Shown: positions 1-34,317 of the stretch, piece by piece | Layout: the number at the start of each line of letters is the position of its first letter | How positions within the stretch are numbered: the stretch's first letter is position 1 | Origin: a virus | Length of the DNA stretch: 34,317 bases | IMG/VR virus record: IMGVR_UViG_3300023284_001620 | Coordinates: 1-34,317 of that record | Reading direction: 5' to 3' (one strand) | Notes under the pieces: model-generated | Told to the model about the DNA's origin: nothing | Database searches by the model: none | Seen by the model: the letters and a program-made list of their open reading frames with translations, nothing else | Program-made: the position numbers and the translations under genes

Positions 1-858
1 TGGTGCGTTCGGCGCCTTATTGCTTGTTGCCGCCGCGGGTACAACTGAACCTCGTTTCACGAATGTGTCGGGTTGGAATGCGATGTCCCCCGAAAGGGTC
101 CGCATTCCTGTCGCCGGTGTACCCACCATTCCTGGTGCGGCTGCTTGTGGCATTGCGAACCGTTGGAAGCTTTGGAAGAGCTTCGAAAAGTCCGTAAACA
201 CCTTCGGATTAGAGAACAACTGCGTGGGTTGTCCGTAGTTATCGATCACCAGCTGGACAGCATTTTCGATGTCACTCTGCGCCAACGGTTGACCAGCAAG
301 GTCAATGATATTCCCGTTTCCGGTTAGGATTTGCTCCTGGAATCCGTTCCATTCTACCGAGACCACACCTGCATCCCCATAGTACAGGGATTCGTTTGTC
401 TTGCCCATAATATACAGGGCGCCGTTTCCGGTCTCTGTAGCGATCAGATCCGCAGGAACTGTCCGTACCAAGGTTGCTGGGTGGTGAACCGAACGGGTTG
501 ACCCGATGTACTTCACCTTCTGGTCGGCGCGTTCGTAAGTGGTGTCCTCTTCCTCGGGGAGTTCGCCGGAGGGGACAAAGGCACCTGCGTCCGTTCCGTA
601 TTGGATCAGTCGGTTGTATTCCTCGATGGTGCTAAACGCGTTCGTCTTCGGCACCTGTTGCCATAGGCGAATATGCTCTGCCTGGTAGGTCAAGAGCTTG
701 AGAGTTTGCTCGAGAGACTCCACCCGCAGGGCGTCAAAACCTGTCCCCGTCACGGGCTGGGAGTAGCCTATCTCGAGGGCCTTCCGCAGCTCAGCCAACT
801 CTGCCATCGACGATTCGCCGAAGCCTTCGTTGAGAGTCTCTACGAAATTTCCGTCCAT
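1..858 (-). CDS. Major capsid protein, HK97-fold type (C-terminus beyond window)
   Basis: The frame is open from an ATG at 858 to the window edge (286 codons, no stop), so the protein is partial. I read an acidic helical N-terminus (MDGNFVETLNEGFGESS), then segments typical of phage major capsid proteins: a region rich in charged turns (FVPSGELPEEEDTTYERAD) and later a stretch of the type 'LFSNPKVFTDFSKLFQSF', which resembles the spine and A-domain part of HK97-fold capsid proteins. It lies directly downstream of a prohead protease and an acidic scaffold-like protein, the classic order protease, scaffold, capsid. The identity rests mostly on this context; the fold itself cannot be proven by eye. 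The start follows the scaffold stop by about 12 bases with an AGAGGTAGCAGCAA ribosome-binding stretch. Confidence 0.75.
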   Translation of the reverse strand, partial: MDGNFVETLNEGFGESSMAELAELRKALEIGYSQPVTGTGFDALRVESLEQTLKLLTYQAEHIRLWQQVPKTNAFSTIEEYNRLIQYGTDAGAFVPSGELPEEEDTTYERADQKVKYIGSTRSVHHPATLVRTVPADLIATETGNGALYIMGKTNESLYYGDAGVVSVEWNGFQEQILTGNGNIIDLAGQPLAQSDIENAVQLVIDNYGQPTQLFSNPKVFTDFSKLFQSFQRFAMPQAAAPGMVGTPATGMRTLSGDIAFQPDTFVKRGSVVPAAATSNKAPNAP

Positions 859-871
859 TTGCTGCTACCTC

Positions 872-1600
872 TTAAAGTTGTCCCGTGACGCCGTTCGCCG
901 AGGGTTGTGAAAGACTCCGGTAAGCACCGATGGCCTTTTGTAAAACTGCATCGTTGATCTGCCCTGTGGATTCAAACGCTATCGCTGCGTTCGTAAACGC
1001 TTGCCGTTCGGGCGCTTCCTTGGCGGATTTCACCAGGTGCTCCAGTCCGATGGTCACCTGCTGCTTCAGTTTTTCCGGATCAATTTGCTTGTCTCCGTCT
1101 TCCGCTCCCTTTTGTAAGACTTCGGTCTCACCGGTGGACGGTTTGGTAGTCGTCGCCGGCTTTCCGGGTTGTTCCCCGTAAGCCTTAATTGCTTCCGTAT
1201 TCTCGTCAAGGCTCTTGCGAAGGCTTTCCAGCACCTTCACCACCGACAGGTCCCGTAGGGCTGCCTCGTGTACCGACTTCTGTAGGACCTCGATCGATTG
1301 GTCCACATGGGCTCCAATGAGCCCCGCAAATTCGGTCAGTACGTCGGAAATCTCGAGCGCTTTCTTCAGTTCCTCGGATCCTTCCTCTTTGACCACATCC
1401 GCGGCTGTTTTCACGGTCGCAGTCTCCACATTTGGATCCTTTGGTTCTTCCTTCCCCTCCTCTTTCGGAGTTTCCAGCGCTTCCAGGGACTTCCTTAGGT
1501 CCTCCTCTGAAATCGTTTCGGGTGCCGCAGCCGCATCTTCCGCAGAGACCGTCTTTGTCTCGTCTGTTGCGCCTTCGGTCTTTTCAGGCTTATCGGGCAT
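872..1600 (-). CDS. Probable capsid scaffold protein
   Basis: This 242-residue, strongly acidic protein is rich in Glu, Lys and Ala and has little hydrophobic core. The N-terminal ~80 residues are low-complexity and acidic, the middle (about 80-140) is predicted helical or coiled coil, and the C-terminal ~70 residues are helical with a basic patch. This composition and the position between prohead protease and major capsid protein fit an internal scaffold, which guides capsid assembly and is then removed by the protease. Its ATG overlaps the protease stop (TAATG), so the two are translationally coupled. No enzymatic motif is visible. A decoration or internal head protein is the main alternative. 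Confidence 0.65.
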   Translation of the reverse strand: MPDKPEKTEGATDETKTVSAEDAAAAPETISEEDLRKSLEALETPKEEGKEEPKDPNVETATVKTAADVVKEEGSEELKKALEISDVLTEFAGLIGAHVDQSIEVLQKSVHEAALRDLSVVKVLESLRKSLDENTEAIKAYGEQPGKPATTTKPSTGETEVLQKGAEDGDKQIDPEKLKQQVTIGLEHLVKSAKEAPERQAFTNAAIAFESTGQINDAVLQKAIGAYRSLSQPSANGVTGQL

Positions 1601-2415
1601 TATTCAGTTCCTTTTGGCTGCGACATGGTATATTTAACAACTTTTGAGGCGACCTCGTAGGTTAAATGCGGACGCTTCTTAAGAACCCACAAAGTGGCTG
1701 CATCAAAGTCCATCTCTTCGGAAGATTGTATTTCTTCCGCGAGTAAGGACTTTTTAAGATGTACAGCTAATTCTGCTGCGATAGCGGCTGGTAAATCCGC
1801 TGGCAATTGGCTCAGCTCTGCCAATGACTCGTACACCTGCAAGGACTTCTTTAGCCTTAAAAGAGTTCTCGGTTGGGCTGGCACCGGCGTAATCGCAACT
1901 CCCCTCACGAACGCCTTTACAATTCCTCCCTTGTCCAGGTCCCTTGCACAGACCCCGTCCAGCGATAAGCCCAAACCAGGGCCTTCCACAGCCGACTTCA
2001 TTATGTCTCTTACTTCTTGGGCCTTCCCAACGTCCTTATAGAGTTCTCCCTCCACATAAACGGTTGCCGTCTTGCTCAGAGTAATCCCGAGCTCGGTTTC
2101 CAGTTCCCCTCTATTCTTTTCGGTAATTAGGGTCGCTTTGGTTAAAAACCCCAGTTGGTCACTGGGTTCCCTAGAATGGTCCCAGTTCACGTATCCTCTT
2201 GCTTGCGCGTACGAAAGGTCTAGTGCCTTTCGGAGGATTCCATCTCCTTCAACGTCTGTCTCTTCGTCTGACGCAACTCCTGCAAATTTCCAGAAGTCGT
2301 TCTCACCGTCCTGTGTTACCGCCTTCAATAAAAAATCAGCGCTGAAAAGCGCCTGTGGCTGCATCTCCATCGCTTCTGTTAGTTCGGGCACGTCCTGTAA
2401 CAGTTGGGCTTGCAT
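1600..2415 (-). CDS. Prohead serine protease (head maturation protease)
   Basis: The 271-residue protein matches the phage prohead protease pattern. An early beta segment (FWKFAGVASDEETDVEGD) is followed by GYVNWDHSREPSDQLGF, whose His fits the catalytic His, then VYVEGELYKD, a helix, and GLGLSLDG, whose Ser fits the nucleophile. VKAFVRGVAITPVPAQP follows, the 'l.evSlv..pa.p'-type strand near the C-terminus of such proteases. The protease cleaves scaffold and capsid N-termini during head expansion. It sits upstream of scaffold and capsid genes and overlaps the scaffold start. The C-terminal ~80 residues are helical and extra to the core. A start at 2415 is supported by AGGGAA about 9 bases upstream. 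Confidence 0.85.
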   Translation of the reverse strand: MQAQLLQDVPELTEAMEMQPQALFSADFLLKAVTQDGENDFWKFAGVASDEETDVEGDGILRKALDLSYAQARGYVNWDHSREPSDQLGFLTKATLITEKNRGELETELGITLSKTATVYVEGELYKDVGKAQEVRDIMKSAVEGPGLGLSLDGVCARDLDKGGIVKAFVRGVAITPVPAQPRTLLRLKKSLQVYESLAELSQLPADLPAAIAAELAVHLKKSLLAEEIQSSEEMDFDAATLWVLKKRPHLTYEVASKVVKYTMSQPKGTE

Positions 2416-2510
2416 TCGTCGTGTTCCCTAAGGAAACCTCTGTCAAATCACCCTTTGAGGCTTCCCGTAACACATAGACAATACTTCTCTTCTCCCTTTA
2501 ATTGTGGTGT

Positions 2511-3533
2511 TTATCTTTCCCCATAAACTCTCTTTACCGCCGTTATTAGCACCTTTACATGTCGCGGCACTTCATGATCGTGTCCATCCCCACTCTTCAG
2601 TAACTGCTCCTCAAAGAGGGTGTCCATGTCCACTAGTCCGCATGAGTTTGGTACGAATAGTCCCTCCGCTGCTTTCGCTAAACGCTCTCTCCTTTCCGCT
2701 TTTAGTCGTTGGCTTCCCCTCGTCGATTCATCTGGAACCGGTCGATCTATTTCCCTAAAAAGGACACAGTAGCAGTACGGGTGTAATGGGCCGATCGTGA
2801 ATTTCCACGCCCTTGCTGGTAGCCCAACATTCGAATTTCCCTGCACATCCTGCAGTCTATATTTCTTCGGTGTTCCGTCTGGTCCTAAGTGCACTCTCAT
2901 ACAGTGTGGGCAAGCGTTGAACCTCGGCACCTTGTAGACTATTTCGTCTCCTGGAACATCTGCCACCTGGCCTTCTTGAAAATAATGGTGCATTTCTGAC
3001 TGTACTAGTCGATCCACATCAGTTTGCATCCCGGCCTGGTCATCCCTTATTCTATCCATCAAATTCCTTAGGGCTGCATTTCTCGCTGTACTCCTTGTCC
3101 CTCGATCAAAAAAACTTCCTGTCGAGAGTTCCGCCCTCCATTCCCGGTCTGCGTTAAAAACCGATGCTTTTATCTTCTGTCCCCACGCCTCTGATCGTCC
3201 TTCCATCCACCGACTGGTATCTCTCCTTAGGGTCGACAGTTTTACTTGGTCTGCCTCTGTCAGCTGCAGGTTAGTGTTCAGAATAAAGTCCTGTAATTCC
3301 GTCTCTGTCATACTTTTCAGCGCGTTTGTCCCTGCTATTCTTGCCACCTTCCCCGCAACGTAGCTTTGCTCCAAAAAGGTCGTGGGTACCGACGATACGT
3401 TCATAAAAGCGTTTCTAGATGCCTGTATCACAGTCTGACCTAACTCTCTTCCTATCATAAAGACAGAAAAAGAATTGGCAATCGACGCCAGTAGTTGTAG
3501 TAGTCTCCGCTCACCTGCTTCGCTTAGTAGCAT
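2511..3533 (-). CDS. Head morphogenesis (minor head) protein, SPP1 gp7 / Mu F type
   Basis: This protein has about 340 residues. The C-terminal third carries the signature of the phage Mu protein F / SPP1 gp7 family: KVPRFNACPHCMRVHLG followed about 35 residues later by GPLHPYCYCVLF, i.e. a CxxC plus HPxCxC metal-binding cluster, just after a helical domain. Such proteins sit inside the portal region and assist DNA delivery or capsid assembly. A longer reading to 3587 exists, but its first ~18 codons overlap a convincing zinc-ribbon gene (3511-3672), so I chose the Met at 3533. It lies upstream of the protease gene, as expected. The N-terminal ~45 residues are fairly hydrophobic. Confidence 0.82.
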   Translation of the reverse strand: MLLSEAGERRLLQLLASIANSFSVFMIGRELGQTVIQASRNAFMNVSSVPTTFLEQSYVAGKVARIAGTNALKSMTETELQDFILNTNLQLTEADQVKLSTLRRDTSRWMEGRSEAWGQKIKASVFNADREWRAELSTGSFFDRGTRSTARNAALRNLMDRIRDDQAGMQTDVDRLVQSEMHHYFQEGQVADVPGDEIVYKVPRFNACPHCMRVHLGPDGTPKKYRLQDVQGNSNVGLPARAWKFTIGPLHPYCYCVLFREIDRPVPDESTRGSQRLKAERRERLAKAAEGLFVPNSCGLVDMDTLFEEQLLKSGDGHDHEVPRHVKVLITAVKRVYGER

Positions 3534-3672
3534 TCCAATTAATCCATCGAAAATAAACACTGTTACAGCACGGGCACTTCTCAGCATGGGGGTATTTCAA
3601 AGGAAGAGTTCCTCCTTCTACTTTCTTTTCCCACTCATGCTCACAGCATAAACATTTATATTTCGCAATCAC
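3511..3672 (-). CDS. Small zinc-ribbon protein
   Basis: A short frame encodes 53 residues with two Cys pairs, KCLCCEHEWEKK and EKCPCCNSVYFRW, spaced about 25 residues apart as in zinc beta-ribbons. It begins four bases after the stop of the preceding gene, most likely at a GTG (no ATG is in frame), and so is probably translated by coupling. It ends inside the start of the head morphogenesis gene (overlap about 23 bases if that gene starts at 3533). Such mini zinc ribbons are frequent in phages; binding partner unknown. The start codon is the weak point of the call. Confidence 0.55.
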   Translation of the reverse strand: MIAKYKCLCCEHEWEKKVEGGTLPLKYPHAEKCPCCNSVYFRWINWNATKRSR

Positions 3673-3678
3673 CTTTTA

Positions 3679-3906
3679 TTACTTAATTTCCATCCACCGC
3701 ATCGCAAGTCGTCCGTCCCATTTGCCTTGTCGATAAATAAAATAAGCACACCTAGCTATGCGGAAACATAGCCATACCGGGTGCTGAGAATTATTCTGGT
3801 CTGGCTTTCGGGTTTGCCAGAAATACCACCACGCCGTCTTGATCGCTTTAATCAAGGACAGCACTTCTTTAGTCAAAAATAAGGTCTTCTCCCAGATTCT
3901 CTTCAT
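3679..3906 (-). CDS. Hypothetical small basic, aromatic-rich protein
   Basis: A 75-residue basic protein with many Trp, Tyr and Phe residues (KTAWWYFWQTRKP, YFIYRQGKWDGRLAMRWMEIK). No family is recognised. It overlaps the end of the upstream gene by 38 bases in another frame, and its stop is followed closely by the small zinc-ribbon gene, in keeping with the packed co-directional gene train. The AGG before the ATG is about 10 bases away. Confidence 0.5.
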   Translation of the reverse strand: MKRIWEKTLFLTKEVLSLIKAIKTAWWYFWQTRKPDQNNSQHPVWLCFRIARCAYFIYRQGKWDGRLAMRWMEIK

Positions 3907-4057
3907 CGTCTATTACCTGACCGCCAATTCCCTCGTATATTTCCAGCACCCTCCTCCAATAGGATCTCGTGAACTTCGGCTCTTCTCGAGCTGCCTTGTC
4001 CATCGCTCTCGCCCAGAGTTTCAGGCTTCTTATCCAACCTATTGGTTTGTCTGGCAT
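3869..4057 (-). CDS. Hypothetical small protein
   Basis: A 62-residue protein with a basic N-terminal half (MPDKPIGWIRSLKLWARAMDK) and an acidic C-terminal end (IDDEENLGEDLIF). Its ATG follows the stop of the 166-residue gene with no spacing, which suggests translational coupling. Function not recognised. Gene status is supported by context and by the charged, ordered composition. Confidence 0.5.
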   Translation of the reverse strand: MPDKPIGWIRSLKLWARAMDKAAREEPKFTRSYWRRVLEIYEGIGGQVIDDEENLGEDLIFD

Positions 4058-4558
4058 TTATTTCTTCGTCAGCCTCTCCCGTTGTGTTCGGTTCACCTGC
4101 CCCTTCTTTATCAGCTTGGTTCGTATCTGTTTGAATTCGTTCTTCTCGTCCACTGTACAACCGAGCGCCGTTGTCGATAACTCGGCCTGGGATCCCTCAA
4201 TCGGCTCGTTGTCTTCGTTAATTCTTGCACAACGAGCCCATATCTCCGGTGCTCTTACTACCGGCATCTGTACTACCATCCAGATACCTTCTAGTCCCGC
4301 CGCCGCCGTTTCAAATATTGTCCCCACTCGACCCAACCAGTCCAATTCTGTGTCATTCTCTGGGTGCTTCTCGTTGTATGCCGAGTTGTACTCTCTTACG
4401 TCTCCGAGGTGTTCCTCCTCCCCTCGCATGTTAGTTGCATAGTCCTCCGGATTTACCGTCGATGGGTCTATAGTACGGTAGTCGTGTTTACCGTATCCCA
4501 TCGTCTCCGGATCAAAGGCCACTTTCTTCCTTTTAACCTTTGTGTCTAGTTCTCCCAT
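4058..4558 (-). CDS. Hypothetical protein, 166 residues
   Basis: A soluble, highly charged protein with an acidic and polar N-terminal half, a short apolar stretch in the middle (AAGLEGIWMVVQMPVV) and a basic C-terminus (LIKKGQVNRTQRERLTKK). AGGAGTGAT precedes the ATG at a good distance. It is located among small genes between polA and the head morphogenesis gene. No domain is recognised; a head-associated or internal protein is possible but not shown. Confidence 0.6.
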   Translation of the reverse strand: MGELDTKVKRKKVAFDPETMGYGKHDYRTIDPSTVNPEDYATNMRGEEEHLGDVREYNSAYNEKHPENDTELDWLGRVGTIFETAAAGLEGIWMVVQMPVVRAPEIWARCARINEDNEPIEGSQAELSTTALGCTVDEKNEFKQIRTKLIKKGQVNRTQRERLTKK

Positions 4559-4565
4559 ATCACTC

Positions 4566-4748
4566 CTAACCTGACAAATCTGCGAGTCTCATTTCTATTT
4601 CGTGCACTGTCTCCAGCAGTTTCGCATAGATCATTTCCTTCGCGCTTTCAACCGCCACCGTAGGGATTTCCGGATCAACCCGAATCGGAATAATTATGTT
4701 TACGTCAATTCGTAGTCGAATAGGTTGTAGCTGATTTAAAGGGGCCAT
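4566..4748 (-). CDS. Hypothetical small protein
   Basis: A 60-residue protein. The start is a beta-rich segment (IRLRIDVNIIIPIRVDP), and the rest is an amphipathic helix (ESAKEMIYAKLLETVHEIEMRLADL). Its ATG overlaps the preceding stop (TAATG). Function not recognised. Confidence 0.5.
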   Translation of the reverse strand: MAPLNQLQPIRLRIDVNIIIPIRVDPEIPTVAVESAKEMIYAKLLETVHEIEMRLADLSG

Positions 4749-4978
4749 TAGACTAATAGCACCGTTTCCATTTTCCAGTGTTTCTCTTTCTTGTGTCTCA
4801 GCATCGCATCCATAGTTTTAAAATGATTCCCACAGTCACTGCATTGGCCCCTAATCTTCTTCGGTGGAGGTCTTATCTTTTCCATTCCCCTCACAATAAT
4901 TGGGGCAGTCGTCGTCGCGTACGCTCGTACTCCTGCCGTAATAGGGTCCTTCCCTAGGGTTGGGCTTGGTCTAACCAT
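4748..4978 (-). CDS. Small C2H2 zinc-finger protein
   Basis: From an ATG at 4978 (AGGCGG just upstream) the frame gives 76 residues. The C-terminal half is a C2H2 zinc finger, QCSDCGNHFKTMDAM followed by LRHKKEKH, with CxxC, a twelve-residue spacer and HxxxxH. The N-terminal half is basic and Pro-rich. A TTG start at 5017 would extend it, but that part is better explained by the overlapping membrane-protein gene. It probably binds nucleic acid or another protein; target unknown. Coupled by TAATG overlaps to both neighbours. Confidence 0.6.
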   Translation of the reverse strand: MVRPSPTLGKDPITAGVRAYATTTAPIIVRGMEKIRPPPKKIRGQCSDCGNHFKTMDAMLRHKKEKHWKMETVLLV

Positions 4979-5118
4979 TATCCGCCTAATCCCCAGAATC
5001 TGACGGCTTCTTTCCAAACAAAAACCATCATTGGTATCGCCAGGTAAAGTGCCACCACTAGAACTACCAGCCCCAACAGCAGGTTAACCAAAAATGATTC
5101 TCCTTCATTTCTTCCCAT
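4978..5118 (-). CDS. Small single-pass membrane protein
   Basis: A short gene of 46 residues: polar start (MGRNEGESF), one strongly hydrophobic segment (LLLGLVVLVVALYLAIPMM), then VWKEAVRFWGLGG. The stop overlaps the ATG of the zinc-finger gene (TAATG). The ATG at 5118 sits immediately after the terminal repeat of the short TIGR array. An alternative TTG start eight codons later has a better GGAG site. The role is unknown; a holin- or spanin-like function is possible but there is no lysin beside it. Confidence 0.5.
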   Translation of the reverse strand: MGRNEGESFLVNLLLGLVVLVVALYLAIPMMVFVWKEAVRFWGLGG

Positions 5119-5119
5119 T

Positions 5120-5361
5120 AACTCGCTTTCATCCGTCGGTAGTCTTTAAAGAGAAGACTCGCTTATACACTACGGGTGTCTCGTCCATGTTGGCTCGCTA
5201 ATCGGATACAGGGGTCTTCCGCATCTAGGCTCGCTTATTAATTGAGGGTGTCTCGGGGATATTGGCTCGCTTCAGACCTAAGGTTATCTTTCCTCTTGAG
5301 GCTCGCTTAACCGTAACGGATGTCTCCCCTTCATTGGCTCTTTATTTTGAAATTTGTCTCC
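5120..5361 (-). repeat. Short TIGR-type array (array 2), about 6-7 units
   Basis: On the plus strand the octamer GGCTCGCT (first copies AACTCGCT and GACTCGCT) recurs at 5120, 5156, 5192, 5228, 5264, 5300 and, degenerate, 5336: an exact 36-bp period. Half-way through each period lies the second repeat (GGTGTCT, GGTTATCT, GATGTCT variants). The two spacers per unit are 9-10 nt and differ from unit to unit. This is the same layout and the same repeat sequences as the large array at 19.4-20.5 kb, so it should use the same TasA-like protein. The last degenerate unit runs into the final codons of polA. Strand given as minus to match the flanking transcription; transcript direction is not proven. 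Confidence 0.85.
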
Positions 5362-8095
5362 AGTTACTTCCCGTTCGGCGGTCAATTTCAAACAGCAGGA
5401 AGTTTTTCACTTCCCTCTTAAATACTTCCAGTCCCAACTTTTCGACTTCGCTCACCAGTTCGTTCCGCACTATCAAAATCAGCTCGTCGTGCATTTGCAG
5501 TCCGATTCTCACGTCTTCAAAATCCCATTGCCGTCGAATAGCTTTCCACATTCTTACCTGCTGAATTTTAAATATCTCTGCCGCGGTTCCAGCATTATGA
5601 TGGTGCCACGCTGTTTTTGTTAGTTCGTGCAGTCGTCCTCCCCTTGCAGTTTTCAGTTCGGGCATTTCCCTCGTTCGACCAAAGTAAGTTGCTGTTGATC
5701 CTGATCGTTGGGCGTGCTTTATGTAGTTCTCCATATATTGGACTGCGACGGGTGCTCGACTCTTCCAAGCATTAATCAGTTTCGTCGCTTCGTCTGAGGC
5801 TATTCCTAATTTCTTCCCCAGGGTAAACGGTTGCATCATGTAAAGGATGGCAAAATTGATTGTTTTCCCCGACTTCCGATCGTCTGGTTCGTGTAAATCT
5901 ACATTTGGTACCGCTTCCTTCACCTCATTCCACATTTGTAGGTGAAAATCCTGGTCACTTTCAAACGCAGCGACCAGTGTCGGATCTTTTGACAGGCTCG
6001 CAAACACCACATATTCCGCCTGTCCCTGGTCAAACGACACCAACTTAAATCCATCCGGGGGTTCAATCGTCTCTCTTATTTCTACGATTCGATTCTGCAG
6101 GTTGGGTTTTTCGCAGGCGTAACGACCATGTGGTGTTCCTAGTTGGAGCCAGTTGCACTGTACTTCCCCTGCTTTCGCAAATGGTTCCCATTTCGTTAGT
6201 TGCGACACTTTTGATTGGGCTTCTCTTGCTTCTATCACCGTTCCGGCCAGCTTGTCTCCCATCGAGTGCAGCGCCTGCAGAGTTTCCTTGTCACAGGATG
6301 GCAGACCTGATTTCTTGTTCACTCTCTGAACTGGTAAGTCTCGTTCCTCGAAGAATATTCTCGCACAGTCAGCTGGTGAATTCGGTCTAAATGCCTGGTC
6401 GTTTGCCTCTGCCTTCGCTTCCCCGGTTAATCTTTCCAGTTCTTTGGTCGCAGTAGCCAGGTTCCCCGCCCAAGTTTGTTTATTTACTCTAAGTGGGGTT
6501 CGATTCATTTCTTCCGTCACCGGCTCGAGCTGGCGCTCTACTTTCAGGCTGTTTGAACCGAGCGGTAGGAAAACATCGAATTTAGGTATGCGGATCTCGT
6601 TCATCTCCTCTATTATACCATCCTGGTCAGAAATGTCAAGTCCTAAGATGTCTCTTTCCTTCTCCAAGGTTCGTATTCCGGAAACATCTGAGACCGTCCG
6701 CATTGATCCGTCGTTTCTCCTCACCCTCACTGAGAAGTCGTCCACTCGTTTAATTTCCCCCGCCCGCCAAAGTCCCTTCAGATCTCTAATTTCCACCAGC
6801 TGTCCAACCTGGTACACCGTCCGAAAAAAGGTCTCCTGTACAAACTCCTCTCCCGGATCTTCCTTCCCCTTTTGGGCTTCATGGTAGATCTTTGTCAAGT
6901 CCAAGTCCTCCAGAGAAATCTCTACCTGGTCTATCTCTCGTAAATTAGTGAATTGCAGGACTGCAGCAAAAAACTGGTTTCTCCGGTCCTCCCATTTCTC
7001 TTCCACCCGTACCTTCAGTTCTCTTGCTAGTTCCGCTACATTTTCCGCCCTCAACCATCGCGAATCTTTTCTTACAGCCCGCTCTGCCGCTACAATTTCT
7101 ACTCCTTTTAGTCTCTGTTCGTTGTAGAGTTTGATCCAGACTTTCGCCCTGTCCCCATCCTTTTGGAGAGCCTTTTCAACCACTTCTCTCTCTTCTTCGC
7201 TTTTTTGTCCCAATTGCAGTAGTAGGAAGTCGGGTAGTGTAAATTCTCTCGCAATTTCTGCGATCGGCTCAAGGTAGGATGGTAGTCTATAAGCATGTTC
7301 CCTCGTTATCAGTCTGCCTTCAGTTTCAATTTCCAGTATGTCTTCAGTCCTTTCTACTCTCATCGCGGGTGAATCTGTCTCCCGCGGCTTAATCGTCAGT
7401 ATTTCCAGCGCCGGCACGAACGCTAGGATTGCTGCAAATACCGTCGCTCCTCCTTCTACTATTGTGTATTCTTTTATTCCTGGATGCCTTACTGCCCTAA
7501 CTGTTTCTTTCTTTTCTCCCCTTAATACCGCTCTTAGTTGGCCTGCATCTAGGTCTGGTAGTACCAGTACCGCAAATAGTGGTACGGTCTCTTCTTTCCA
7601 GCTTTTATCTGAGATACTCTCCATCCCATCCCTTGGGTATTTTGCTCTTGCGTCGTCCAATCGTATTCTTCCTCCCTGAAAGGGAAGGAGCGTTAGCAGT
7701 CTTGTTATCGTCTCTTCTGCGAAGTGTCTCCCTGGTAGAGTTGGTGCCCCAAACTCCTCCCTCCTACTTAGATCCCTTAGTCGTTGGTTCCATTGGTCCT
7801 CCCTCTTATCGTTTAGTGTTTTTCTCAGTGCTCCGCTCTCCCCACTTTGGAATAGGAATACGGGCTCCGCTAGTGGGTTATCCTCGTTTGATTCCACTGC
7901 TTGCCCGTTTCCTGGTGCGTTTGTTCCTGCAATTGCGTCTTCCTCCCCTGGTTCTCCCGTATCATTCATCACCTCCAGAGCAATAAGCTCCATTCCGACT
8001 CCAAGGAGTCGGTTAAATTCTTCTGTGGCGGTTGCCTCGAATTCGTTTAGTATTTGAAAGGGAAGTCGCGATCTCGGAACACGCTGTCTCGGCAT
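5342..8095 (-). CDS. DNA polymerase, family A
   Basis: The 917-residue protein ends in a clear family A polymerase domain (about residues 600-917). It has GRYACEKPNLQN before motif A; motif A as VSFDQGQAEYVVF, with the catalytic Asp and conserved Gln and Glu of the usual DYSQIEL; motif B as DRKSGKTINFAILYM, with R, K and an aromatic finger residue; and motif C as GLQMHDELILIV, with the HDE catalytic residues. No proofreading-exonuclease motif was recognised in the long N-terminal part, which is divergent. It would replicate phage DNA. Placement between portal and head morphogenesis genes is unusual. AGGA lies upstream of the ATG. Array 2 begins at its stop codon. Confidence 0.93.
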   Translation of the reverse strand: MPRQRVPRSRLPFQILNEFEATATEEFNRLLGVGMELIALEVMNDTGEPGEEDAIAGTNAPGNGQAVESNEDNPLAEPVFLFQSGESGALRKTLNDKREDQWNQRLRDLSRREEFGAPTLPGRHFAEETITRLLTLLPFQGGRIRLDDARAKYPRDGMESISDKSWKEETVPLFAVLVLPDLDAGQLRAVLRGEKKETVRAVRHPGIKEYTIVEGGATVFAAILAFVPALEILTIKPRETDSPAMRVERTEDILEIETEGRLITREHAYRLPSYLEPIAEIAREFTLPDFLLLQLGQKSEEEREVVEKALQKDGDRAKVWIKLYNEQRLKGVEIVAAERAVRKDSRWLRAENVAELARELKVRVEEKWEDRRNQFFAAVLQFTNLREIDQVEISLEDLDLTKIYHEAQKGKEDPGEEFVQETFFRTVYQVGQLVEIRDLKGLWRAGEIKRVDDFSVRVRRNDGSMRTVSDVSGIRTLEKERDILGLDISDQDGIIEEMNEIRIPKFDVFLPLGSNSLKVERQLEPVTEEMNRTPLRVNKQTWAGNLATATKELERLTGEAKAEANDQAFRPNSPADCARIFFEERDLPVQRVNKKSGLPSCDKETLQALHSMGDKLAGTVIEAREAQSKVSQLTKWEPFAKAGEVQCNWLQLGTPHGRYACEKPNLQNRIVEIRETIEPPDGFKLVSFDQGQAEYVVFASLSKDPTLVAAFESDQDFHLQMWNEVKEAVPNVDLHEPDDRKSGKTINFAILYMMQPFTLGKKLGIASDEATKLINAWKSRAPVAVQYMENYIKHAQRSGSTATYFGRTREMPELKTARGGRLHELTKTAWHHHNAGTAAEIFKIQQVRMWKAIRRQWDFEDVRIGLQMHDELILIVRNELVSEVEKLGLEVFKREVKNFLLFEIDRRTGSNWRQISK

Positions 8096-8160
8096 GTTAA
8101 CATCCTAGTTTATGAAATTGGGGTAGTTATCAACCGCCCCAATCACTTTCATATCACGCT

Positions 8161-8310
8161 TTATCCTGATTTATCGGGTATGTCAGCAAGAACACGAAGA
8201 GCATTCCCCGCGTTGAGGGCAGCCTGTGAAAACTGAAGCGCCTGCAGCGCGTTGTCTACTTTTTCAGCCTTCTTGATAAGTGATTTGACTTCGTCAAAAA
8301 GTTCGGTCAT
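8161..8310 (-). CDS. Hypothetical small helical protein
   Basis: A 49-residue frame (MTELFDEVKSLIKKAEKV...), an amphipathic helix with Ala and Leu repeats. GGAG lies eight bases before the ATG. Codon pattern and spacing between portal and polA fit a real small gene. Function unknown. A stem-loop (ATTGGGG paired with CCCCAAT) lies just downstream, before polA. Confidence 0.5.
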   Translation of the reverse strand: MTELFDEVKSLIKKAEKVDNALQALQFSQAALNAGNALRVLADIPDKSG

Positions 8311-8389
8311 TGGGTTCTAGCTCCAATAAAGAGTTACCGCTTGTATTAGTGGATAATGGCGCGGCAACATAACCATTGTACATTTTCAT
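8294..8389 (-). CDS. Possible very short peptide gene
   Basis: An open frame of 31 codons (MKMYNGYVAAPLS...) follows the portal stop. GGGGAG is well spaced for the second ATG (codon 3). It overlaps the next small gene by 17 bases. It fills an otherwise empty 85-base gap, but so short a frame may be chance. Confidence 0.3.
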   Translation of the reverse strand: MKMYNGYVAAPLSTNTSGNSLLELEPNDRTF

Positions 8390-8395
8390 TCTCCC

Positions 8396-9823
8396 CTAGT
8401 CGAAGGAGTCTTCAACGTCTACTTCTTCTGCAACGCCAGCTTCTTCAAAGTTTCCCAGTCCTTCGGCCTGTCTCATCCAGTTCTCGTTCAGTATAATATC
8501 CCCATTTTCCACTGGTGCCAGTCCTAGTTCCGCTCGCTGTTCGTTTATTGTCTTGAAATTTCTTACTTCACGTTCCCTGATTTCCGCGTCGGTTTTCCTG
8601 TCTTGGTTCATACCTACAAACTCTATCCTGTACCTCGGATCGATTCTGTCTATCACACAGAGGTTCAGCTGGTTCGCAAAGAAAGTCAGTAGGGGTTTCA
8701 GACCTTTTTCCTTTGAACTCTTCACCTTCGGCATTTGGCTTGATTCAAAGGTCGTCCGTGTTCCTGACGCTCCTATCTGCCAGTTTATCTCCGTTGGATC
8801 AATTTGGTACACCCCGCACGCTTGTTTCACCAAAAAGTCAAACAGTTGGGCATACTCCATATCCTTGTTCGACCTGTCCAGGGTCAACCAGTCTACATCT
8901 GCATCTTTCCCAATCTGCAGTACCGGGGGACGCCAGTATGAGGAGGCATTTCGGATTGCTTCCCTAAAGTCTCGCTTAAAACTGTCCACCTGAATATTAT
9001 CGGTTTGTCCTTTTATAACCAGTACGCCTTTTTGTGTCCCTCCTGCAGTTAGCTGGCCGGCGTTAAATTTCTCCGTGTTTAGAATCGTTGTCACCGTCCT
9101 AACCAACATTTCTAGTTCTGACATTCCGTACCCTGATAGACGAATATCCGTTTGCGGGTTTCTCACCCCAAACATCATTTGCTTGTCCAGGTATTCCGTT
9201 ACAATTCTTTCCTGCAAAATTTGTACGTAGTGAACCTCGTCCTCCTGTGGAGGAATAGCATGCTCGAGGGATGCCTTGGTTCTTCGAATTGTTGCCCCGT
9301 CCAGTCCTACCAAATACGCCGGTTCGTCGTTTCGTCGGTACACGATCTCTGCACAGGCCTGGTCCATCGTCAGAGAATCTCTCATGTACTTTCTGCTGAG
9401 TGTATCCAGCAGGGGTTCTCCGTATCCTGGTATTCCCGCCCTATAGATAAACTGACTTAGGTTCCTTGTCTCTTCTAAATTTTCCTCTGCCTCTGGATCT
9501 TGTGAGACAATTTTGTACCCAAAGTCGTAGGTTGATTCTTGCGGCACCATAAATGACGCAATTTGGGACAGTCGGGTTTGCACTATCGACCCTATAATTG
9601 GGTTCGACGACATCGCCCTCAGTTCATGAAAACTTAGCGCCGTTGACGTTTTGTTCAACCAGGCTCTTCCTACAAAGAGCGACAGCGGGTCGTAAAAAGT
9701 AGATTCTGGAGAAGCAGCCCTCTCCTTCGCATCCCTTAGAGCTTTCTCGATTGTCTGCTCTACTATCGCTGCCCCAAAGGAGTCCCCGATAATATGCCGT
9801 ACTCTCTGACTCATGCTCGGCAT
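8396..9823 (-). CDS. Portal protein
   Basis: The 475-residue protein lies directly downstream of the large terminase (one small gene between), the standard place for the portal. Segments fit the HK97/SPP1-type portal family: an N-terminal helical region; SNPIIGSIVQTRLSQIASF; the central LSGYGMSELEMLVRTVTT; the strand GVLVIKG; and the stem or crown region QACGVYQIDPTEINWQIG, followed by LKPLLTFFANQLN. The portal is the dodecameric ring through which DNA is packaged. The C-terminus is acidic. AAGGAAG lies seven bases upstream of the ATG. Confidence 0.88.
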   Translation of the reverse strand: MPSMSQRVRHIIGDSFGAAIVEQTIEKALRDAKERAASPESTFYDPLSLFVGRAWLNKTSTALSFHELRAMSSNPIIGSIVQTRLSQIASFMVPQESTYDFGYKIVSQDPEAEENLEETRNLSQFIYRAGIPGYGEPLLDTLSRKYMRDSLTMDQACAEIVYRRNDEPAYLVGLDGATIRRTKASLEHAIPPQEDEVHYVQILQERIVTEYLDKQMMFGVRNPQTDIRLSGYGMSELEMLVRTVTTILNTEKFNAGQLTAGGTQKGVLVIKGQTDNIQVDSFKRDFREAIRNASSYWRPPVLQIGKDADVDWLTLDRSNKDMEYAQLFDFLVKQACGVYQIDPTEINWQIGASGTRTTFESSQMPKVKSSKEKGLKPLLTFFANQLNLCVIDRIDPRYRIEFVGMNQDRKTDAEIREREVRNFKTINEQRAELGLAPVENGDIILNENWMRQAEGLGNFEEAGVAEEVDVEDSFD

Positions 9824-9835
9824 TTCATTTCTTCC

Positions 9836-10018
9836 TTATTCTTTACAGAGTTCTGGGGTGCATGGAACTAATATCGAGTTTACCCCTCGCAAGAACAAAC
9901 AAGCTCCACATACCATCGTTCCTCGATAAGTCATTGGCTGTGGGTATTCGCAATCCCTTGGACAATGTCCGTGGACAACTTTATGAGCTTTACGCCATCG
10001 TTGGTAGTGTCCTCTCAC
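9836..10018 (-). CDS. Small Cys-rich protein between terminase and portal
   Basis: A 60-residue protein read from a GTG at 10018 with an AGGTGATGG site. Cys residues form a possible zinc site: HCPRDCEYPQP, VCGACLF and a C-terminal CTPELC. It is basic at the N-terminus. It lies 18 bases after the terminase stop. Function unknown; metal binding is an inference from Cys spacing. Confidence 0.5.
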   Translation of the reverse strand: MRGHYQRWRKAHKVVHGHCPRDCEYPQPMTYRGTMVCGACLFLRGVNSILVPCTPELCKE

Positions 10019-10036
10019 CCATCACCTATTTAGTGT

Positions 10037-11524
10037 CTAGTCCCAAGAAACTTGGAATCTACTTGTTTTCGACGCGCAAAGCGCGTGCCACATTGCCATC
10101 ACTACATCGTCGTGAAAGCTCTCGTTCCCTATTCGTCCTTTCCTTTGCACCACCCCGTTAAATTCCGTTACCATCTGGTCTGTTTGTGCTTGGTCGAACG
10201 ATGTTTTGTACGGGAATCTCCACCTCCCGTTCTCGAATTGTGGTCGAAACGACAGTAACCCGTGTTCCATCGAGTTCTTTCCCGAGTGGGTCACTGTATT
10301 TCCTGACAGTGGTAAAGTTGTCTTATTTGCGAAGTGCTCCCTATAAATTCCCTGAAATAAGTTGTCCTCCAAACAGCCTGTCGTTACCTTATATAACTGG
10401 CAGAATAATTCTATCTGATGTAGTTGCTCTTGCAGCGTGTCGGGCCTCTTCCTCCAGAACGCCAGTGGCGTGAAAAGCTGTAGGTCCTCGTCAAATTCCA
10501 CCACGTACACCACCGTCCAGTCCCCATCCGATGAACCTGGCACTGAAAAGTCCACTCCCATGTAGACCGGTTTGTCCCCCGTATAGGATTGCACATATGA
10601 GAGGTTTTTGTCCTTCAGCGGCTCGAATAGTGACGGTGGAAAAATCGTTGTTTCGTCTGAGAGCGGTTCGTTCTGGTATTCCTTCGCAAAGAAGAGTGGG
10701 GTCATCGCCGCTCTTCTCTTTATTAGGTCCTGGTAAGAGTACCTCTCTGGCCAGAGTACTTCTTCCTCCTCCTCGTCTATAATTGCTTGTAGTTTCTCTC
10801 CATTAAACACGTCGTTCTTTTGCAGGTCGTGGTAAAGATCATCTACTGCCTGCGCGGTCCCCACCACTACAATTTGTGAGGTAAACCCTCTTTGCCTCGC
10901 TTTTAGCGTTCCCTTATCCGCCAAAGGAAACACCACTTCCCAAAAATATTTCTTGATCGCCGCTCTTGCTTCTGCCGTCTGAGAGTTCTTCTCATTCAGC
11001 ACGTCATCCAGTATTACCAGCTGGGGATGTCTCCCTCGAAGAGGGGAGCCTATTCCCTTTACCCTAATTACCTTCCGATTTGTCAGTCGTACTTCAGTTC
11101 TTGAGAAGAAGTCTTGCCGGTTCGCCGGAATTAAGTAGTTAAGGGAGGGGTTCTCCGCCAGACACCCCTTGATTTTATCTAAGTTTTCCACTGCTGAGGG
11201 TTGGTCTGCACCTAAAATAAGCACTTCCTTACACCATGGATCGTACTTTGTTTTCCACAGGGCATAGGCCTGCACCAAGGACATGCTTTTTCCGTGATCC
11301 CTTGGCGCCATTTCACAGACATTTAGGTTCTCTTTTAGTCTGCTCCACCACTTCCTGTGATGGGGTCCAATCTCCATCCCCAATTCTACCTTCTGGAAAA
11401 CCAAGAAGTCCACTCGACACAGGTCTGCGATTGCACTCCTAAGCACCGGAGCTCCCAGTCTTAAGAGGGCTTCGTTTCCCGTTGGGGCATTAGTTGATAG
11501 TTCTATCGTTGGGGTCAGTGTCAC
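10037..11524 (-). CDS. Terminase large subunit (DNA-packaging ATPase/nuclease)
   Basis: At 495 residues it has the usual length. The N-terminal ATPase shows a Walker A-like motif, MAPRDHGKSMSLVQ, and Walker B, PQLVILDDVLN. The C-terminal RNase H-like nuclease shows MGVDFSVPGSSDGDW (first Asp), TGCLEDNLFQG (middle acidic residues) and FHDDVVMAMWHA (last Asp pair). It powers DNA translocation through the portal and cuts the concatemer. Its start overlaps the end of the probable small terminase by 35 bases. No insertion or frameshift is seen. Confidence 0.95.
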   Translation of the reverse strand: MTLTPTIELSTNAPTGNEALLRLGAPVLRSAIADLCRVDFLVFQKVELGMEIGPHHRKWWSRLKENLNVCEMAPRDHGKSMSLVQAYALWKTKYDPWCKEVLILGADQPSAVENLDKIKGCLAENPSLNYLIPANRQDFFSRTEVRLTNRKVIRVKGIGSPLRGRHPQLVILDDVLNEKNSQTAEARAAIKKYFWEVVFPLADKGTLKARQRGFTSQIVVVGTAQAVDDLYHDLQKNDVFNGEKLQAIIDEEEEEVLWPERYSYQDLIKRRAAMTPLFFAKEYQNEPLSDETTIFPPSLFEPLKDKNLSYVQSYTGDKPVYMGVDFSVPGSSDGDWTVVYVVEFDEDLQLFTPLAFWRKRPDTLQEQLHQIELFCQLYKVTTGCLEDNLFQGIYREHFANKTTLPLSGNTVTHSGKNSMEHGLLSFRPQFENGRWRFPYKTSFDQAQTDQMVTEFNGVVQRKGRIGNESFHDDVVMAMWHALCASKTSRFQVSWD

Positions 11525-12113
11525 TAAGACCTACCTCAATCGCACCTTCAAGGATCAGTTGGGTCAATGCCTCTGATGCAGCGTCAGTTAACTTGAATGT
11601 TGTAGTATTTTCCAGCGCATCTGCCGCCATTGCCTCTGCCATCAATTCTTGTGGCGTCTTCTTCATTGCCTGCAGCGCTACCAGTAGCTTCTGCAGAGTT
11701 TCCATCTCCTGCCTTATTCTCCTGTCCATATATCTTGAGTTCCCTTTCTGCTTTTCCTTCTCTCCCCTCACCATCTTATCTATTCGAACTTTTTGTGTCA
11801 GGATCTGTGAGGTCATTTCCTTCACCAGATCTATGTCTACCTCTCCCCCGTACTTCTCTATCAATTCCTCCGCCCATGTCAAGCTCACCTTGAGTTGGGT
11901 CTTCTTAAAATTCCTCCACAGTGTTGCCGACGGAATACGGTGGTTTCCCTCCCGTCCCTCCAACCAGTCCGCTATTTTATGAAAGGCTACCCCTTGCAAG
12001 CGCATCGCAATTATGTGCTCGCAGTACTTGTTCTTCCTGATCGAACAGTTCTTCGGCAGTCGTCCTTTCACCAGACGAATCATCCCTTGGGGATCAGCTA
12101 ATTTATTTGCCAT
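11490..12113 (-). CDS. Probable terminase small subunit
   Basis: Read from the ATG at 12113 (MANKLADP, with GAGGGTG upstream; a longer reading to 12200 would overlap the previous gene), the protein has 207 residues. The N-terminal part contains a helix-turn-helix (about residues 25-70: IIAMRLQGVAFHKIADWL followed by PSATLWRNFKKTQ), then a long charged coiled-coil segment and an Ala-rich C-terminus. An HTH plus oligomerisation helices directly upstream of, and overlapping, the large terminase is the expected layout of a small terminase, which recognises the packaging site. No direct sequence match to a named family is claimed. Confidence 0.62.
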   Translation of the reverse strand: MANKLADPQGMIRLVKGRLPKNCSIRKNKYCEHIIAMRLQGVAFHKIADWLEGREGNHRIPSATLWRNFKKTQLKVSLTWAEELIEKYGGEVDIDLVKEMTSQILTQKVRIDKMVRGEKEKQKGNSRYMDRRIRQEMETLQKLLVALQAMKKTPQELMAEAMAADALENTTTFKLTDAASEALTQLILEGAIEVGLSDTDPNDRTIN

Positions 12114-12133
12114 CAAATCACCCTCGAAATAAT

Positions 12134-12340
12134 TCACTGTTTCCATTCGTCCATGATGGACTGCATTTCCTTCACCGCTACTCCTGCAGTTTGCAACCAT
12201 ATGGCACGTTCAATTCCATCAAGCGGCAAATCATCCCAATTATCGGCCATATGAGAATTGTGCATCTCTTTAGCAAGCCTCTCCAAAATTACTGTCCAAT
12301 CGCGTTCTATCCTGGCCAATGTGCCCTCGTTTATGCTCAT
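12134..12340 (-). CDS. Hypothetical small helical protein
   Basis: A 68-residue acidic helical protein (IERDWTVILERLAKEMHNSH...) ending 20 bases before the small terminase start. Its ATG overlaps the stop of the LAGLIDADG-like gene (ATGA), so it is probably coupled. No domain is recognised. Confidence 0.5.
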   Translation of the reverse strand: MSINEGTLARIERDWTVILERLAKEMHNSHMADNWDDLPLDGIERAIWLQTAGVAVKEMQSIMDEWKQ

Positions 12341-12888
12341 TCAACAAAAAAGATAATTAGCCCCAAGGCCACAACTAAAATAATAACTACTAGACCTGAC
12401 CAATCCCATCGACCGTTACGTGGTTCTTTACAGTAGAAACAATTCTGTCTACCCCTCACCCAAACATGAACACCTAGAGAGCACATAATTGCTCCCATCG
12501 CTTGGGCCTTATATTTTGATCTTAACATCAGTACAGTCTCCCGATTATATCTCTTAGTCTTTCGTCCCATAAGGACCACATTCTCCCCTAAAAGAAACAG
12601 ACTTTTCTTTCTAATTCTAACGAAATAGGTCTTCGGAGCAGTGTTCCATCCTTTAATCCCACACCCCATCAATAGCTTGTTAAATCTTGTCCCCAAAATT
12701 AGGTTCCAATGACTGTAATACCTATTCCATCTAACTCTCCTAGTTGACCTTAACCTCTTTGACGCCTCATAAACCTTCACAAGATCCTCTTCATTCCCAC
12801 AGAGTACAAACTGGTGATAACCTTGGTTGGAACGATAAAAGCCGTCTCCAAACCAGTACCCTACTAAATATGCAAAGTCTTTATTCAT
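12337..12888 (-). CDS. LAGLIDADG-like protein fused to a zinc/TM tail
   Basis: The 183-residue protein starts with FAYLVGYWFGDGFYRSN, a good LAGLIDADG motif. QFVLCGNEEDLVKVYE and LLMGCGIKGWNTAPKTYF follow, as in the alpha-beta core of homing endonucleases. A second LAGLIDADG motif is absent, so it is either a single-motif (dimeric) or a decayed enzyme. The last ~55 residues differ: LGVHVWVRGRQNCFYCKEP is a mini zinc-ribbon-like segment, and GLVVIILVVALGLIIFFVE is a membrane span. This suggests fusion of an endonuclease remnant to a small membrane protein. Freestanding, not in an intron that I can see. Confidence 0.55.
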   Translation of the reverse strand: MNKDFAYLVGYWFGDGFYRSNQGYHQFVLCGNEEDLVKVYEASKRLRSTRRVRWNRYYSHWNLILGTRFNKLLMGCGIKGWNTAPKTYFVRIRKKSLFLLGENVVLMGRKTKRYNRETVLMLRSKYKAQAMGAIMCSLGVHVWVRGRQNCFYCKEPRNGRWDWSGLVVIILVVALGLIIFFVE

Positions 12889-12891
12889 TAC

Positions 12892-13497
12892 CTAGTGGAG
12901 GACCCTGATGTTTAAATTCTTCTCCAATAGTAGTAGGAGTCCTAGGTGGTTCGCCCACTTCTCTGGCTCTTTCCTTTCCATTGCCCCCAGTCGCCTCTTT
13001 GTCTTTACAAATATCCACTTCACGCTTGATTGTCGAATCCCGTATTTCTTCCCCACCATTTCTTGGTTGGTATAAAACAGCAAGTCAAATAGTATATTTC
13101 TTTCCCTCTCCTTCAAAAATGGGATCTGGTTTATCAGGGGTCGTGGATCAATCGTTATCAGAATCATAAGGTACGATAGTTTTACTAGTGTCCTTCGATA
13201 ACGGTACGATACCGTTGGCTGGCTTAGCTCTAGTAATTTCGCTATGTCCTTTTGGTTCTTCTTTCTGGAGTAGGCCAGCCAAAATATTTCTGCTTCTAAT
13301 GGTGGCAAGTATTGTAAGAATTCTTCTGGGTCGAAGTCAAGGTACATTCCTGACGGAAACAGGTCCGCCAATTCTGTATGATCCATCCAGTCCAGGTCCG
13401 CCGGGTCAACCTGAAAAAAGATTTCCCTTTGGTACACTGTACCGAGGTTCTCGCTCGCAACTATTCCTTGGGTTGCTGCGATCCTCTTTGTACTCAT
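12892..13497 (-). CDS. Sigma-factor-like / tandem HTH DNA-binding protein
   Basis: About 201 residues from the ATG at 13497 (GGGAG and GAGG upstream). The central part, LPPLEAEIFWLAYSRKKNQ followed by KDIAKLLELSQPTVSYRYRR, looks like sigma-70 region 4, with an HTH. A second, similar unit (PFLKERERNILFDLLFYTN, then EMVGKKYGIRQSSVKWIF) follows. The N-terminal 60 residues are acidic and show no region 2. It could be a phage sigma-like factor or an anti-termination or late-gene regulator for the packaging and head genes just downstream. Activity is inferred only from the HTH. Confidence 0.5.
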   Translation of the reverse strand: MSTKRIAATQGIVASENLGTVYQREIFFQVDPADLDWMDHTELADLFPSGMYLDFDPEEFLQYLPPLEAEIFWLAYSRKKNQKDIAKLLELSQPTVSYRYRRTLVKLSYLMILITIDPRPLINQIPFLKERERNILFDLLFYTNQEMVGKKYGIRQSSVKWIFVKTKRRLGAMERKEPEKWANHLGLLLLLEKNLNIRVLH

Positions 13498-13518
13498 CCT
13501 CACTCCCTAGTCGGGAGC

Positions 13519-13869
13519 TTACACCACAGCTAAATAGTCTCTCTCAAAGACGTCTCTTGTTGGTGCTCCCCATCGTCCGTCTCTATCACCCGGCGCTCTT
13601 ACTAATCCGTACATCATACTCTTGTCCATCCATTGCTTTTCTTCGCTGTCATAGTATCTTACTGTCAGTCCTGCAGCTTCCAGGAGTTCTATTAGTTGGT
13701 CTTTCGTCTCCCTCGTCCATAGTGTCGTTATTGTATCCATTACCAGATAAGAAGGATCAACACCAACTGTCACCTCCTCTGGCGTCCGCACATGCAAAAA
13801 ACAGACCGTCAACGGGCCTGATATCTCTGGTAGGACCGCAAACGTCCTGCTTTTCCTCACCGTAGTCAA
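13519..13869 (-). CDS. Hypothetical protein, 116 residues
   Basis: Probably starts at a TTG with AAGGG about eight bases upstream; a GTG three codons later is an alternative. Mixed alpha/beta composition with KDQLIELLEAAGLTVRYYD, typical of a small helix-strand unit. No family is recognised. It lies 22 bases before the sigma-like gene. Confidence 0.5.
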   Translation of the reverse strand: MTTVRKSRTFAVLPEISGPLTVCFLHVRTPEEVTVGVDPSYLVMDTITTLWTRETKDQLIELLEAAGLTVRYYDSEEKQWMDKSMMYGLVRAPGDRDGRWGAPTRDVFERDYLAVV

Positions 13870-13910
13870 AGATTATCCCTTTTCTTTATATACCATGGGA
13901 CTTATCTTCT

Positions 13911-14039
13911 TCAATACGTCATTCTTCTCCGCTTCTTTCTCTTTTTCTTCTTATGTACCGCTTTTTGTAGTAAGCCACTTCCTCCCACCACTAAACTGAG
14001 TTTGTTAGCCAGCAGTACCACTAGTTTCGGGCTTTTCAT
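13911..14039 (-). CDS. Small protein with Lys/Arg tail
   Basis: From the ATG at 14039 (AAGGGAAC upstream) a 42-residue protein: a hydrophobic N-terminal segment (KLVVLLANKLSLVVGGSGLL) followed by a very basic tail (HKKKKRKKRRRMTY). It could be membrane- or DNA-associated. A longer reading to 14102 lacks a good ribosome site and overlaps the preceding gene. Function unknown. Confidence 0.4.
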   Translation of the reverse strand: MKSPKLVVLLANKLSLVVGGSGLLQKAVHKKKKRKKRRRMTY

Positions 14040-14041
14040 CG

Positions 14042-14368
14042 TTATAGTTCCCTTTGAAAAGGAAATAAATCCACCCAATCTGATCCTACTGCCACTAAAC
14101 AAGATGTAAACTCATCTGGCATCACCGTCATTGACCACGATGATTTGTCTTCAGTCATGTATAACTTCACATCAAATCCTCCCGCCTTTGCCGAAGCTAC
14201 CACTCGTTCCTTATTAAGATTTGCTATTGAAGTCCACTGCAACGCTGGCATACAAATAATCTTTGATGGCACTGTCATCGTCTGCGAGTGTCCAATTTCT
14301 GTTAGGGCAACTCCACCAATTATTGTCCCAAATAGAATCCAAACAGCAGAAGGGAGAGGGATTTTCAC
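14042..14368 (-). CDS. Small protein with N-terminal membrane anchor
   Basis: Best start is the GTG at 14368 (GGGGGAGG just upstream), giving 108 residues with an N-terminal hydrophobic anchor (VWILFGTIIGGVALTEIG) and a soluble domain. An ATG reading to 14488 would overlap the structural gene by about 100 bases and is rejected. The ribosome-binding stretch is part of a hairpin (14351-14377), so translation may be limited. Function unknown. Confidence 0.45.
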   Translation of the reverse strand: MKIPLPSAVWILFGTIIGGVALTEIGHSQTMTVPSKIICMPALQWTSIANLNKERVVASAKAGGFDVKLYMTEDKSSWSMTVMPDEFTSCLVAVGSDWVDLFPFQREL

Positions 14369-14377
14369 CCTCCCCCA
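14351..14377 (-). promoter_or_regulatory. Hairpin covering the ribosome-binding site of the 14042-14368 gene
   Basis: On the minus strand GGGAGGG can pair with CCCTCTCCC across a short A/T-rich loop containing the GTG start. It lies 14 bases after the stop of the structural gene upstream, so it could be a weak terminator, a processing site or a translational lock. Confidence 0.35.
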
Positions 14378-14390
14378 ACCTACTCGCCGG

Positions 14391-14801
14391 CTAGACGTTT
14401 GTGTCTGGCTCAATGACAACTTGGATATTCGATTCCCCGTTGGTCGTAGCGCCACCCGCTCCAACGAGTTCGATCGTGTCCCCTTCATTCACGATGTTGT
14501 CCGCAGTATCCTGTACGTCAACCGTATCCACGTCCGCCACCGCTCCCGCAGTTTCATTCGTTACCGTCGCAATGGTTGCACCACCGTTGACATTGACTGT
14601 CGTGGCGCTGTCCGCCGTCCCCGCTACCACGTTCGTCACTCTCGTAACGCTTCGAACTCGACCTTTTACCGGTGACACCAAATGTTTAGTGTTCGCAGTG
14701 ACATCGTCCATGACAATCGGACCCAAAACTGGTGCCAAAATTCTCGCGGCAGCATCCGCATCGGCGTACGGATCCACCCCTCGTCTTAATGGATTTGGCA
14801 T
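14391..14801 (-). CDS. Probable virion structural (decoration-type) protein
   Basis: 136 residues, rich in Val, Thr, Ala, Asp and Gly with few aromatic residues. This is the composition of beta-sandwich decoration or fibre proteins (TRVTNVVAGTADSATTVNVN, then DTIELVGAGGATTNGE). Preceded by a strong GAGAGGAAGAA site, implying high expression. It lies upstream of other small virion-like proteins. The structural role is inferred from composition and context only. Confidence 0.5.
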   Translation of the reverse strand: MPNPLRRGVDPYADADAAARILAPVLGPIVMDDVTANTKHLVSPVKGRVRSVTRVTNVVAGTADSATTVNVNGGATIATVTNETAGAVADVDTVDVQDTADNIVNEGDTIELVGAGGATTNGESNIQVVIEPDTNV

Positions 14802-14860
14802 TTCTTCCTCTCTTTCGTTTAAACAGTGTACTCGACTTAACTTTGTAGCAATAGTCTAAC

Positions 14861-15373
14861 TCAAGCACCTTCCTGGGTTAATTTCACCCGTTCCGCCAGC
14901 CCTATTAAAAGTTCCCCCGAATCTAGGTCTAACAGTCCTGTTCTTCCTCTTACTTCCAATAACAACTCGTCCATATGCCACTCTAGTCCCGATTCCTTGT
15001 TTACTTCCTCTAGGGCAATTTGTACTTTTATCCCTCTCCCCTTCCTAAACTCCTCCACTTTTTGCCCAAAAGCCGACATTCCACCTTTTGTCAGCTCGTG
15101 TAATAGTTCTTCTGTTTGTTCCGCCTCCATTTCCAGCACGTGTCCCGCATGCTCTGCGTACTCCTCTGGGGTCATCGTCATAGGGGTTACCAGTAGGAAG
15201 TATAGGATCTTTCGAAAGACCTGCTCCTTGTCTTCTCCCTCAAACTTATGTTTCCCAATAGTTACGTAGTACCCACCGAACGCCTCGCCTGCTCTTATAT
15301 CCGTAGTTTCCGCCAGCACCATCACGTACTCTAAAAAGTCTGCTGCAAAATTAACTACTGATGGTTCCGCCAT
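14861..15373 (-). CDS. Hypothetical acidic protein, 170 residues
   Basis: A strongly acidic, mainly helical protein with long Glu-rich helices (EEYAEHAGHVLEMEAEQTEE). A very strong GGGGGGATTACG site precedes the ATG. No domain is recognised. It lies among small genes ahead of the structural gene; a tail-assembly or chaperone role is possible but unsupported. Confidence 0.55.
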   Translation of the reverse strand: MAEPSVVNFAADFLEYVMVLAETTDIRAGEAFGGYYVTIGKHKFEGEDKEQVFRKILYFLLVTPMTMTPEEYAEHAGHVLEMEAEQTEELLHELTKGGMSAFGQKVEEFRKGRGIKVQIALEEVNKESGLEWHMDELLLEVRGRTGLLDLDSGELLIGLAERVKLTQEGA

Positions 15374-15398
15374 CGTAATCCCCCCCAGTATCCCCTTA

Positions 15399-15587
15399 TC
15401 AGGAGCTTAGTGCTTTACCCACTGCTCTCGCATTATATCGGGCTGTGCGCATCGAGGAAAATCCTCCCGCCGATGCCCCTAATAGCTTGCCCTTCTTAAA
15501 GAGCCTCCATCTGACTTTCCCTCCCCGATCCGAGTAGAACGTCAGTTCTACGTCCGAAGTCGGTTTTTTCCTCTTGGTCTTTGGCAT
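15399..15587 (-). CDS. Small YegP/DUF1508-like protein
   Basis: Starting at the ATG at 15587 (GAGG upstream) the protein has 62 residues. The core LTFYSDRGGKVRWRLFKKGK with LLGASAGGFSSMRTARYN resembles the DUF1508 (YegP) repeat, whose usual form is 'yRWRLka.nGeiia.s.eGY.sk..a..gi'. The N-terminus is basic. Function of the family is unknown. Confidence 0.5.
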   Translation of the reverse strand: MPKTKRKKPTSDVELTFYSDRGGKVRWRLFKKGKLLGASAGGFSSMRTARYNARAVGKALSS

Positions 15588-15604
15588 TAGTATTCCTCTT
15601 GGTT

Positions 15605-15790
15605 TCATTTGTAGGATTCTAGTGTTTCGATAGTCTCGACGATTTCCATCATCTCCTCTATCTCTTCTGGGTCTAAGTTTTCCCCCGCAGTCTTGTGTTG
15701 GTCTAGGGCTAGGTCCACGTCTTCAGGTGTTCGTGTTTCCTCCGCCTTGTCCTTTAATTCCTTGAGGTAGATTTTCAGTCCGTCGTCCAT
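15605..15790 (-). CDS. Hypothetical small acidic helical protein
   Basis: 61 residues, highly acidic, probably two helices (MDDGLKIYLKELKDKAEE; DPEEIEEMMEIVETIETLE). The ATG touches the stop of the previous gene (TGAATG). Function unknown. Confidence 0.5.
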   Translation of the reverse strand: MDDGLKIYLKELKDKAEETRTPEDVDLALDQHKTAGENLDPEEIEEMMEIVETIETLESYK

Positions 15791-16072
15791 TCAGTGCAAG
15801 GAGTAACTGTCCCCCTCCTGCACCTCCTCTACCGCCCAGTGGGTCGAACTCCAAACCTCCACTGCTCTCACACAGTATTCCATTGGTAGTTCTGGGTCTC
15901 CCACCTGTTCCCTTAAAAAGTTCGCCAGGTCATCCATGTCCAAAGAAAAGTCTTCCCCATTCGGGGAGAACTTGGTATCCAAAGAAAGAAAAGCGATGGT
16001 CATCCTTGCTTGTCTGTCAAACTCAGATAGGAACTTTTCCCTGTCCCCTTCTGCCAACACCTGTCTGATCAT
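15791..16072 (-). CDS. Hypothetical acidic protein, 93 residues
   Basis: Soluble alpha-helical protein containing SLDMDDLANFLREQVGDPE and a C-terminal AVEVWSSTHWAVEEVQEGD. It overlaps the end of the DUF6496-like gene by 50 bases in another frame. The stop is adjacent to the next start. Function unknown. Confidence 0.5.
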   Translation of the reverse strand: MIRQVLAEGDREKFLSEFDRQARMTIAFLSLDTKFSPNGEDFSLDMDDLANFLREQVGDPELPMEYCVRAVEVWSSTHWAVEEVQEGDSYSLH

Positions 16073-16298
16073 TTTCTATTTCCACTACCAATAAAGAGAT
16101 CTCCCCCAGAGTTCTCTTTCCTCCCAAAATTAATGCCAGGTTCCCTGTCAATGTTTTCTTCAATTTCTTTCGCTTCTTTCCTCCCTTTGCTATATTTAAA
16201 GCTGCAGCTACAGCTTGCGCTCGGGGTTTCCCCGCACGGATCATTTCTCGAATGTTCGAGCTGATCGTTTCCTCCGAAGATCCTTGTTTTAGTGGCAT
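16023..16298 (-). CDS. Small DUF6496-like phage protein
   Basis: 91 residues. The N-terminus MPLKQGSSEETISSNIREM followed by AGKPRAQAVAAALNIA is the pattern of a common phage orphan family (MPxKxGxSxxTISxNIxxL, GKPxxQAVAIAL; DUF6496 type). The remainder carries a Lys/Arg-rich stretch (KGGKKRKKLKKT) and the segment SLLVVEIE, which also occurs at the end of the neighbouring gene. AGGAAGAAA precedes the ATG. Function of the family is unknown. Confidence 0.6.
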   Translation of the reverse strand: MPLKQGSSEETISSNIREMIRAGKPRAQAVAAALNIAKGGKKRKKLKKTLTGNLALILGGKRTLGEISLLVVEIENDQTGVGRRGQGKVPI

Positions 16299-16305
16299 TT
16301 TCTTC

Positions 16306-16485
16306 CTATATTTCCACCACTAAAAGTATTGTTCGATTTGTTGATACCTTTGGGTTGAGTGATTTCCTAATCTTTCCTTGTGCGAAACCTCTGGGAATTT
16401 GTCTTTTCTTTCTCTTCTTCCTCCGACCTCGCTTCCCAAAGGTCGATACCGTAATCTCAGGTGTTCCTTCTTCACTCAGGGCCAT
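16306..16485 (-). CDS. Small basic protein (59 residues)
   Basis: Read from an ATG with AGGAAGATAGT upstream; the ribosome site overlaps the stop of the preceding gene. A basic stretch (FGKRGRRKKRKKRQIPRG) is followed by a hydrophobic C-terminus, TILLVVEI, that matches the segment SLLVVEIE in the next gene. Likely a real small gene, possibly virion DNA-associated. Function unknown. Confidence 0.5.
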   Translation of the reverse strand: MALSEEGTPEITVSTFGKRGRRKKRKKRQIPRGFAQGKIRKSLNPKVSTNRTILLVVEI

Positions 16486-16486
16486 A

Positions 16487-16783
16487 CTATCTTCCTGGGA
16501 AACCCGCTGAATTTATCTCCCCACTAATTGCTCCACCTGTATAGGCCGAAACTCTTAGCCTCACTCGCATTGCTGTTGAGGCAACAAAATCACTTTCTGC
16601 CTCTGCAGTTTCAGTGGCTAAAATCCTATACGAGGCACCTCCATCATACGATCTTTCTAATGCCACTGTTCCGACAAACGACGACGTATCAAACAGAGAA
16701 AACGCGTATCTTTCGTACGCGAATAGTGTTACCTCCGGTGTCACATCGTTTAGGGCCCCTAAAATTGCACTCTCTTTCGACAT
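16487..16783 (-). CDS. Probable small virion structural protein
   Basis: 98 residues, beta-rich: FVGTVALERSYDGGASYRIL followed by TAMRVRLRVSAYTGGAISGE. This resembles beta-sandwich phage proteins that carry the pattern 'GTvtLerSfDgGatw'. No cysteines. Its ATG overlaps the stop of the membrane-protein gene (TAATG). Role inferred from this pattern; no specific family is claimed. Confidence 0.5.
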   Translation of the reverse strand: MSKESAILGALNDVTPEVTLFAYERYAFSLFDTSSFVGTVALERSYDGGASYRILATETAEAESDFVASTAMRVRLRVSAYTGGAISGEINSAGFPGR

Positions 16784-17133
16784 TATTTCTTCTCTTTCGT
16801 TAGACTATTTAGTCGTTGGTCGATAATTGTGATCGAGTCCCTTGCCCGATCCAATTCCCTTCTTGCAGAACTCGAAGCAGGTTTTGCCCTCAGTTCCCTC
16901 TCTGATTGCTGCTCAATTTGCCTCCAATAATTCCTCTCCAACCGCAATACGTCTGCTTTTGTTTGTTGCTGTTGTTCGGCTATGCGAACACCCTCTGCCT
17001 TTGCCAGCCAGGGTGGTGGGTCTAAATCAAAGAAGGCAGCCCCTGCAAAAAGAACTCCTATAATCGCTACTGCAGAAACTGGTACCGCCGCCTTTCTAAA
17101 CTTCGTCTTTTCCGTCGGGGTCACCAACTTCAT
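16783..17133 (-). CDS. Membrane-anchored coiled-coil protein (possible i-spanin)
   Basis: 116 residues: basic N-terminus, one membrane span (about residues 17-36, VPVSAVAIIGVLFAGAAFF), then a long Gln/Arg/Glu-rich coiled coil (VRIAEQQQQTKADVLRLERN to the end). This is the topology of Rz-type inner-membrane spanins, but no lysin, holin or o-spanin is adjacent, so the role is open. Overlaps the upstream gene by 38 bases; AAAGGAA precedes the ATG. Confidence 0.5.
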   Translation of the reverse strand: MKLVTPTEKTKFRKAAVPVSAVAIIGVLFAGAAFFDLDPPPWLAKAEGVRIAEQQQQTKADVLRLERNYWRQIEQQSERELRAKPASSSARRELDRARDSITIIDQRLNSLTKEKK

Positions 17134-17569
17134 TTCCTTTCTTCGAGAGAGAAACTAGTTCCATTAGCTCACCCCCTTCTGCTGATGTTTCCAAAGGTTC
17201 CTCATCCTCCGCCGTAAATTTCTCCGGAATAACCCAGAATCTACAGCGACCCCCTTCCAGAATTACCCCTTCCACAATTTCGCAGGTTAGTGGTCCCCTA
17301 AAGAACACACAGTTCGCGCACATCACTCCTTGTAGCGCCCTGTCATTTTCCCCGGGTTGCAAGTAATCACATCCCCATCCGTCCTGGTTTAAACTCTGGT
17401 TCAATCGTCCCACCTGACGGGCACGATTCCACAAGTCCTCCGCTAAGCGACCTTGTTGTGTCGTTAAATTCGGAGGTGCTGTATAATAATCCACACCATC
17501 AGCTGGATAAGCATCCTTCCTCAGCAATAACGCCTTGGCCTTATTTTTCAGGTCTAGATATAGTTCCAT
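17096..17569 (-). CDS. Cys-cluster protein, possible metal or Fe-S binding
   Basis: 157 residues. The middle shows VMCANCVFFRGPLTCEIVEG followed by VILEGGRCRFWVIPE, a CxxC, C, C pattern with 'g.i...G.C.fwv.P', as in some phage structural proteins and high-potential iron-sulfur-like domains. The C-terminus is acidic and low-complexity. GGGGATATCT precedes the ATG. Metal binding is inferred from spacing; the actual function is unknown. Confidence 0.5.
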   Translation of the reverse strand: MELYLDLKNKAKALLLRKDAYPADGVDYYTAPPNLTTQQGRLAEDLWNRARQVGRLNQSLNQDGWGCDYLQPGENDRALQGVMCANCVFFRGPLTCEIVEGVILEGGRCRFWVIPEKFTAEDEEPLETSAEGGELMELVSLSKKGNEVGDPDGKDEV

Positions 17570-17658
17570 AGATATCCCCGGGCTAAATCTTTTCTCACCT
17601 AATTACTTGTCCCACCCCACAAAGATTCAATTCCCGAGAACGCTCTCAAGTCCACAGT

Positions 17659-19296
17659 TTACACGTTTTGGATTCCTCGAAACCCTGCACATTTCTTTAT
17701 CAGGGCTAGATTTACTTCGTGACCAGTTCTTTCATACCGGTAGGCGAGTCTCAGTACTCCTTTGATGTCCCGCCCGGTAAGGTGAAAGTTTTCTCTGCAC
17801 AGTTCTTCCACGTGTGCATCTGATAGAGACGGTAGGAATTGGTCTCTCAGCACCTTCCACATTCTTGGCAGTTCCTCGTCCCTCGGCTGCCCGTAGTTCA
17901 AGATCGCTGCGCATCTTGACAGGATCGCATCGTCCATGTCGTCGGCTCGATTCGTCGTCAGGAATATGGTGTTATTTTGGTATTCCAGCGTCCTCAAGAA
18001 GACTGCTACCACTGCATTTTGCACCAGGTCGGTTCCTCTTTCCCGCCCGAACACGTCGAACTCGTCCAGCAGGATCATACAGTGACCCCATCGTGCCGCC
18101 CGCTGGTAAACTTCCTGCAGTTTTCCTTCGATCGCCTCCGGGTTGATTCCCAATTGCCCCGAGTGCACCATATACAGAGGGGCTTTCTGTATTTCAGCGT
18201 ACACTTCCGCCGTCAGTGTTTTCCCCAATCCCGGCCGGCCTGTTAACAGCACCACATTTCCACCTGTCTTCCCGCCGACGATATCTTCCTGTATCAAGTT
18301 CAATTCTTCTGTCAGCGTGTCCAAAAGTTCCATCGTATCTTCTGGCAGTACCAGTTTCTCCCGTATTCCGTCGTCGTACTCGTAGATTTCCAGGTTGTCC
18401 GTGTGAACTTCCATCCCCTCGTTCAAACCGAGGTGAAAACACGGCAACATGAAGGTACACGGATATTCCTTGAAGGCAGTTGAATCTTCGGGCAGAACTT
18501 CCTTGATCGCTCCGAAAAGCCTTGATTTTTCTGATCTTGCCAAGTATTCCTGTACCCGTAAGTTCGTTCGACCTCTCGCCACTGCTCTCCCTTCTTCGTC
18601 GATCTTTAGTTCACAGACTACCTTTCCCCCACCAAGAGTAGATAGTTCCAGTTCGGGTCTATCCCTGTGCCAGTAGCTCCTTTCCTGGAGCATTTCCGTC
18701 GTAATCTTCAGCTGGCAGCCATATAAATCCCGCAGTTCCAAGAAGTGTTCGAAAGATTTCCCGTACGCTTCAATCCGTTCGGGGGTTTCTTTTTCCCATC
18801 CTTTCGACCAGAGCATTCCCACCAGGGTCTCTCCCTTCACATCCTCTCCATCGAACGAAATATGAAAGGACTGCATCTCTCCCCCGACCGTCAATGATTT
18901 TAAGCTGATCGTCAGATCGGCTAGTGAGTCTCTCGTTGAGGCGGAATACTGAACCCCCGTCACCATCGCAGCACATAGGGGGCCGTTTCTCCTAAACACC
19001 CACCCGAGTTCCACGTTTGTGGTAAAATAGTCGATGAACGCCGCCTCTGCCACATTCAGTGACCCTGGCTTCGCGTTCGTTGGATCTTTTTGGGCTTTCT
19101 CCCAAGAAGAGATTTGCCGGCGGATTCCTACACCAGCTTTGTCAGCCGCAAGGGCAGTCTTTAATTTCGAGAACTGGGATTTCCCCAATGCCCTTAAATC
19201 CACCGAAATACTATCACCAGGATTTCGGTACTTCTCCATCGATACGTCTAATTCGACTAGCACCTCGTGAAACGTCGCTGGAATATTTACTAGCAT
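17659..19296 (-). CDS. AAA+ ATPase
   Basis: 545 residues. The C-terminal half is an AAA+ module: Walker A LLTGRPGLGKTLTAEVYAE, Walker B CMILLDEFDVFGRER, sensor 1 IFLTTNRADDMDDAIL, an arginine-finger-like SRC, and a small lid domain. The N-terminal ~280 residues are beta-rich and unlike any domain I recognise; they probably bind substrate. The module resembles FtsH/spastin-type remodelling ATPases, without a protease domain. Substrate unknown. It is the first gene downstream of the large TIGR array in the direction of transcription, separated by a strong hairpin; GGAAAGG precedes the ATG. Confidence 0.85.
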   Translation of the reverse strand: MLVNIPATFHEVLVELDVSMEKYRNPGDSISVDLRALGKSQFSKLKTALAADKAGVGIRRQISSWEKAQKDPTNAKPGSLNVAEAAFIDYFTTNVELGWVFRRNGPLCAAMVTGVQYSASTRDSLADLTISLKSLTVGGEMQSFHISFDGEDVKGETLVGMLWSKGWEKETPERIEAYGKSFEHFLELRDLYGCQLKITTEMLQERSYWHRDRPELELSTLGGGKVVCELKIDEEGRAVARGRTNLRVQEYLARSEKSRLFGAIKEVLPEDSTAFKEYPCTFMLPCFHLGLNEGMEVHTDNLEIYEYDDGIREKLVLPEDTMELLDTLTEELNLIQEDIVGGKTGGNVVLLTGRPGLGKTLTAEVYAEIQKAPLYMVHSGQLGINPEAIEGKLQEVYQRAARWGHCMILLDEFDVFGRERGTDLVQNAVVAVFLRTLEYQNNTIFLTTNRADDMDDAILSRCAAILNYGQPRDEELPRMWKVLRDQFLPSLSDAHVEELCRENFHLTGRDIKGVLRLAYRYERTGHEVNLALIKKCAGFRGIQNV

Positions 19297-19323
19297 TGTC
19301 CTGATCCTTTCCTGTCCATATAA

Positions 19324-19351
19324 GATAATACCGCCTTTCAGCGGTATTATC
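19324..19351 (-). terminator. Strong hairpin at the downstream end of TIGR array 1
   Basis: GATAATACCGC pairs perfectly with GCGGTATTATC (11 bp, 6-base loop). It lies between the array and the AAA+ gene. There is no U-run, so it may be a processing or stabilising hairpin for the array transcript rather than a true terminator. Confidence 0.5.
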
Positions 19352-19365
19352 CATCTTCCTGTTAA

Positions 19366-20530
19366 GTACGCTTGCCATCTTCGGTTGTCTTACTACACAA
19401 GGCTCGCTCGCCTTCGTCGGGTATCTTTCTACGCATGGCTCGCTTTTTGTTGTCGGGTGACTAGCAGATTGAGGCTCACTTGCGATCGTCTGGTGTCTGT
19501 TATGGATAGACTCGCTTTTATCGTAGGGTGTATACCAAAAGAGGCTCGCTCTGACCTGAGGTTATCTTACTTCTTAGGCTCGCTATTAACTCTAGATTGT
19601 CTTGTGACGGTCGGCTCGCTATTAACTCTAGATTGTCTTGTGACGGTCGGCTCGCTTCTGAACCCAGGTTGTCTAATGAGCTACGGCTCGCTTCTAGATT
19701 TCGGATGTCTTCATCGCTTTGGCTCGCTTGTGAGGTTGTCTTGGAGCACAAGGCTCGCTTCCTGTCAACGGGTGTCTAATAGCGCTCGGCTCGCTTAGGA
19801 GAACAGGGTATCTTGGTGCGTCTAGGCTCGCTTGAATTCTTCGGTTGGAGAGACTCGCTCTGCATCGAAGATTATTTTACAAAGTAAGGCTCGCTCTGAC
19901 CTGAGGTTATCTTGCATCATTAGACTCGCTTTTTATCGTAGGGTGACTACACCGTAACGGCTCGCTTGCGTCGACGGGTGTCTTCATCGTTTTGGCTCGC
20001 TTGCTGTCTTGGGATGTATTAATCGTTTTGGCTCGCTCGGGGCGTTCGGTTGTCTTAGAATGATAGACTCGCTTGTCAACAAAGGGTGTCTCCCCATTTA
20101 AGGCTCGCTTCTTGTCAACGGATGTCTTGTAACGCTCGGCTCGCTCAGTGGGAAAAGTTGTCTTCCCATTTTAGGCTCGCTCGTAGGTCTTGGTTGTCTC
20201 ATTCATGATGGCTCGCTCGGGAAAAAGGTTGTCTTCAATCACAGGCTCGCTTGCGTCGACGGGTGTCTAAAACTGGCGGCTCGCTTATCGTTCAAGGGTG
20301 CCTTTTGACGTGAGACTTGCTGTTAACCATAGGTTGTCTCGTGGACTAAGGCTCGCTTTTAACCATAGGATGGCTTATATCGTTCGGCTCGCTTCAAGTG
20401 CACGGGTGTCTTACGTATTTAGGCTCGCTTATCGGTCGAGGATATCTTTTCCTTATTGGCACTCTTCTCCCTTTCGGGTGTATCTCACTTTTTTGGCTCG
20501 CTTCACTTGTGGGGTTGACTTTTAGTCCTC
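19366..20530 (-). repeat. Large TIGR-type array (array 1), about 33 units of 36 bp
   Basis: On the plus strand GGCTCGCT (or a 1-2 base variant) starts at 19401, 19437, 19473, 19509, 19543, 19577, 19613 and so on to 20495: 32 clear copies plus a degenerate one at 19366, mostly 36 bp apart (a few 34, 35 or 37; single short units of 31 and 27). Between successive copies lies a second conserved octamer, GGTTGTCT/GGGTGTCT. Each unit is therefore repeat 1, spacer A (about 9-10), repeat 2, spacer B (about 9-10), and the spacers vary. This is the described design of TIGR arrays, which give ~36-nt dual-guide tigRNAs for Tas proteins, and not CRISPR. Strand is set to match the TasA-like gene; transcript direction is unproven. 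Confidence 0.88.
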
Positions 20531-20547
20531 GACTAGTATCCATTCAA
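20519..20547 (-). promoter_or_regulatory. Weak candidate promoter at the head of array 1
   Basis: On the minus strand TTGAAT, 17 bases, TAAAAG: 4 of 6 matches at each hexamer. It lies right where the array begins, and the T-run after the tRNA-like RNA overlaps it. It may be chance. Confidence 0.22.
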
Positions 20548-20551
20548 AAAA

Positions 20552-20748
20552 TGGCGGGCGTGGCAGGGGTCGAACCTGCTTCGGCGACGGTACGGTTGCT
20601 CCCGTCGCTCTGCATGGGTTGGAGCGGCAACGCCCGACCCCCACACTGTCGTCCCGGCCCAGAGGTCGTCTCGTTCCAGTAAGCAGTCATCAGGTTGCCC
20701 TCTGCTGTAACCAAAACGCCGTTTCTCTATCCAGTACGCCCATAATTT
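20552..20748 (-). ncRNA. Structured RNA with tRNA-like 3' domain (copy 1)
   Basis: It begins straight after the TasA-like stop with AAATTATGGGCG. The last 84 bases (20552-20635) fold like a tRNA: an acceptor helix pairing GGGCGT with ACGCCC (plus one terminal mismatch), a T arm GCAGG-TTCGACC-CCTGC with canonical loop, an anticodon-position stem GCGACGG/CCGTCGC, and a 3' GCCA followed by six T. The anticodon-position loop is 11 bases (GAGCAACCGTA) rather than 7, so it is not a normal tRNA. A second copy at 33010-33208 has the same layout, the same loop and covarying stems. Function unknown; its place between the TasA-like gene and its array is suggestive. Confidence 0.6.
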
Positions 20749-21660
20749 CTATGCTGCTCGTTCCTCCCTGTGCACGATTTCCAGTTTTGCTTCCGCGTAT
20801 GTCGGCATGACCATCAAGTTTTCCATCGGCCGCCACTGGTTATACAGGTCGCAAAGGAACATCTTCATCATGTACCGAATTGCTTGCCGGTGGCGCCGTG
20901 CTTTTGACGCCCGCCTTTCCACTTCGGTGTACTTTCCGTCGTTTTTCTTTCCCCACGTCGCGTGGTTTTCCATCCGGAGCTTGTAATCGTCGTAGTACTT
21001 CCGGTATCGTTCGTTCCCCGATCGGAGGAATGATACCCCAAGCACCCCAAGCAGTTTCGTCCGCAGAAACGGGTTGTACGTGATCGCCTTCTTGGTTTTC
21101 TGCGTCCCGTCTGCCGCTGTGTACTCTCGGTCTACCAGGTGTTCCTTCCGCTTCGACCGGCCCATGCCGTCGTCAGCCACATCCAGCCCTGCGTAAGCCC
21201 ATAGGGACGACGGGTATCGTGCTTTGTGAATGTCAAACTCTGACAATATTACCGCCGCCATTGTCGGCCCGATCCCTTTCACATCCTTCAGCCAGTTGTC
21301 CCAGATCGGAATTCCCGCCAGTTCCTGCTCCAGCGAACCGAAGTGGGTATCCTCGATTTCGTGCAGCGACCGGTATTGCCGGATCAACGTTAGTTCCGTC
21401 ATTGACGATATCAATCGCATTCCTTTGAATGGCGTCGTCCCCGATTTCTTGATCATCGCGTCCGTCACCTGTTCAAATTCCTTCGTAATTTCGTCCAGAA
21501 TTGACTTCGCTTCCGCGTCCGTCATTTCTTCTTGGGTTTGGTTTGGTTGCTGCCCCACCTTGGCCCGAAAATTCATTGCCAGTCGGTTGCCGACGGCAAT
21601 CCGCAGGCTTTGAATATCATAGGTTCCCCGAACCAGTGCCCGTAAATTTTCTTTCCTCAT
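20749..21660 (-). CDS. tasA: TasA-like protein (nuclease-less TIGR-associated, Nop/IS110 C-terminal-like)
   Basis: Read from the ATG at 21660 (AGGAG eight bases upstream; the longer reading to 21780 is unsupported) the protein has 303 residues. Its core IWDNWLKDVKGIGPTMAAVI with SEFDIHKARYPSSLWAYAGL is the helix-hairpin-helix and following segment of the IS110/IS116 transposase C-terminal domain, which is related to the Nop domain of box C/D snoRNP proteins. The usual N-terminal DEDD/RuvC domain of IS110 is absent and there is no HNH or RuvC. The C-terminus is basic and rich in Tyr and Arg (RRASKARRHRQAIRYMMKM), fit for RNA binding. With the array beside it this matches TasA, the nuclease-free member of the TIGR-Tas family, which binds tigRNA and would target DNA without cutting it. 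Confidence 0.8.
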   Translation of the reverse strand: MRKENLRALVRGTYDIQSLRIAVGNRLAMNFRAKVGQQPNQTQEEMTDAEAKSILDEITKEFEQVTDAMIKKSGTTPFKGMRLISSMTELTLIRQYRSLHEIEDTHFGSLEQELAGIPIWDNWLKDVKGIGPTMAAVILSEFDIHKARYPSSLWAYAGLDVADDGMGRSKRKEHLVDREYTAADGTQKTKKAITYNPFLRTKLLGVLGVSFLRSGNERYRKYYDDYKLRMENHATWGKKNDGKYTEVERRASKARRHRQAIRYMMKMFLCDLYNQWRPMENLMVMPTYAEAKLEIVHREERAA

Positions 21661-21683
21661 CTTGGGTTCTCCTAAAAGGGTTG

Positions 21684-21702
21684 GGGGAGCTCTCCGCTCC
21701 CC
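21684..21702 (-). terminator. Hairpin between HTH gene and TasA-like gene
   Basis: GGGGAGC pairs with GCTCCCC across a five-base loop, 24 bases before the TasA-like ATG. On the minus strand CAACCCTTTT follows. It may be an attenuator lowering TasA-like expression, or a partial terminator of the HTH gene. Confidence 0.45.
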
Positions 21703-21719
21703 TCTTTTATACCCCGATT

Positions 21720-22451
21720 TCAGGTTTTTCTCCCGTACTTCTTTCGGTCTTCGATCTTTGCCGCCTTTTCCTTCGCCCACGTCATGACGTTAAATCGACG
21801 GTAAAAGACCTCCCGTCCAAAAATTCTATGCGGTGGCATGTCACCCTTCTTCCTCCACGCGTGCAGCGTCGACGGGGCGAGTCCAACCAGTTTCGCCGTT
21901 TCCTGGTTCGAGATATACGCCTTACCCGGTCGGATTGTAGAATGAACTCCCATAGGAGACTTTCCTATCTCCGTTCGAGGATGGTCGGGTTGTTTGTGCA
22001 TCAGATTACGCACTTTATCGACCTTCACACGTGTTTGCTTAGCCAAGGGCACCTTCTTCGGCAGCTTTGGCAGTTTGGTCTTAAACGCCATTCTTTTCCA
22101 CGCCCGCACTTCCGCCTCAGCATAGACATATCGTCGACCGTTGTATTCTGATTTCGGACCTAGTCCGTCGGATCGCATCTTCGCCAGGGTTGAGTGGCCA
22201 ATACCAAGGAATTTTGCTGCGTCCCTCGTCCCCCAAAAATGCCCTTTTCCTGCGGATCGTTTTACTTTCTTTGGGGGTTTCATGTCCACCCCTGCTCCAT
22301 TCCGTAGGAAACCCACGAAATCGGTGCACAATTGTATCGCCTCGGGCGCCGTCAGTACCACCAACGGACCCACCGGTCCTGATTGGGTCAAAAACTTTAG
22401 CGCCTCCTCGTTCAGGACGTTTCTCTGTTCGTTCGTCAAGGGTTCCGTCAT
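21720..22451 (-). CDS. DNA-binding protein with two excisionase/MerR-like HTH domains
   Basis: 243 residues with two similar winged-HTH units: FWGTRDAAKFLGIGHSTLAK (about residue 90), followed by a wing with YNGRRYVYAEAEVRAW, and YISNQETAKLVGLAPSTLHA (about residue 180), followed by IFGREVFYRRFNVMTW. Each resembles the HTH_17 / excisionase type. A basic Lys/Pro linker joins them. It sits directly upstream of the TasA-like gene, with an AGGAG site, and may be co-transcribed. It could regulate the locus or be a phage recombination directionality-type factor; there is no integrase in the window to support the latter. Confidence 0.6.
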   Translation of the reverse strand: MTEPLTNEQRNVLNEEALKFLTQSGPVGPLVVLTAPEAIQLCTDFVGFLRNGAGVDMKPPKKVKRSAGKGHFWGTRDAAKFLGIGHSTLAKMRSDGLGPKSEYNGRRYVYAEAEVRAWKRMAFKTKLPKLPKKVPLAKQTRVKVDKVRNLMHKQPDHPRTEIGKSPMGVHSTIRPGKAYISNQETAKLVGLAPSTLHAWRKKGDMPPHRIFGREVFYRRFNVMTWAKEKAAKIEDRKKYGRKT

Positions 22452-22548
22452 CTTATGTGTTCTCCTGTATTTGATGCCAGACTTATTAATACCTCAAACC
22501 CAGACTTCCATCCGCGCGTATTGCACTAGGGAAATTTCTGCCCCATAT

Positions 22549-22740
22549 TCATCCTGGTGCACTCGCATATTTTCGCAGCAGTCGTGCTGCTTCTCGAAGA
22601 GTATCGACAGTATGTTTCACTCCTGTTGGACCCTTATCGGCCTCATTCATATATTCTTCTGCCAGCGTCTCATGGAACTGGGCTCGTTCTTCTAGGAACA
22701 AGGCTACTTCATCGTCTGTGGCTAGAACTCCCATTTCCAT
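22549..22740 (-). CDS. Hypothetical small helical protein
   Basis: 63 residues, acidic N-terminal half and basic helical C-terminal half (VDTLREAARLLRKYASAPG). No clear ribosome site. Gene status rests on composition and co-directionality. No function recognised. Confidence 0.45.
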   Translation of the reverse strand: MEMGVLATDDEVALFLEERAQFHETLAEEYMNEADKGPTGVKHTVDTLREAARLLRKYASAPG

Positions 22741-22774
22741 TTATACCCCAAACCCGAAGGGGAAGCTTTGTAAA

Positions 22775-23050
22775 CTAATTTTCCCCTATTTTATTAACCA
22801 TAGTCTCTGGATTATTTGCTTCGGTGCCAGACACAGCATGAAAACCAAAGACCGCATCGGCAAATTCTCCGCTATCAAACCCAGGTCGATCGGCCGCTAG
22901 TGCATCTTTTACAGCATTAACAGCAACCATAAACCCCCAAACTGTCTCGGGACTAAACTGGGGTAAGGGTTTTACTGGACCATTTGATTTGCCCCAACCT
23001 GCATAAGCTACGTGCAATTCCATAGCAATCCTGCGTTCTTTTTTAGTCAT
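22775..23050 (-). CDS. Hypothetical protein, 91 residues
   Basis: From the ATG at 23050 (AGGAAGGATT upstream). The sequence starts MTKKERRIAMELHVAYAGWG and is alpha/beta with no recognised motif. It lies in the early gene train just downstream of a terminator-like hairpin. Confidence 0.5.
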   Translation of the reverse strand: MTKKERRIAMELHVAYAGWGKSNGPVKPLPQFSPETVWGFMVAVNAVKDALAADRPGFDSGEFADAVFGFHAVSGTEANNPETMVNKIGEN

Positions 23051-23081
23051 AATCCTTCCTCGTTCCAATCAATACCAAAAC

Positions 23082-23109
23082 GGCCCCGGGGGGAGCACTT
23101 AGCTCCCCC
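23082..23109 (-). terminator. Terminator-like hairpin after the 23109-23492 gene
   Basis: GGGGGAGC pairs with GCTCCCCC (8 bp, loop TAAGT), beginning within the stop codon. Then comes CGGGGCCG and a TTTT run on the minus strand, which is not adjacent to the stem. A plausible terminator with a short spacer before the U-run. Confidence 0.55.
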
Positions 23110-23492
23110 TAGTTCCGCGTCACCGGCGCCGCATCGTCCGGCAGGTCTTTCAGGAAGTGAATTTTCTCCTGACCGGCGATCATCTTCAGCGCCTGTTTCA
23201 CGTACCCCTGGTGACCCTCCGTCGGATCCTCCAGTTCGACCTGGTGCTTTCGCATCACCAGCGCCGTCGCATCGGCGAATCGTTCGACAGTCTGTTTTCC
23301 GACCTTAAATGCGTACTGTTCGACCGGAGTCCGTCGCAGACCATGTCGAAACTCGGGCTTCCAGCCGATCTTCGTGATCGGCGTCGACAGTTGCTTTTCC
23401 TCCTTGTCACGACCCTTACCCCGGATCGTCACGATATATCGGGTCGGCGAAGCCGCCGTACCCGTCCGATGGATTGTATCAACCTTCGGCAT
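23109..23492 (-). CDS. Hypothetical basic protein, 127 residues
   Basis: Beta-rich start (PTRYIVTIRGKGRDKEEKQL), basic overall. AAGGAG precedes the ATG. GC content seems higher than in flanking genes, as in the array-side genes, which may signal separate acquisition. No function recognised. Confidence 0.55.
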   Translation of the reverse strand: MPKVDTIHRTGTAASPTRYIVTIRGKGRDKEEKQLSTPITKIGWKPEFRHGLRRTPVEQYAFKVGKQTVERFADATALVMRKHQVELEDPTEGHQGYVKQALKMIAGQEKIHFLKDLPDDAAPVTRN

Positions 23493-23586
23493 TTTACTCT
23501 CCTTTTCCTTTCCTCGGAGACCGCGGTATGCAGTCTCATCTATTTAGCAATACCAACCGTGTCAGTATTATCTAAATTATTAATAC

Positions 23587-23889
23587 CTATCCCGTTCCAT
23601 TGGGCAAGTATTTATCTTCGTCGAATATAGCCGTTACCAGGCCCAGTCCTTTCGAATATGGGCCTTGGTCTGGACCGATTGTTGCAACCAGGTCCGCCAT
23701 CAGTTGGCTTGTTTTTGATGGGTAGAGGGAGTCAAACACCTTCCACAGTAGACCGTCGTCGTTTCCCGTCCGGTCTGTGTAGGGAATCCCTCGGATTTGA
23801 ACTGACTTGTACCAGTCCTGTTGGCCGGCCTTCCTAATTACTAGGACGCCGTCTTGGCCACAATTTGGCAGGTAAAGATCGTAGTACAT
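23587..23889 (-). CDS. Hypothetical protein, 100 residues, with own promoter
   Basis: It begins MYYDLYLPNCGQDGVLVI and has mixed alpha/beta composition. Very good AGGAGGG site and a consensus promoter 18 bases upstream (23907-23935), so it is strongly expressed, probably early. Function unknown. Confidence 0.6.
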   Translation of the reverse strand: MYYDLYLPNCGQDGVLVIRKAGQQDWYKSVQIRGIPYTDRTGNDDGLLWKVFDSLYPSKTSQLMADLVATIGPDQGPYSKGLGLVTAIFDEDKYLPNGTG

Positions 23890-23906
23890 TGTGCCCTCCT
23901 ATGGTT

Positions 23907-23935
23907 ATTATACCACATTACGGGCACCTTGTCAA
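23907..23935 (-). promoter_or_regulatory. Consensus sigma-70 promoter
   Basis: On the minus strand TTGACA, 17 bases, TATAAT: perfect hexamers and spacing. It drives the 23587-23889 gene. The stop codon of the upstream small gene lies inside the -35 box. No upstream element like that of the other early promoters is seen. Confidence 0.9.
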
Positions 23936-24075
23936 CGTTCTAGTTTCTCTAGTTTTTCCTTCCAGTTCTCCCTAACACCATCCAGGGTCTCTTCGGCTTC
24001 CCTGCCTGTGAGTATTACCGCTCCTGCGAAAACCAAGAATAGCGCCAAGAAGCCCAGGTAGACTTTTCCGCGCAT
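23932..24075 (-). CDS. Small membrane protein (47 residues)
   Basis: An N-terminal hydrophobic span (LGFLALFLVFAGAVILTG) is followed by a charged helix (LDGVRENWKEKLEKLER). GGAGAGG before the ATG. The TGA stop overlaps the -35 of the next promoter. Function unknown. Confidence 0.55.
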   Translation of the reverse strand: MRGKVYLGFLALFLVFAGAVILTGREAEETLDGVRENWKEKLEKLER

Positions 24076-24092
24076 AATCCTCTCCTTGAGAG

Positions 24093-24350
24093 TTATACAC
24101 CCCCAGTCTGCTCCCTCTCCTTCTGCATTAGATCAATTTCATATCCTAAGACTTCTGCCATCAATTCGGCTTCATTTACCTTAGGATTAGAGTGTCCGTA
24201 AAACCAGTATTTTATAGTGTTCGCGGGAATCCTTATCCCGTGCTTCTTCTGTATCAATTGCTCTAGATCCCGTGGGGTAAGTTTCTTCTCCTTCATAATT
24301 ACCCGCAGTTCCTTGGTAATCCAGTGCATTCCGTTGGGTTTGGGTGGCAT
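24093..24350 (-). CDS. Cro/CI-type HTH regulator
   Basis: 85 residues. The middle, KKLTPRDLEQLIQKKHGIRI followed by PANTIKYWFYGHSNP, is an XRE/Cro-like helix-turn-helix with a flanking helix at NEAELMAEVLGYEIDL. Short enough to be a Cro-like repressor or a phage anti-repressor-type regulator. Its ATG follows the upstream stop directly (TAAATG), implying coupling. Operators unknown. Confidence 0.6.
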   Translation of the reverse strand: MPPKPNGMHWITKELRVIMKEKKLTPRDLEQLIQKKHGIRIPANTIKYWFYGHSNPKVNEAELMAEVLGYEIDLMQKEREQTGGV

Positions 24351-24614
24351 TTAATCAGACCCAATTTTATCTAACTCTTCTTCCGCGTATGTATCTAATC
24401 CGTCGTCCCAAGTATGTTCTGTTGCAACGGTCGGCACCCCGTCCAACATCCCGTTCACCACCCTCAGTGCATCTTCTTCCCTGGCAAACCGACAAGCCTG
24501 GTTCACATCCTCGCTGAAAATTAGCACCGCGGCTCCTGTCCACCACTTCGGCCCCTCCCCTTCAACGGGTTCCCCAAATTCTATCAGCCAGCCTATCTCT
24601 TGGTTCATCGTCAT
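24351..24614 (-). CDS. Hypothetical acidic protein, 87 residues
   Basis: From the ATG at 24614 (GAGGAAGA upstream; overlaps the preceding stop as ATGA). A longer reading to 24695 is rejected because it lies in the coding part of the upstream gene. Soluble protein with conserved Trp residues (WLIEFGEPVEGEGPKWWTG) and an acidic tail. Function unknown. Confidence 0.5.
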   Translation of the reverse strand: MTMNQEIGWLIEFGEPVEGEGPKWWTGAAVLIFSEDVNQACRFAREEDALRVVNGMLDGVPTVATEHTWDDGLDTYAEEELDKIGSD

Positions 24615-25009
24615 ATTCTTCCTCTTATCCTTCCATACAGTTCTGGTGTCTTCGTTTGGAATGGATTTTTCTTGATTTCTTTCCATTCCTTCCACACCAG
24701 TTTAAAATGCGGGGGTACCAAAGAAGCCGCGGGTGGGATAGGACACCGGACACTTATTATTTGCCTCCTCCTGTTCCACCTCCAGTGTGATACCCTCATT
24801 GGCTTCCATGTAATTTGTGAGCCCTCCCTTATCAGTAATTGCTCTAAATCCACTCTCTCCCTTTCTCCCAAGTTTAAGATTTTTAGGTCCAGCTCGGTCG
24901 TATAACTATATCTTCCTGTCGGATGTTCTACTATTTGAAATTCATCGACCGGAACATCGCTCTTCACCAGTGAAAAATCATACAGAGGATTTGTTAGACT
25001 CACCATCAT
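24611..25009 (-). CDS. Hypothetical protein, 132 residues
   Basis: Coupled to both neighbours by ATGA overlaps. Beta-rich N-terminal half, basic C-terminus (FKLVWKEWKEIKKNP...). No domain recognised. Confidence 0.5.
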   Translation of the reverse strand: MMVSLTNPLYDFSLVKSDVPVDEFQIVEHPTGRYSYTTELDLKILNLGERERVDLEQLLIREGSQITWKPMRVSHWRWNRRRQIISVRCPIPPAASLVPPHFKLVWKEWKEIKKNPFQTKTPELYGRIRGRI

Positions 25010-25419
25010 TTTCGTCCGAAGATACGCCCGGTTATCGTTGCTTCTCTCAGCTTCGTTGGAAGATAATCTGTCTCCCCTCTTACATGAATCCTTATACTTG
25101 GTTTCCGGTCACCAAATTCTAGCAGGGGCACGTCCTCTATAATCAGTGTTCCGTCTCTGCATCTCCAATAGGAAGCCCCTAATTCCCCCCATTTCGTACC
25201 AACCATTGGCCCCTGCGGCTTTAGTTCTATCTTAATTACTCCCGTTAATTTCCCCTGCCCATTCCAGCAGTTCCCTAGAATGTACGTCGCAGACCAAGCA
25301 TAGGTGCAGATTACTGTATAAGATCCTCCCTGTGGAGGAGCTGATGATCTAGTTTCCTTTATTTCTTCCTTCGCTGGTACCAGCGTACTTTCCAGCAGCA
25401 TCGTAAAAACTAGGCTCAA
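25006..25419 (-). CDS. Hypothetical protein, possible N-terminal signal
   Basis: 137 residues. It likely starts at a TTG that overlaps the stop of the previous gene; an ATG six codons later is an alternative. A short hydrophobic start is followed by a beta-rich domain with Cys residues (VICTYAWSATYILGNC, YWRCRDG), perhaps forming a disulfide, so export is possible. Function unknown. Confidence 0.45.
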   Translation of the reverse strand: MSLVFTMLLESTLVPAKEEIKETRSSAPPQGGSYTVICTYAWSATYILGNCWNGQGKLTGVIKIELKPQGPMVGTKWGELGASYWRCRDGTLIIEDVPLLEFGDRKPSIRIHVRGETDYLPTKLREATITGRIFGRK

Positions 25420-25688
25420 TCCCGCCCCCGTATTTTAAATGTTTCCTGCCTCTTCTTTGTGGCTTTCGTTTGCGCTATATATGGTCCTGGTCCCTTGAGA
25501 TCGCTTAGTCGGGGTCCCTCTATGACATTAATTGCCTTAGAAAGATTTCCAATTGCTTTGACCAAATCGTCCATCGAAGCACCCGCAGCTTGTACAGCTC
25601 TCACAGTATCTAGAGTTAAGCGTAGAGAGTGTCCCTGGTCTCGCTTTTTCTTCCAGAGACTCCTGTATCTCTCTTTCAACTTCAACAC
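25416..25688 (-). CDS. Hypothetical basic protein, 90 residues
   Basis: Read from a GTG at 25688 with GAGG eight bases upstream. The basic start (KLKERYRSLWKKKRDQ) is followed by a helical part (VRAVQAAGASMDDLVKAIGN) and a basic tail. Coupled to the next gene. Function unknown. Confidence 0.45.
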   Translation of the reverse strand: MLKLKERYRSLWKKKRDQGHSLRLTLDTVRAVQAAGASMDDLVKAIGNLSKAINVIEGPRLSDLKGPGPYIAQTKATKKRQETFKIRGRD

Positions 25689-25711
25689 TGGTTCAACCTC
25701 GTTGGGTCGGG

Positions 25712-26008
25712 TTATATTTCATCACAAAGTCTCTTCCCGTCCTCTTTGGCGTCTTTTTCGTGTTTTCCCGTCGTGTGCTTCTCACAGTAGGAACTCGTTC
25801 TGCTAATCGTATCCTCCCCGCATTTACAGGCATCGTTCATCGTCGGTTCCCCATCGATATGCTGACATTTTTCAAATAGTATTGGATCTGGTGTAAATCC
25901 CCCGTTGAACTTTTCACCTAGCACCTTTCTTACCCTCTCACGGTGTTTCCTGCGGTAAGACTTTCCTCCCAAGCCCTCTCCTATGGGTTCATCGTCAAAC
26001 ACTCCCAT
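25712..26008 (-). CDS. Zinc-binding protein, GcrA-like C-terminus
   Basis: 98 residues. The C-terminal half has FEKCQHIDGEPTMNDACKCG, then SYCEKH. This Cys/His arrangement resembles the 'C..pigdp...f.fC....sYC..H' end of GcrA-family regulators, but no N-terminal 'W...LW..G.s..qIA' is seen; instead a basic helical part (YRRKHRERVRKVLGEKF) is present. May be a phage transcription or DNA-binding factor. GcrA is typical of Alphaproteobacteria and their phages, a weak host hint. Confidence 0.4.
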   Translation of the reverse strand: MGVFDDEPIGEGLGGKSYRRKHRERVRKVLGEKFNGGFTPDPILFEKCQHIDGEPTMNDACKCGEDTISRTSSYCEKHTTGKHEKDAKEDGKRLCDEI

Positions 26009-26077
26009 TTCACACCTTTAACCTTTCGATCCGACTTTTAATACCTCTAGAAAGGGAATCTTCGCCGCATCTTCTTC

Positions 26078-26115
26078 CAAAAAGAAACCCTCCCCCAAAC
26101 ACACAGAGGAGGGTT
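26078..26115 (-). terminator. Rho-independent terminator
   Basis: On the minus strand AACCCTCC pairs with GGAGGGTT (8 bp; loop about 14 bases), followed directly by TCTTTTT. It lies 20 bases after the stop of the 26135-26392 gene, closing the operon that starts at the promoter at 26.6 kb. Confidence 0.8.
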
Positions 26116-26134
26116 CGAATTCCTTCCTTAAGTA

Positions 26135-26392
26135 CTAGAAGTTCTTCGTCGTTCCAAACGTAAAACCGTTCACTTTCCTCCGAACTTCTTGCCTCTTTTG
26201 AGTCCTGGAGAACGCTTCCTCTGCGGTAGCCTTGTCTCCAGTTCTGCCAGTTTCTTGTGAGGAGTAGGTTTCTCCCTCGACCATCGTCGTCATGCAGACC
26301 ACGAACTGGCCGGATGGTTGATAATCTTGGAAAAATTGCTCTTGCTTTTTCACGGGATCATCCTCCCCTGGCTCAGTACCAAAATAGTTCAA
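26135..26392 (-). CDS. Hypothetical protein, 85 residues
   Basis: Likely starts at a TTG overlapping the stop of the upstream gene (coupled). Polar and acidic start, central part FVVCMTTMVEGETYSSQETG, and a C-terminal helix with Arg and Lys. Function unknown. Last gene before a terminator. Confidence 0.45.
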   Translation of the reverse strand: MNYFGTEPGEDDPVKKQEQFFQDYQPSGQFVVCMTTMVEGETYSSQETGRTGDKATAEEAFSRTQKRQEVRRKVNGFTFGTTKNF

Positions 26393-26583
26393 AAGATTTC
26401 ATTGATCTTTTCCCAAATACGATCGCGTTCCTGCGACGCCATCACACCACCAAGAGACAAGGCAGCTTCGGCGTCCTTTTGTGTCGAAAACATCGGTCGA
26501 ACTACGCCGTGAGTTTCAATATCAATATACCACTGGTGGTCGCTAAAACAGGCAGTATCTCTTTTTATTTCGTAGGTTCCCAT
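26389..26583 (-). CDS. Small protein of the repeated promoter cassette
   Basis: 64 residues from the ATG at 26583, preceded by AGGAAA; the apparent ATG 18 bases upstream belongs to the leader. It starts MGTYEIKRDTACFSDHQWYI, and its first codons resemble those of the 30669-31022 gene (MGTYEQKID). C-terminal helix. Its promoter region is a near copy of that at 31.3 kb. Function unknown. Confidence 0.55.
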   Translation of the reverse strand: MGTYEIKRDTACFSDHQWYIDIETHGVVRPMFSTQKDAEAALSLGGVMASQERDRIWEKINEIF

Positions 26584-26614
26584 TTTCCTAGTCCCTTCCA
26601 TTCCTTGTATACTA

Positions 26615-26642
26615 TATATAAGAACTTTTACCGCCTTGTCAA
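26615..26642 (-). promoter_or_regulatory. Promoter of repeated module (copy A)
   Basis: Minus strand TTGACA, 16 bases, TATATA. The leader and flanks are nearly identical to those at 31251-31279, which has a 17-base spacer. It drives the 26389-26583 gene. Confidence 0.8.
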
Positions 26643-26653
26643 CCTTTTAATCC

Positions 26654-26693
26654 ATGCACTCCGTGCAGAACTGGTATGCTCTCGGTGCAGAAC
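26654..26693. promoter_or_regulatory. Direct-repeat operator upstream of promoter copy A
   Basis: Two copies of an 18-base motif, ATGCWCTCSGTGCAGAAC, 22 bases apart (two helical turns), just upstream of the -35 box. The nearer copy contains the perfect palindrome TGCAC-TCC-GTGCA. Likely a site for a dimeric regulator; the identical pair recurs at 31291-31330. Confidence 0.65.
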
Positions 26694-26742
26694 CTACGCT
26701 TTCACTCATCGGGTGTCTTAGTTGCATCGGCATTTGGAAATG

Positions 26743-27006
26743 TTATGCCTCCAATCGAAAGGGTGGTTGTTTTCTTGGTTCTGAATGCACGATCTGCCGG
26801 GTTCCTTTCAATTCGCCCTGCCGCCTTAACAGGGTTAAAATTGTCTTCTTCCCTTCATAGGGAAATTCAATCTTTTCTACGTTCAATGATAGTCGTGCGG
26901 GCGCCTCTAACTCCTCTCTCGCCCGCGCTCTTACAAATTTGACTGCTTCCGGACGAGACCCAAACCAATTTTGGTTCCCATCCACTGTTACCCGCCAGAA
27001 TATCAT
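26743..27006 (-). CDS. Hypothetical basic protein, 87 residues
   Basis: A strong GGAGG precedes the ATG. Beta-rich start (MIFWRVTVDGNQNWFGSRPE), a helix (VKFVRARAREELEA), then a basic tail. It may bind nucleic acid. Last gene before the duplicated operator module; it probably shares the operon of the SprT gene. Confidence 0.5.
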   Translation of the reverse strand: MIFWRVTVDGNQNWFGSRPEAVKFVRARAREELEAPARLSLNVEKIEFPYEGKKTILTLLRRQGELKGTRQIVHSEPRKQPPFRLEA

Positions 27007-27012
27007 TTCTTT

Positions 27013-27576
27013 CTACCTCCATAGTCCAATATACCCTGAATTTGGGTGGTCGGTAATTATTATCCTCCCCGCACATTTCTTGTGCACTCTCGGAGATCCA
27101 AATCTCCTGCTCCGTCGAAAGGTAAAACCACAGCTGCTACATTTATATTCTACCGACAGCACGTTCTCCGTTTGTACTCGCAGTGCCCGTGGGGCCACTC
27201 GTTCTGGTTCAAACCCAAACGCTGCGAGGGTCTTCTTCCAATTTTGCCCGTGTCCTTTTTCTCCAAACAGCCAGTAAGCCACAAAGTGGGCTATTTCGTG
27301 AAATAGCGTGTTCTCGAAATCTTCTCTGTTCTCCGCTTCAAATAGCTCCTCGTGTATTGTCAGCTCATTAAGATCTCTCGACGCCTGGCCCCATTGCCCC
27401 GTCCATTGTGTGTTCTTCATCAGCCGGATAGCCAAGACCTTCTCCCGAGTTTCGTTCGGCCCATCCAGCAATTTATCCAGTCCGTTAAACAGGGTTTCGA
27501 ATTGCTTGGCTGTCAACTGGCCTTGCAGCATTCCTACAAATTCGTAGCCTCTGCGTCGTCTCGATCGGATTGTCAT
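27013..27576 (-). CDS. SprT-like zinc metallopeptidase
   Basis: 187 residues. Residues about 90-110 contain FHEIAHFVAYWLFGEKGHGQNW, the HExxH site with the third His in the downstream 'HG..W', as in SprT/Spartan-type peptidases. The C-terminus carries a zinc ribbon (KCSSCGFTFRRSRR, then HKKCAGRI). Family members cut DNA-crosslinked proteins; in phage the substrate is unknown. An AGGA site before the ATG overlaps the stop of the preceding gene. In an operon starting at 28.05 kb. Confidence 0.85.
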   Translation of the reverse strand: MTIRSRRRRGYEFVGMLQGQLTAKQFETLFNGLDKLLDGPNETREKVLAIRLMKNTQWTGQWGQASRDLNELTIHEELFEAENREDFENTLFHEIAHFVAYWLFGEKGHGQNWKKTLAAFGFEPERVAPRALRVQTENVLSVEYKCSSCGFTFRRSRRFGSPRVHKKCAGRIIITDHPNSGYIGLWR

Positions 27577-27577
27577 C

Positions 27578-28018
27578 TTAGAATCCTGCCCGTTTCATCC
27601 GCTTGGCTTCAACCTCCCCCAATACAACCTTCCGACCAATAACTTTTTCCGCCTTCTTCCACTCCTTCATGATCTTGGCCCGAGCTCGACGAATTCCAGT
27701 CATCGACATCTCTCCATCACACGATAAATTCTCAGGTGACAGGGCAACAGCCAACTCGTCGAGCTTATCCCACGCCCAAGTTCCCGGAGTCTGCGCATCA
27801 CAAAAATCTTGCACATATTTCTTAATTGCCGCCATCGTTGTCGGCTCGTCAATTTCCTCCAAACGGGGTGAGCACCAAACCTTTGTTCCCACCAGACGAA
27901 AACCCGTCTTCTCTCGGATTGCAAATCCGACGAGCTTCTCGTCCGCATGTATCACGTAGCGAGGTACACCCGTATTGTGTGCTGAAAGAGTTTCCAATTT
28001 CGCTGTCACTTTGGTCAT
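27578..28018 (-). CDS. Hypothetical protein, 146 residues, promoter-proximal
   Basis: Mixed alpha/beta (GVPRYVIHADEKLVGFAI; IKKYVQDFCDAQTPG), with basic helices at the C-terminus. First gene after a consensus promoter (28054-28082), so strongly expressed early. No domain recognised. Confidence 0.55.
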   Translation of the reverse strand: MTKVTAKLETLSAHNTGVPRYVIHADEKLVGFAIREKTGFRLVGTKVWCSPRLEEIDEPTTMAAIKKYVQDFCDAQTPGTWAWDKLDELAVALSPENLSCDGEMSMTGIRRARAKIMKEWKKAEKVIGRKVVLGEVEAKRMKRAGF

Positions 28019-28053
28019 TTTTCCGTTCCTTAACTAGTGGTTTCTTATGTCCT

Positions 28054-28082
28054 ATTATACCATATTCCACTAGTATAGTCAA
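28054..28082 (-). promoter_or_regulatory. Consensus early promoter (module C)
   Basis: Minus strand TTGACT, 17 bases, TATAAT. Drives the 27578 gene and SprT. Shares a fixed upstream element with the promoters at 30.2 and 31.9 kb. Confidence 0.9.
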
Positions 28083-28091
28083 CTAGTCTCT

Positions 28092-28153
28092 CCTAGTGAC
28101 TTCCACCTTCATCTTCCTGGATTGTGTTATTTCCTCTATGGTAGTTTGGGAAC
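28092..28153. promoter_or_regulatory. Conserved upstream element of promoter module C
   Basis: Minus strand TGGAAGTCACTRGG nine bases before the -35, and GTTCCCAAA about 40 bases further upstream. The same two boxes at the same distances occur at 30239-30301 and 31931-31993. Confidence 0.65.
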
Positions 28154-28165
28154 TTTTCCAGCGAT

Positions 28166-28300
28166 CTACCGAATTCGCAGCATTTCCGCTGCGGTATTTA
28201 AGGAGCTTTGCGCCTCCAACATTACCTCAGCGGCCGGCCAGAACACCGTTGCGAACAGTATTCCCCATATCGACAGTATTATGGCACCGTTTCGAGTCAC
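28166..28300 (-). CDS. Small single-pass membrane protein (44 residues)
   Basis: Best start is the GTG at 28300, overlapping the upstream stop (GTGA) with AGGGA before it; an ATG at 28381 would lie deep in the other gene. One hydrophobic span (AIILSIWGILFATVFWPAAE), then a charged, Ala-rich end. Function unknown. Confidence 0.45.
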   Translation of the reverse strand: MTRNGAIILSIWGILFATVFWPAAEVMLEAQSSLNTAAEMLRIR

Positions 28301-28521
28301 CGCCAGTAGTCCCTGTAGTGCTTCGGCTTTATCTTTCGAACCATATACGCAATCGTTCGTGACCAGGACTTCGCTTCCCACGTAGTAATGAAGTCGCCCA
28401 CATAGGTTCTTTTCGCCGTCCCCCCGTTAATCGCCAGCTGTATCAGCTGCACCGCCCGCTTCTCCGTATCGGGCCTCTCCAGTGTAACTTCCACCACCAC
28501 TCTATGTTTCCGTCTTTTCAT
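28297..28521 (-). CDS. Hypothetical basic protein, 74 residues
   Basis: Starts MKRRKHRVVVEVTLERPDTE with AAGGGGAGA upstream; beta strand then helix (EKRAVQLIQLAINGG) and a basic Tyr-rich end (IKPKHYRDYWR). Looks like a small beta-alpha-beta unit, possibly nucleic-acid binding. Coupled to the next gene. Confidence 0.5.
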   Translation of the reverse strand: MKRRKHRVVVEVTLERPDTEKRAVQLIQLAINGGTAKRTYVGDFITTWEAKSWSRTIAYMVRKIKPKHYRDYWR

Positions 28522-28672
28522 CGTTCGTCTCCCCTTCTTCTCCGTACACGATTCTATTCCCTCGTCGGTGCATTCTCCCCAAAAGTTCTTCCAGGGTAAG
28601 CAGGGGTCCAGCGTAAAGCATCAAGGAAAATGGTTTCCCTGCAGCCCGCCATTCTTTCTCTGTGATAGCCAT
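28502..28672 (-). CDS. Hypothetical small protein (56 residues)
   Basis: The frame from the ATG at 28672 (AAGGAAAG upstream) encodes MAITEKEWRAAGKPFSLMLY with a helical middle (LLTLEELLGRMHRR) and an acidic tail. It overlaps the next start by 20 bases. No function recognised. Confidence 0.45.
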   Translation of the reverse strand: MAITEKEWRAAGKPFSLMLYAGPLLTLEELLGRMHRRGNRIVYGEEGETNDEKTET

Positions 28673-28688
28673 AACTTTCCTTCACCCT

Positions 28689-28952
28689 TTAATACCTTCC
28701 GTTGCTTAGCACCGCTCGCGTCTTCACCCAGAGTACTCGAATTCCTCTTCTTCGGGCTGCTCGTTCCGCCTGCACCAGCATCGCATTCCCCCCATAGGAA
28801 CGTAGCGCTACCGCCACGCAGTTGTTTGGCGCTGCTAGGATAGTCCTGTGTATTGTTCTGGGGATATCAAAGGTTCTCAGGTCCAGCACGAAGGGTATTT
28901 CCCTCGGCAGTGGTCCTCGCCACATTCTGTGTCGCCGTACAAATTGGGTCAT
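28689..28952 (-). CDS. Hypothetical Arg-rich protein, 87 residues
   Basis: Basic protein with RTIHRTILAAPNNCVAVALR and QAERAARRRGIRVLWVKTRA, suggesting a Rossmann-like beta-alpha-beta. ATGA overlap with the upstream gene. No motif for a specific enzyme. Confidence 0.45.
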   Translation of the reverse strand: MTQFVRRHRMWRGPLPREIPFVLDLRTFDIPRTIHRTILAAPNNCVAVALRSYGGNAMLVQAERAARRRGIRVLWVKTRAVLSNGRY

Positions 28953-29182
28953 TCTTCACCGAATTCCACCACCTTACACCCCCATAGAAACGAACTCCAT
29001 CTCGCCACGGTTGGCCCGCTCTCACATCGGAGACGAACTGTCATTCTCTCTCGGGGTCGACTTCCCTCTTCCGCCAACTGTTCGAACGCTGCCACCGCAT
29101 CCCCATCCGCTGGCCACGCCTGGTCGTATCTCAGCATGTCCCATGGAAAGGGAGAATTTCCTATTACCTCGATCGTTTTCAT
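28949..29182 (-). CDS. Hypothetical protein, 77 residues
   Basis: MKTIEVIGNSPFPWDMLRYD with CAGGAGA upstream; beta-rich, acidic C-terminus. In the ATGA-coupled gene train 29442-28689. Function unknown. Confidence 0.5.
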   Translation of the reverse strand: MKTIEVIGNSPFPWDMLRYDQAWPADGDAVAAFEQLAEEGSRPRERMTVRLRCESGPTVARWSSFLWGCKVVEFGEE

Positions 29183-29424
29183 TCTCCTGGTTCCTTCAGT
29201 GTTTTACAGTTTGGACAAGCCCAACCCTTTCGAGTCTTCTTCCATCCCTGCAGTCTTGCCCTCTTCTCTAAATACCGTATCGTGTGTAAAGTTGACCCCC
29301 GTGAGTTCTTAGCTCCTGCCATCACGTTGTCGTTCCTATTCGTAAAGCAGAATGCGTCCAGTCGACCTGGATCTTTCGGTCCGTCCGACAGGACGTCACA
29401 GTGCAGCTCTATCCAGTAGGACAT
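29179..29424 (-). CDS. Hypothetical protein, 81 residues, C-terminal Cys pair
   Basis: From the ATG at 29424 (AGGGGAAGAA upstream). Pattern: IELHCDVLSDGPKDPGRLDA early and KGWACPNCKTLKEPG at the end, a possible half zinc-knuckle joined to a small alpha/beta domain. Overlaps the upstream gene by 16 bases. Confidence 0.5.
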   Translation of the reverse strand: MSYWIELHCDVLSDGPKDPGRLDAFCFTNRNDNVMAGAKNSRGSTLHTIRYLEKRARLQGWKKTRKGWACPNCKTLKEPGE

Positions 29425-29933
29425 TTCTTCCCCTGGTTCCACGGTAATTCCCAGTAAAATCGGTCGTCTTGTTTCGACCAGTCAACCTCCCTCATCAGGT
29501 CCCGCACCTTCGAAAAAACTGGCTTCCATTTCTCGAGCAGGTTTCGTTCCATATCTCCCCACGACCAGCTGGCTCCATTTTCCAGCGTCCTCATCAGGAC
29601 GTAGCTTCCCATCATTTGTTTCGGGAGGTGACGCTGGTACCGACCGAATTCCTGGCAGTACCATCCCAACTCGTTGTGGGACAGTCCTCCCAGTCGTCTC
29701 GCATCTTCGGTGGTGAACCATTCCGTTTTCTCGTTCGCCTCGTCGATCGACTTTTTCTCCCCCTCCCGAAGGATTTCGTCGTAATATTTCTTGACAGATT
29801 TCATCGTCGGGTTCCCGTAGGAGGTTCTGAAATTCCATCCGAACGAGTCTTTGGTCACCTCTCCTGGCACCTCATATTTTCCCACCATCAACTGGTAGGA
29901 GTCCGTTCCTGTTTTCGTGTGGGTCGTTTCCAT
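29409..29933 (-). CDS. Hypothetical protein, 174 residues
   Basis: The N-terminal ~55 residues (YQLMVGKYEVPGEVTKDSFG, then WNFRTSYGNPTMKSVKKYYD) resemble the whole 29943-30173 protein, suggesting a duplicated small beta-rich domain. The rest is helical and Trp-rich (WSWGDMERNLLEKWKPVFSK). AGGAGG precedes the ATG. In the operon started by the promoter at 30.2 kb. Function unknown. Confidence 0.55.
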   Translation of the reverse strand: METTHTKTGTDSYQLMVGKYEVPGEVTKDSFGWNFRTSYGNPTMKSVKKYYDEILREGEKKSIDEANEKTEWFTTEDARRLGGLSHNELGWYCQEFGRYQRHLPKQMMGSYVLMRTLENGASWSWGDMERNLLEKWKPVFSKVRDLMREVDWSKQDDRFYWELPWNQGKKCPTG

Positions 29934-29942
29934 TTTCCCCTC

Positions 29943-30173
29943 CTAGAAATTCATTTCGAATTCATCGGCATCGGCCCACTCGACCGACGTCCGCACCTGC
30001 CGCTTCACGTCGTTGAGAGATTTCGCTACCCCTTCGACTTCCGGCTCTTCGGAAGTTTCGATCTGGAATTTCCATCCCCAGCTGATCCGCTCCGCGGTTC
30101 CAATTTTCTTCCCGTTCAAAATAATCCACTTCGAATGGGAGTCTTTCCGGTCTAATTTTACTTCGTAGTTCAT
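29943..30173 (-). CDS. Hypothetical small protein (76 residues), promoter-proximal
   Basis: Start at the ATG at 30173 (AAAGGA upstream); an upstream reading would cross the promoter. Pattern: KWIILNGKKIGTAERISWGW, KFQI, then a helix (AKSLNDVKRQVRTSVEW). Related to the N-terminal domain of the next gene (see 29409-29933). Probably a strongly expressed early orphan. Confidence 0.55.
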   Translation of the reverse strand: MNYEVKLDRKDSHSKWIILNGKKIGTAERISWGWKFQIETSEEPEVEGVAKSLNDVKRQVRTSVEWADADEFEMNF

Positions 30174-30200
30174 TTGGGTTTCCTTTCTCATCATGTCACT

Positions 30201-30229
30201 ATTATAACATGTTTCCCTAGTAATGTCAA
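30201..30229 (-). promoter_or_regulatory. Consensus early promoter (module B)
   Basis: Minus strand TTGACA, 17 bases, TATAAT: perfect. Drives genes 30173 downward. Confidence 0.92.
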
Positions 30230-30238
30230 CAATCCTAT

Positions 30239-30301
30239 CCCAGTGACTTCCACTAACGTTTTCAGGGTCTCTTCCCCTGACAGGATTGCACATTTGGGAA
30301 C
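30239..30301. promoter_or_regulatory. Conserved upstream element of promoter module B
   Basis: TGGAAGTCACTGGG starts nine bases before the -35 and GTTCCCAAA lies about 40 bases beyond, as in modules A and C. A small CAGGG/CCCTG hairpin lies between them in this copy only. Confidence 0.65.
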
Positions 30302-30328
30302 TTTTTCGGTCACCCCCATAATTGGAGC

Positions 30329-30379
30329 GGGGAGGGGTCAGACGCTACCCTGACTGGGTCAAAAGCTTTGGGCCTCCCC
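30329..30379 (-). ncRNA. Possible structured RNA, stem with two hairpins
   Basis: GGGGAGG and CCTCCCC (30373-30379 and 30329-30335) form a 7-bp closing helix enclosing CAAA-GCT-TTTG and GTCAG-(8)-CTGAC hairpins. The region from the stop of the 30472-30654 gene begins TGACGGTATGAAATTATGGG, as in the copy after RNase H. The fold is tRNA-sized but the T arm is not canonical. Together with 30302-30471, this 170-base stretch has no gene. Confidence 0.4.
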
Positions 30380-30471
30380 TAGGAGGAGTTAAATCCCTCG
30401 ACTACATGATCCATCGCTTGCAAACGAACCCCCAACCGCTTGGGGCTTCCCACTCCCATAATTTCATACCG

Positions 30472-30654
30472 TCAGTTGTCTTTCACCTCTCCATCAACGG
30501 AAGACATTTCAGTCTCTACTGGAGGCTTCCTCCTCTCCACCATCAACCGTTTGTCTCGCCGCACGTTTTCCGCCTCTAAATCTGTCATCCAGGCAAAATA
30601 CCATTCACCCCGTTCCCACTTGGATTTCACCAAGTAGTATTTCTTTTCTTCCAT
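30472..30654 (-). CDS. Hypothetical small basic protein
   Basis: 60 residues, starts MEEKKYYLVKSKWERGEWYF, then a basic helix (NVRRDKRLMVERRKPP) and an acidic end. AAGGAACGGAAA precedes the ATG. Function unknown. Confidence 0.5.
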   Translation of the reverse strand: MEEKKYYLVKSKWERGEWYFAWMTDLEAENVRRDKRLMVERRKPPVETEMSSVDGEVKDN

Positions 30655-30668
30655 TTTCCGTTCCTTCC

Positions 30669-31022
30669 CTAGAAGAGGTAAATTCTGTTCTCGACCGCCA
30701 GCATTGCGTCGTACTCGTCGGACCGATCATCCCAATATCTCGCTTCCCTACGGGACGGACGGTTTATAACGAAACCCGCGGCGGCTTGCGAATGAAACAG
30801 ATCGTGGGCGACCTGCTCGTTTTCCAGTTTCCGGCATTCCATGTTAAATTCTGCCTGGACCCCGTCCAGTTCCGCCTGGATTTGCCGAATATACGCGGCT
30901 GCCACAGCTTTGCGTCCTGACGTGTAATAATGGCTGTCGGTATGCTCCGCCCGCTGGTCCTGCCCTTTCAGGTTTTCCAGTTCCTGGGTCAGTCTGTCGA
31001 TTTTCTGCTCGTAAGTTCCCAT
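30669..31022 (-). CDS. Coiled-coil protein, 117 residues
   Basis: From the ATG at 31022 (GAGGAATAGGAAA upstream). Begins MGTYEQKIDRLTQELENLKG, a coiled-coil start, then an amphipathic helix (AAYIRQIQAELDGVQAEFN) and a basic, Tyr-rich end. The MGTYE start and leader resemble those of the 26389-26583 gene. Function unknown. Confidence 0.55.
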   Translation of the reverse strand: MGTYEQKIDRLTQELENLKGQDQRAEHTDSHYYTSGRKAVAAAYIRQIQAELDGVQAEFNMECRKLENEQVAHDLFHSQAAAGFVINRPSRREARYWDDRSDEYDAMLAVENRIYLF

Positions 31023-31026
31023 TTTC

Positions 31027-31218
31027 CTATTCCTCTTCGTCCGTATCATAGCGAAGTCCGGCGTCGCCCGACAACTCGTCGGTATCGTCTTCTAAAAAGA
31101 ACTTAGTTCCACCACACTTGGGGCATTTATCAAAAGTGTCCGTCCCCTCATTGTGAACAAATTCATCAGCTTCACCCTGCCAATGACATTTAAGAGTTTC
31201 ACAATAGTAGGTTTTCAT
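31027..31218 (-). CDS. Small zinc-ribbon protein
   Basis: From the ATG at 31218 (AGGAAA leader identical to that of the 26.6-kb gene), 63 residues: two Cys pairs (YYCETLKCHWQG and DKCPKCGGTKFF) with an acidic tail rich in Asp and Glu (TDELSGDAGLRYDTDEEE). A zinc-ribbon fold is likely. Early, first gene of its cassette. Target unknown. Confidence 0.6.
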   Translation of the reverse strand: MKTYYCETLKCHWQGEADEFVHNEGTDTFDKCPKCGGTKFFLEDDTDELSGDAGLRYDTDEEE

Positions 31219-31250
31219 TTTCCTAGTCCCTTCCATTCCTTGATATACTA

Positions 31251-31279
31251 TATATAAGCACTTTTTGCCGCCGTGTCAA
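31251..31279 (-). promoter_or_regulatory. Promoter of repeated module (copy B)
   Basis: Minus strand TTGACA, 17 bases, TATATA. The leader, spacer and upstream repeats match copy A at 26615-26642 almost base for base. Confidence 0.8.
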
Positions 31280-31290
31280 CCTTTTAATCC

Positions 31291-31330
31291 ATGCACTCCG
31301 TGCAGAACTGGTATGCTCTCGGTGCAGAAC
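31291..31330. promoter_or_regulatory. Direct-repeat operator upstream of promoter copy B
   Basis: The same two 18-base motifs, 22 bases apart, as at 26654-26693, ending at the stop codon of the upstream gene. Confidence 0.65.
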
Positions 31331-31540
31331 CTACTCGGTCAAATCATCTCCGCTATATTTGCTGTAGGATTTATCGTGGTCTCCCGTAGCAAAAACTACC
31401 AAATCCCCATCCGCAATCTCTCTGCGAGACCGTTTGTCATGAACCCGGTGGATGAAATCAGGCAGACCGAAGGCCCGGACAGCAGCCATGTACCGCTCAT
31501 CCCGAAATCCTACAAAGTGTGTTGCTCTTGTTCCTAGCAT
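31331..31540 (-). CDS. Hypothetical protein, 69 residues
   Basis: Alpha/beta with RDERYMAAVRAFGLPDFIHR, DGDLVVFATGDHD and a polar end. Possibly DNA-associated; no family is recognised. GGGAAC lies before the ATG. Confidence 0.5.
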   Translation of the reverse strand: MLGTRATHFVGFRDERYMAAVRAFGLPDFIHRVHDKRSRREIADGDLVVFATGDHDKSYSKYSGDDLTE

Positions 31541-31554
31541 GTTCCCAATCCCAA

Positions 31555-31866
31555 TTAACCAATATTAACCATTTCGTATACCAGCTCTTCGTAATTCTTC
31601 GGGGTCCAATCGTCTTCGCTGGTCCAATCCAGGCTGGCAAGATCCTTCTCGATTGCCTTCAGTATGTCGACCGGACCGCTCATTACAGTCTTGTCGATTT
31701 CCTGGTAATCTACCGCCACCACCTGACCATCTTCGTCCCGGTATATTTGGTAGCCCCGATCACCGCCGTCCCAACGAAAGGACTGGCTAGCATCGTTACA
31801 CTTCTCCCAAACTTCGTTTGAGGTTTCGATGATTGCTTTTGCGATTTGGTCGTTTGTGAAGGTCAT
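31555..31866 (-). CDS. Hypothetical acidic protein, 103 residues
   Basis: Acidic, with FRWDGGDRGYQIYRDEDGQV and a Trp-rich C-terminus (DWTSEDDWTPKNYEELV). GGAGAAAG precedes the ATG and the early promoter (module A) is upstream. Function unknown. Confidence 0.55.
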   Translation of the reverse strand: MTFTNDQIAKAIIETSNEVWEKCNDASQSFRWDGGDRGYQIYRDEDGQVVAVDYQEIDKTVMSGPVDILKAIEKDLASLDWTSEDDWTPKNYEELVYEMVNIG

Positions 31867-31892
31867 TTGGCTTTCTCCGTTCTGATGTACTA

Positions 31893-31921
31893 ATTATAGC
31901 ACTTTCTGTCGAAAAAGTCAA
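31893..31921 (-). promoter_or_regulatory. Consensus early promoter (module A)
   Basis: Minus strand TTGACT, 17 bases, TATAAT. Drives the 31555-31866 gene. Confidence 0.9.
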
Positions 31922-31930
31922 GTATCTTCT

Positions 31931-31993
31931 CCTAGTGACTTCCATCAACGTTATTAGCTGCAACCTCTAAGCGTATTTCATAGTTTTGGGAAC
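31931..31993. promoter_or_regulatory. Conserved upstream element of promoter module A
   Basis: TGGAAGTCACTAGG nine bases before the -35, then GTTCCCAAA about 40 bases upstream, next to the stop of the 31993-32982 gene. Same geometry as modules B and C. Confidence 0.65.
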
Positions 31994-32982
31994 TATCTCG
32001 TCACCTCGTACCTCTTATCCACCCATCCGAGGGACGCATCTCCCTTCACATGGTCGTTCTTCCACCATCGCTTGGCTCCACAGTCCCAATCGCACTCGTA
32101 GCGATGTTCGTCCACCTGTCTCCATCTGTGCACACAGCCTCGTCCAATCTTCCGACTTTGGCACCAATGGCCTCGTACTTCGTGTGCTCGTCGTCGCTCC
32201 CCTATAATCGCCTTCGCTAGCTTCCGGATTTCGATCGTATGTTCCAACTTCAGGCGTACCACGTGGTGCGCTGGATACACTATATTTCTCCGGTCTCTCA
32301 ATCGATGGACCTTAGGTCGATGGTCCAAATGAACAGCATTTCCTGGTCGGGTCAACATTATCAGTAGGGTTAGCGCCAGTTTCATTTCTCCTGCCGAGCC
32401 CTCCAGTATCTCCCGTCGCATTTTATGGGGTATTTCGTCGAACCCTCCCAGTATAATTGCGTGGTTCTTTGCCGCCATTATTACTTCCTGACTCTGCGCT
32501 TCATTTTGTACCCGTACCGCCCCTAATTGCATTACGATTGCCTCGTCGTAAGACATTCCCAAAAATTCTTCTATTTCCTCTTCTTCTTTTCTAGATAGTC
32601 TCCGGTGTAGCTCGAACCCTAGCGGACCGATCGCACCTTCCCCTTCTCTTGCCGCTCCAGGCCAAATACGGTTCTTGTGGTAGAGGTATCCCACTACCTC
32701 ATCTCCCTCCACCCAAGTTTTATTCCCTGTCAGATTTTGCCAGTATTCCCTGTGGTTCAGTTCTATCCAGGTCGTCTCGAAGGGATTCCGCGCGAACTCT
32801 CCGTTAATTACGATGTCCGCTGCGGCCGATCGCAGTAGGTTCCCTAAAAAGGCAGAGGCATCGTCGTCCAGCACAAATATGCGCGCCTCGTCTAGCAGTC
32901 TTGTCGGGGGCTGTTCCCAATACACGTCCATTGGATTCTCTCGAATCGTATGGAGTAGCTTGGGTTCTGCCTTTTCAGTCAT
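31993..32982 (-). CDS. Hypothetical protein with C-terminal zinc-finger-like region
   Basis: 329 residues. N-terminal two-thirds is alpha/beta with DDDASAFLGNLLRSAAADIV. The last ~80 residues are rich in Cys, His, Trp and Arg: HEVRGHWCQSRKIGRGCVHR, then YECDWDCGAKRWWKNDH and KGDASLGWV. This Cys/His pattern with 'rWW..HvrGd..lGwv' recurs in phage orphans. No catalytic motif recognised. It could be a DNA- or RNA-handling factor. A weak GGTGG precedes the ATG. Confidence 0.6.
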   Translation of the reverse strand: MTEKAEPKLLHTIRENPMDVYWEQPPTRLLDEARIFVLDDDASAFLGNLLRSAAADIVINGEFARNPFETTWIELNHREYWQNLTGNKTWVEGDEVVGYLYHKNRIWPGAAREGEGAIGPLGFELHRRLSRKEEEEIEEFLGMSYDEAIVMQLGAVRVQNEAQSQEVIMAAKNHAIILGGFDEIPHKMRREILEGSAGEMKLALTLLIMLTRPGNAVHLDHRPKVHRLRDRRNIVYPAHHVVRLKLEHTIEIRKLAKAIIGERRRAHEVRGHWCQSRKIGRGCVHRWRQVDEHRYECDWDCGAKRWWKNDHVKGDASLGWVDKRYEVTR

Positions 32983-33009
32983 TTGCCACCGTTAGTGCCC
33001 ATTTAAAAT

Positions 33010-33208
33010 TGGCGGACGTGGTGGGGGTTGCACCCACTTCTGCATTGGTACGGTTGCTCCCAATGCTCTACGTAAAGTGTGGTGGTAACACCCGGCTTCA
33101 CGTTATCATCCCGGCTAGAGATCGTCCCGCCTCAGTAGGCTGGCGCGGTTACCCGCCGCGTAACCAAAACGCCGTTTCTCTTTCCAGTACGCCCATAATT
33201 TCATACCG
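33010..33208 (-). ncRNA. Structured RNA with tRNA-like 3' domain (copy 2)
   Basis: It follows the RNase H stop (TGACGGTATGAAATTATGGGCG). The terminal 84 bases (33010-33093), the same length as copy 1, form an acceptor-like helix GGGTGT with ACGTCC (one GU and one GT swap), a T arm GTGGG-TGCAACC-CCCAC, a stem GCATTGG/CCAATGC with the same 11-base loop GAGCAACCGTA, and 3' GCCA. Stem bases differ from copy 1 but pairing is kept, so selection on structure is clear. Function unknown. Confidence 0.62.
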
Positions 33209-33943
33209 TCACCCGTCTGCAATCTCCATTCCCTGTGGATTTTCTAGGATACCCATATAGGTATCCCGGTCGATTGTCTTGGCAATGTATTCTCGGATTT
33301 CTGTCATCCGGCCTGTACTCATCGTCGAGAGCATCGGCTGCATCGAGTCCTCCGGTTTAAAAGTGAAGGTCTTGTCAGTTTTCGTCACCTGTCCGATCAG
33401 AGTTCCTCCAATTCTGACTCGATATTTCCCCTTCCCGACGCTTGCTATCTTCAGTGCTTTTGGCCAAGCCATTCCCGCTGTTCCTTCTTCCTGTTCCCTC
33501 ATTCTCTTTCGTGCTTCTTCGTCGCACCACTTGTTCACCCAATCCCTTGATTTCGCCGGCCGTTGGTGCGCTTTAACGTGTGCCGTTTTTAGTCGCACGT
33601 TCCTTTCTCTCAGCCGCTTCTTTACTGTTAATACCACCTTCTCGACGAAGGGGGTATTTATTTGACCCCCTGTCAGCTTATCAATAGCATGCATCGAGTC
33701 CGACACGATGTGTATTGTCTTCGCTTGTCCGAACAGGTTCAGTGCGCTTAGAATACCGATCCCACAGGCAGCTAGTTCCGCCTCGCCTGCATTATCTGGC
33801 TGGTTCTTAAAGTGTCCGGATCGTCGTCGTGTCGAGCCCTGGTGCTTAATCCAGGCTGCCCAACCAGCTGCTCCGGTTTCTTGGTGAAATGAGGCGTCCG
33901 TAAATACCGTTACGTATCCAATCCACTTCTGGTCATCTGTCAT
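33209..33943 (-). CDS. Ribonuclease HI with C-terminal extension
   Basis: 244 residues from the ATG at 33943 (AGGGAAG upstream). RNase HI catalytic residues can be placed: VTVFTDASFHQETGAAGWAA (first Asp), DNAGEAELAACGIG (Glu), IHIVSDSMHAIDKL (Asp), the HVKAHQ His loop, and WVNKWCDEEARKR (last Asp). The usual bacterial RNase HI is about 155 residues; here the C-terminal ~90 residues add a beta-rich domain (KYRVRIGGTLIGQVTKTDKT). It cuts RNA in RNA-DNA hybrids, useful with phage PolA. Confidence 0.9.
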   Translation of the reverse strand: MTDDQKWIGYVTVFTDASFHQETGAAGWAAWIKHQGSTRRRSGHFKNQPDNAGEAELAACGIGILSALNLFGQAKTIHIVSDSMHAIDKLTGGQINTPFVEKVVLTVKKRLRERNVRLKTAHVKAHQRPAKSRDWVNKWCDEEARKRMREQEEGTAGMAWPKALKIASVGKGKYRVRIGGTLIGQVTKTDKTFTFKPEDSMQPMLSTMSTGRMTEIREYIAKTIDRDTYMGILENPQGMEIADG

Positions 33944-33953
33944 CTTCTTCCCT

Positions 33954-33982
33954 AAGAAAAACACCCGGGCGGAGCCGGGTTG
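33954..33982 (-). terminator. Rho-independent terminator
   Basis: On the minus strand ACCCGG pairs with CCGGGT over a six-base loop and is followed by GTTTTTCTT. It ends the transcript of the small gene at 33984-34139, just before RNase H. Confidence 0.75.
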
Positions 33983-33983
33983 T

Positions 33984-34139
33984 TTATCTTCCTTCGATTT
34001 TTCCCATCGGAGTCGGCGGTTTCTTTATTCCCAGCCCTACTGCTAAGTCCAGCCGCTCCATTCTCCCACACATAATACAGTGACAGCCTTGGTTGTCGCA
34101 TTTAATTAGTGGGGCCTCACACTGGCATTCAAGCTCCAT
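33984..34139 (-). CDS. Small Cys-rich (zinc-binding) protein
   Basis: 51 residues: MELECQCEAPLIKCDNQGCH followed by CIMCGRMERL. Six Cys and one His in 24 residues fit a metal-binding knuckle; the rest is basic. AGGGGG precedes the ATG, which overlaps the upstream stop. Function unknown. Confidence 0.55.
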   Translation of the reverse strand: MELECQCEAPLIKCDNQGCHCIMCGRMERLDLAVGLGIKKPPTPMGKIEGR

Positions 34140-34317
34140 CAGCGCCCCCTAATCTTCCCCATTATCTCCACTCGTCGTTTTCTCCGTATTCTTACCCTTA
34201 CCGCCTCCTGTCTCGGCATCATACAGCGTTCGTCTCCTAGCCCCCAATTATTATGGACTGCGTAACTAACCCTCTTTACTCCTGAAGGAAGAGCTATTTG
34301 TGTCCGGGGCACAAAAA
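34139..34317 (-). CDS. Partial gene at window edge, basic C-terminus
   Basis: The frame is open from the window edge to a TGA overlapping the next ATG. At least 57 residues end with QEAVRVRIRRKRRVEIMGKI, a very basic tail. The start lies outside the window. Not recognised. Confidence 0.4.
   Translation of the reverse strand, partial: FVPRTQIALPSGVKRVSYAVHNNWGLGDERCMMPRQEAVRVRIRRKRRVEIMGKIRGR

What the first reader, a model, noticed from the sequence alone, without database searches (positions are those of the whole stretch)
5120..5361. A second, short TIGR array 14 kb away with the same repeats
Six clean units plus a degenerate seventh, exact 36-bp period, same repeat octamers as the main array, no tas gene nearby. 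One unit ('CAGACCTAAGGTTATCT' form) resembles a unit in the main array ('CTGACCTGAGGTTATCT'), and ACCGTAAC occurs as spacer in both. A dispersed satellite array served in trans, or seed of a new one, is unusual. It directly follows polA, and one repeat overlaps the polA 3' end.
Basis: seen in the sequence. Interest (0 to 1): 0.85.

Follow-up and report, generated by a model that had tools for sequence, protein, structure and literature searches.

The report
Second guide-RNA array far from effector
This phage carries a second, intact six-unit array of short DNA-targeting guide RNAs, tucked behind its DNA polymerase gene 15 kb from the one protein that could use it; about one in seven related phages scatter such arrays the same way, so this young RNA-guided system can have guide sources spread over a whole phage genome.

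Summary
Six units at exact 36-nt spacing fill the 223-bp gap between polA and a 46-aa membrane-protein ORF. They use the same edge (AGCGAGCC) and loop (AGAYAHCC) repeats, read on the minus strand, as a roughly 33-unit array at 19.4-20.5 kb. That array lies beside a nuclease-less Nop-domain protein, TasA (NCBIfam TIGR_Tas 139.8 bits; AlphaFold model closest to TasH and TasR structures). No other unit and no second tas gene is in the window. The claimed seventh unit is only the truncated first edge, and spacer sharing with the main array is not clearly above chance. A census of IMG/VR phages with this repeat class shows tas-distal arrays recur. On a strict count 10 of 65 tas-bearing records (window included) have arrays more than 5 kb from tas, up to about 50 kb away, sometimes on the opposite strand, with loop variants matching the same phage's main array. 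Two distal arrays sit at the same site in diverged relatives, and one 116-kb phage shares spacer halves between arrays 51 kb apart. Best reading: a genuine trans-served TIGR array, probably co-transcribed with polA. Targets were not found. New variant of a known kind.

The parts
5119..5341 (-). Short TIGR array: 6 units of 36 nt, filling the gap between the polA stop and the next ORF
5300..5335 (-). Unit 1 (first transcribed): spacer A AATGAAGGGG, loop AGACATCC, spacer B GTTACGGTTA; 5' edge truncated (AGAGCC, 5336-5341)
5264..5299 (-). Unit 2: A TCAAGAGGAA, loop AGATAACC, B TTAGGTCTGA
5228..5263 (-). Unit 3: A AATATCCCCG, loop AGACACCC, B TCAATTAATA
5192..5227 (-). Unit 4: A TAGATGCGGA, loop AGACCCCT (variant), B GTATCCGATT
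5156..5191 (-). Unit 5: A AACATGGACG, loop AGACACCC, B GTAGTGTATA; 3' edge AGCGAGTC
5120..5155 (-). Unit 6: A TTCTCTTTAA, loop AGACTACC, B GACGGATGAA; last edge degenerate AGCGAGTT
5342..8095 (-). polA (family A DNA polymerase), directly 5' of the array on the same strand
   Evidence: Pfam DNA_pol_A 207 bits
6612..6639 (-). Perfect sigma-70-like promoter (TTGACA-16-TATAAT, extended -10) inside polA, pointing at the array; resembles four other extended -10 sites of this phage. Function inferred only
4978..5118 (-). 46-aa putative single-span membrane protein ORF starting 1 nt after the last edge
19365..20538 (-). Main TIGR array, about 33 units, same edge and loop repeats, 10 of 33 units of irregular length
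20749..21780 (-). tasA: Nop-domain TIGR effector without a detected RuvC or HNH domain; only tas gene in the window

Best explanation
The feature is a genuine, tas-distal dual-repeat TIGR array, served in trans by the single TasA of this phage. SHOWN: dual-repeat anatomy, exact 36-nt period, truncated outer edges as in complete TIGR arrays, same repeat family as the tas-adjacent array, one TasA, co-direction with polA, and recurrence of such distal arrays in other phages, two of them at a site shared with a diverged relative. INFERRED: the array is transcribed by read-through from polA, or from the promoter-like site inside polA. The transcript is cut within the edge repeats in a TasA-dependent way into six 36-nt tigRNAs. 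Each loads onto a TasA dimer, and spacers A and B pair with opposite strands of one roughly 18-bp DNA site. Because TasA has no recognised nuclease domain, the likely outcome is DNA binding and sharp bending that blocks transcription or replication of a competing element, or tags a site. Sitting behind a replication gene would tie production of these six guides to replication genes, apart from the main array. Distal arrays probably arise and change by recombination between repeats, which moves whole units or half-units.
For: Anatomy: six of six units at exactly 36 nt; first edge truncated directly after the polA TAA, last edge degenerate, as described for TIGR arrays (PMC12045711). Effector: NCBIfam TIGR_Tas_endo 139.8 bits, cutoff 100; family profile matches TasH 21kl (4.6e-58) and TasR 9mty (1.4e-44); AlphaFold model (pLDDT 84) has TasH/TasR chains as its 11 best Foldseek hits. 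Strand: array RNA and tas run the same way in the records examined. In-trans use: the loop variants of 13 distal arrays match their own record's proximal arrays (median rank 3 of 55). Distal arrays recur: 10 of 65 tas-bearing records on a strict count. In G080 and G040 some distal arrays run on the strand opposite to tas; in G080 they follow the direction of their neighbouring genes. Same-site conservation: G050 versus L035 (about 75-77% DNA identity) share 4 units at 16-19 of 20 spacer bases (null mean 0.1, max 1). G005 and L302 (terminase 62% identical) both have an array just upstream of terminase, and the L302 mini-array is flanked by a promoter-like and a terminator-like site. Exchange: in G040, 3 exact half-unit matches between arrays 51 kb apart (null mean 0.017).
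Against: No transcript or processed RNA data. No target found: neither self- nor cross-phage matches exceed controls. The window is a fragment, so another tas could lie outside it. No relative with this polA or terminase exists in IMG/VR, so same-site conservation is untested for this phage. No terminator or promoter directly flanks this array. Distal arrays on average have fewer perfect edges than proximal ones (0.46 versus 0.78, a set that includes two arrays later judged false).
Confidence: 0.77

Rival explanations
1. Non-functional remnant: a fragment of an older or duplicated TIGR array that landed behind polA and is now decaying.
For: Short; the two terminal edges and one loop are degenerate. 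Distal arrays in other phages have on average fewer perfect edges. No transcription evidence.
Against: All six units keep the exact period while 10 of 33 main-array units do not. Degeneracy is at the outer edges, where complete arrays are also truncated. No spacer shows it is a copy of the main array. Distal arrays elsewhere persist at one site with conserved spacer pairs.
Confidence: 0.13
2. The array serves a different Tas protein, encoded off the contig, by the host or by a co-infecting element.
For: The window is a linear fragment. Several records with arrays have no detectable tas (G008, G024, G025, G057, G059). One record has two TasA genes (G064).
Against: Same edges and the same TGTCT-type loop variant as the TasA-adjacent array (loop profile ranks the window's own main array 3rd of 55). 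One TasA in the same genome suffices.
Confidence: 0.06
3. The repeats act at DNA level (recombination or regulatory site behind polA) and not as guide RNA.
For: Repeats evidently recombine: half-unit mosaics and exchange between distant arrays. The fold of the array RNA is no more stable than shuffles (z +0.75).
Against: The anatomy with two variable spacers per unit and symmetric boxes is that of tigRNA. Dual-repeat TIGR RNAs are not expected to fold strongly.
Confidence: 0.04

Closest known systems
TIGR-Tas systems with dual-repeat arrays (Faure et al. 2025, PMC12045711)
   Same: Edge/spacer A/loop/spacer B units of 36 nt; symmetric box ends in edge and loop; truncated outer edges; Nop-domain Tas protein; phage genome; nuclease-less TasA type
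   Different: [quoted passage not shown] Here a separate short array lies 15 kb away behind polA, and in other phages arrays lie up to about 50 kb away and on either strand. Edges here are AGCGAGCC, not the TasR UG...CCA.
TIGR stem-loop arrays split into sub-arrays (Peromyscus gut contig, same paper)
   Same: More than one array for one TasA
   Different: Those are stem-loop units in sub-arrays separated by about 450 nt; here dual-repeat units more than 14 kb apart, embedded between unrelated genes
IS110-family RNA-guided transposases (bridge RNA)
   Same: TasA shares the Nop/Transposase_20 region (Pfam 27.7 bits; IS621 the next structural hits)
   Different: Score far below the NCBIfam IS110 cutoff (31.7 versus 140); no DEDD domain detected; repeat array instead of a single bridge RNA
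CRISPR arrays with distant or orphan loci
   Same: Several arrays in one genome can be served in trans by one set of effectors (general knowledge)
   Different: 8-nt repeats, two split spacers per unit, no Cas genes, no known adaptation proteins

Membership tests
TIGR-Tas, dual-repeat array | Two alternating 8-12-nt repeats separated by about 9-nt spacers, unit about 36 nt | tested here: met
   Six units, all 36 nt; 8-nt edge and loop repeats with 10-nt intervals
TIGR-Tas, dual-repeat array | Edge and loop share box D/box C-like ends | tested here: met
   RNA strand: edge AG..CC and loop AG..CC; 982 units across 64 records show the same positions conserved
TIGR-Tas, dual-repeat array | Array begins and ends with truncated edge repeats | tested here: met
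   AGAGCC after the polA TAA; AGCGAGTT at the 3' end
[quoted passage not shown]
   No terminator-like site at the array's 3' end; the next ORF starts 1 nt after the last edge. The source says 'typically', so this is not treated as disqualifying
TIGR-Tas, dual-repeat array | Nop-domain Tas protein encoded in the same genome | tested here: met
   tasA 20749-21780: NF052498 139.8 bits; TasH/TasR closest in sequence profile and fold
TIGR-Tas, dual-repeat array | Array adjacent to the tas gene | tested here: not met
   15.4 kb from tasA. Adjacency describes how the published arrays were found, not how they work; the main array meets it
TIGR-Tas, dual-repeat array | Transcribed and matured to 36-nt tigRNAs bound by Tas | not testable with these tools
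   Needs RNA-seq or pulldown
TIGR-Tas, dual-repeat array | Spacers A and B match opposite strands of one DNA target | tested here: inconclusive
   No excess of B + rc(A) matches in own or other TIGR phage genomes; the real target may not be in the data
TasA (nuclease-less Tas) | Nop domain without RuvC or HNH | tested here: met
   Only Transposase_20 in Pfam; residues before the first helix (39) are low-confidence and too short for a nuclease domain
IS110 transposase | N-terminal DEDD RuvC-like domain, family score | tested here: not met
   NF033542 31.7 bits against cutoff 140; only the C-terminal region aligns
CRISPR array | 25-36-nt repeats with similar-size single spacers | tested here: not met
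   8-nt repeats, split spacers

The most novel reading that the evidence does not exclude
In many phages TIGR-Tas is not a single locus but a dispersed guide network: one TasA served by several short arrays placed in gaps between genes across the genome, transcribed with different gene blocks, and evolving without adaptation genes by exchange of whole units and of single spacer halves between arrays that may lie tens of kilobases apart.
Probability: 0.45. Interest if true: 0.75.

Novelty: new variant of a known kind. Interest (0 to 1): 0.58.

Why it matters
Faure et al. [quoted passage not shown] Arrays further away would be missed by such a search, so guide repertoires of TIGR phages are probably undercounted. 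Dispersed arrays give many natural loci in which to follow gain, loss and exchange of units. The half-unit mosaics give a concrete, testable route by which two-part guides diversify without Cas1/Cas2-like proteins.

Tried and rejected
Searches for relatives of the window phage by polA and terminase in IMG/VR found none; an alignment of polA with three other TIGR phages showed only 21-22% identity, so no same-site test was possible. Self-targeting and cross-phage targeting: the raw excess for the expected geometry vanished when low-complexity units were dropped and gaps 0-7 compared. Duplication of main-array units into the short array: not above chance. A special link with polA: rejected, neighbours of distal arrays vary. 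Two apparent distal arrays in G044 (29861, 32897) proved to be low-complexity repeats with no proper loops and were dropped. RNA structure of the array: no more stable than shuffles. No Rfam family matches anywhere in the window.

Full report
OBSERVATION. The window is a 34.3-kb linear fragment of a phage (terminase, portal, major head and polA genes) in which all the identified genes lie on the minus strand. On the plus strand the motif GGCTCGCT, the complement of the RNA edge repeat AGCGAGCC, recurs at 5120 (AACTCGCT), 5156 (GACTCGCT), 5192, 5228, 5264 and 5300, with a truncated copy at 5336, each exactly 36 nt from the next. Between each pair of edges, 18 nt in, lies a loop repeat (GGGTGTCT and variants; RNA AGACACCC). 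A matrix trained on the main array alone finds exactly these six units and the main array, nothing else in the window, all above the best hit in a reversed-sequence control. Shuffled DNA gives no array in 1.2 Mb. The 'seventh unit' is the array's truncated first edge: polA ends in TAA at 5342-5344 and AGAGCC follows directly.

WHAT IT IS. The anatomy is that of a dual-repeat TIGR array (Faure et al. 2025, PMC12045711): edge, spacer A, loop, spacer B; 36-nt units; truncated outer edges. Both repeats read AG....CC on the minus strand, the box D/box C symmetry expected of tigRNA. The main array (about 33 units, 19365-20538) lies beside a 343-aa protein. That protein matches NCBIfam TIGR_Tas_endo at 139.8 bits (cutoff 100) and IS110 only at 31.7 (cutoff 140). 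An alignment of 45 relatives matches TasH (21kl, 4.6e-58) and TasR (9mty, 1.4e-44) in the PDB. Its AlphaFold model (pLDDT 84) has TasH and TasR chains as its eleven best structural hits, IS621 next. No RuvC or HNH domain is detected, so it is TasA. It is the only tas gene in the window and lies 15.4 kb from the short array. Array RNA and tas run in the same direction in the records examined, which fixes the RNA strand as minus. The short array thus lies downstream of, and co-directional with, polA. It fills the whole gap up to a 46-aa putative membrane-protein ORF. A perfect extended -10 promoter-like site lies inside polA, 1.3 kb upstream and pointing at the array, similar to four other such sites in this phage. 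Its use is inference.

RELATION TO THE MAIN ARRAY. The two arrays share repeats but, beyond chance, not clearly any spacers. One exact 8-mer (ACCGTAAC) is shared, as spacer B in one array and spacer A in the other (0.055 expected); at up to two mismatches 9 half-spacer matches are seen against 8.25 expected. The noted CAGACCTAAGGTTATCT resemblance is reached in 180 of 2000 shuffles. The short array is the more regular: 0 of 6 units deviate from 36 nt, against 10 of 33 in the main array.

IS IT ONE OF A KIND? I fetched pieces covering most records and mapped arrays and tas genes. In the first set, 12 of 62 tas-bearing records, the window included, had an array more than 2 kb from tas. After requiring proper loops and dropping low-complexity false hits, 8 of 62 had one more than 5 kb away and 6 more than 10 kb away. 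Adding three large records taken later gives 10 of 65 beyond 5 kb. G040 (116 kb) has one TasA and at least eight array loci spread over 11-82 kb on both strands. G004 has seven over 24 kb, and G050 has a tas gene with only a few degenerate repeats beside it and its main array 24 kb away. Loop variants of distal arrays match the proximal arrays of their own record (own profile ranked 1st in five of 13 cases, median rank 3 of 55), as expected if the same protein reads both. Most distal arrays lie between genes of their own direction, which in G080 is sometimes opposite to tas. Identifiable neighbours are a terminase, a helicase and a replication-initiation gene, so polA is not a special partner. 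These numbers are conditional on the repeat class searched, on fragmentary records, and on G004 and G040 having been chosen for many hits.

SAME-SITE TESTS. No relative of the window phage was found. Elsewhere, G050 and L035 (about 75-77% identical DNA) both carry the distal array at the same site, with four unit pairs matching at 16-19 of 20 spacer bases, two of them in swapped order, and the rest different (null mean 0.1, maximum 1). G005 and L302 (terminase 62% identical) both have an array just upstream of terminase. The L302 copy has only two units but is flanked by a promoter-like and a terminator-like site. So distal arrays can be kept as a unit at one place while most of their content turns over. 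Turnover is also fast in other pairs: G012 and G023, 87% identical, share no units; G088 and L072, 91% identical, share 7.

HOW ARRAYS CHANGE. Across 982 units in 64 records, pairs of units in the same record share exactly one spacer half 26 times (about 1 expected), both halves 5 times (0 expected), and swapped halves twice (0.5 expected). In G040, halves are shared exactly between the tas-proximal array and one 51 kb away on the other strand (3 against 0.017 expected). This fits recombination within the short repeats that moves single halves. It is a by-product of this work and needs read-level checking.

TARGETS. Using the published geometry, with strand one reading B then the complement of A (my derivation from the stated 8-nt 3' overhangs and the C-5 rule), neither own genomes nor the other TIGR phages show matches beyond controls. 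Function therefore remains inferred from TasA biology: RNA-guided DNA binding without cutting.

VERDICT. A real, intact, tas-distal TIGR array, most likely used in trans (0.77). A decaying remnant is the main rival (0.13). The system is known; the dispersed arrangement was not found described in the open-access papers searched, and the defining study's array search covered 5 kb either side of tas. I rate it a new variant of a known kind.

Noticed in passing
window 20547-20636 and 33005-33094 (minus strand): Two tRNA-like RNAs (71% identical): the first has a 7-bp acceptor CGGGCGT/ACGCCCG followed by CCA and a T-arm GCAGG-TTCGACC-CCTGC. The middle arm has an 11-nt loop GAGCAACCGTA identical in both copies, on a stem with compensatory changes (GCGACGG/CCGTCGC versus GCATTGG/CCAATGC). 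Not called by ARAGORN or Rfam. The first lies exactly between tasA and the main array.
   Followed up: partly
982 TIGR units in 64 records; window main array 19365-20538: Half-unit mosaicism: units in one record share one spacer half exactly, with a different other half, 26 times against about 1 expected. In the window, the TGCGTCGAC and CTGACCTGA halves each occur with two different partners.
   Followed up: partly
L305-L310 (G040, IMGVR_UViG_3300036834_000189): 116-kb phage record with one TasA and at least eight TIGR array loci on both strands over 70 kb; spacer halves shared exactly between arrays 51 kb apart.
   Followed up: yes
G024, G025, G057, G059 (50-89 kb records): Records with TIGR arrays but no detectable tas gene; they may be fragments, carry a divergent tas, or use one in trans.
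   Followed up: no
window 6612-6639, 23907-23935, 28054-28082, 30201-30229, 31893-31921 (minus): Five near-identical extended -10 promoter-like sites, TTGAC(A/T)-16/17-TATAAT preceded by TG, three of them in a longer conserved block GAAGTCACT.GGA.
   Followed up: partly
window 17659-19296 (minus): AAA+ ATPase gene directly after the main array; weak similarity to the anti-phage ATPase IteA (41 bits, far below cutoff) and to phrog_29662 (274 bits).
   Followed up: no
L268-L300 (GTDB genomes): The same repeat class occurs in contigs binned to Dehalococcoidia, Patescibacteria, Acidobacteria, Spirochaetes, Altiarchaeales, Bathyarchaeota and others, possibly proviruses.
   Followed up: no

What the first reader, a model, noticed from the sequence alone, without database searches (positions are those of the whole stretch)
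19366..20530. Large tandem interspaced-guide (TIGR) array in a phage genome
About 33 units of about 36 bp, each made of two different octamer repeats (GGCTCGCT and GGTTGTCT) separated by two variable 9-10 base spacers. CRISPR repeats are longer and have one repeat type with ~30-base spacers, so this is not CRISPR. The 36-nt unit with paired short guides is the hallmark of TIGR arrays, which are read into dual-guide tigRNAs. This is the strongest candidate for the special system in the window.
Basis: partly seen in the sequence, partly recalled or inferred. Interest (0 to 1): 0.95.

Follow-up and report, generated by a model that had tools for sequence, protein, structure and literature searches.

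The report
Phage TIGR guide arrays with TasA
A phage carries two arrays of paired 9-base RNA guides next to a matching guide-binding protein (TIGR-TasA, first described in 2025), and a few of the guides in it and its relatives match essential genes of other phages, which suggests that phages use the system against rival phages.

Summary
The array is real: 33 units of about 36 nt at 19369-20534 on the MINUS strand, with edge repeat AGCGAGCC, a looser loop repeat AGACAACC, and 9-nt spacers. It has truncated edge repeats at both ends and is followed by a 13-bp hairpin. It is a TIGR array. The gene upstream on the same strand (20749-21660) encodes a 303-aa TasA: its family profile matches TasR (E=5e-25) and TasH (2e-19), its predicted fold matches the TasH/TasR-tigRNA complexes, and it has no nuclease domain. 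Most of 27 related loci, including a cultured Microcystis phage, carry such arrays. Beyond membership, I found candidate natural targets, which the discovery paper called difficult to identify. In sibling arrays, a guide family seen in eight of nine loci matches 18/18 the invariant RGHSS codons of a phage primase-helicase, in the two-strand geometry shown for TasR. Two window guides match another phage group's terminase gene, at 18/18 and, independently, 15/16. Self-targets are absent. Most likely this is nuclease-free interference between phages. Membership is near certain; the targets are probable, not proven.

The parts
19369..20534 (-). Main TIGR array: 33 units of ~36 nt (edge AGCGAGCC, spacer A 9 nt, loop AGACAACC, spacer B 9 nt), truncated edge repeats at both ends
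   Evidence: repeat chain, position profiles, shuffle controls
20749..21660 (-). tasA, 303 aa from the inner ATG that aligns with the relatives (open frame extends to a GTG at 21780); Nop-domain protein without a nuclease domain
   Evidence: TasH 2.9e-8, TasR 9mty 7e-8; profile of 18 relatives: 9mty 4.9e-25, 21kl 1.9e-19; AlphaFold model pLDDT 80, all-helical N terminus; Foldseek top ten hits all TasH/TasR complexes
19323..19352 (-). 13-bp hairpin directly after the 3' end of the array; candidate transcription terminator, though its tail is UUAUAU and not a clean U run
   Evidence: -18.9 kcal/mol, z = -4.2, 0 of 200 shuffles as stable; not listed by the consensus terminator scan
5120..5343 (-). 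Second TIGR array, six units, same repeats, begins with a 5'-truncated edge (GAGCC) right at the polA stop codon and ends with a degenerate edge; 14 kb from tasA
20110..20145 (-). Unit whose guide AGCGTTACA|TCTTGTCAA matches 18/18 a terminase large-subunit gene in another phage, in frame, peptide RYILS
19760..19795 (-). Sister unit, guide AGCGCTATT|TCCTGTCAA, would encode RYFLS in the same frame; three of the four changed codons are synonymous; no exact target found
20218..20251 (-). Unit whose guide GTGATTGA|CGGGAAAA matches 15/16 a second phage's terminase gene at the conserved NDVIDGIR motif, in frame
19585..19656 (-). Exact tandem duplication of one unit (GACCGTCACA/TAGAGTTAAT); elsewhere loop+spacer-B blocks are shared by units with different spacer A
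21720..22451 (-). Neighbouring gene upstream of tasA: HTH_17/MerR-type DNA-binding protein (excisionase/regulator-like); not ParB

Best explanation
This is a phage-borne TIGR-TasA system with two arrays. The arrays are transcribed leftwards and (inferred from Faure et al. 2025, not shown here) processed into ~36-nt tigRNAs that load a TasA dimer. Spacer A pairs with one strand and spacer B with the other strand of a contiguous 18-bp DNA site, target = spacer A + reverse complement of spacer B. TasA has no nuclease, so the likely effect is binding, unwinding and bending the target, which would block transcription or replication. The guides most likely point at conserved codons in core genes of other phages (replicative primase-helicase, terminase large subunit, perhaps tail tube), not at the phage's own genome, so the system would serve competition between phages. 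Arrays change by unit duplication, reassortment of half-units and guide replacement, giving sets of guides that follow codon variants of one target motif. Shown: anatomy, homology, fold, array turnover, exact target matches. Inferred: expression, binding, biological effect.
For: Tas identity. Arrays beside homologous tas genes with edge/loop repeats of one family. Sibling loci (L005-L011, L020, L021): the guide family TMGWGGTCA|TAGTTCGYT, variants of which occur in eight of the nine arrays, gave only two hits in 2.9 million viral contigs. Both lie at the same site, in frame, encoding RGHSSL of an AAA_25/primase-helicase. All 80 homologues fetched encode RGHSS there, inside the longest invariant run of the domain, GLRGHSSLLG; only 9 of 286 five-residue windows are invariant. 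Variants of the guide use Arg codons AGA, CGA and CGT, i.e. synonymous changes. One hit contig is from metagenome 3300021961; arrays L005 and L020/L021 are from 3300021960 and 3300021962. Window guides: 18/18 in a terminase gene, in frame; a second guide 15/16 in the homologous terminase of another phage that was fetched by protein homology alone. In the five terminase genes not chosen by a guide, 0 of 812 re-paired guides reach 2 mismatches or fewer at gap 0. No convincing self targets. Array turnover against 97% identical flanks.
Against: A single 18-mer meets about one chance hit in a collection of this size (13 hits for a 16-fold degenerate pattern), so hit counts alone prove nothing; the weight rests on frame, gene and sample. 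A third guide family (RDES[LF]N) hit a tail-tube-like gene in frame but also an unrelated protein in another frame. The codon-signature test over all variant guides is weak (P = 0.02; synonymous count P = 0.06) and does not separate the two spacer orders. Most guides have no target in the DNA examined. No expression or binding data. Faure et al. saw no block of plasmid conjugation or phage plaquing with TasR in E. coli (PMC12045711).
Confidence: 0.7

Rival explanations
1. TIGR-TasA acts on the phage's own life cycle: guides direct TasA to its own genome or the host attachment site, as a regulator or as a DNA-bending aid to an integrase.
For: Faure et al. propose DNA bending as an aid to integrases for TasA (PMC12045711). 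The gene upstream of tasA is an HTH_17/excisionase-like protein.
Against: No guide reaches 2 mismatches or fewer with adjacent halves in the window except one 8+8 guide at gap 2, and single 9-mer matches equal shuffled expectation (16 against 16.8). Sibling guides have no hit of 2 mismatches or fewer in the three longest sibling contigs. No integrase was found among the ORFs tested, though the record may be a fragment and host sites were not available.
Confidence: 0.12
2. It is TIGR-TasA aimed at host or plasmid DNA, and the phage-gene matches are coincidences.
For: Most guides remain unmatched; single exact 18-mers occur by chance in large collections.
Against: The matches fall in the predicted frames of core genes; two window guides hit the same gene family; the helicase site is invariant and one hit lies in a metagenome numbered next to those of the arrays.
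Confidence: 0.13
3. IS110-family transposase with an accidental tandem repeat.
For: Pfam Transposase_20 hit at 3.6e-6; the PHROGs name is 'transposase'.
Against: No DEDD catalytic domain in the model; TasH and TasR outrank IS110 by more than three orders of magnitude in E-value; ordered dual-repeat arrays beside most homologues.
Confidence: 0.01
4. CRISPR array or plain minisatellite.
For: Regular ~36-bp spacing.
Against: Two alternating 8-nt repeats, variable 9-nt spacers, no repeat of CRISPR length; units differ and turn over in siblings.
Confidence: 0.01

Closest known systems
TIGR-TasA with dual-repeat arrays (Faure et al. 2025, PMC12045711; e.g. Flavonifractor plautii FpTIGR)
   Same: Solo Nop-domain protein beside an array of 36-nt units with 8-12-nt edge and loop repeats, 9-nt spacers and truncated terminal edges; in phages
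   Different: 33 units against a usual 5-15; a second array 14 kb away after polA; third base of box C is mostly not A in this phage; candidate natural targets proposed
TIGR-TasR (PDB 9mty) and TasH (PDB 21kl, 9w02-9w04, 9vzx, 9w26)
   Same: Homologous Nop domain and fold; the same two-strand target geometry fits the natural hits
   Different: No RuvC or HNH nuclease here, so binding without cutting is expected
IS110 / bridge RNA transposases
   Same: Transposase_20/Nop-like domain; paired guide segments pairing opposite strands
   Different: No DEDD domain, no single bridge RNA; an array instead
[quoted passage not shown]
   Same: Nuclease-free, guide-directed interference between mobile elements (analogy only, drawn by Faure et al.)
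   Different: Unrelated proteins and arrays

Membership tests
TIGR dual-repeat array | Two alternating 8-12-nt repeats separated by ~9-nt spacers, ~36-nt period | tested here: met
TIGR dual-repeat array | Truncated edge repeats at 5' and 3' ends | tested here: met
   AGTC at 20531-20534 and AGCG at 19369-19372; second array begins GAGCC
TIGR dual-repeat array | Rho-independent terminator after the array | tested here: inconclusive
   13-bp hairpin, z -4.2, but no clean U tail and not listed by the scan
TIGR dual-repeat array | Adjacent tas gene encoding a Nop-domain protein | tested here: met
TIGR dual-repeat array | Array association in homologous loci with repeats of the same family and different spacers | tested here: met
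   four loci (L012, L018, L022, L024) showed no array to these patterns
TIGR dual-repeat array | Processing into 36-nt tigRNAs bound by Tas | not testable with these tools
   Needs small-RNA sequencing
TasA (nuclease-free Tas) | No N-terminal RuvC or HNH domain | tested here: met
   303 aa, N terminus a long helical coiled coil; no nuclease family in Pfam
TIGR-Tas mechanism | Spacer A and B pair opposite strands of a contiguous DNA site, gap 0-2 | tested here: inconclusive
   The exact natural matches (18/18 twice at gap 0) were sought in this geometry; re-paired controls do not reach it in terminase genes; no biochemistry
IS110 transposase | DEDD RuvC-like catalytic domain and bridge RNA | tested here: not met
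   No DEDD domain in Pfam or in the model
CRISPR array | One repeat of 25-36 nt with spacers of similar size | tested here: not met

The most novel reading that the evidence does not exclude
Natural TIGR-TasA guides are a nuclease-free weapon in phage-phage competition. They are chosen against codons of conserved motifs in core genes of rival phages (primase-helicase RGHSS, terminase RYILS and NDVIDGIR, perhaps tail tube), with sets of guide variants covering codon alternatives of one motif, and arrays renewed by half-unit reassortment. These would be among the first natural targets proposed for TIGR guides.
Probability: 0.5. Interest if true: 0.87.

Novelty: new member of a known kind. Interest (0 to 1): 0.72.

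Why it matters
The discovery paper states that genuine targets of TIGR spacers are difficult to identify and that the role of nuclease-free TasA is unclear (PMC12045711). This work gives exact, testable 18-bp candidate targets in named contigs, a family of sibling arrays that differ in guides but little in flanks, and a cultured phage (Microcystis phage Mvi-JY20) with an unrecognised TasA and array. The question of what TIGR is for can therefore be put to a direct test.

Tried and rejected
Self-targeting: none beyond expectation. Targets among the flanks of TIGR-bearing loci: equal to the re-paired control. Other sibling guides within 1 Mb around helicase homologues: nothing beyond the RGHSS family. 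Guides AGCGTTACA/AGCGCTATT: 12 of the 13 contigs hit by the degenerate pattern do not match either guide exactly and most are out of frame. CGGGATGAA guide: two hits, only one in the predicted frame, so inconclusive. Guides of the second array: no target in 2 Mb held here beyond chance. Codon-signature statistics across all guide variants: weak and silent on spacer order. Rfam: no family in the window. ARAGORN: no tRNA. More terminase relatives: only four further contigs. CRISPR, minisatellite and IS110 readings rejected on anatomy and homology.

Full report
Observation. On the minus strand the window carries a chain of alternating octamers from 20534 down to 19369: edge AGCGAGCC (nearly invariant) and loop AGACAACC (looser, position 6 is A, C or T), 33 units of about 36 nt. 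AGCGAGCC occurs 29 times in the window against 0.62 expected, and the composite motif 21 times against 0.00. The array opens with a truncated edge (AGTC) and closes with one (AGCG), followed by a 13-bp hairpin, z = -4.2. The same scan exposed a second, six-unit array at 5343-5120, starting at the stop codon of the DNA polymerase gene with a truncated edge GAGCC. Other TIGR phages found here also carry additional arrays kilobases away from tas (L004, L014, L026).

The partner protein. The ORF directly upstream on the same strand (20749-21660, 303 aa from the ATG that aligns with the relatives) is a Tas protein. phmmer against PDB finds TasH (2.9e-8) and the TasR structure 9mty (7e-8). A profile of 18 relatives gives 4.9e-25 for TasR and 1.9e-19 for TasH. 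AlphaFold (pLDDT 80, pTM 0.74) gives a long helical coiled coil from residue 2 and no nuclease domain. The ten best Foldseek hits are all TasH or TasR complexes, followed by the IS110 enzyme ISCro4 (E 5e-3); Nop5 appears only at non-significant E-values. It is therefore TasA-type in the nomenclature of Faure et al. 2025 (PMC12045711).

Relatives. Scans found 25 viral contigs and one Hydrogenedentota MAG contig with homologues at 31-54% identity, plus Microcystis phage Mvi-JY20, whose 'hypothetical protein' matches TasR at 1.4e-25. Most have dual-repeat arrays: edge A[AG]CGNG[CT]CA, loop AGNNNNCCA. Four loci (L012, L018, L022, L024) showed no array to these patterns. Nearly all relatives keep A as the third base of box C; the window has mostly T or G there.

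Array dynamics. Nine sibling loci have closely similar tas genes and flanks (L007/L008: 97% over 5.2 kb) but arrays that share only part of their units: 8 for L007/L008, 0-3 for most other pairs. In L007, L008 and L011 the terminator-proximal units are common and the tasA-proximal ones differ; L010 breaks this pattern. In the window one unit is tandemly duplicated, two loop+spacer-B blocks recur with different spacer A, and near-identical spacers are far more frequent than chance (9 pairs against 0.06). Turnover therefore includes half-unit exchange.

Targets: sibling arrays. The target of a unit is spacer A + rc(spacer B). I derived this order from the TasR data (cut rule and 8-nt 3' overhangs) in PMC12045711. 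A guide family present in eight of nine sibling arrays varies at an arginine codon (AGA, CGA, CGT, all Arg; one variant AGT, Ser). The pattern built from the guides alone, TMGWGGTCATAGTTCGYT, gave two hits in 2.9 million viral contigs. Both are the same gene, in frame, encoding LRGHSSL of a primase-helicase (AAA_25 4.9e-36). One is from metagenome 3300021961, next in number to 3300021960 and 3300021962 where arrays L005, L020 and L021 were found; that adjacent numbers mean one sampling campaign is my assumption. All 80 helicase homologues fetched encode RGHSS there with many codon variants, and the site is in the longest invariant run, GLRGHSSLLG.

Targets: the window. Two guides (20145, 19795) differ at four positions that are three synonymous changes plus I/F in one frame, RY[IF]LS. 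The exact 18-mer of guide 20145 occurs in the terminase large-subunit gene of L031, in that frame (FYKRYILSMWV). The base just outside each 9-mer does not match, which supports 9-nt spacers and an unpaired box-C base. A homologous terminase (L125, 61% identical) was then fetched by protein similarity only, and a different window guide (20251, 8+8 nt) matches it at 15/16, in frame, at the conserved NDV[IL][ND]G[IL]R motif. In the five terminase genes not selected by a guide, none of 812 re-paired guide combinations reaches 2 mismatches or fewer at gap 0; extrapolating that distribution I put the chance for the 29 guides at a few in a thousand.

Limits. Chance 18-mer hits do occur at this database size. 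A third family gave one in-frame hit (tail-tube-like gene, Phage_tube_2 just below its cut-off) and one out-of-frame hit. Codon statistics over all variant guides are only P = 0.02. Most guides are unmatched. No guide has a convincing self target.

Mechanism. Shown by others for TasR/TasH: 36-nt tigRNA, Tas dimer, two-strand pairing, strong DNA bend (PMC12045711). For this TasA, without a nuclease, binding at core-gene sites of rival phages would block transcription or replication. Guide variants over codon alternatives would widen the range of rivals; aiming at conserved residues would limit escape. The step from match to function is inference.

Verdict. The window is a new member of a known kind; the value added is the Tas gene, a second array, the array dynamics and testable natural targets.

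Noticed in passing
window 5120-5343 (-): Second TIGR array of six units directly behind the DNA polymerase gene, 14 kb from tasA.
   Followed up: yes
window 20552-20640 (-) and about 33010-33060 (-): Two tRNA-like elements sharing GGAGCAACCGTACC and a T-arm-plus-acceptor-like 3' half ending in GCCA; the one between tasA and the array has an enlarged anticodon loop; not called by ARAGORN or Rfam.
   Followed up: partly
L003 5725-6450 and 6462-6780 (Microcystis phage Mvi-JY20, PP438412.1): A cultured cyanophage carries an unannotated TasA (TasR match 1.4e-25) and a TIGR array with edge TGCGAGCC and loop ACGAAACCC.
   Followed up: partly
L028 (JADLCA010000695.1, Candidatus Hydrogenedentota MAG): TasA with a nine-unit array in a bacterial MAG contig, possibly a prophage or a binned phage contig.
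   Followed up: no
L014 9207-11410 and 16609-16977; L004 12888-13080 and 17587-18341: Several separate TIGR arrays in one phage contig, some several kilobases away from tasA.
   Followed up: partly
window 19369-20534: The third base of box C, A in nearly all relatives, is mostly T or G in this phage for both repeats; the TasA residues that read it may have changed too.
   Followed up: no

What the first reader, a model, noticed from the sequence alone, without database searches (positions are those of the whole stretch)
19366..20530. Large tandem interspaced-guide (TIGR) array in a phage genome
About 33 units of about 36 bp, each made of two different octamer repeats (GGCTCGCT and GGTTGTCT) separated by two variable 9-10 base spacers. 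CRISPR repeats are longer and have one repeat type with ~30-base spacers, so this is not CRISPR. The 36-nt unit with paired short guides is the hallmark of TIGR arrays, which are read into dual-guide tigRNAs. This is the strongest candidate for the special system in the window.
Basis: partly seen in the sequence, partly recalled or inferred. Interest (0 to 1): 0.95.

Follow-up and report, generated by a model that had tools for sequence, protein, structure and literature searches.

The report
Phage TIGR guide arrays with TasA

Summary
Array 1 (19365-20537) has 33 units, mostly 36 nt, and reads on the MINUS strand: edge AGCGAGCC, ~9-nt spacer, loop AAGACAACC, ~9-nt spacer. It has truncated edge repeats at both ends and a 13-bp hairpin after it. 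By sequence and predicted fold that protein is a Tas protein (profile match to TasH 6e-83 and TasR 4.5e-50; model Z 19.6 to TasR), without RuvC or HNH, so TasA. IMG/VR holds well over 100 contigs with the same repeats. Tas lies on the array's strand in 90 of 91 loci, and the box C/D pairs covary. In related phages the arrays turn over much faster than their flanks: two phages 96% identical beside the array share 10 of 20-22 units. Half-units are reused about 7 times more often within arrays than between them. No targets were found: none in this genome, none above chance in related phages. It is a new member of a known kind; target and biological role stay open.

The parts
19365..20537 (-). TIGR array 1: 33 units (edge AGCGAGCC, ~9-nt spacer A, loop AAGACAACC, ~9-nt spacer B); 5' truncated first edge near 20532-20536, 3' truncated last edge AGCG at 19369-19372
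5120..5340 (-). TIGR array 2: 6 units with the same repeats, directly downstream of polA; starts with truncated edge GAGCC, ends with truncated edge AGCGAG
20749..21660 (-). tasA: 303-aa solo Nop-domain (IS110 C-terminal-like) TIGR-associated protein; ATG preceded by AGGAG; the open frame extends to a GTG at 21780 with a low-confidence N-terminus
19326..19352 (-). hairpin of 13 bp (GATAATACCGCTG/..GCGGTATTATC) shortly after the last truncated edge; candidate terminator or attenuator before the AAA+ gene (weak U tract)
   Evidence: not scored as a terminator by the scan
20550..20635 (-). tRNA-like element between tasA and array 1 (role unknown)
21720..22451 (-). neighbour upstream of tasA: protein with two HTH_17/excisionase-type domains
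17659..19296 (-). neighbour downstream of array 1: AAA+ ATPase; a homologue turned up in only one of the related loci, so not a conserved part of the system

Best explanation
It is a phage-borne TIGR-TasA system. SHOWN by sequence: two arrays of dual-guide units and an adjacent TasA gene, all on one strand in the phage's main transcription direction. INFERRED from the tested relatives (Faure et al. 2025, PMC12045711): the arrays are transcribed as long precursors. TasA, acting as a dimer, binds the edge and loop repeats through their box C/D motifs. A host RNase trims the precursor to ~36-nt tigRNAs. Each TasA-tigRNA complex opens and bends an ~18-bp DNA site, spacer A pairing with one strand and spacer B with the other. 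Without a nuclease domain it should bind and block, or bend, rather than cut. INFERRED role (less sure than the identity): a rapidly re-targeted, non-cutting interference device of the phage against DNA other than its own, most likely competing mobile elements or host loci. SHOWN in relatives: guides turn over in whole units and half units much faster than the flanking genome, as expected if targets keep changing. The confidence given is for the identity as TIGR-TasA; for the inferred role it is about 0.5.
For: Unit anatomy and orientation. Paired box positions covary: edge 2-7 GC/GU/AU, p 1e-42 (phylogeny not corrected), and loop 20-25 includes CG and UA swaps. Tas homologues in 91 array loci, array on the same strand in 90 of 91, typical gap ~35 nt. 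Starting from the protein, at least 8 of 10 bacterial contigs show AGCGAG-type arrays close by. Profile match to TasH 6e-83, TasR 4.5e-50, IS621 1e-7; window protein alone 3e-8 and 7e-8. AlphaFold2 model pLDDT 85.9; Foldseek top ten all TasH/TasR; Z 19.6 to TasR (rmsd 2.0, 193 aligned), 14.4 to IS110, 7.4 to Nop5. No HNH/RuvC in the window protein. Spacer turnover: L021/L037 flanks 95.9% identical, 10 of 20-22 units shared.
Against: No target identified: none in the window, none above chance in 1 Mb of array loci apart from one weak excess, none in 0.26 Mb of array-family phage sequence, none by exact whole-IMG/VR search for two guide pairs beyond chance. Expression and processing untested. 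The window's arrays are less regular than most: units of 27, 31 and 34 nt, and a relaxed third base of box C (47% pyrimidine against a median of 0-5%), so some units may be dead.
Confidence: 0.93

Rival explanations
1. A decaying relic: the array was inherited with tasA, no longer works as guides, and is drifting.
For: Irregular unit lengths, an exact tandem duplicate and a relaxed box C in the window.
Against: Most units keep both boxes at 36 nt; tasA is intact and keeps the invariant residues of its 12-member alignment; the second array keeps clean repeats; related arrays turn over while repeats stay fixed.
Confidence: 0.08
2. A regulatory (not anti-element) guide system: TasA-tigRNAs bind host or own-phage promoters or replication sites to control expression or replication timing.
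For: TasA lacks a nuclease; genes beside tas in relatives are often replication genes: helicase, DNA polymerase, initiator, Holliday resolvase (no background control); array 2 sits behind polA in the window.
Against: No matching sites in the phage's own genome or in own loci; fast spacer turnover fits moving targets better than fixed regulatory sites.
Confidence: 0.2
3. An IS110-type transposase remnant with an unrelated tandem repeat next to it.
For: Pfam calls the protein Transposase_20 and PHROGs call it transposase.
Against: The 303 aa hold the Nop-like region only; closest solved relatives are TasH and TasR, well ahead of IS621/ISCro4; the array is on the same strand in 90 of 91 loci.
Confidence: 0.01
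4. CRISPR or CRISPR-like array.
For: Repeats and variable spacers.
Against: Two alternating 8-9-nt repeats and 8-9-nt spacers; no Cas-like domain among the neighbouring proteins scanned; Tas protein present.
Confidence: 0.005

Closest known systems
TIGR-TasA (solo Nop domain, e.g. Flavonifractor plautii FpTIGR; Faure et al. 2025, PMC12045711)
   Same: Dual-repeat array, 36-nt units, ~9-nt spacers, single Tas protein without nuclease, phage setting, truncated edges at both ends.
   Different: Repeats are AGCGAGCC / AAGACAACC (box D AG, box C CC) rather than the UG...CCA described for TasR; 33+6 units where the paper gives 5-15 as most often; second array 15 kb away; third base of box C not fixed. 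The FpTIGR sequence itself was not compared.
TIGR-TasH (Salicola phage CGphi29; PDB 9w04, 9vzx, 21kl and others)
   Same: Closest solved protein by profile (6e-83); 8-nt spacers as in most relatives here.
   Different: TasH has an N-terminal HNH nuclease; the window protein has none.
TIGR-TasR (PDB 9mty)
   Same: Same Nop fold, Z 19.6, rmsd 2.0 over 193 residues.
   Different: TasR has a RuvC domain and cuts DNA.
IS110/IS621 bridge-RNA recombinases
   Same: Shared Nop-like RNA-binding domain (Z 14).
   Different: No DEDD domain seen and no bridge RNA found here; array of guides instead of a single bridge RNA.
Box C/D snoRNP Nop5/Prp31
   Same: Distant fold similarity (Z ~7) and box C/D logic.
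   Different: RNA methylation guides; no sequence-level match here.

Membership tests
TIGR-Tas (dual-repeat type) | Two distinct alternating 8-12-nt repeats separated by ~9-nt spacers, ~36-nt unit | tested here: met
TIGR-Tas (dual-repeat type) | Truncated edge repeat at the 5' and 3' ends of the array | tested here: met
   Array 1: CGAGG.../AGCGTAC; array 2: GAGCC.../AGCGAGTT
TIGR-Tas (dual-repeat type) | Rho-independent terminator after the array | tested here: inconclusive
   13-bp hairpin after array 1 but weak U tract; none found at array 2
TIGR-Tas (dual-repeat type) | Adjacent Nop-domain Tas protein | tested here: met
   TasH 6e-83 and TasR 4.5e-50 by profile; fold Z 19.6; adjacency across loci
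TIGR-Tas (dual-repeat type) | Box C/D motifs shared by edge and loop repeats, covarying and forming a pair | tested here: met
   Logo and covariation across related arrays
TIGR-Tas (dual-repeat type) | Array processed to 36-nt tigRNAs in a Tas-dependent way | not testable with these tools
   Needs RNA sequencing
TIGR-Tas (dual-repeat type) | Tandem-spacer targeting of opposite strands of one DNA site | not testable with these tools
   No natural target found to test geometry
TasA subtype | Nop domain without HNH or RuvC | tested here: met
   303 aa, only Transposase_20/Nop region; first ~40 residues of the longer frame have low confidence and are likely untranslated
TasH / TasR subtype | N-terminal HNH or RuvC nuclease | tested here: not met
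   one relative in the set matches HNH, the window does not
IS110 transposase | DEDD RuvC-like domain plus C-terminal catalytic serine region | tested here: inconclusive
   303-aa Nop-only protein; Pfam sees only a partial Transposase_20 match over residues 164-213; the catalytic residues were not examined one by one

The most novel reading that the evidence does not exclude
TIGR arrays have a CRISPR-like adaptive dynamic without CRISPR-like adaptation genes. New guide pairs arise by swapping whole units and by recombining half-units across the edge and loop repeats, so related phages carry mosaic arrays with largely conserved order, and TasA uses them as fast-changing, non-cutting interference guides against other elements.
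Probability: 0.4. Interest if true: 0.75.

Novelty: new member of a known kind. Interest (0 to 1): 0.5.

Why it matters
TIGR-Tas was described in 2025, with three open questions named by its discoverers: what the guides target, how arrays gain new guides, and what nuclease-free TasA does. This locus opens a family of well over a hundred phage arrays sharing one repeat type. Within it the second question becomes testable by comparison: arrays of near-identical phages differ in half of their units, half-units recombine, and order is largely kept. That gives a natural series for finding where guides come from and what they recognise.

Tried and rejected
Self-targets in the window, in both geometries (A+rcB and rcB+A) and the same-strand control, gaps 0-2: no excess over mispaired guides. 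Own-locus and cross-locus targets over 1 Mb: no excess in own loci; one weak excess in the predicted geometry at gap 1 (54 against 33 +/- 7), scattered over unrelated loci and not convincing after about 120 tests. Array-family phages, 0.26 Mb of sequence: none. The most widely shared guide pair (11 arrays): 0 sites in 66 records and 1 in all of IMG/VR, within chance. The window's duplicated guide pair: 0 in IMG/VR. Polarity of new units: mean shift of shared units +0.09 towards the 3' end, pairs not independent, two families disagree; no claim made. AAA+ neighbour as a conserved partner: only one other locus carries a homologue. IMG/VR search with the AAA+ protein: nothing. Phages collection by protein: only a 28% match in a Microcystis phage; by DNA: nothing. 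tRNA finder and Rfam on the window: nothing. Laying the whole record as a file and drawing genome relatives were not available.

Full report
THE OBSERVATION. The window is an IMG/VR virus record of 34,317 bases with phage genes on the minus strand: major head protein, maturation protease, portal, terminase, DNA polymerase A. At 19365-20537 there are 33 units, mostly 36 nt. 29 edge repeats have a neighbour at 34-37 nt; 300 shuffles give at most 2. On the minus strand, the strand of the genes, the repeats are AGCGAGCC (edge) and AAGACAACC-like (loop), with ~9-nt spacers between. The array starts with a truncated edge and ends with a truncated edge (AGCGTAC), followed shortly by a 13-bp hairpin.

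A second array of six units with the same repeats lies at 5120-5340, directly after the DNA polymerase A gene. The partner gene lies 210 nt upstream of array 1. Its open frame runs 20749-21780, but the likely start is the ATG at 21660, with AGGAG in front and agreement with relatives, giving 303 aa.

THE PROTEIN IS A TAS PROTEIN. Pfam sees only Transposase_20 above its cut-off. A profile of 61 homologues from array loci matches, among all solved structures, TasH (6e-83), TasR (4.5e-50) and then IS621/ISCro4 (1e-7). The window protein alone matches TasH and TasR at 3e-8 and 7e-8. The AlphaFold2 model (pLDDT 85.9) has TasH/TasR as its ten best Foldseek matches. Alignment scores are Z 19.6 to TasR (rmsd 2.0, 193 residues), 14.4 to IS110 and 7.4 to Nop5. 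No HNH or RuvC domain is found in it, so it is TasA, the nuclease-free type of Faure et al. 2025 (PMC12045711).

THE FAMILY. The logo of 1,203 distinct 36-nt units is pseudosymmetric: [GA]AGCGAGCCA, 8 variable bases, [GA]AGAxAxCCA, 8 variable bases. Box positions covary as pairs: edge 2-7 as GC/GU/AU; loop 20-25 as GC with CG, UA and AU swaps. The corresponding positions of the two repeats (36 with 18, 9 with 27) share the most information (phylogeny not corrected). Tas homologues occur in 91 loci, on the array's strand in 90, most often about 35 nt before the array. Starting from the protein instead, 10 bacterial contigs were found, in MAGs from Hydrogenedentota to Moraniibacteriota, and AGCGAG-type arrays stand close to tas in at least 8 of them. 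The genes next to tas are often replication genes (no background control was run). The window's array is an outlier in one respect: the third base of box C is not fixed (47% pyrimidine; median 0-5% over 84 arrays).

HOW ARRAYS CHANGE. In a family of 20 related arrays, units are shared in a mosaic. L021 and L037 are 95.9% identical over 3.6 kb beside the array but share only 10 of 20-22 units, mostly in order, with other units replaced between the anchors. L010 and L109 have the same array except for the first unit, where spacer A is kept and spacer B differs and resembles spacer B of a later unit. Within arrays, spacers recur with a different partner about seven times more often than between arrays (33 against 4.6-4.9 per 10,000 pairs). 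The window shows the same: three identical spacer B pairs with different spacer A, against none expected, and one tandem unit duplicate. These are the marks of unit and half-unit recombination. No polarity could be claimed.

TARGETS. The known geometry predicts sites of the form 5'-A-revcomp(B)-3' with gaps of 0-2 (derived from the 8-nt 3' overhangs in PMC12045711; the reverse order was tested as well). None was found in the window, and none above chance in own loci. The one excess across loci (gap 1, 54 against 33 +/- 7) is scattered and weak. The array-family phage sequences give none. Exact searches of all IMG/VR for two guide pairs gave 1 and 0 hits. So the guides do not aim at their own genome or, as far as seen, at kin phages; what they aim at is unknown.

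VERDICT. That it makes tigRNAs and binds DNA is inferred from tested relatives. That it serves a fast-changing contest with other DNA elements is inferred from spacer turnover and the lack of self-targets. Regulation of host or phage DNA is the main rival.

Noticed in passing
window 20550-20635 (-) and 33008-33093 (-): Two tRNA-like elements, 71% identical, with acceptor stem and CCA, D-like stem, a 7-bp stem with an invariant 11-nt loop GAGCAACCGTA, and a T-arm; six pairs changed on both sides and all 22 pairs kept. Neither ARAGORN nor Rfam recognises them. One sits between tasA and array 1 and might be cut by tRNA-processing RNases to free the array transcript.
   Followed up: partly
window 20707-20749 (-) and 33160-33202 (-): A 43-nt repeat, 98% identical, ahead of each tRNA-like element, with short frames MGVLDRETAFWLQQRAT and MGVLERETAFWLRGG.
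   Followed up: partly
window 26626-26704 and 31263-31341: A 79-nt direct repeat, 94% identical, in a stretch of small genes.
   Followed up: no
window 28052-28106, 30199-30253, 31891-31945: Three diverged 55-nt repeats in the small-gene region, possibly shared promoters or leaders (D7).
   Followed up: no
L009:761-2221 (-): A 487-aa Tas relative next to an array of the same repeat type, much longer than the solo Nop proteins; in the alignment that holds it one member matches Pfam HNH and two match HNH PHROGs, so TasH-like proteins appear to share this repeat type.
   Followed up: partly
L202:5929-6336: A Moraniibacteriota (CPR) contig with the usual edge AGCGAGCC but a different loop, ACAGAAACA, beside a 40% identical TasA.
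   Followed up: no

Follow-up and report, generated by a model that had tools for sequence, protein, structure and literature searches.

Two copies of an intergenic element

The window analysed here, a viral record of 34,317 bases, has its main genes on the minus strand and carries two copies of one structured element, numbered 1 and 2 along it (Table 1). At both sites the element fills the intergenic gap. Copy 2 starts 6 nt past the stop codon that closes an RNase H-like gene, the neighbour already named in a first-pass annotation of this DNA, and its end lies 22 nt from the start codon of a 329-aa gene with no match in Pfam or PHROG. The first base of copy 1 is also the final base of the stop codon in a gene for a TasA-like protein, and copy 1 ends about 20 nt before a TIGR guide array. 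The two copies are 98% identical over a 43-nt stretch at the 5′ end, and 71% identical over the 3′ 90 nt.

The first-pass annotation had described two tRNA-like RNAs of equal, 84-base length with an identical 11-nt loop. Both observations hold, at 20635–20552 and 33093–33010 on the minus strand, with the loop reading GAGCAACCGUA on the RNA strand in each. However, the 84-nt stretch is only the 3′ part of the element; the 5′ part (33202–33110 in copy 2) belongs to the same RNA and includes the 43 nt that are nearly identical between the copies.

Other repeats were seen in the window. The 19 nt TGACGGTATGAAATTATGG, which run across the stop codon into the start of copy 2, are found identically at 30474–30456 and 33211–33193 (minus strand). 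A candidate third copy at 30465–30311 was rejected, as its fold had a z-score of -0.01 over 150 nt and a covariance model built from the two copies found no match there, despite the 19 nt identical to copy 2. An intergenic block is duplicated at 26572–26704 and 31207–31341 (approximately 94% identical); read on the minus strand, it has paired TTCTGCAC motifs as well as a promoter that resembles TTGACA/TATATA. Three further related blocks (28052–28106, 30199–30253 and 31891–31945) resemble sigma-70 promoters on the same strand.

Table 1. Features of the two loci and of the predicted RNA
Feature	Position	Strand	Evidence
TIGR guide array, 36-nt period, downstream of copy 1	19384..20525	-	repeat detection
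Copy 1, whole element	20547..20749	-	covariance-model match, 248 bits
Copy 1, predicted mature RNA (190 nt)	20552..20741	-	structure and covariance model
Copy 1 T-arm, GCAGG-UUCGACC-CCUGC, canonical tRNA T-loop	20563..20579	-	sequence
TasA-like Nop-domain protein (TIGR-Tas), upstream of copy 1	20749..21780	-	phmmer TasH 21kl 5.2e-8, 9mty 1e-7; Pfam Transposase_20 3.6e-6
329-aa gene, downstream of copy 2	31993..32982	-	start codon 22 nt past element
Copy 2, whole structured element including A/T-rich outer helix P1a	33005..33202	-	covariance-model match, 215 bits
Copy 2, predicted mature RNA (185 nt)	33010..33194	-	G1 = 33194, CCA end = 33010; ends placed by aligning real tRNA genes with the model
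Copy 2 P5 = T-arm, GUGGG-UGCAACC-CCCAC	33021..33037	-	two two-sided compensatory changes
Copy 2 P4 hairpin, 7 bp, loop GAGCAACCGUA the same in both copies	33042..33066	-	three two-sided compensatory changes
Copy 2 P3 hairpin	33070..33103	-	two-sided compensatory changes, two outer and one inner; one inner pair broken
Copy 2 P2 domain: CUGG/CCGG, AGAG/CUCU, CGUUUUGGU/ACUGAGGCG, GNRA-type loop GUAA	33111..33187	-	9-bp helix with three one-sided changes, all wobble-compatible
Copy 2 P1 5′ strand UGGGCGU (acceptor 5′ strand)	33189..33195	-	pairs with 33013–33019 ACGUCCG; pairing probability 0.89–1.0 for six pairs
RNase H-like gene, upstream of copy 2	33209..33964	-	Pfam RNase_H 1.1e-9; PHROG 531 3.3e-18

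Structure of the element and its ends

A comparative fold of the two copies with RNAalifold, performed unprompted, produced helix P1, the P2 domain, the P3 hairpin, P4 with the 11-nt loop and the P5 T-arm. Its energy was -66.75, compared with -43.9 ± 4.7 in 300 column shuffles that preserve the conservation pattern (z about -4.8), and none of the 300 reached it. The outer helix P1a and details of P2 were added to this fold by hand. In the resulting structure 97.5% of cells were paired, against 36–50% when the 3′ partners were slid by 1–3 columns, and eight two-sided changes were found (three in P4, two in the T-arm, two in P3a and one in P3b), against none or one in the slid controls. A further eight changes were one-sided and kept the pair, three of them in P2c, where the 5′ strand is invariant. 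Overall, 16 changed pairs were kept and 3 broken, compared with means of 6.1 kept and 20.8 broken when substitutions were placed at random in the paired columns (0/20000). The controls for the hand-made structure are somewhat too favourable because it was drawn partly on these same sequences, a bias from which the unprompted fold is free. We are highly confident that the element is a structured RNA under selection, and both the shuffled alignments and the excess of kept over broken pairs give good support to the claim that RNA structure is selected in intergenic regions of the phage.

Several elements of the earlier description survive in this structure. The stem GCGACGG/CCGUCGC of copy 1 reads GCAUUGG/CCAAUGC in copy 2, so that the pairing of P4 persists through its two-sided changes, and the T-arm covaries as had been reported. 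At the tip of P2 a GNRA-type tetraloop is present in each copy, as GCAA or GUAA. By eye, ACGG in the internal loop of P2 may contact CCGU in the P4 loop over 4 bp; both motifs are invariant.

The acceptor had to be redrawn. A cloverleaf of 84 nt with an internal acceptor strand (GGGCGUU/GGGUGUU) had been proposed, and covariation claimed for it; as drawn, it shows only one-sided wobbles (C-G to U-G, G-C to G-U) and a conserved U.C mismatch. On the alignment the pairing probability of the internal acceptor was 0.0, and the isolated 84-nt stretch of copy 2 did not form it in its own fold. The internal strand falls instead in the P3 hairpin, supported there by one two-sided change (C-G to U-A). 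In the RNAalifold structure of both copies, 5′ GGGCGU pairs with 3′ ACGYCC to form P1. Forcing either acceptor led to the same comparative fold and hence did not discriminate between them, so the choice of the 5′ partner is decided by the pairing probabilities. In this closing version too, pairing is kept through one-sided wobble changes, without covariation, and A7.C66, at the acceptor base, is mismatched in both copies.

The 3′ end of each copy consists of a T-arm, seven nucleotides of acceptor strand, a G and CCA. This arrangement (T-arm, 7 nt, any base, CCA) was found in the window only at the two copies, with 0.11 occurrences expected in shuffled windows. P4 is separated from the T-arm by 4 nt, as in a short tRNA variable region, and the T-loop of copy 2 has G where tRNA has U55. 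Thus the description of the RNA as tRNA-like stands for the ends, where acceptor stem, T-arm and encoded CCA are all present in register. It does not stand for the remainder: neither copy has a D-arm or a 7-nt anticodon loop, and the unit is approximately 185–190 nt long rather than 84.

The covariance model supplied the strongest independent test of the ends. Searched against 1,570 prokaryote genomes, belonging to the phyla that include G050, G051, G053 and G054, it found six matches at E≤0.01, all to tRNA or tmRNA genes. These scored 20.9–28 bits, covering the acceptor/T-arm part only, compared with 215–248 bits for the two copies, and are not relatives of the element. In four of the six (L310, L312, L314 and L315) both ends of the tRNA gene called by ARAGORN lay exactly on model positions 9 and 198, the positions of the predicted G1 and of the A of CCA. 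Only the 3′ end coincided in L311, a tmRNA, and in L313, a tRNA-Cys, the 5′ strand of the model fell upstream of the gene. A model blind to tRNA therefore places tRNA ends at the predicted mature ends, and a tRNA-type end in the register given above is, in our judgement, probable.

Protein coding was weighed as a source of the similarity between the copies. A frame in copy 2 (MKLWAYW...) resembles one in copy 1, and the 19 nt around its start are those that recur at 30474–30456, as might be seen if a small coding sequence had been duplicated or had decayed and the structure were incidental. However, no frame runs intact through both copies, all being broken by indels of 1–2 nt; the start codon is missing from copy 1, and the compensatory changes track base pairs and not codons. 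We regard this explanation as very improbable.

Relatives and the TIGR-Tas locus

No relative of the element was found by blastn among 50,697 phage records and 72,556 plasmids, where the best matches reached E 0.7 and included the 3′ ends of tRNA genes. One of these similarities, approximately 85% over 34 nt between the 3′ end of copy 1 and the 3′ ends of phage tRNA-Asn genes (E 0.7), might be taken for the relic of an attachment site, with a host tRNA gene's 3′ end retained in the phage attP. Yet there is no integrase among the proteins tested, and the element occurs as two diverged copies with compensatory changes in helices foreign to any tRNA, which makes such an origin highly unlikely.

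Searches of viral contigs with patterns for the 11-nt loop and for two 5′ stretches also gave no relative. Loop matches, from viral contigs and genome contigs alike, were checked for an accompanying stem; among the matches listed, a few had a chance stem and none of these a T-arm. The covariance model found nothing in the 5′-stretch matches, from which L222–L226 were excluded. For terminase and RNase H, the viral contigs yielded no relatives. On the sequences searched, in which no copy beyond the two was seen, whether keeping or losing the pairings, the element appears, provisionally, to be rare.

The genes beside copy 1 have the features by which TIGR-Tas systems are defined, a Nop-domain Tas protein and a 36-nt dual-repeat array (PMC12045711). 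Eighty relatives of the TasA-like protein were kept from viral contigs, and most of them adjoin arrays with a period of 34–38 nt. The model found no true match in these 80 Tas loci, the single hit (12.6 bits) being the tmRNA of L291, nor in 48 Tas-bearing records, where three hits at about 12 bits fell on tRNA-Tyr genes (L307 and L309) and on the same L291 tmRNA (L308). The element cannot be a general part of TIGR loci, since these are generally without it and copy 2 is without an array. Where an array lies downstream, it usually starts 0–30 nt past tas, measured to the first periodic match of a simple detector (exceptions were L287, at 140 nt, and L247, L251 and L302, with sparse matches), compared with 251 nt in the window. 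The most fitting account of copy 1 is therefore that it was inserted, or arose by duplication, where tas meets the array, and as far as seen it appears to be lineage-specific.

Several further observations concern TIGR-like sequences and RNA genes near tas. In the window, a second, short TIGR array at 5120–5325 (minus strand) immediately follows the gene for DNA polymerase A and is distant from tas, and a lone TIGR-like piece, AAGACACCCGATGAGTGAAAGCG, is found at about 26697–26720 (minus strand) just upstream of a promoter-like stretch. After the main array a hairpin was noted by eye at about 19325–19352. The Tas-bearing viral contig L291 contains a tRNA-Glu and a predicted phage tmRNA (tag AENQLPIAA) at 5348–5779, approximately 400 nt after tas, and in L229 and L230 a tRNA-Glu (5339–5413) is found shortly past the TIGR array downstream of tas.

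No promoter was detected on scanning the stretch from the upstream gene to the element in either case; for copy 2, the weak matches on the minus strand fall inside the RNase H gene or ahead of it. Intrinsic-terminator scans gave no match at either element. With no terminator at the elements and no promoter between, co-transcription with the upstream gene is the simplest assumption. Building on it, we infer that tRNA enzymes may cut the RNA out of polycistronic transcripts and that punctuation may be its main role, a reading that we tentatively prefer while giving it slightly less than an even chance. The minus-strand transcript would run from the upstream gene through a phage non-coding RNA of approximately 185–190 nt, whose tRNA-type end closes a body of three further helical domains, into the downstream gene or TIGR array. 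Host tRNA enzymes would recognise the acceptor and T-arm, which are predicted to offer RNase P a substrate of 7+5 stacked positions with one mismatch and a GCCA end. RNase P would cut before G1, at 20741 in copy 1 and 33194 in copy 2, and 3′ maturation would stop at CCA, at 20552 and 33010, respectively. Excision would thereby release a stable RNA and part the upstream mRNA from the unit that follows, tas mRNA from pre-tigRNA at copy 1 and RNase H mRNA from that of the next gene at copy 2.

A structure that acts in cis, left unexcised in the 3′-UTR or between cistrons, where it protects or regulates the flanking mRNAs, would also fit the placing of the element, which leaves 0–6 nt behind the preceding stop codon and about 20–22 nt ahead of the next start codon or array; a ribosome stopped there would presumably cover the start of P1. 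It would leave the tRNA-register acceptor, T-arm and CCA unexplained, and neither element matches an intrinsic terminator. The downstream units differ in kind, a protein gene and a guide array, so there is no shared regulated gene. We consider it quite unlikely.

Against excision it can be noted that the comparison covers two sequences from one genome, that the acceptor has its A7.C66 mismatch and the copy 2 T-loop its G for U55, and that other TIGR-Tas loci manage without the RNA. Moreover, the body is large and conserved in part beyond what a cleavage signal needs, so punctuation alone is insufficient, and the sequence of the body suggests a function beyond it. Alternatively, the 43-nt identity may have come from recent recombination between the copies, a distinction that two sequences cannot make. 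A phage RNA working in trans, for which excision is only the route of synthesis, is possible, if somewhat unlikely. Its tRNA-like end might serve in tmRNA-like work on ribosomes, as a decoy for host or defence proteins that bind tRNA, or to display the 11-nt loop. The excess conservation of the body, including a P4 loop left identical on a changed stem and the kept tetraloop, is consistent with such a role, as are the retention of two copies beside unrelated genes and the weak matches of the model to tmRNA as well as tRNA. However, the copies have no tag frame in common, neither matches the Rfam tmRNA model even at E≤10, and any target or partner is hypothetical.

Under the preferred reading, excision by tRNA enzymes, copy 1 could be a processing module of the TIGR-Tas operon. 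Host tRNA enzymes would free the guide precursor from tas mRNA by way of an accessory RNA recruited from a phage-specific tRNA-like family, whose other copy would act likewise between ordinary genes. We think this unlikely. The authors who described TIGR-Tas left tigRNA maturation unexplained, suspected that a conserved RNase of the host is involved and detected no accessory RNA (PMC12045711), and the copy 1 locus offers one concrete test case. If the preferred reading is correct, the phage has made a compact RNA with tmRNA-like ends and no detectable tag, set inside operons that include the junction of a Tas gene and its guide array. The compensatory changes in copy 2 fix a structure model that is open to direct probing.

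Comparison with known RNAs

The element is a tRNA-ended non-coding RNA. ARAGORN made no call on either copy, and there was no match in Rfam at gathering scores. At E≤10, copy 1 matched tRNA-Sec with 17.3 bits, far below the cut-off of 47, copy 2 matched a 15-nt piece of the Tymovirus tRNA-like element with 10.5 bits, and neither matched tmRNA (RF00023). No tmRNA-type tag frame with a resume codon is common to both copies, all frames being broken by the small indels. Lacking these calls, a D-arm, a 7-nt anticodon loop and a shared tag frame, the element is neither a tRNA nor a tmRNA, yet it has their end.

With tRNA it shares an acceptor with six of seven pairs, a 5-bp T-stem, a 7-nt T-loop, a 4-nt variable region, G73 and CCA, all in exact register. 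It differs in the missing D-arm, in the 7-bp hairpin with an 11-nt loop at the anticodon position and in two extra domains, and is passed over by ARAGORN. As in tmRNA, acceptor, T-arm and CCA are closed by the two ends of a longer RNA and the 5′ strand runs directly into a long helix. However, the element is approximately 190 nt long against approximately 350 nt (the ARAGORN length of the L291 tmRNA), carries two additional hairpins in the stretch from the long helix to the T-arm, and is set apart by the missing Rfam match and tag frame.

RNase P is known to process pre-tmRNA and also phage RNAs that are not tRNAs, for example M3 RNA and the C4 antisense RNA of P1 and P7 (PMC11143913). These resemble the proposed case as non-tRNA phage RNAs matured by the host enzyme (PMC11143913); the likeness is one of maturation, which for the element is predicted, and we claim no relation in sequence. 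Plants have dicistronic tRNA-snoRNA genes, as far as these are described where they are cited in PMC12045711. The setting of copy 1 differs from theirs in belonging to a phage, in using a structured tRNA-like RNA whose processing is putative and in preceding the guide array of a DNA-targeting Tas protein, but in both a tRNA-type element lies directly 5′ of the guide RNA of a Nop-domain protein.
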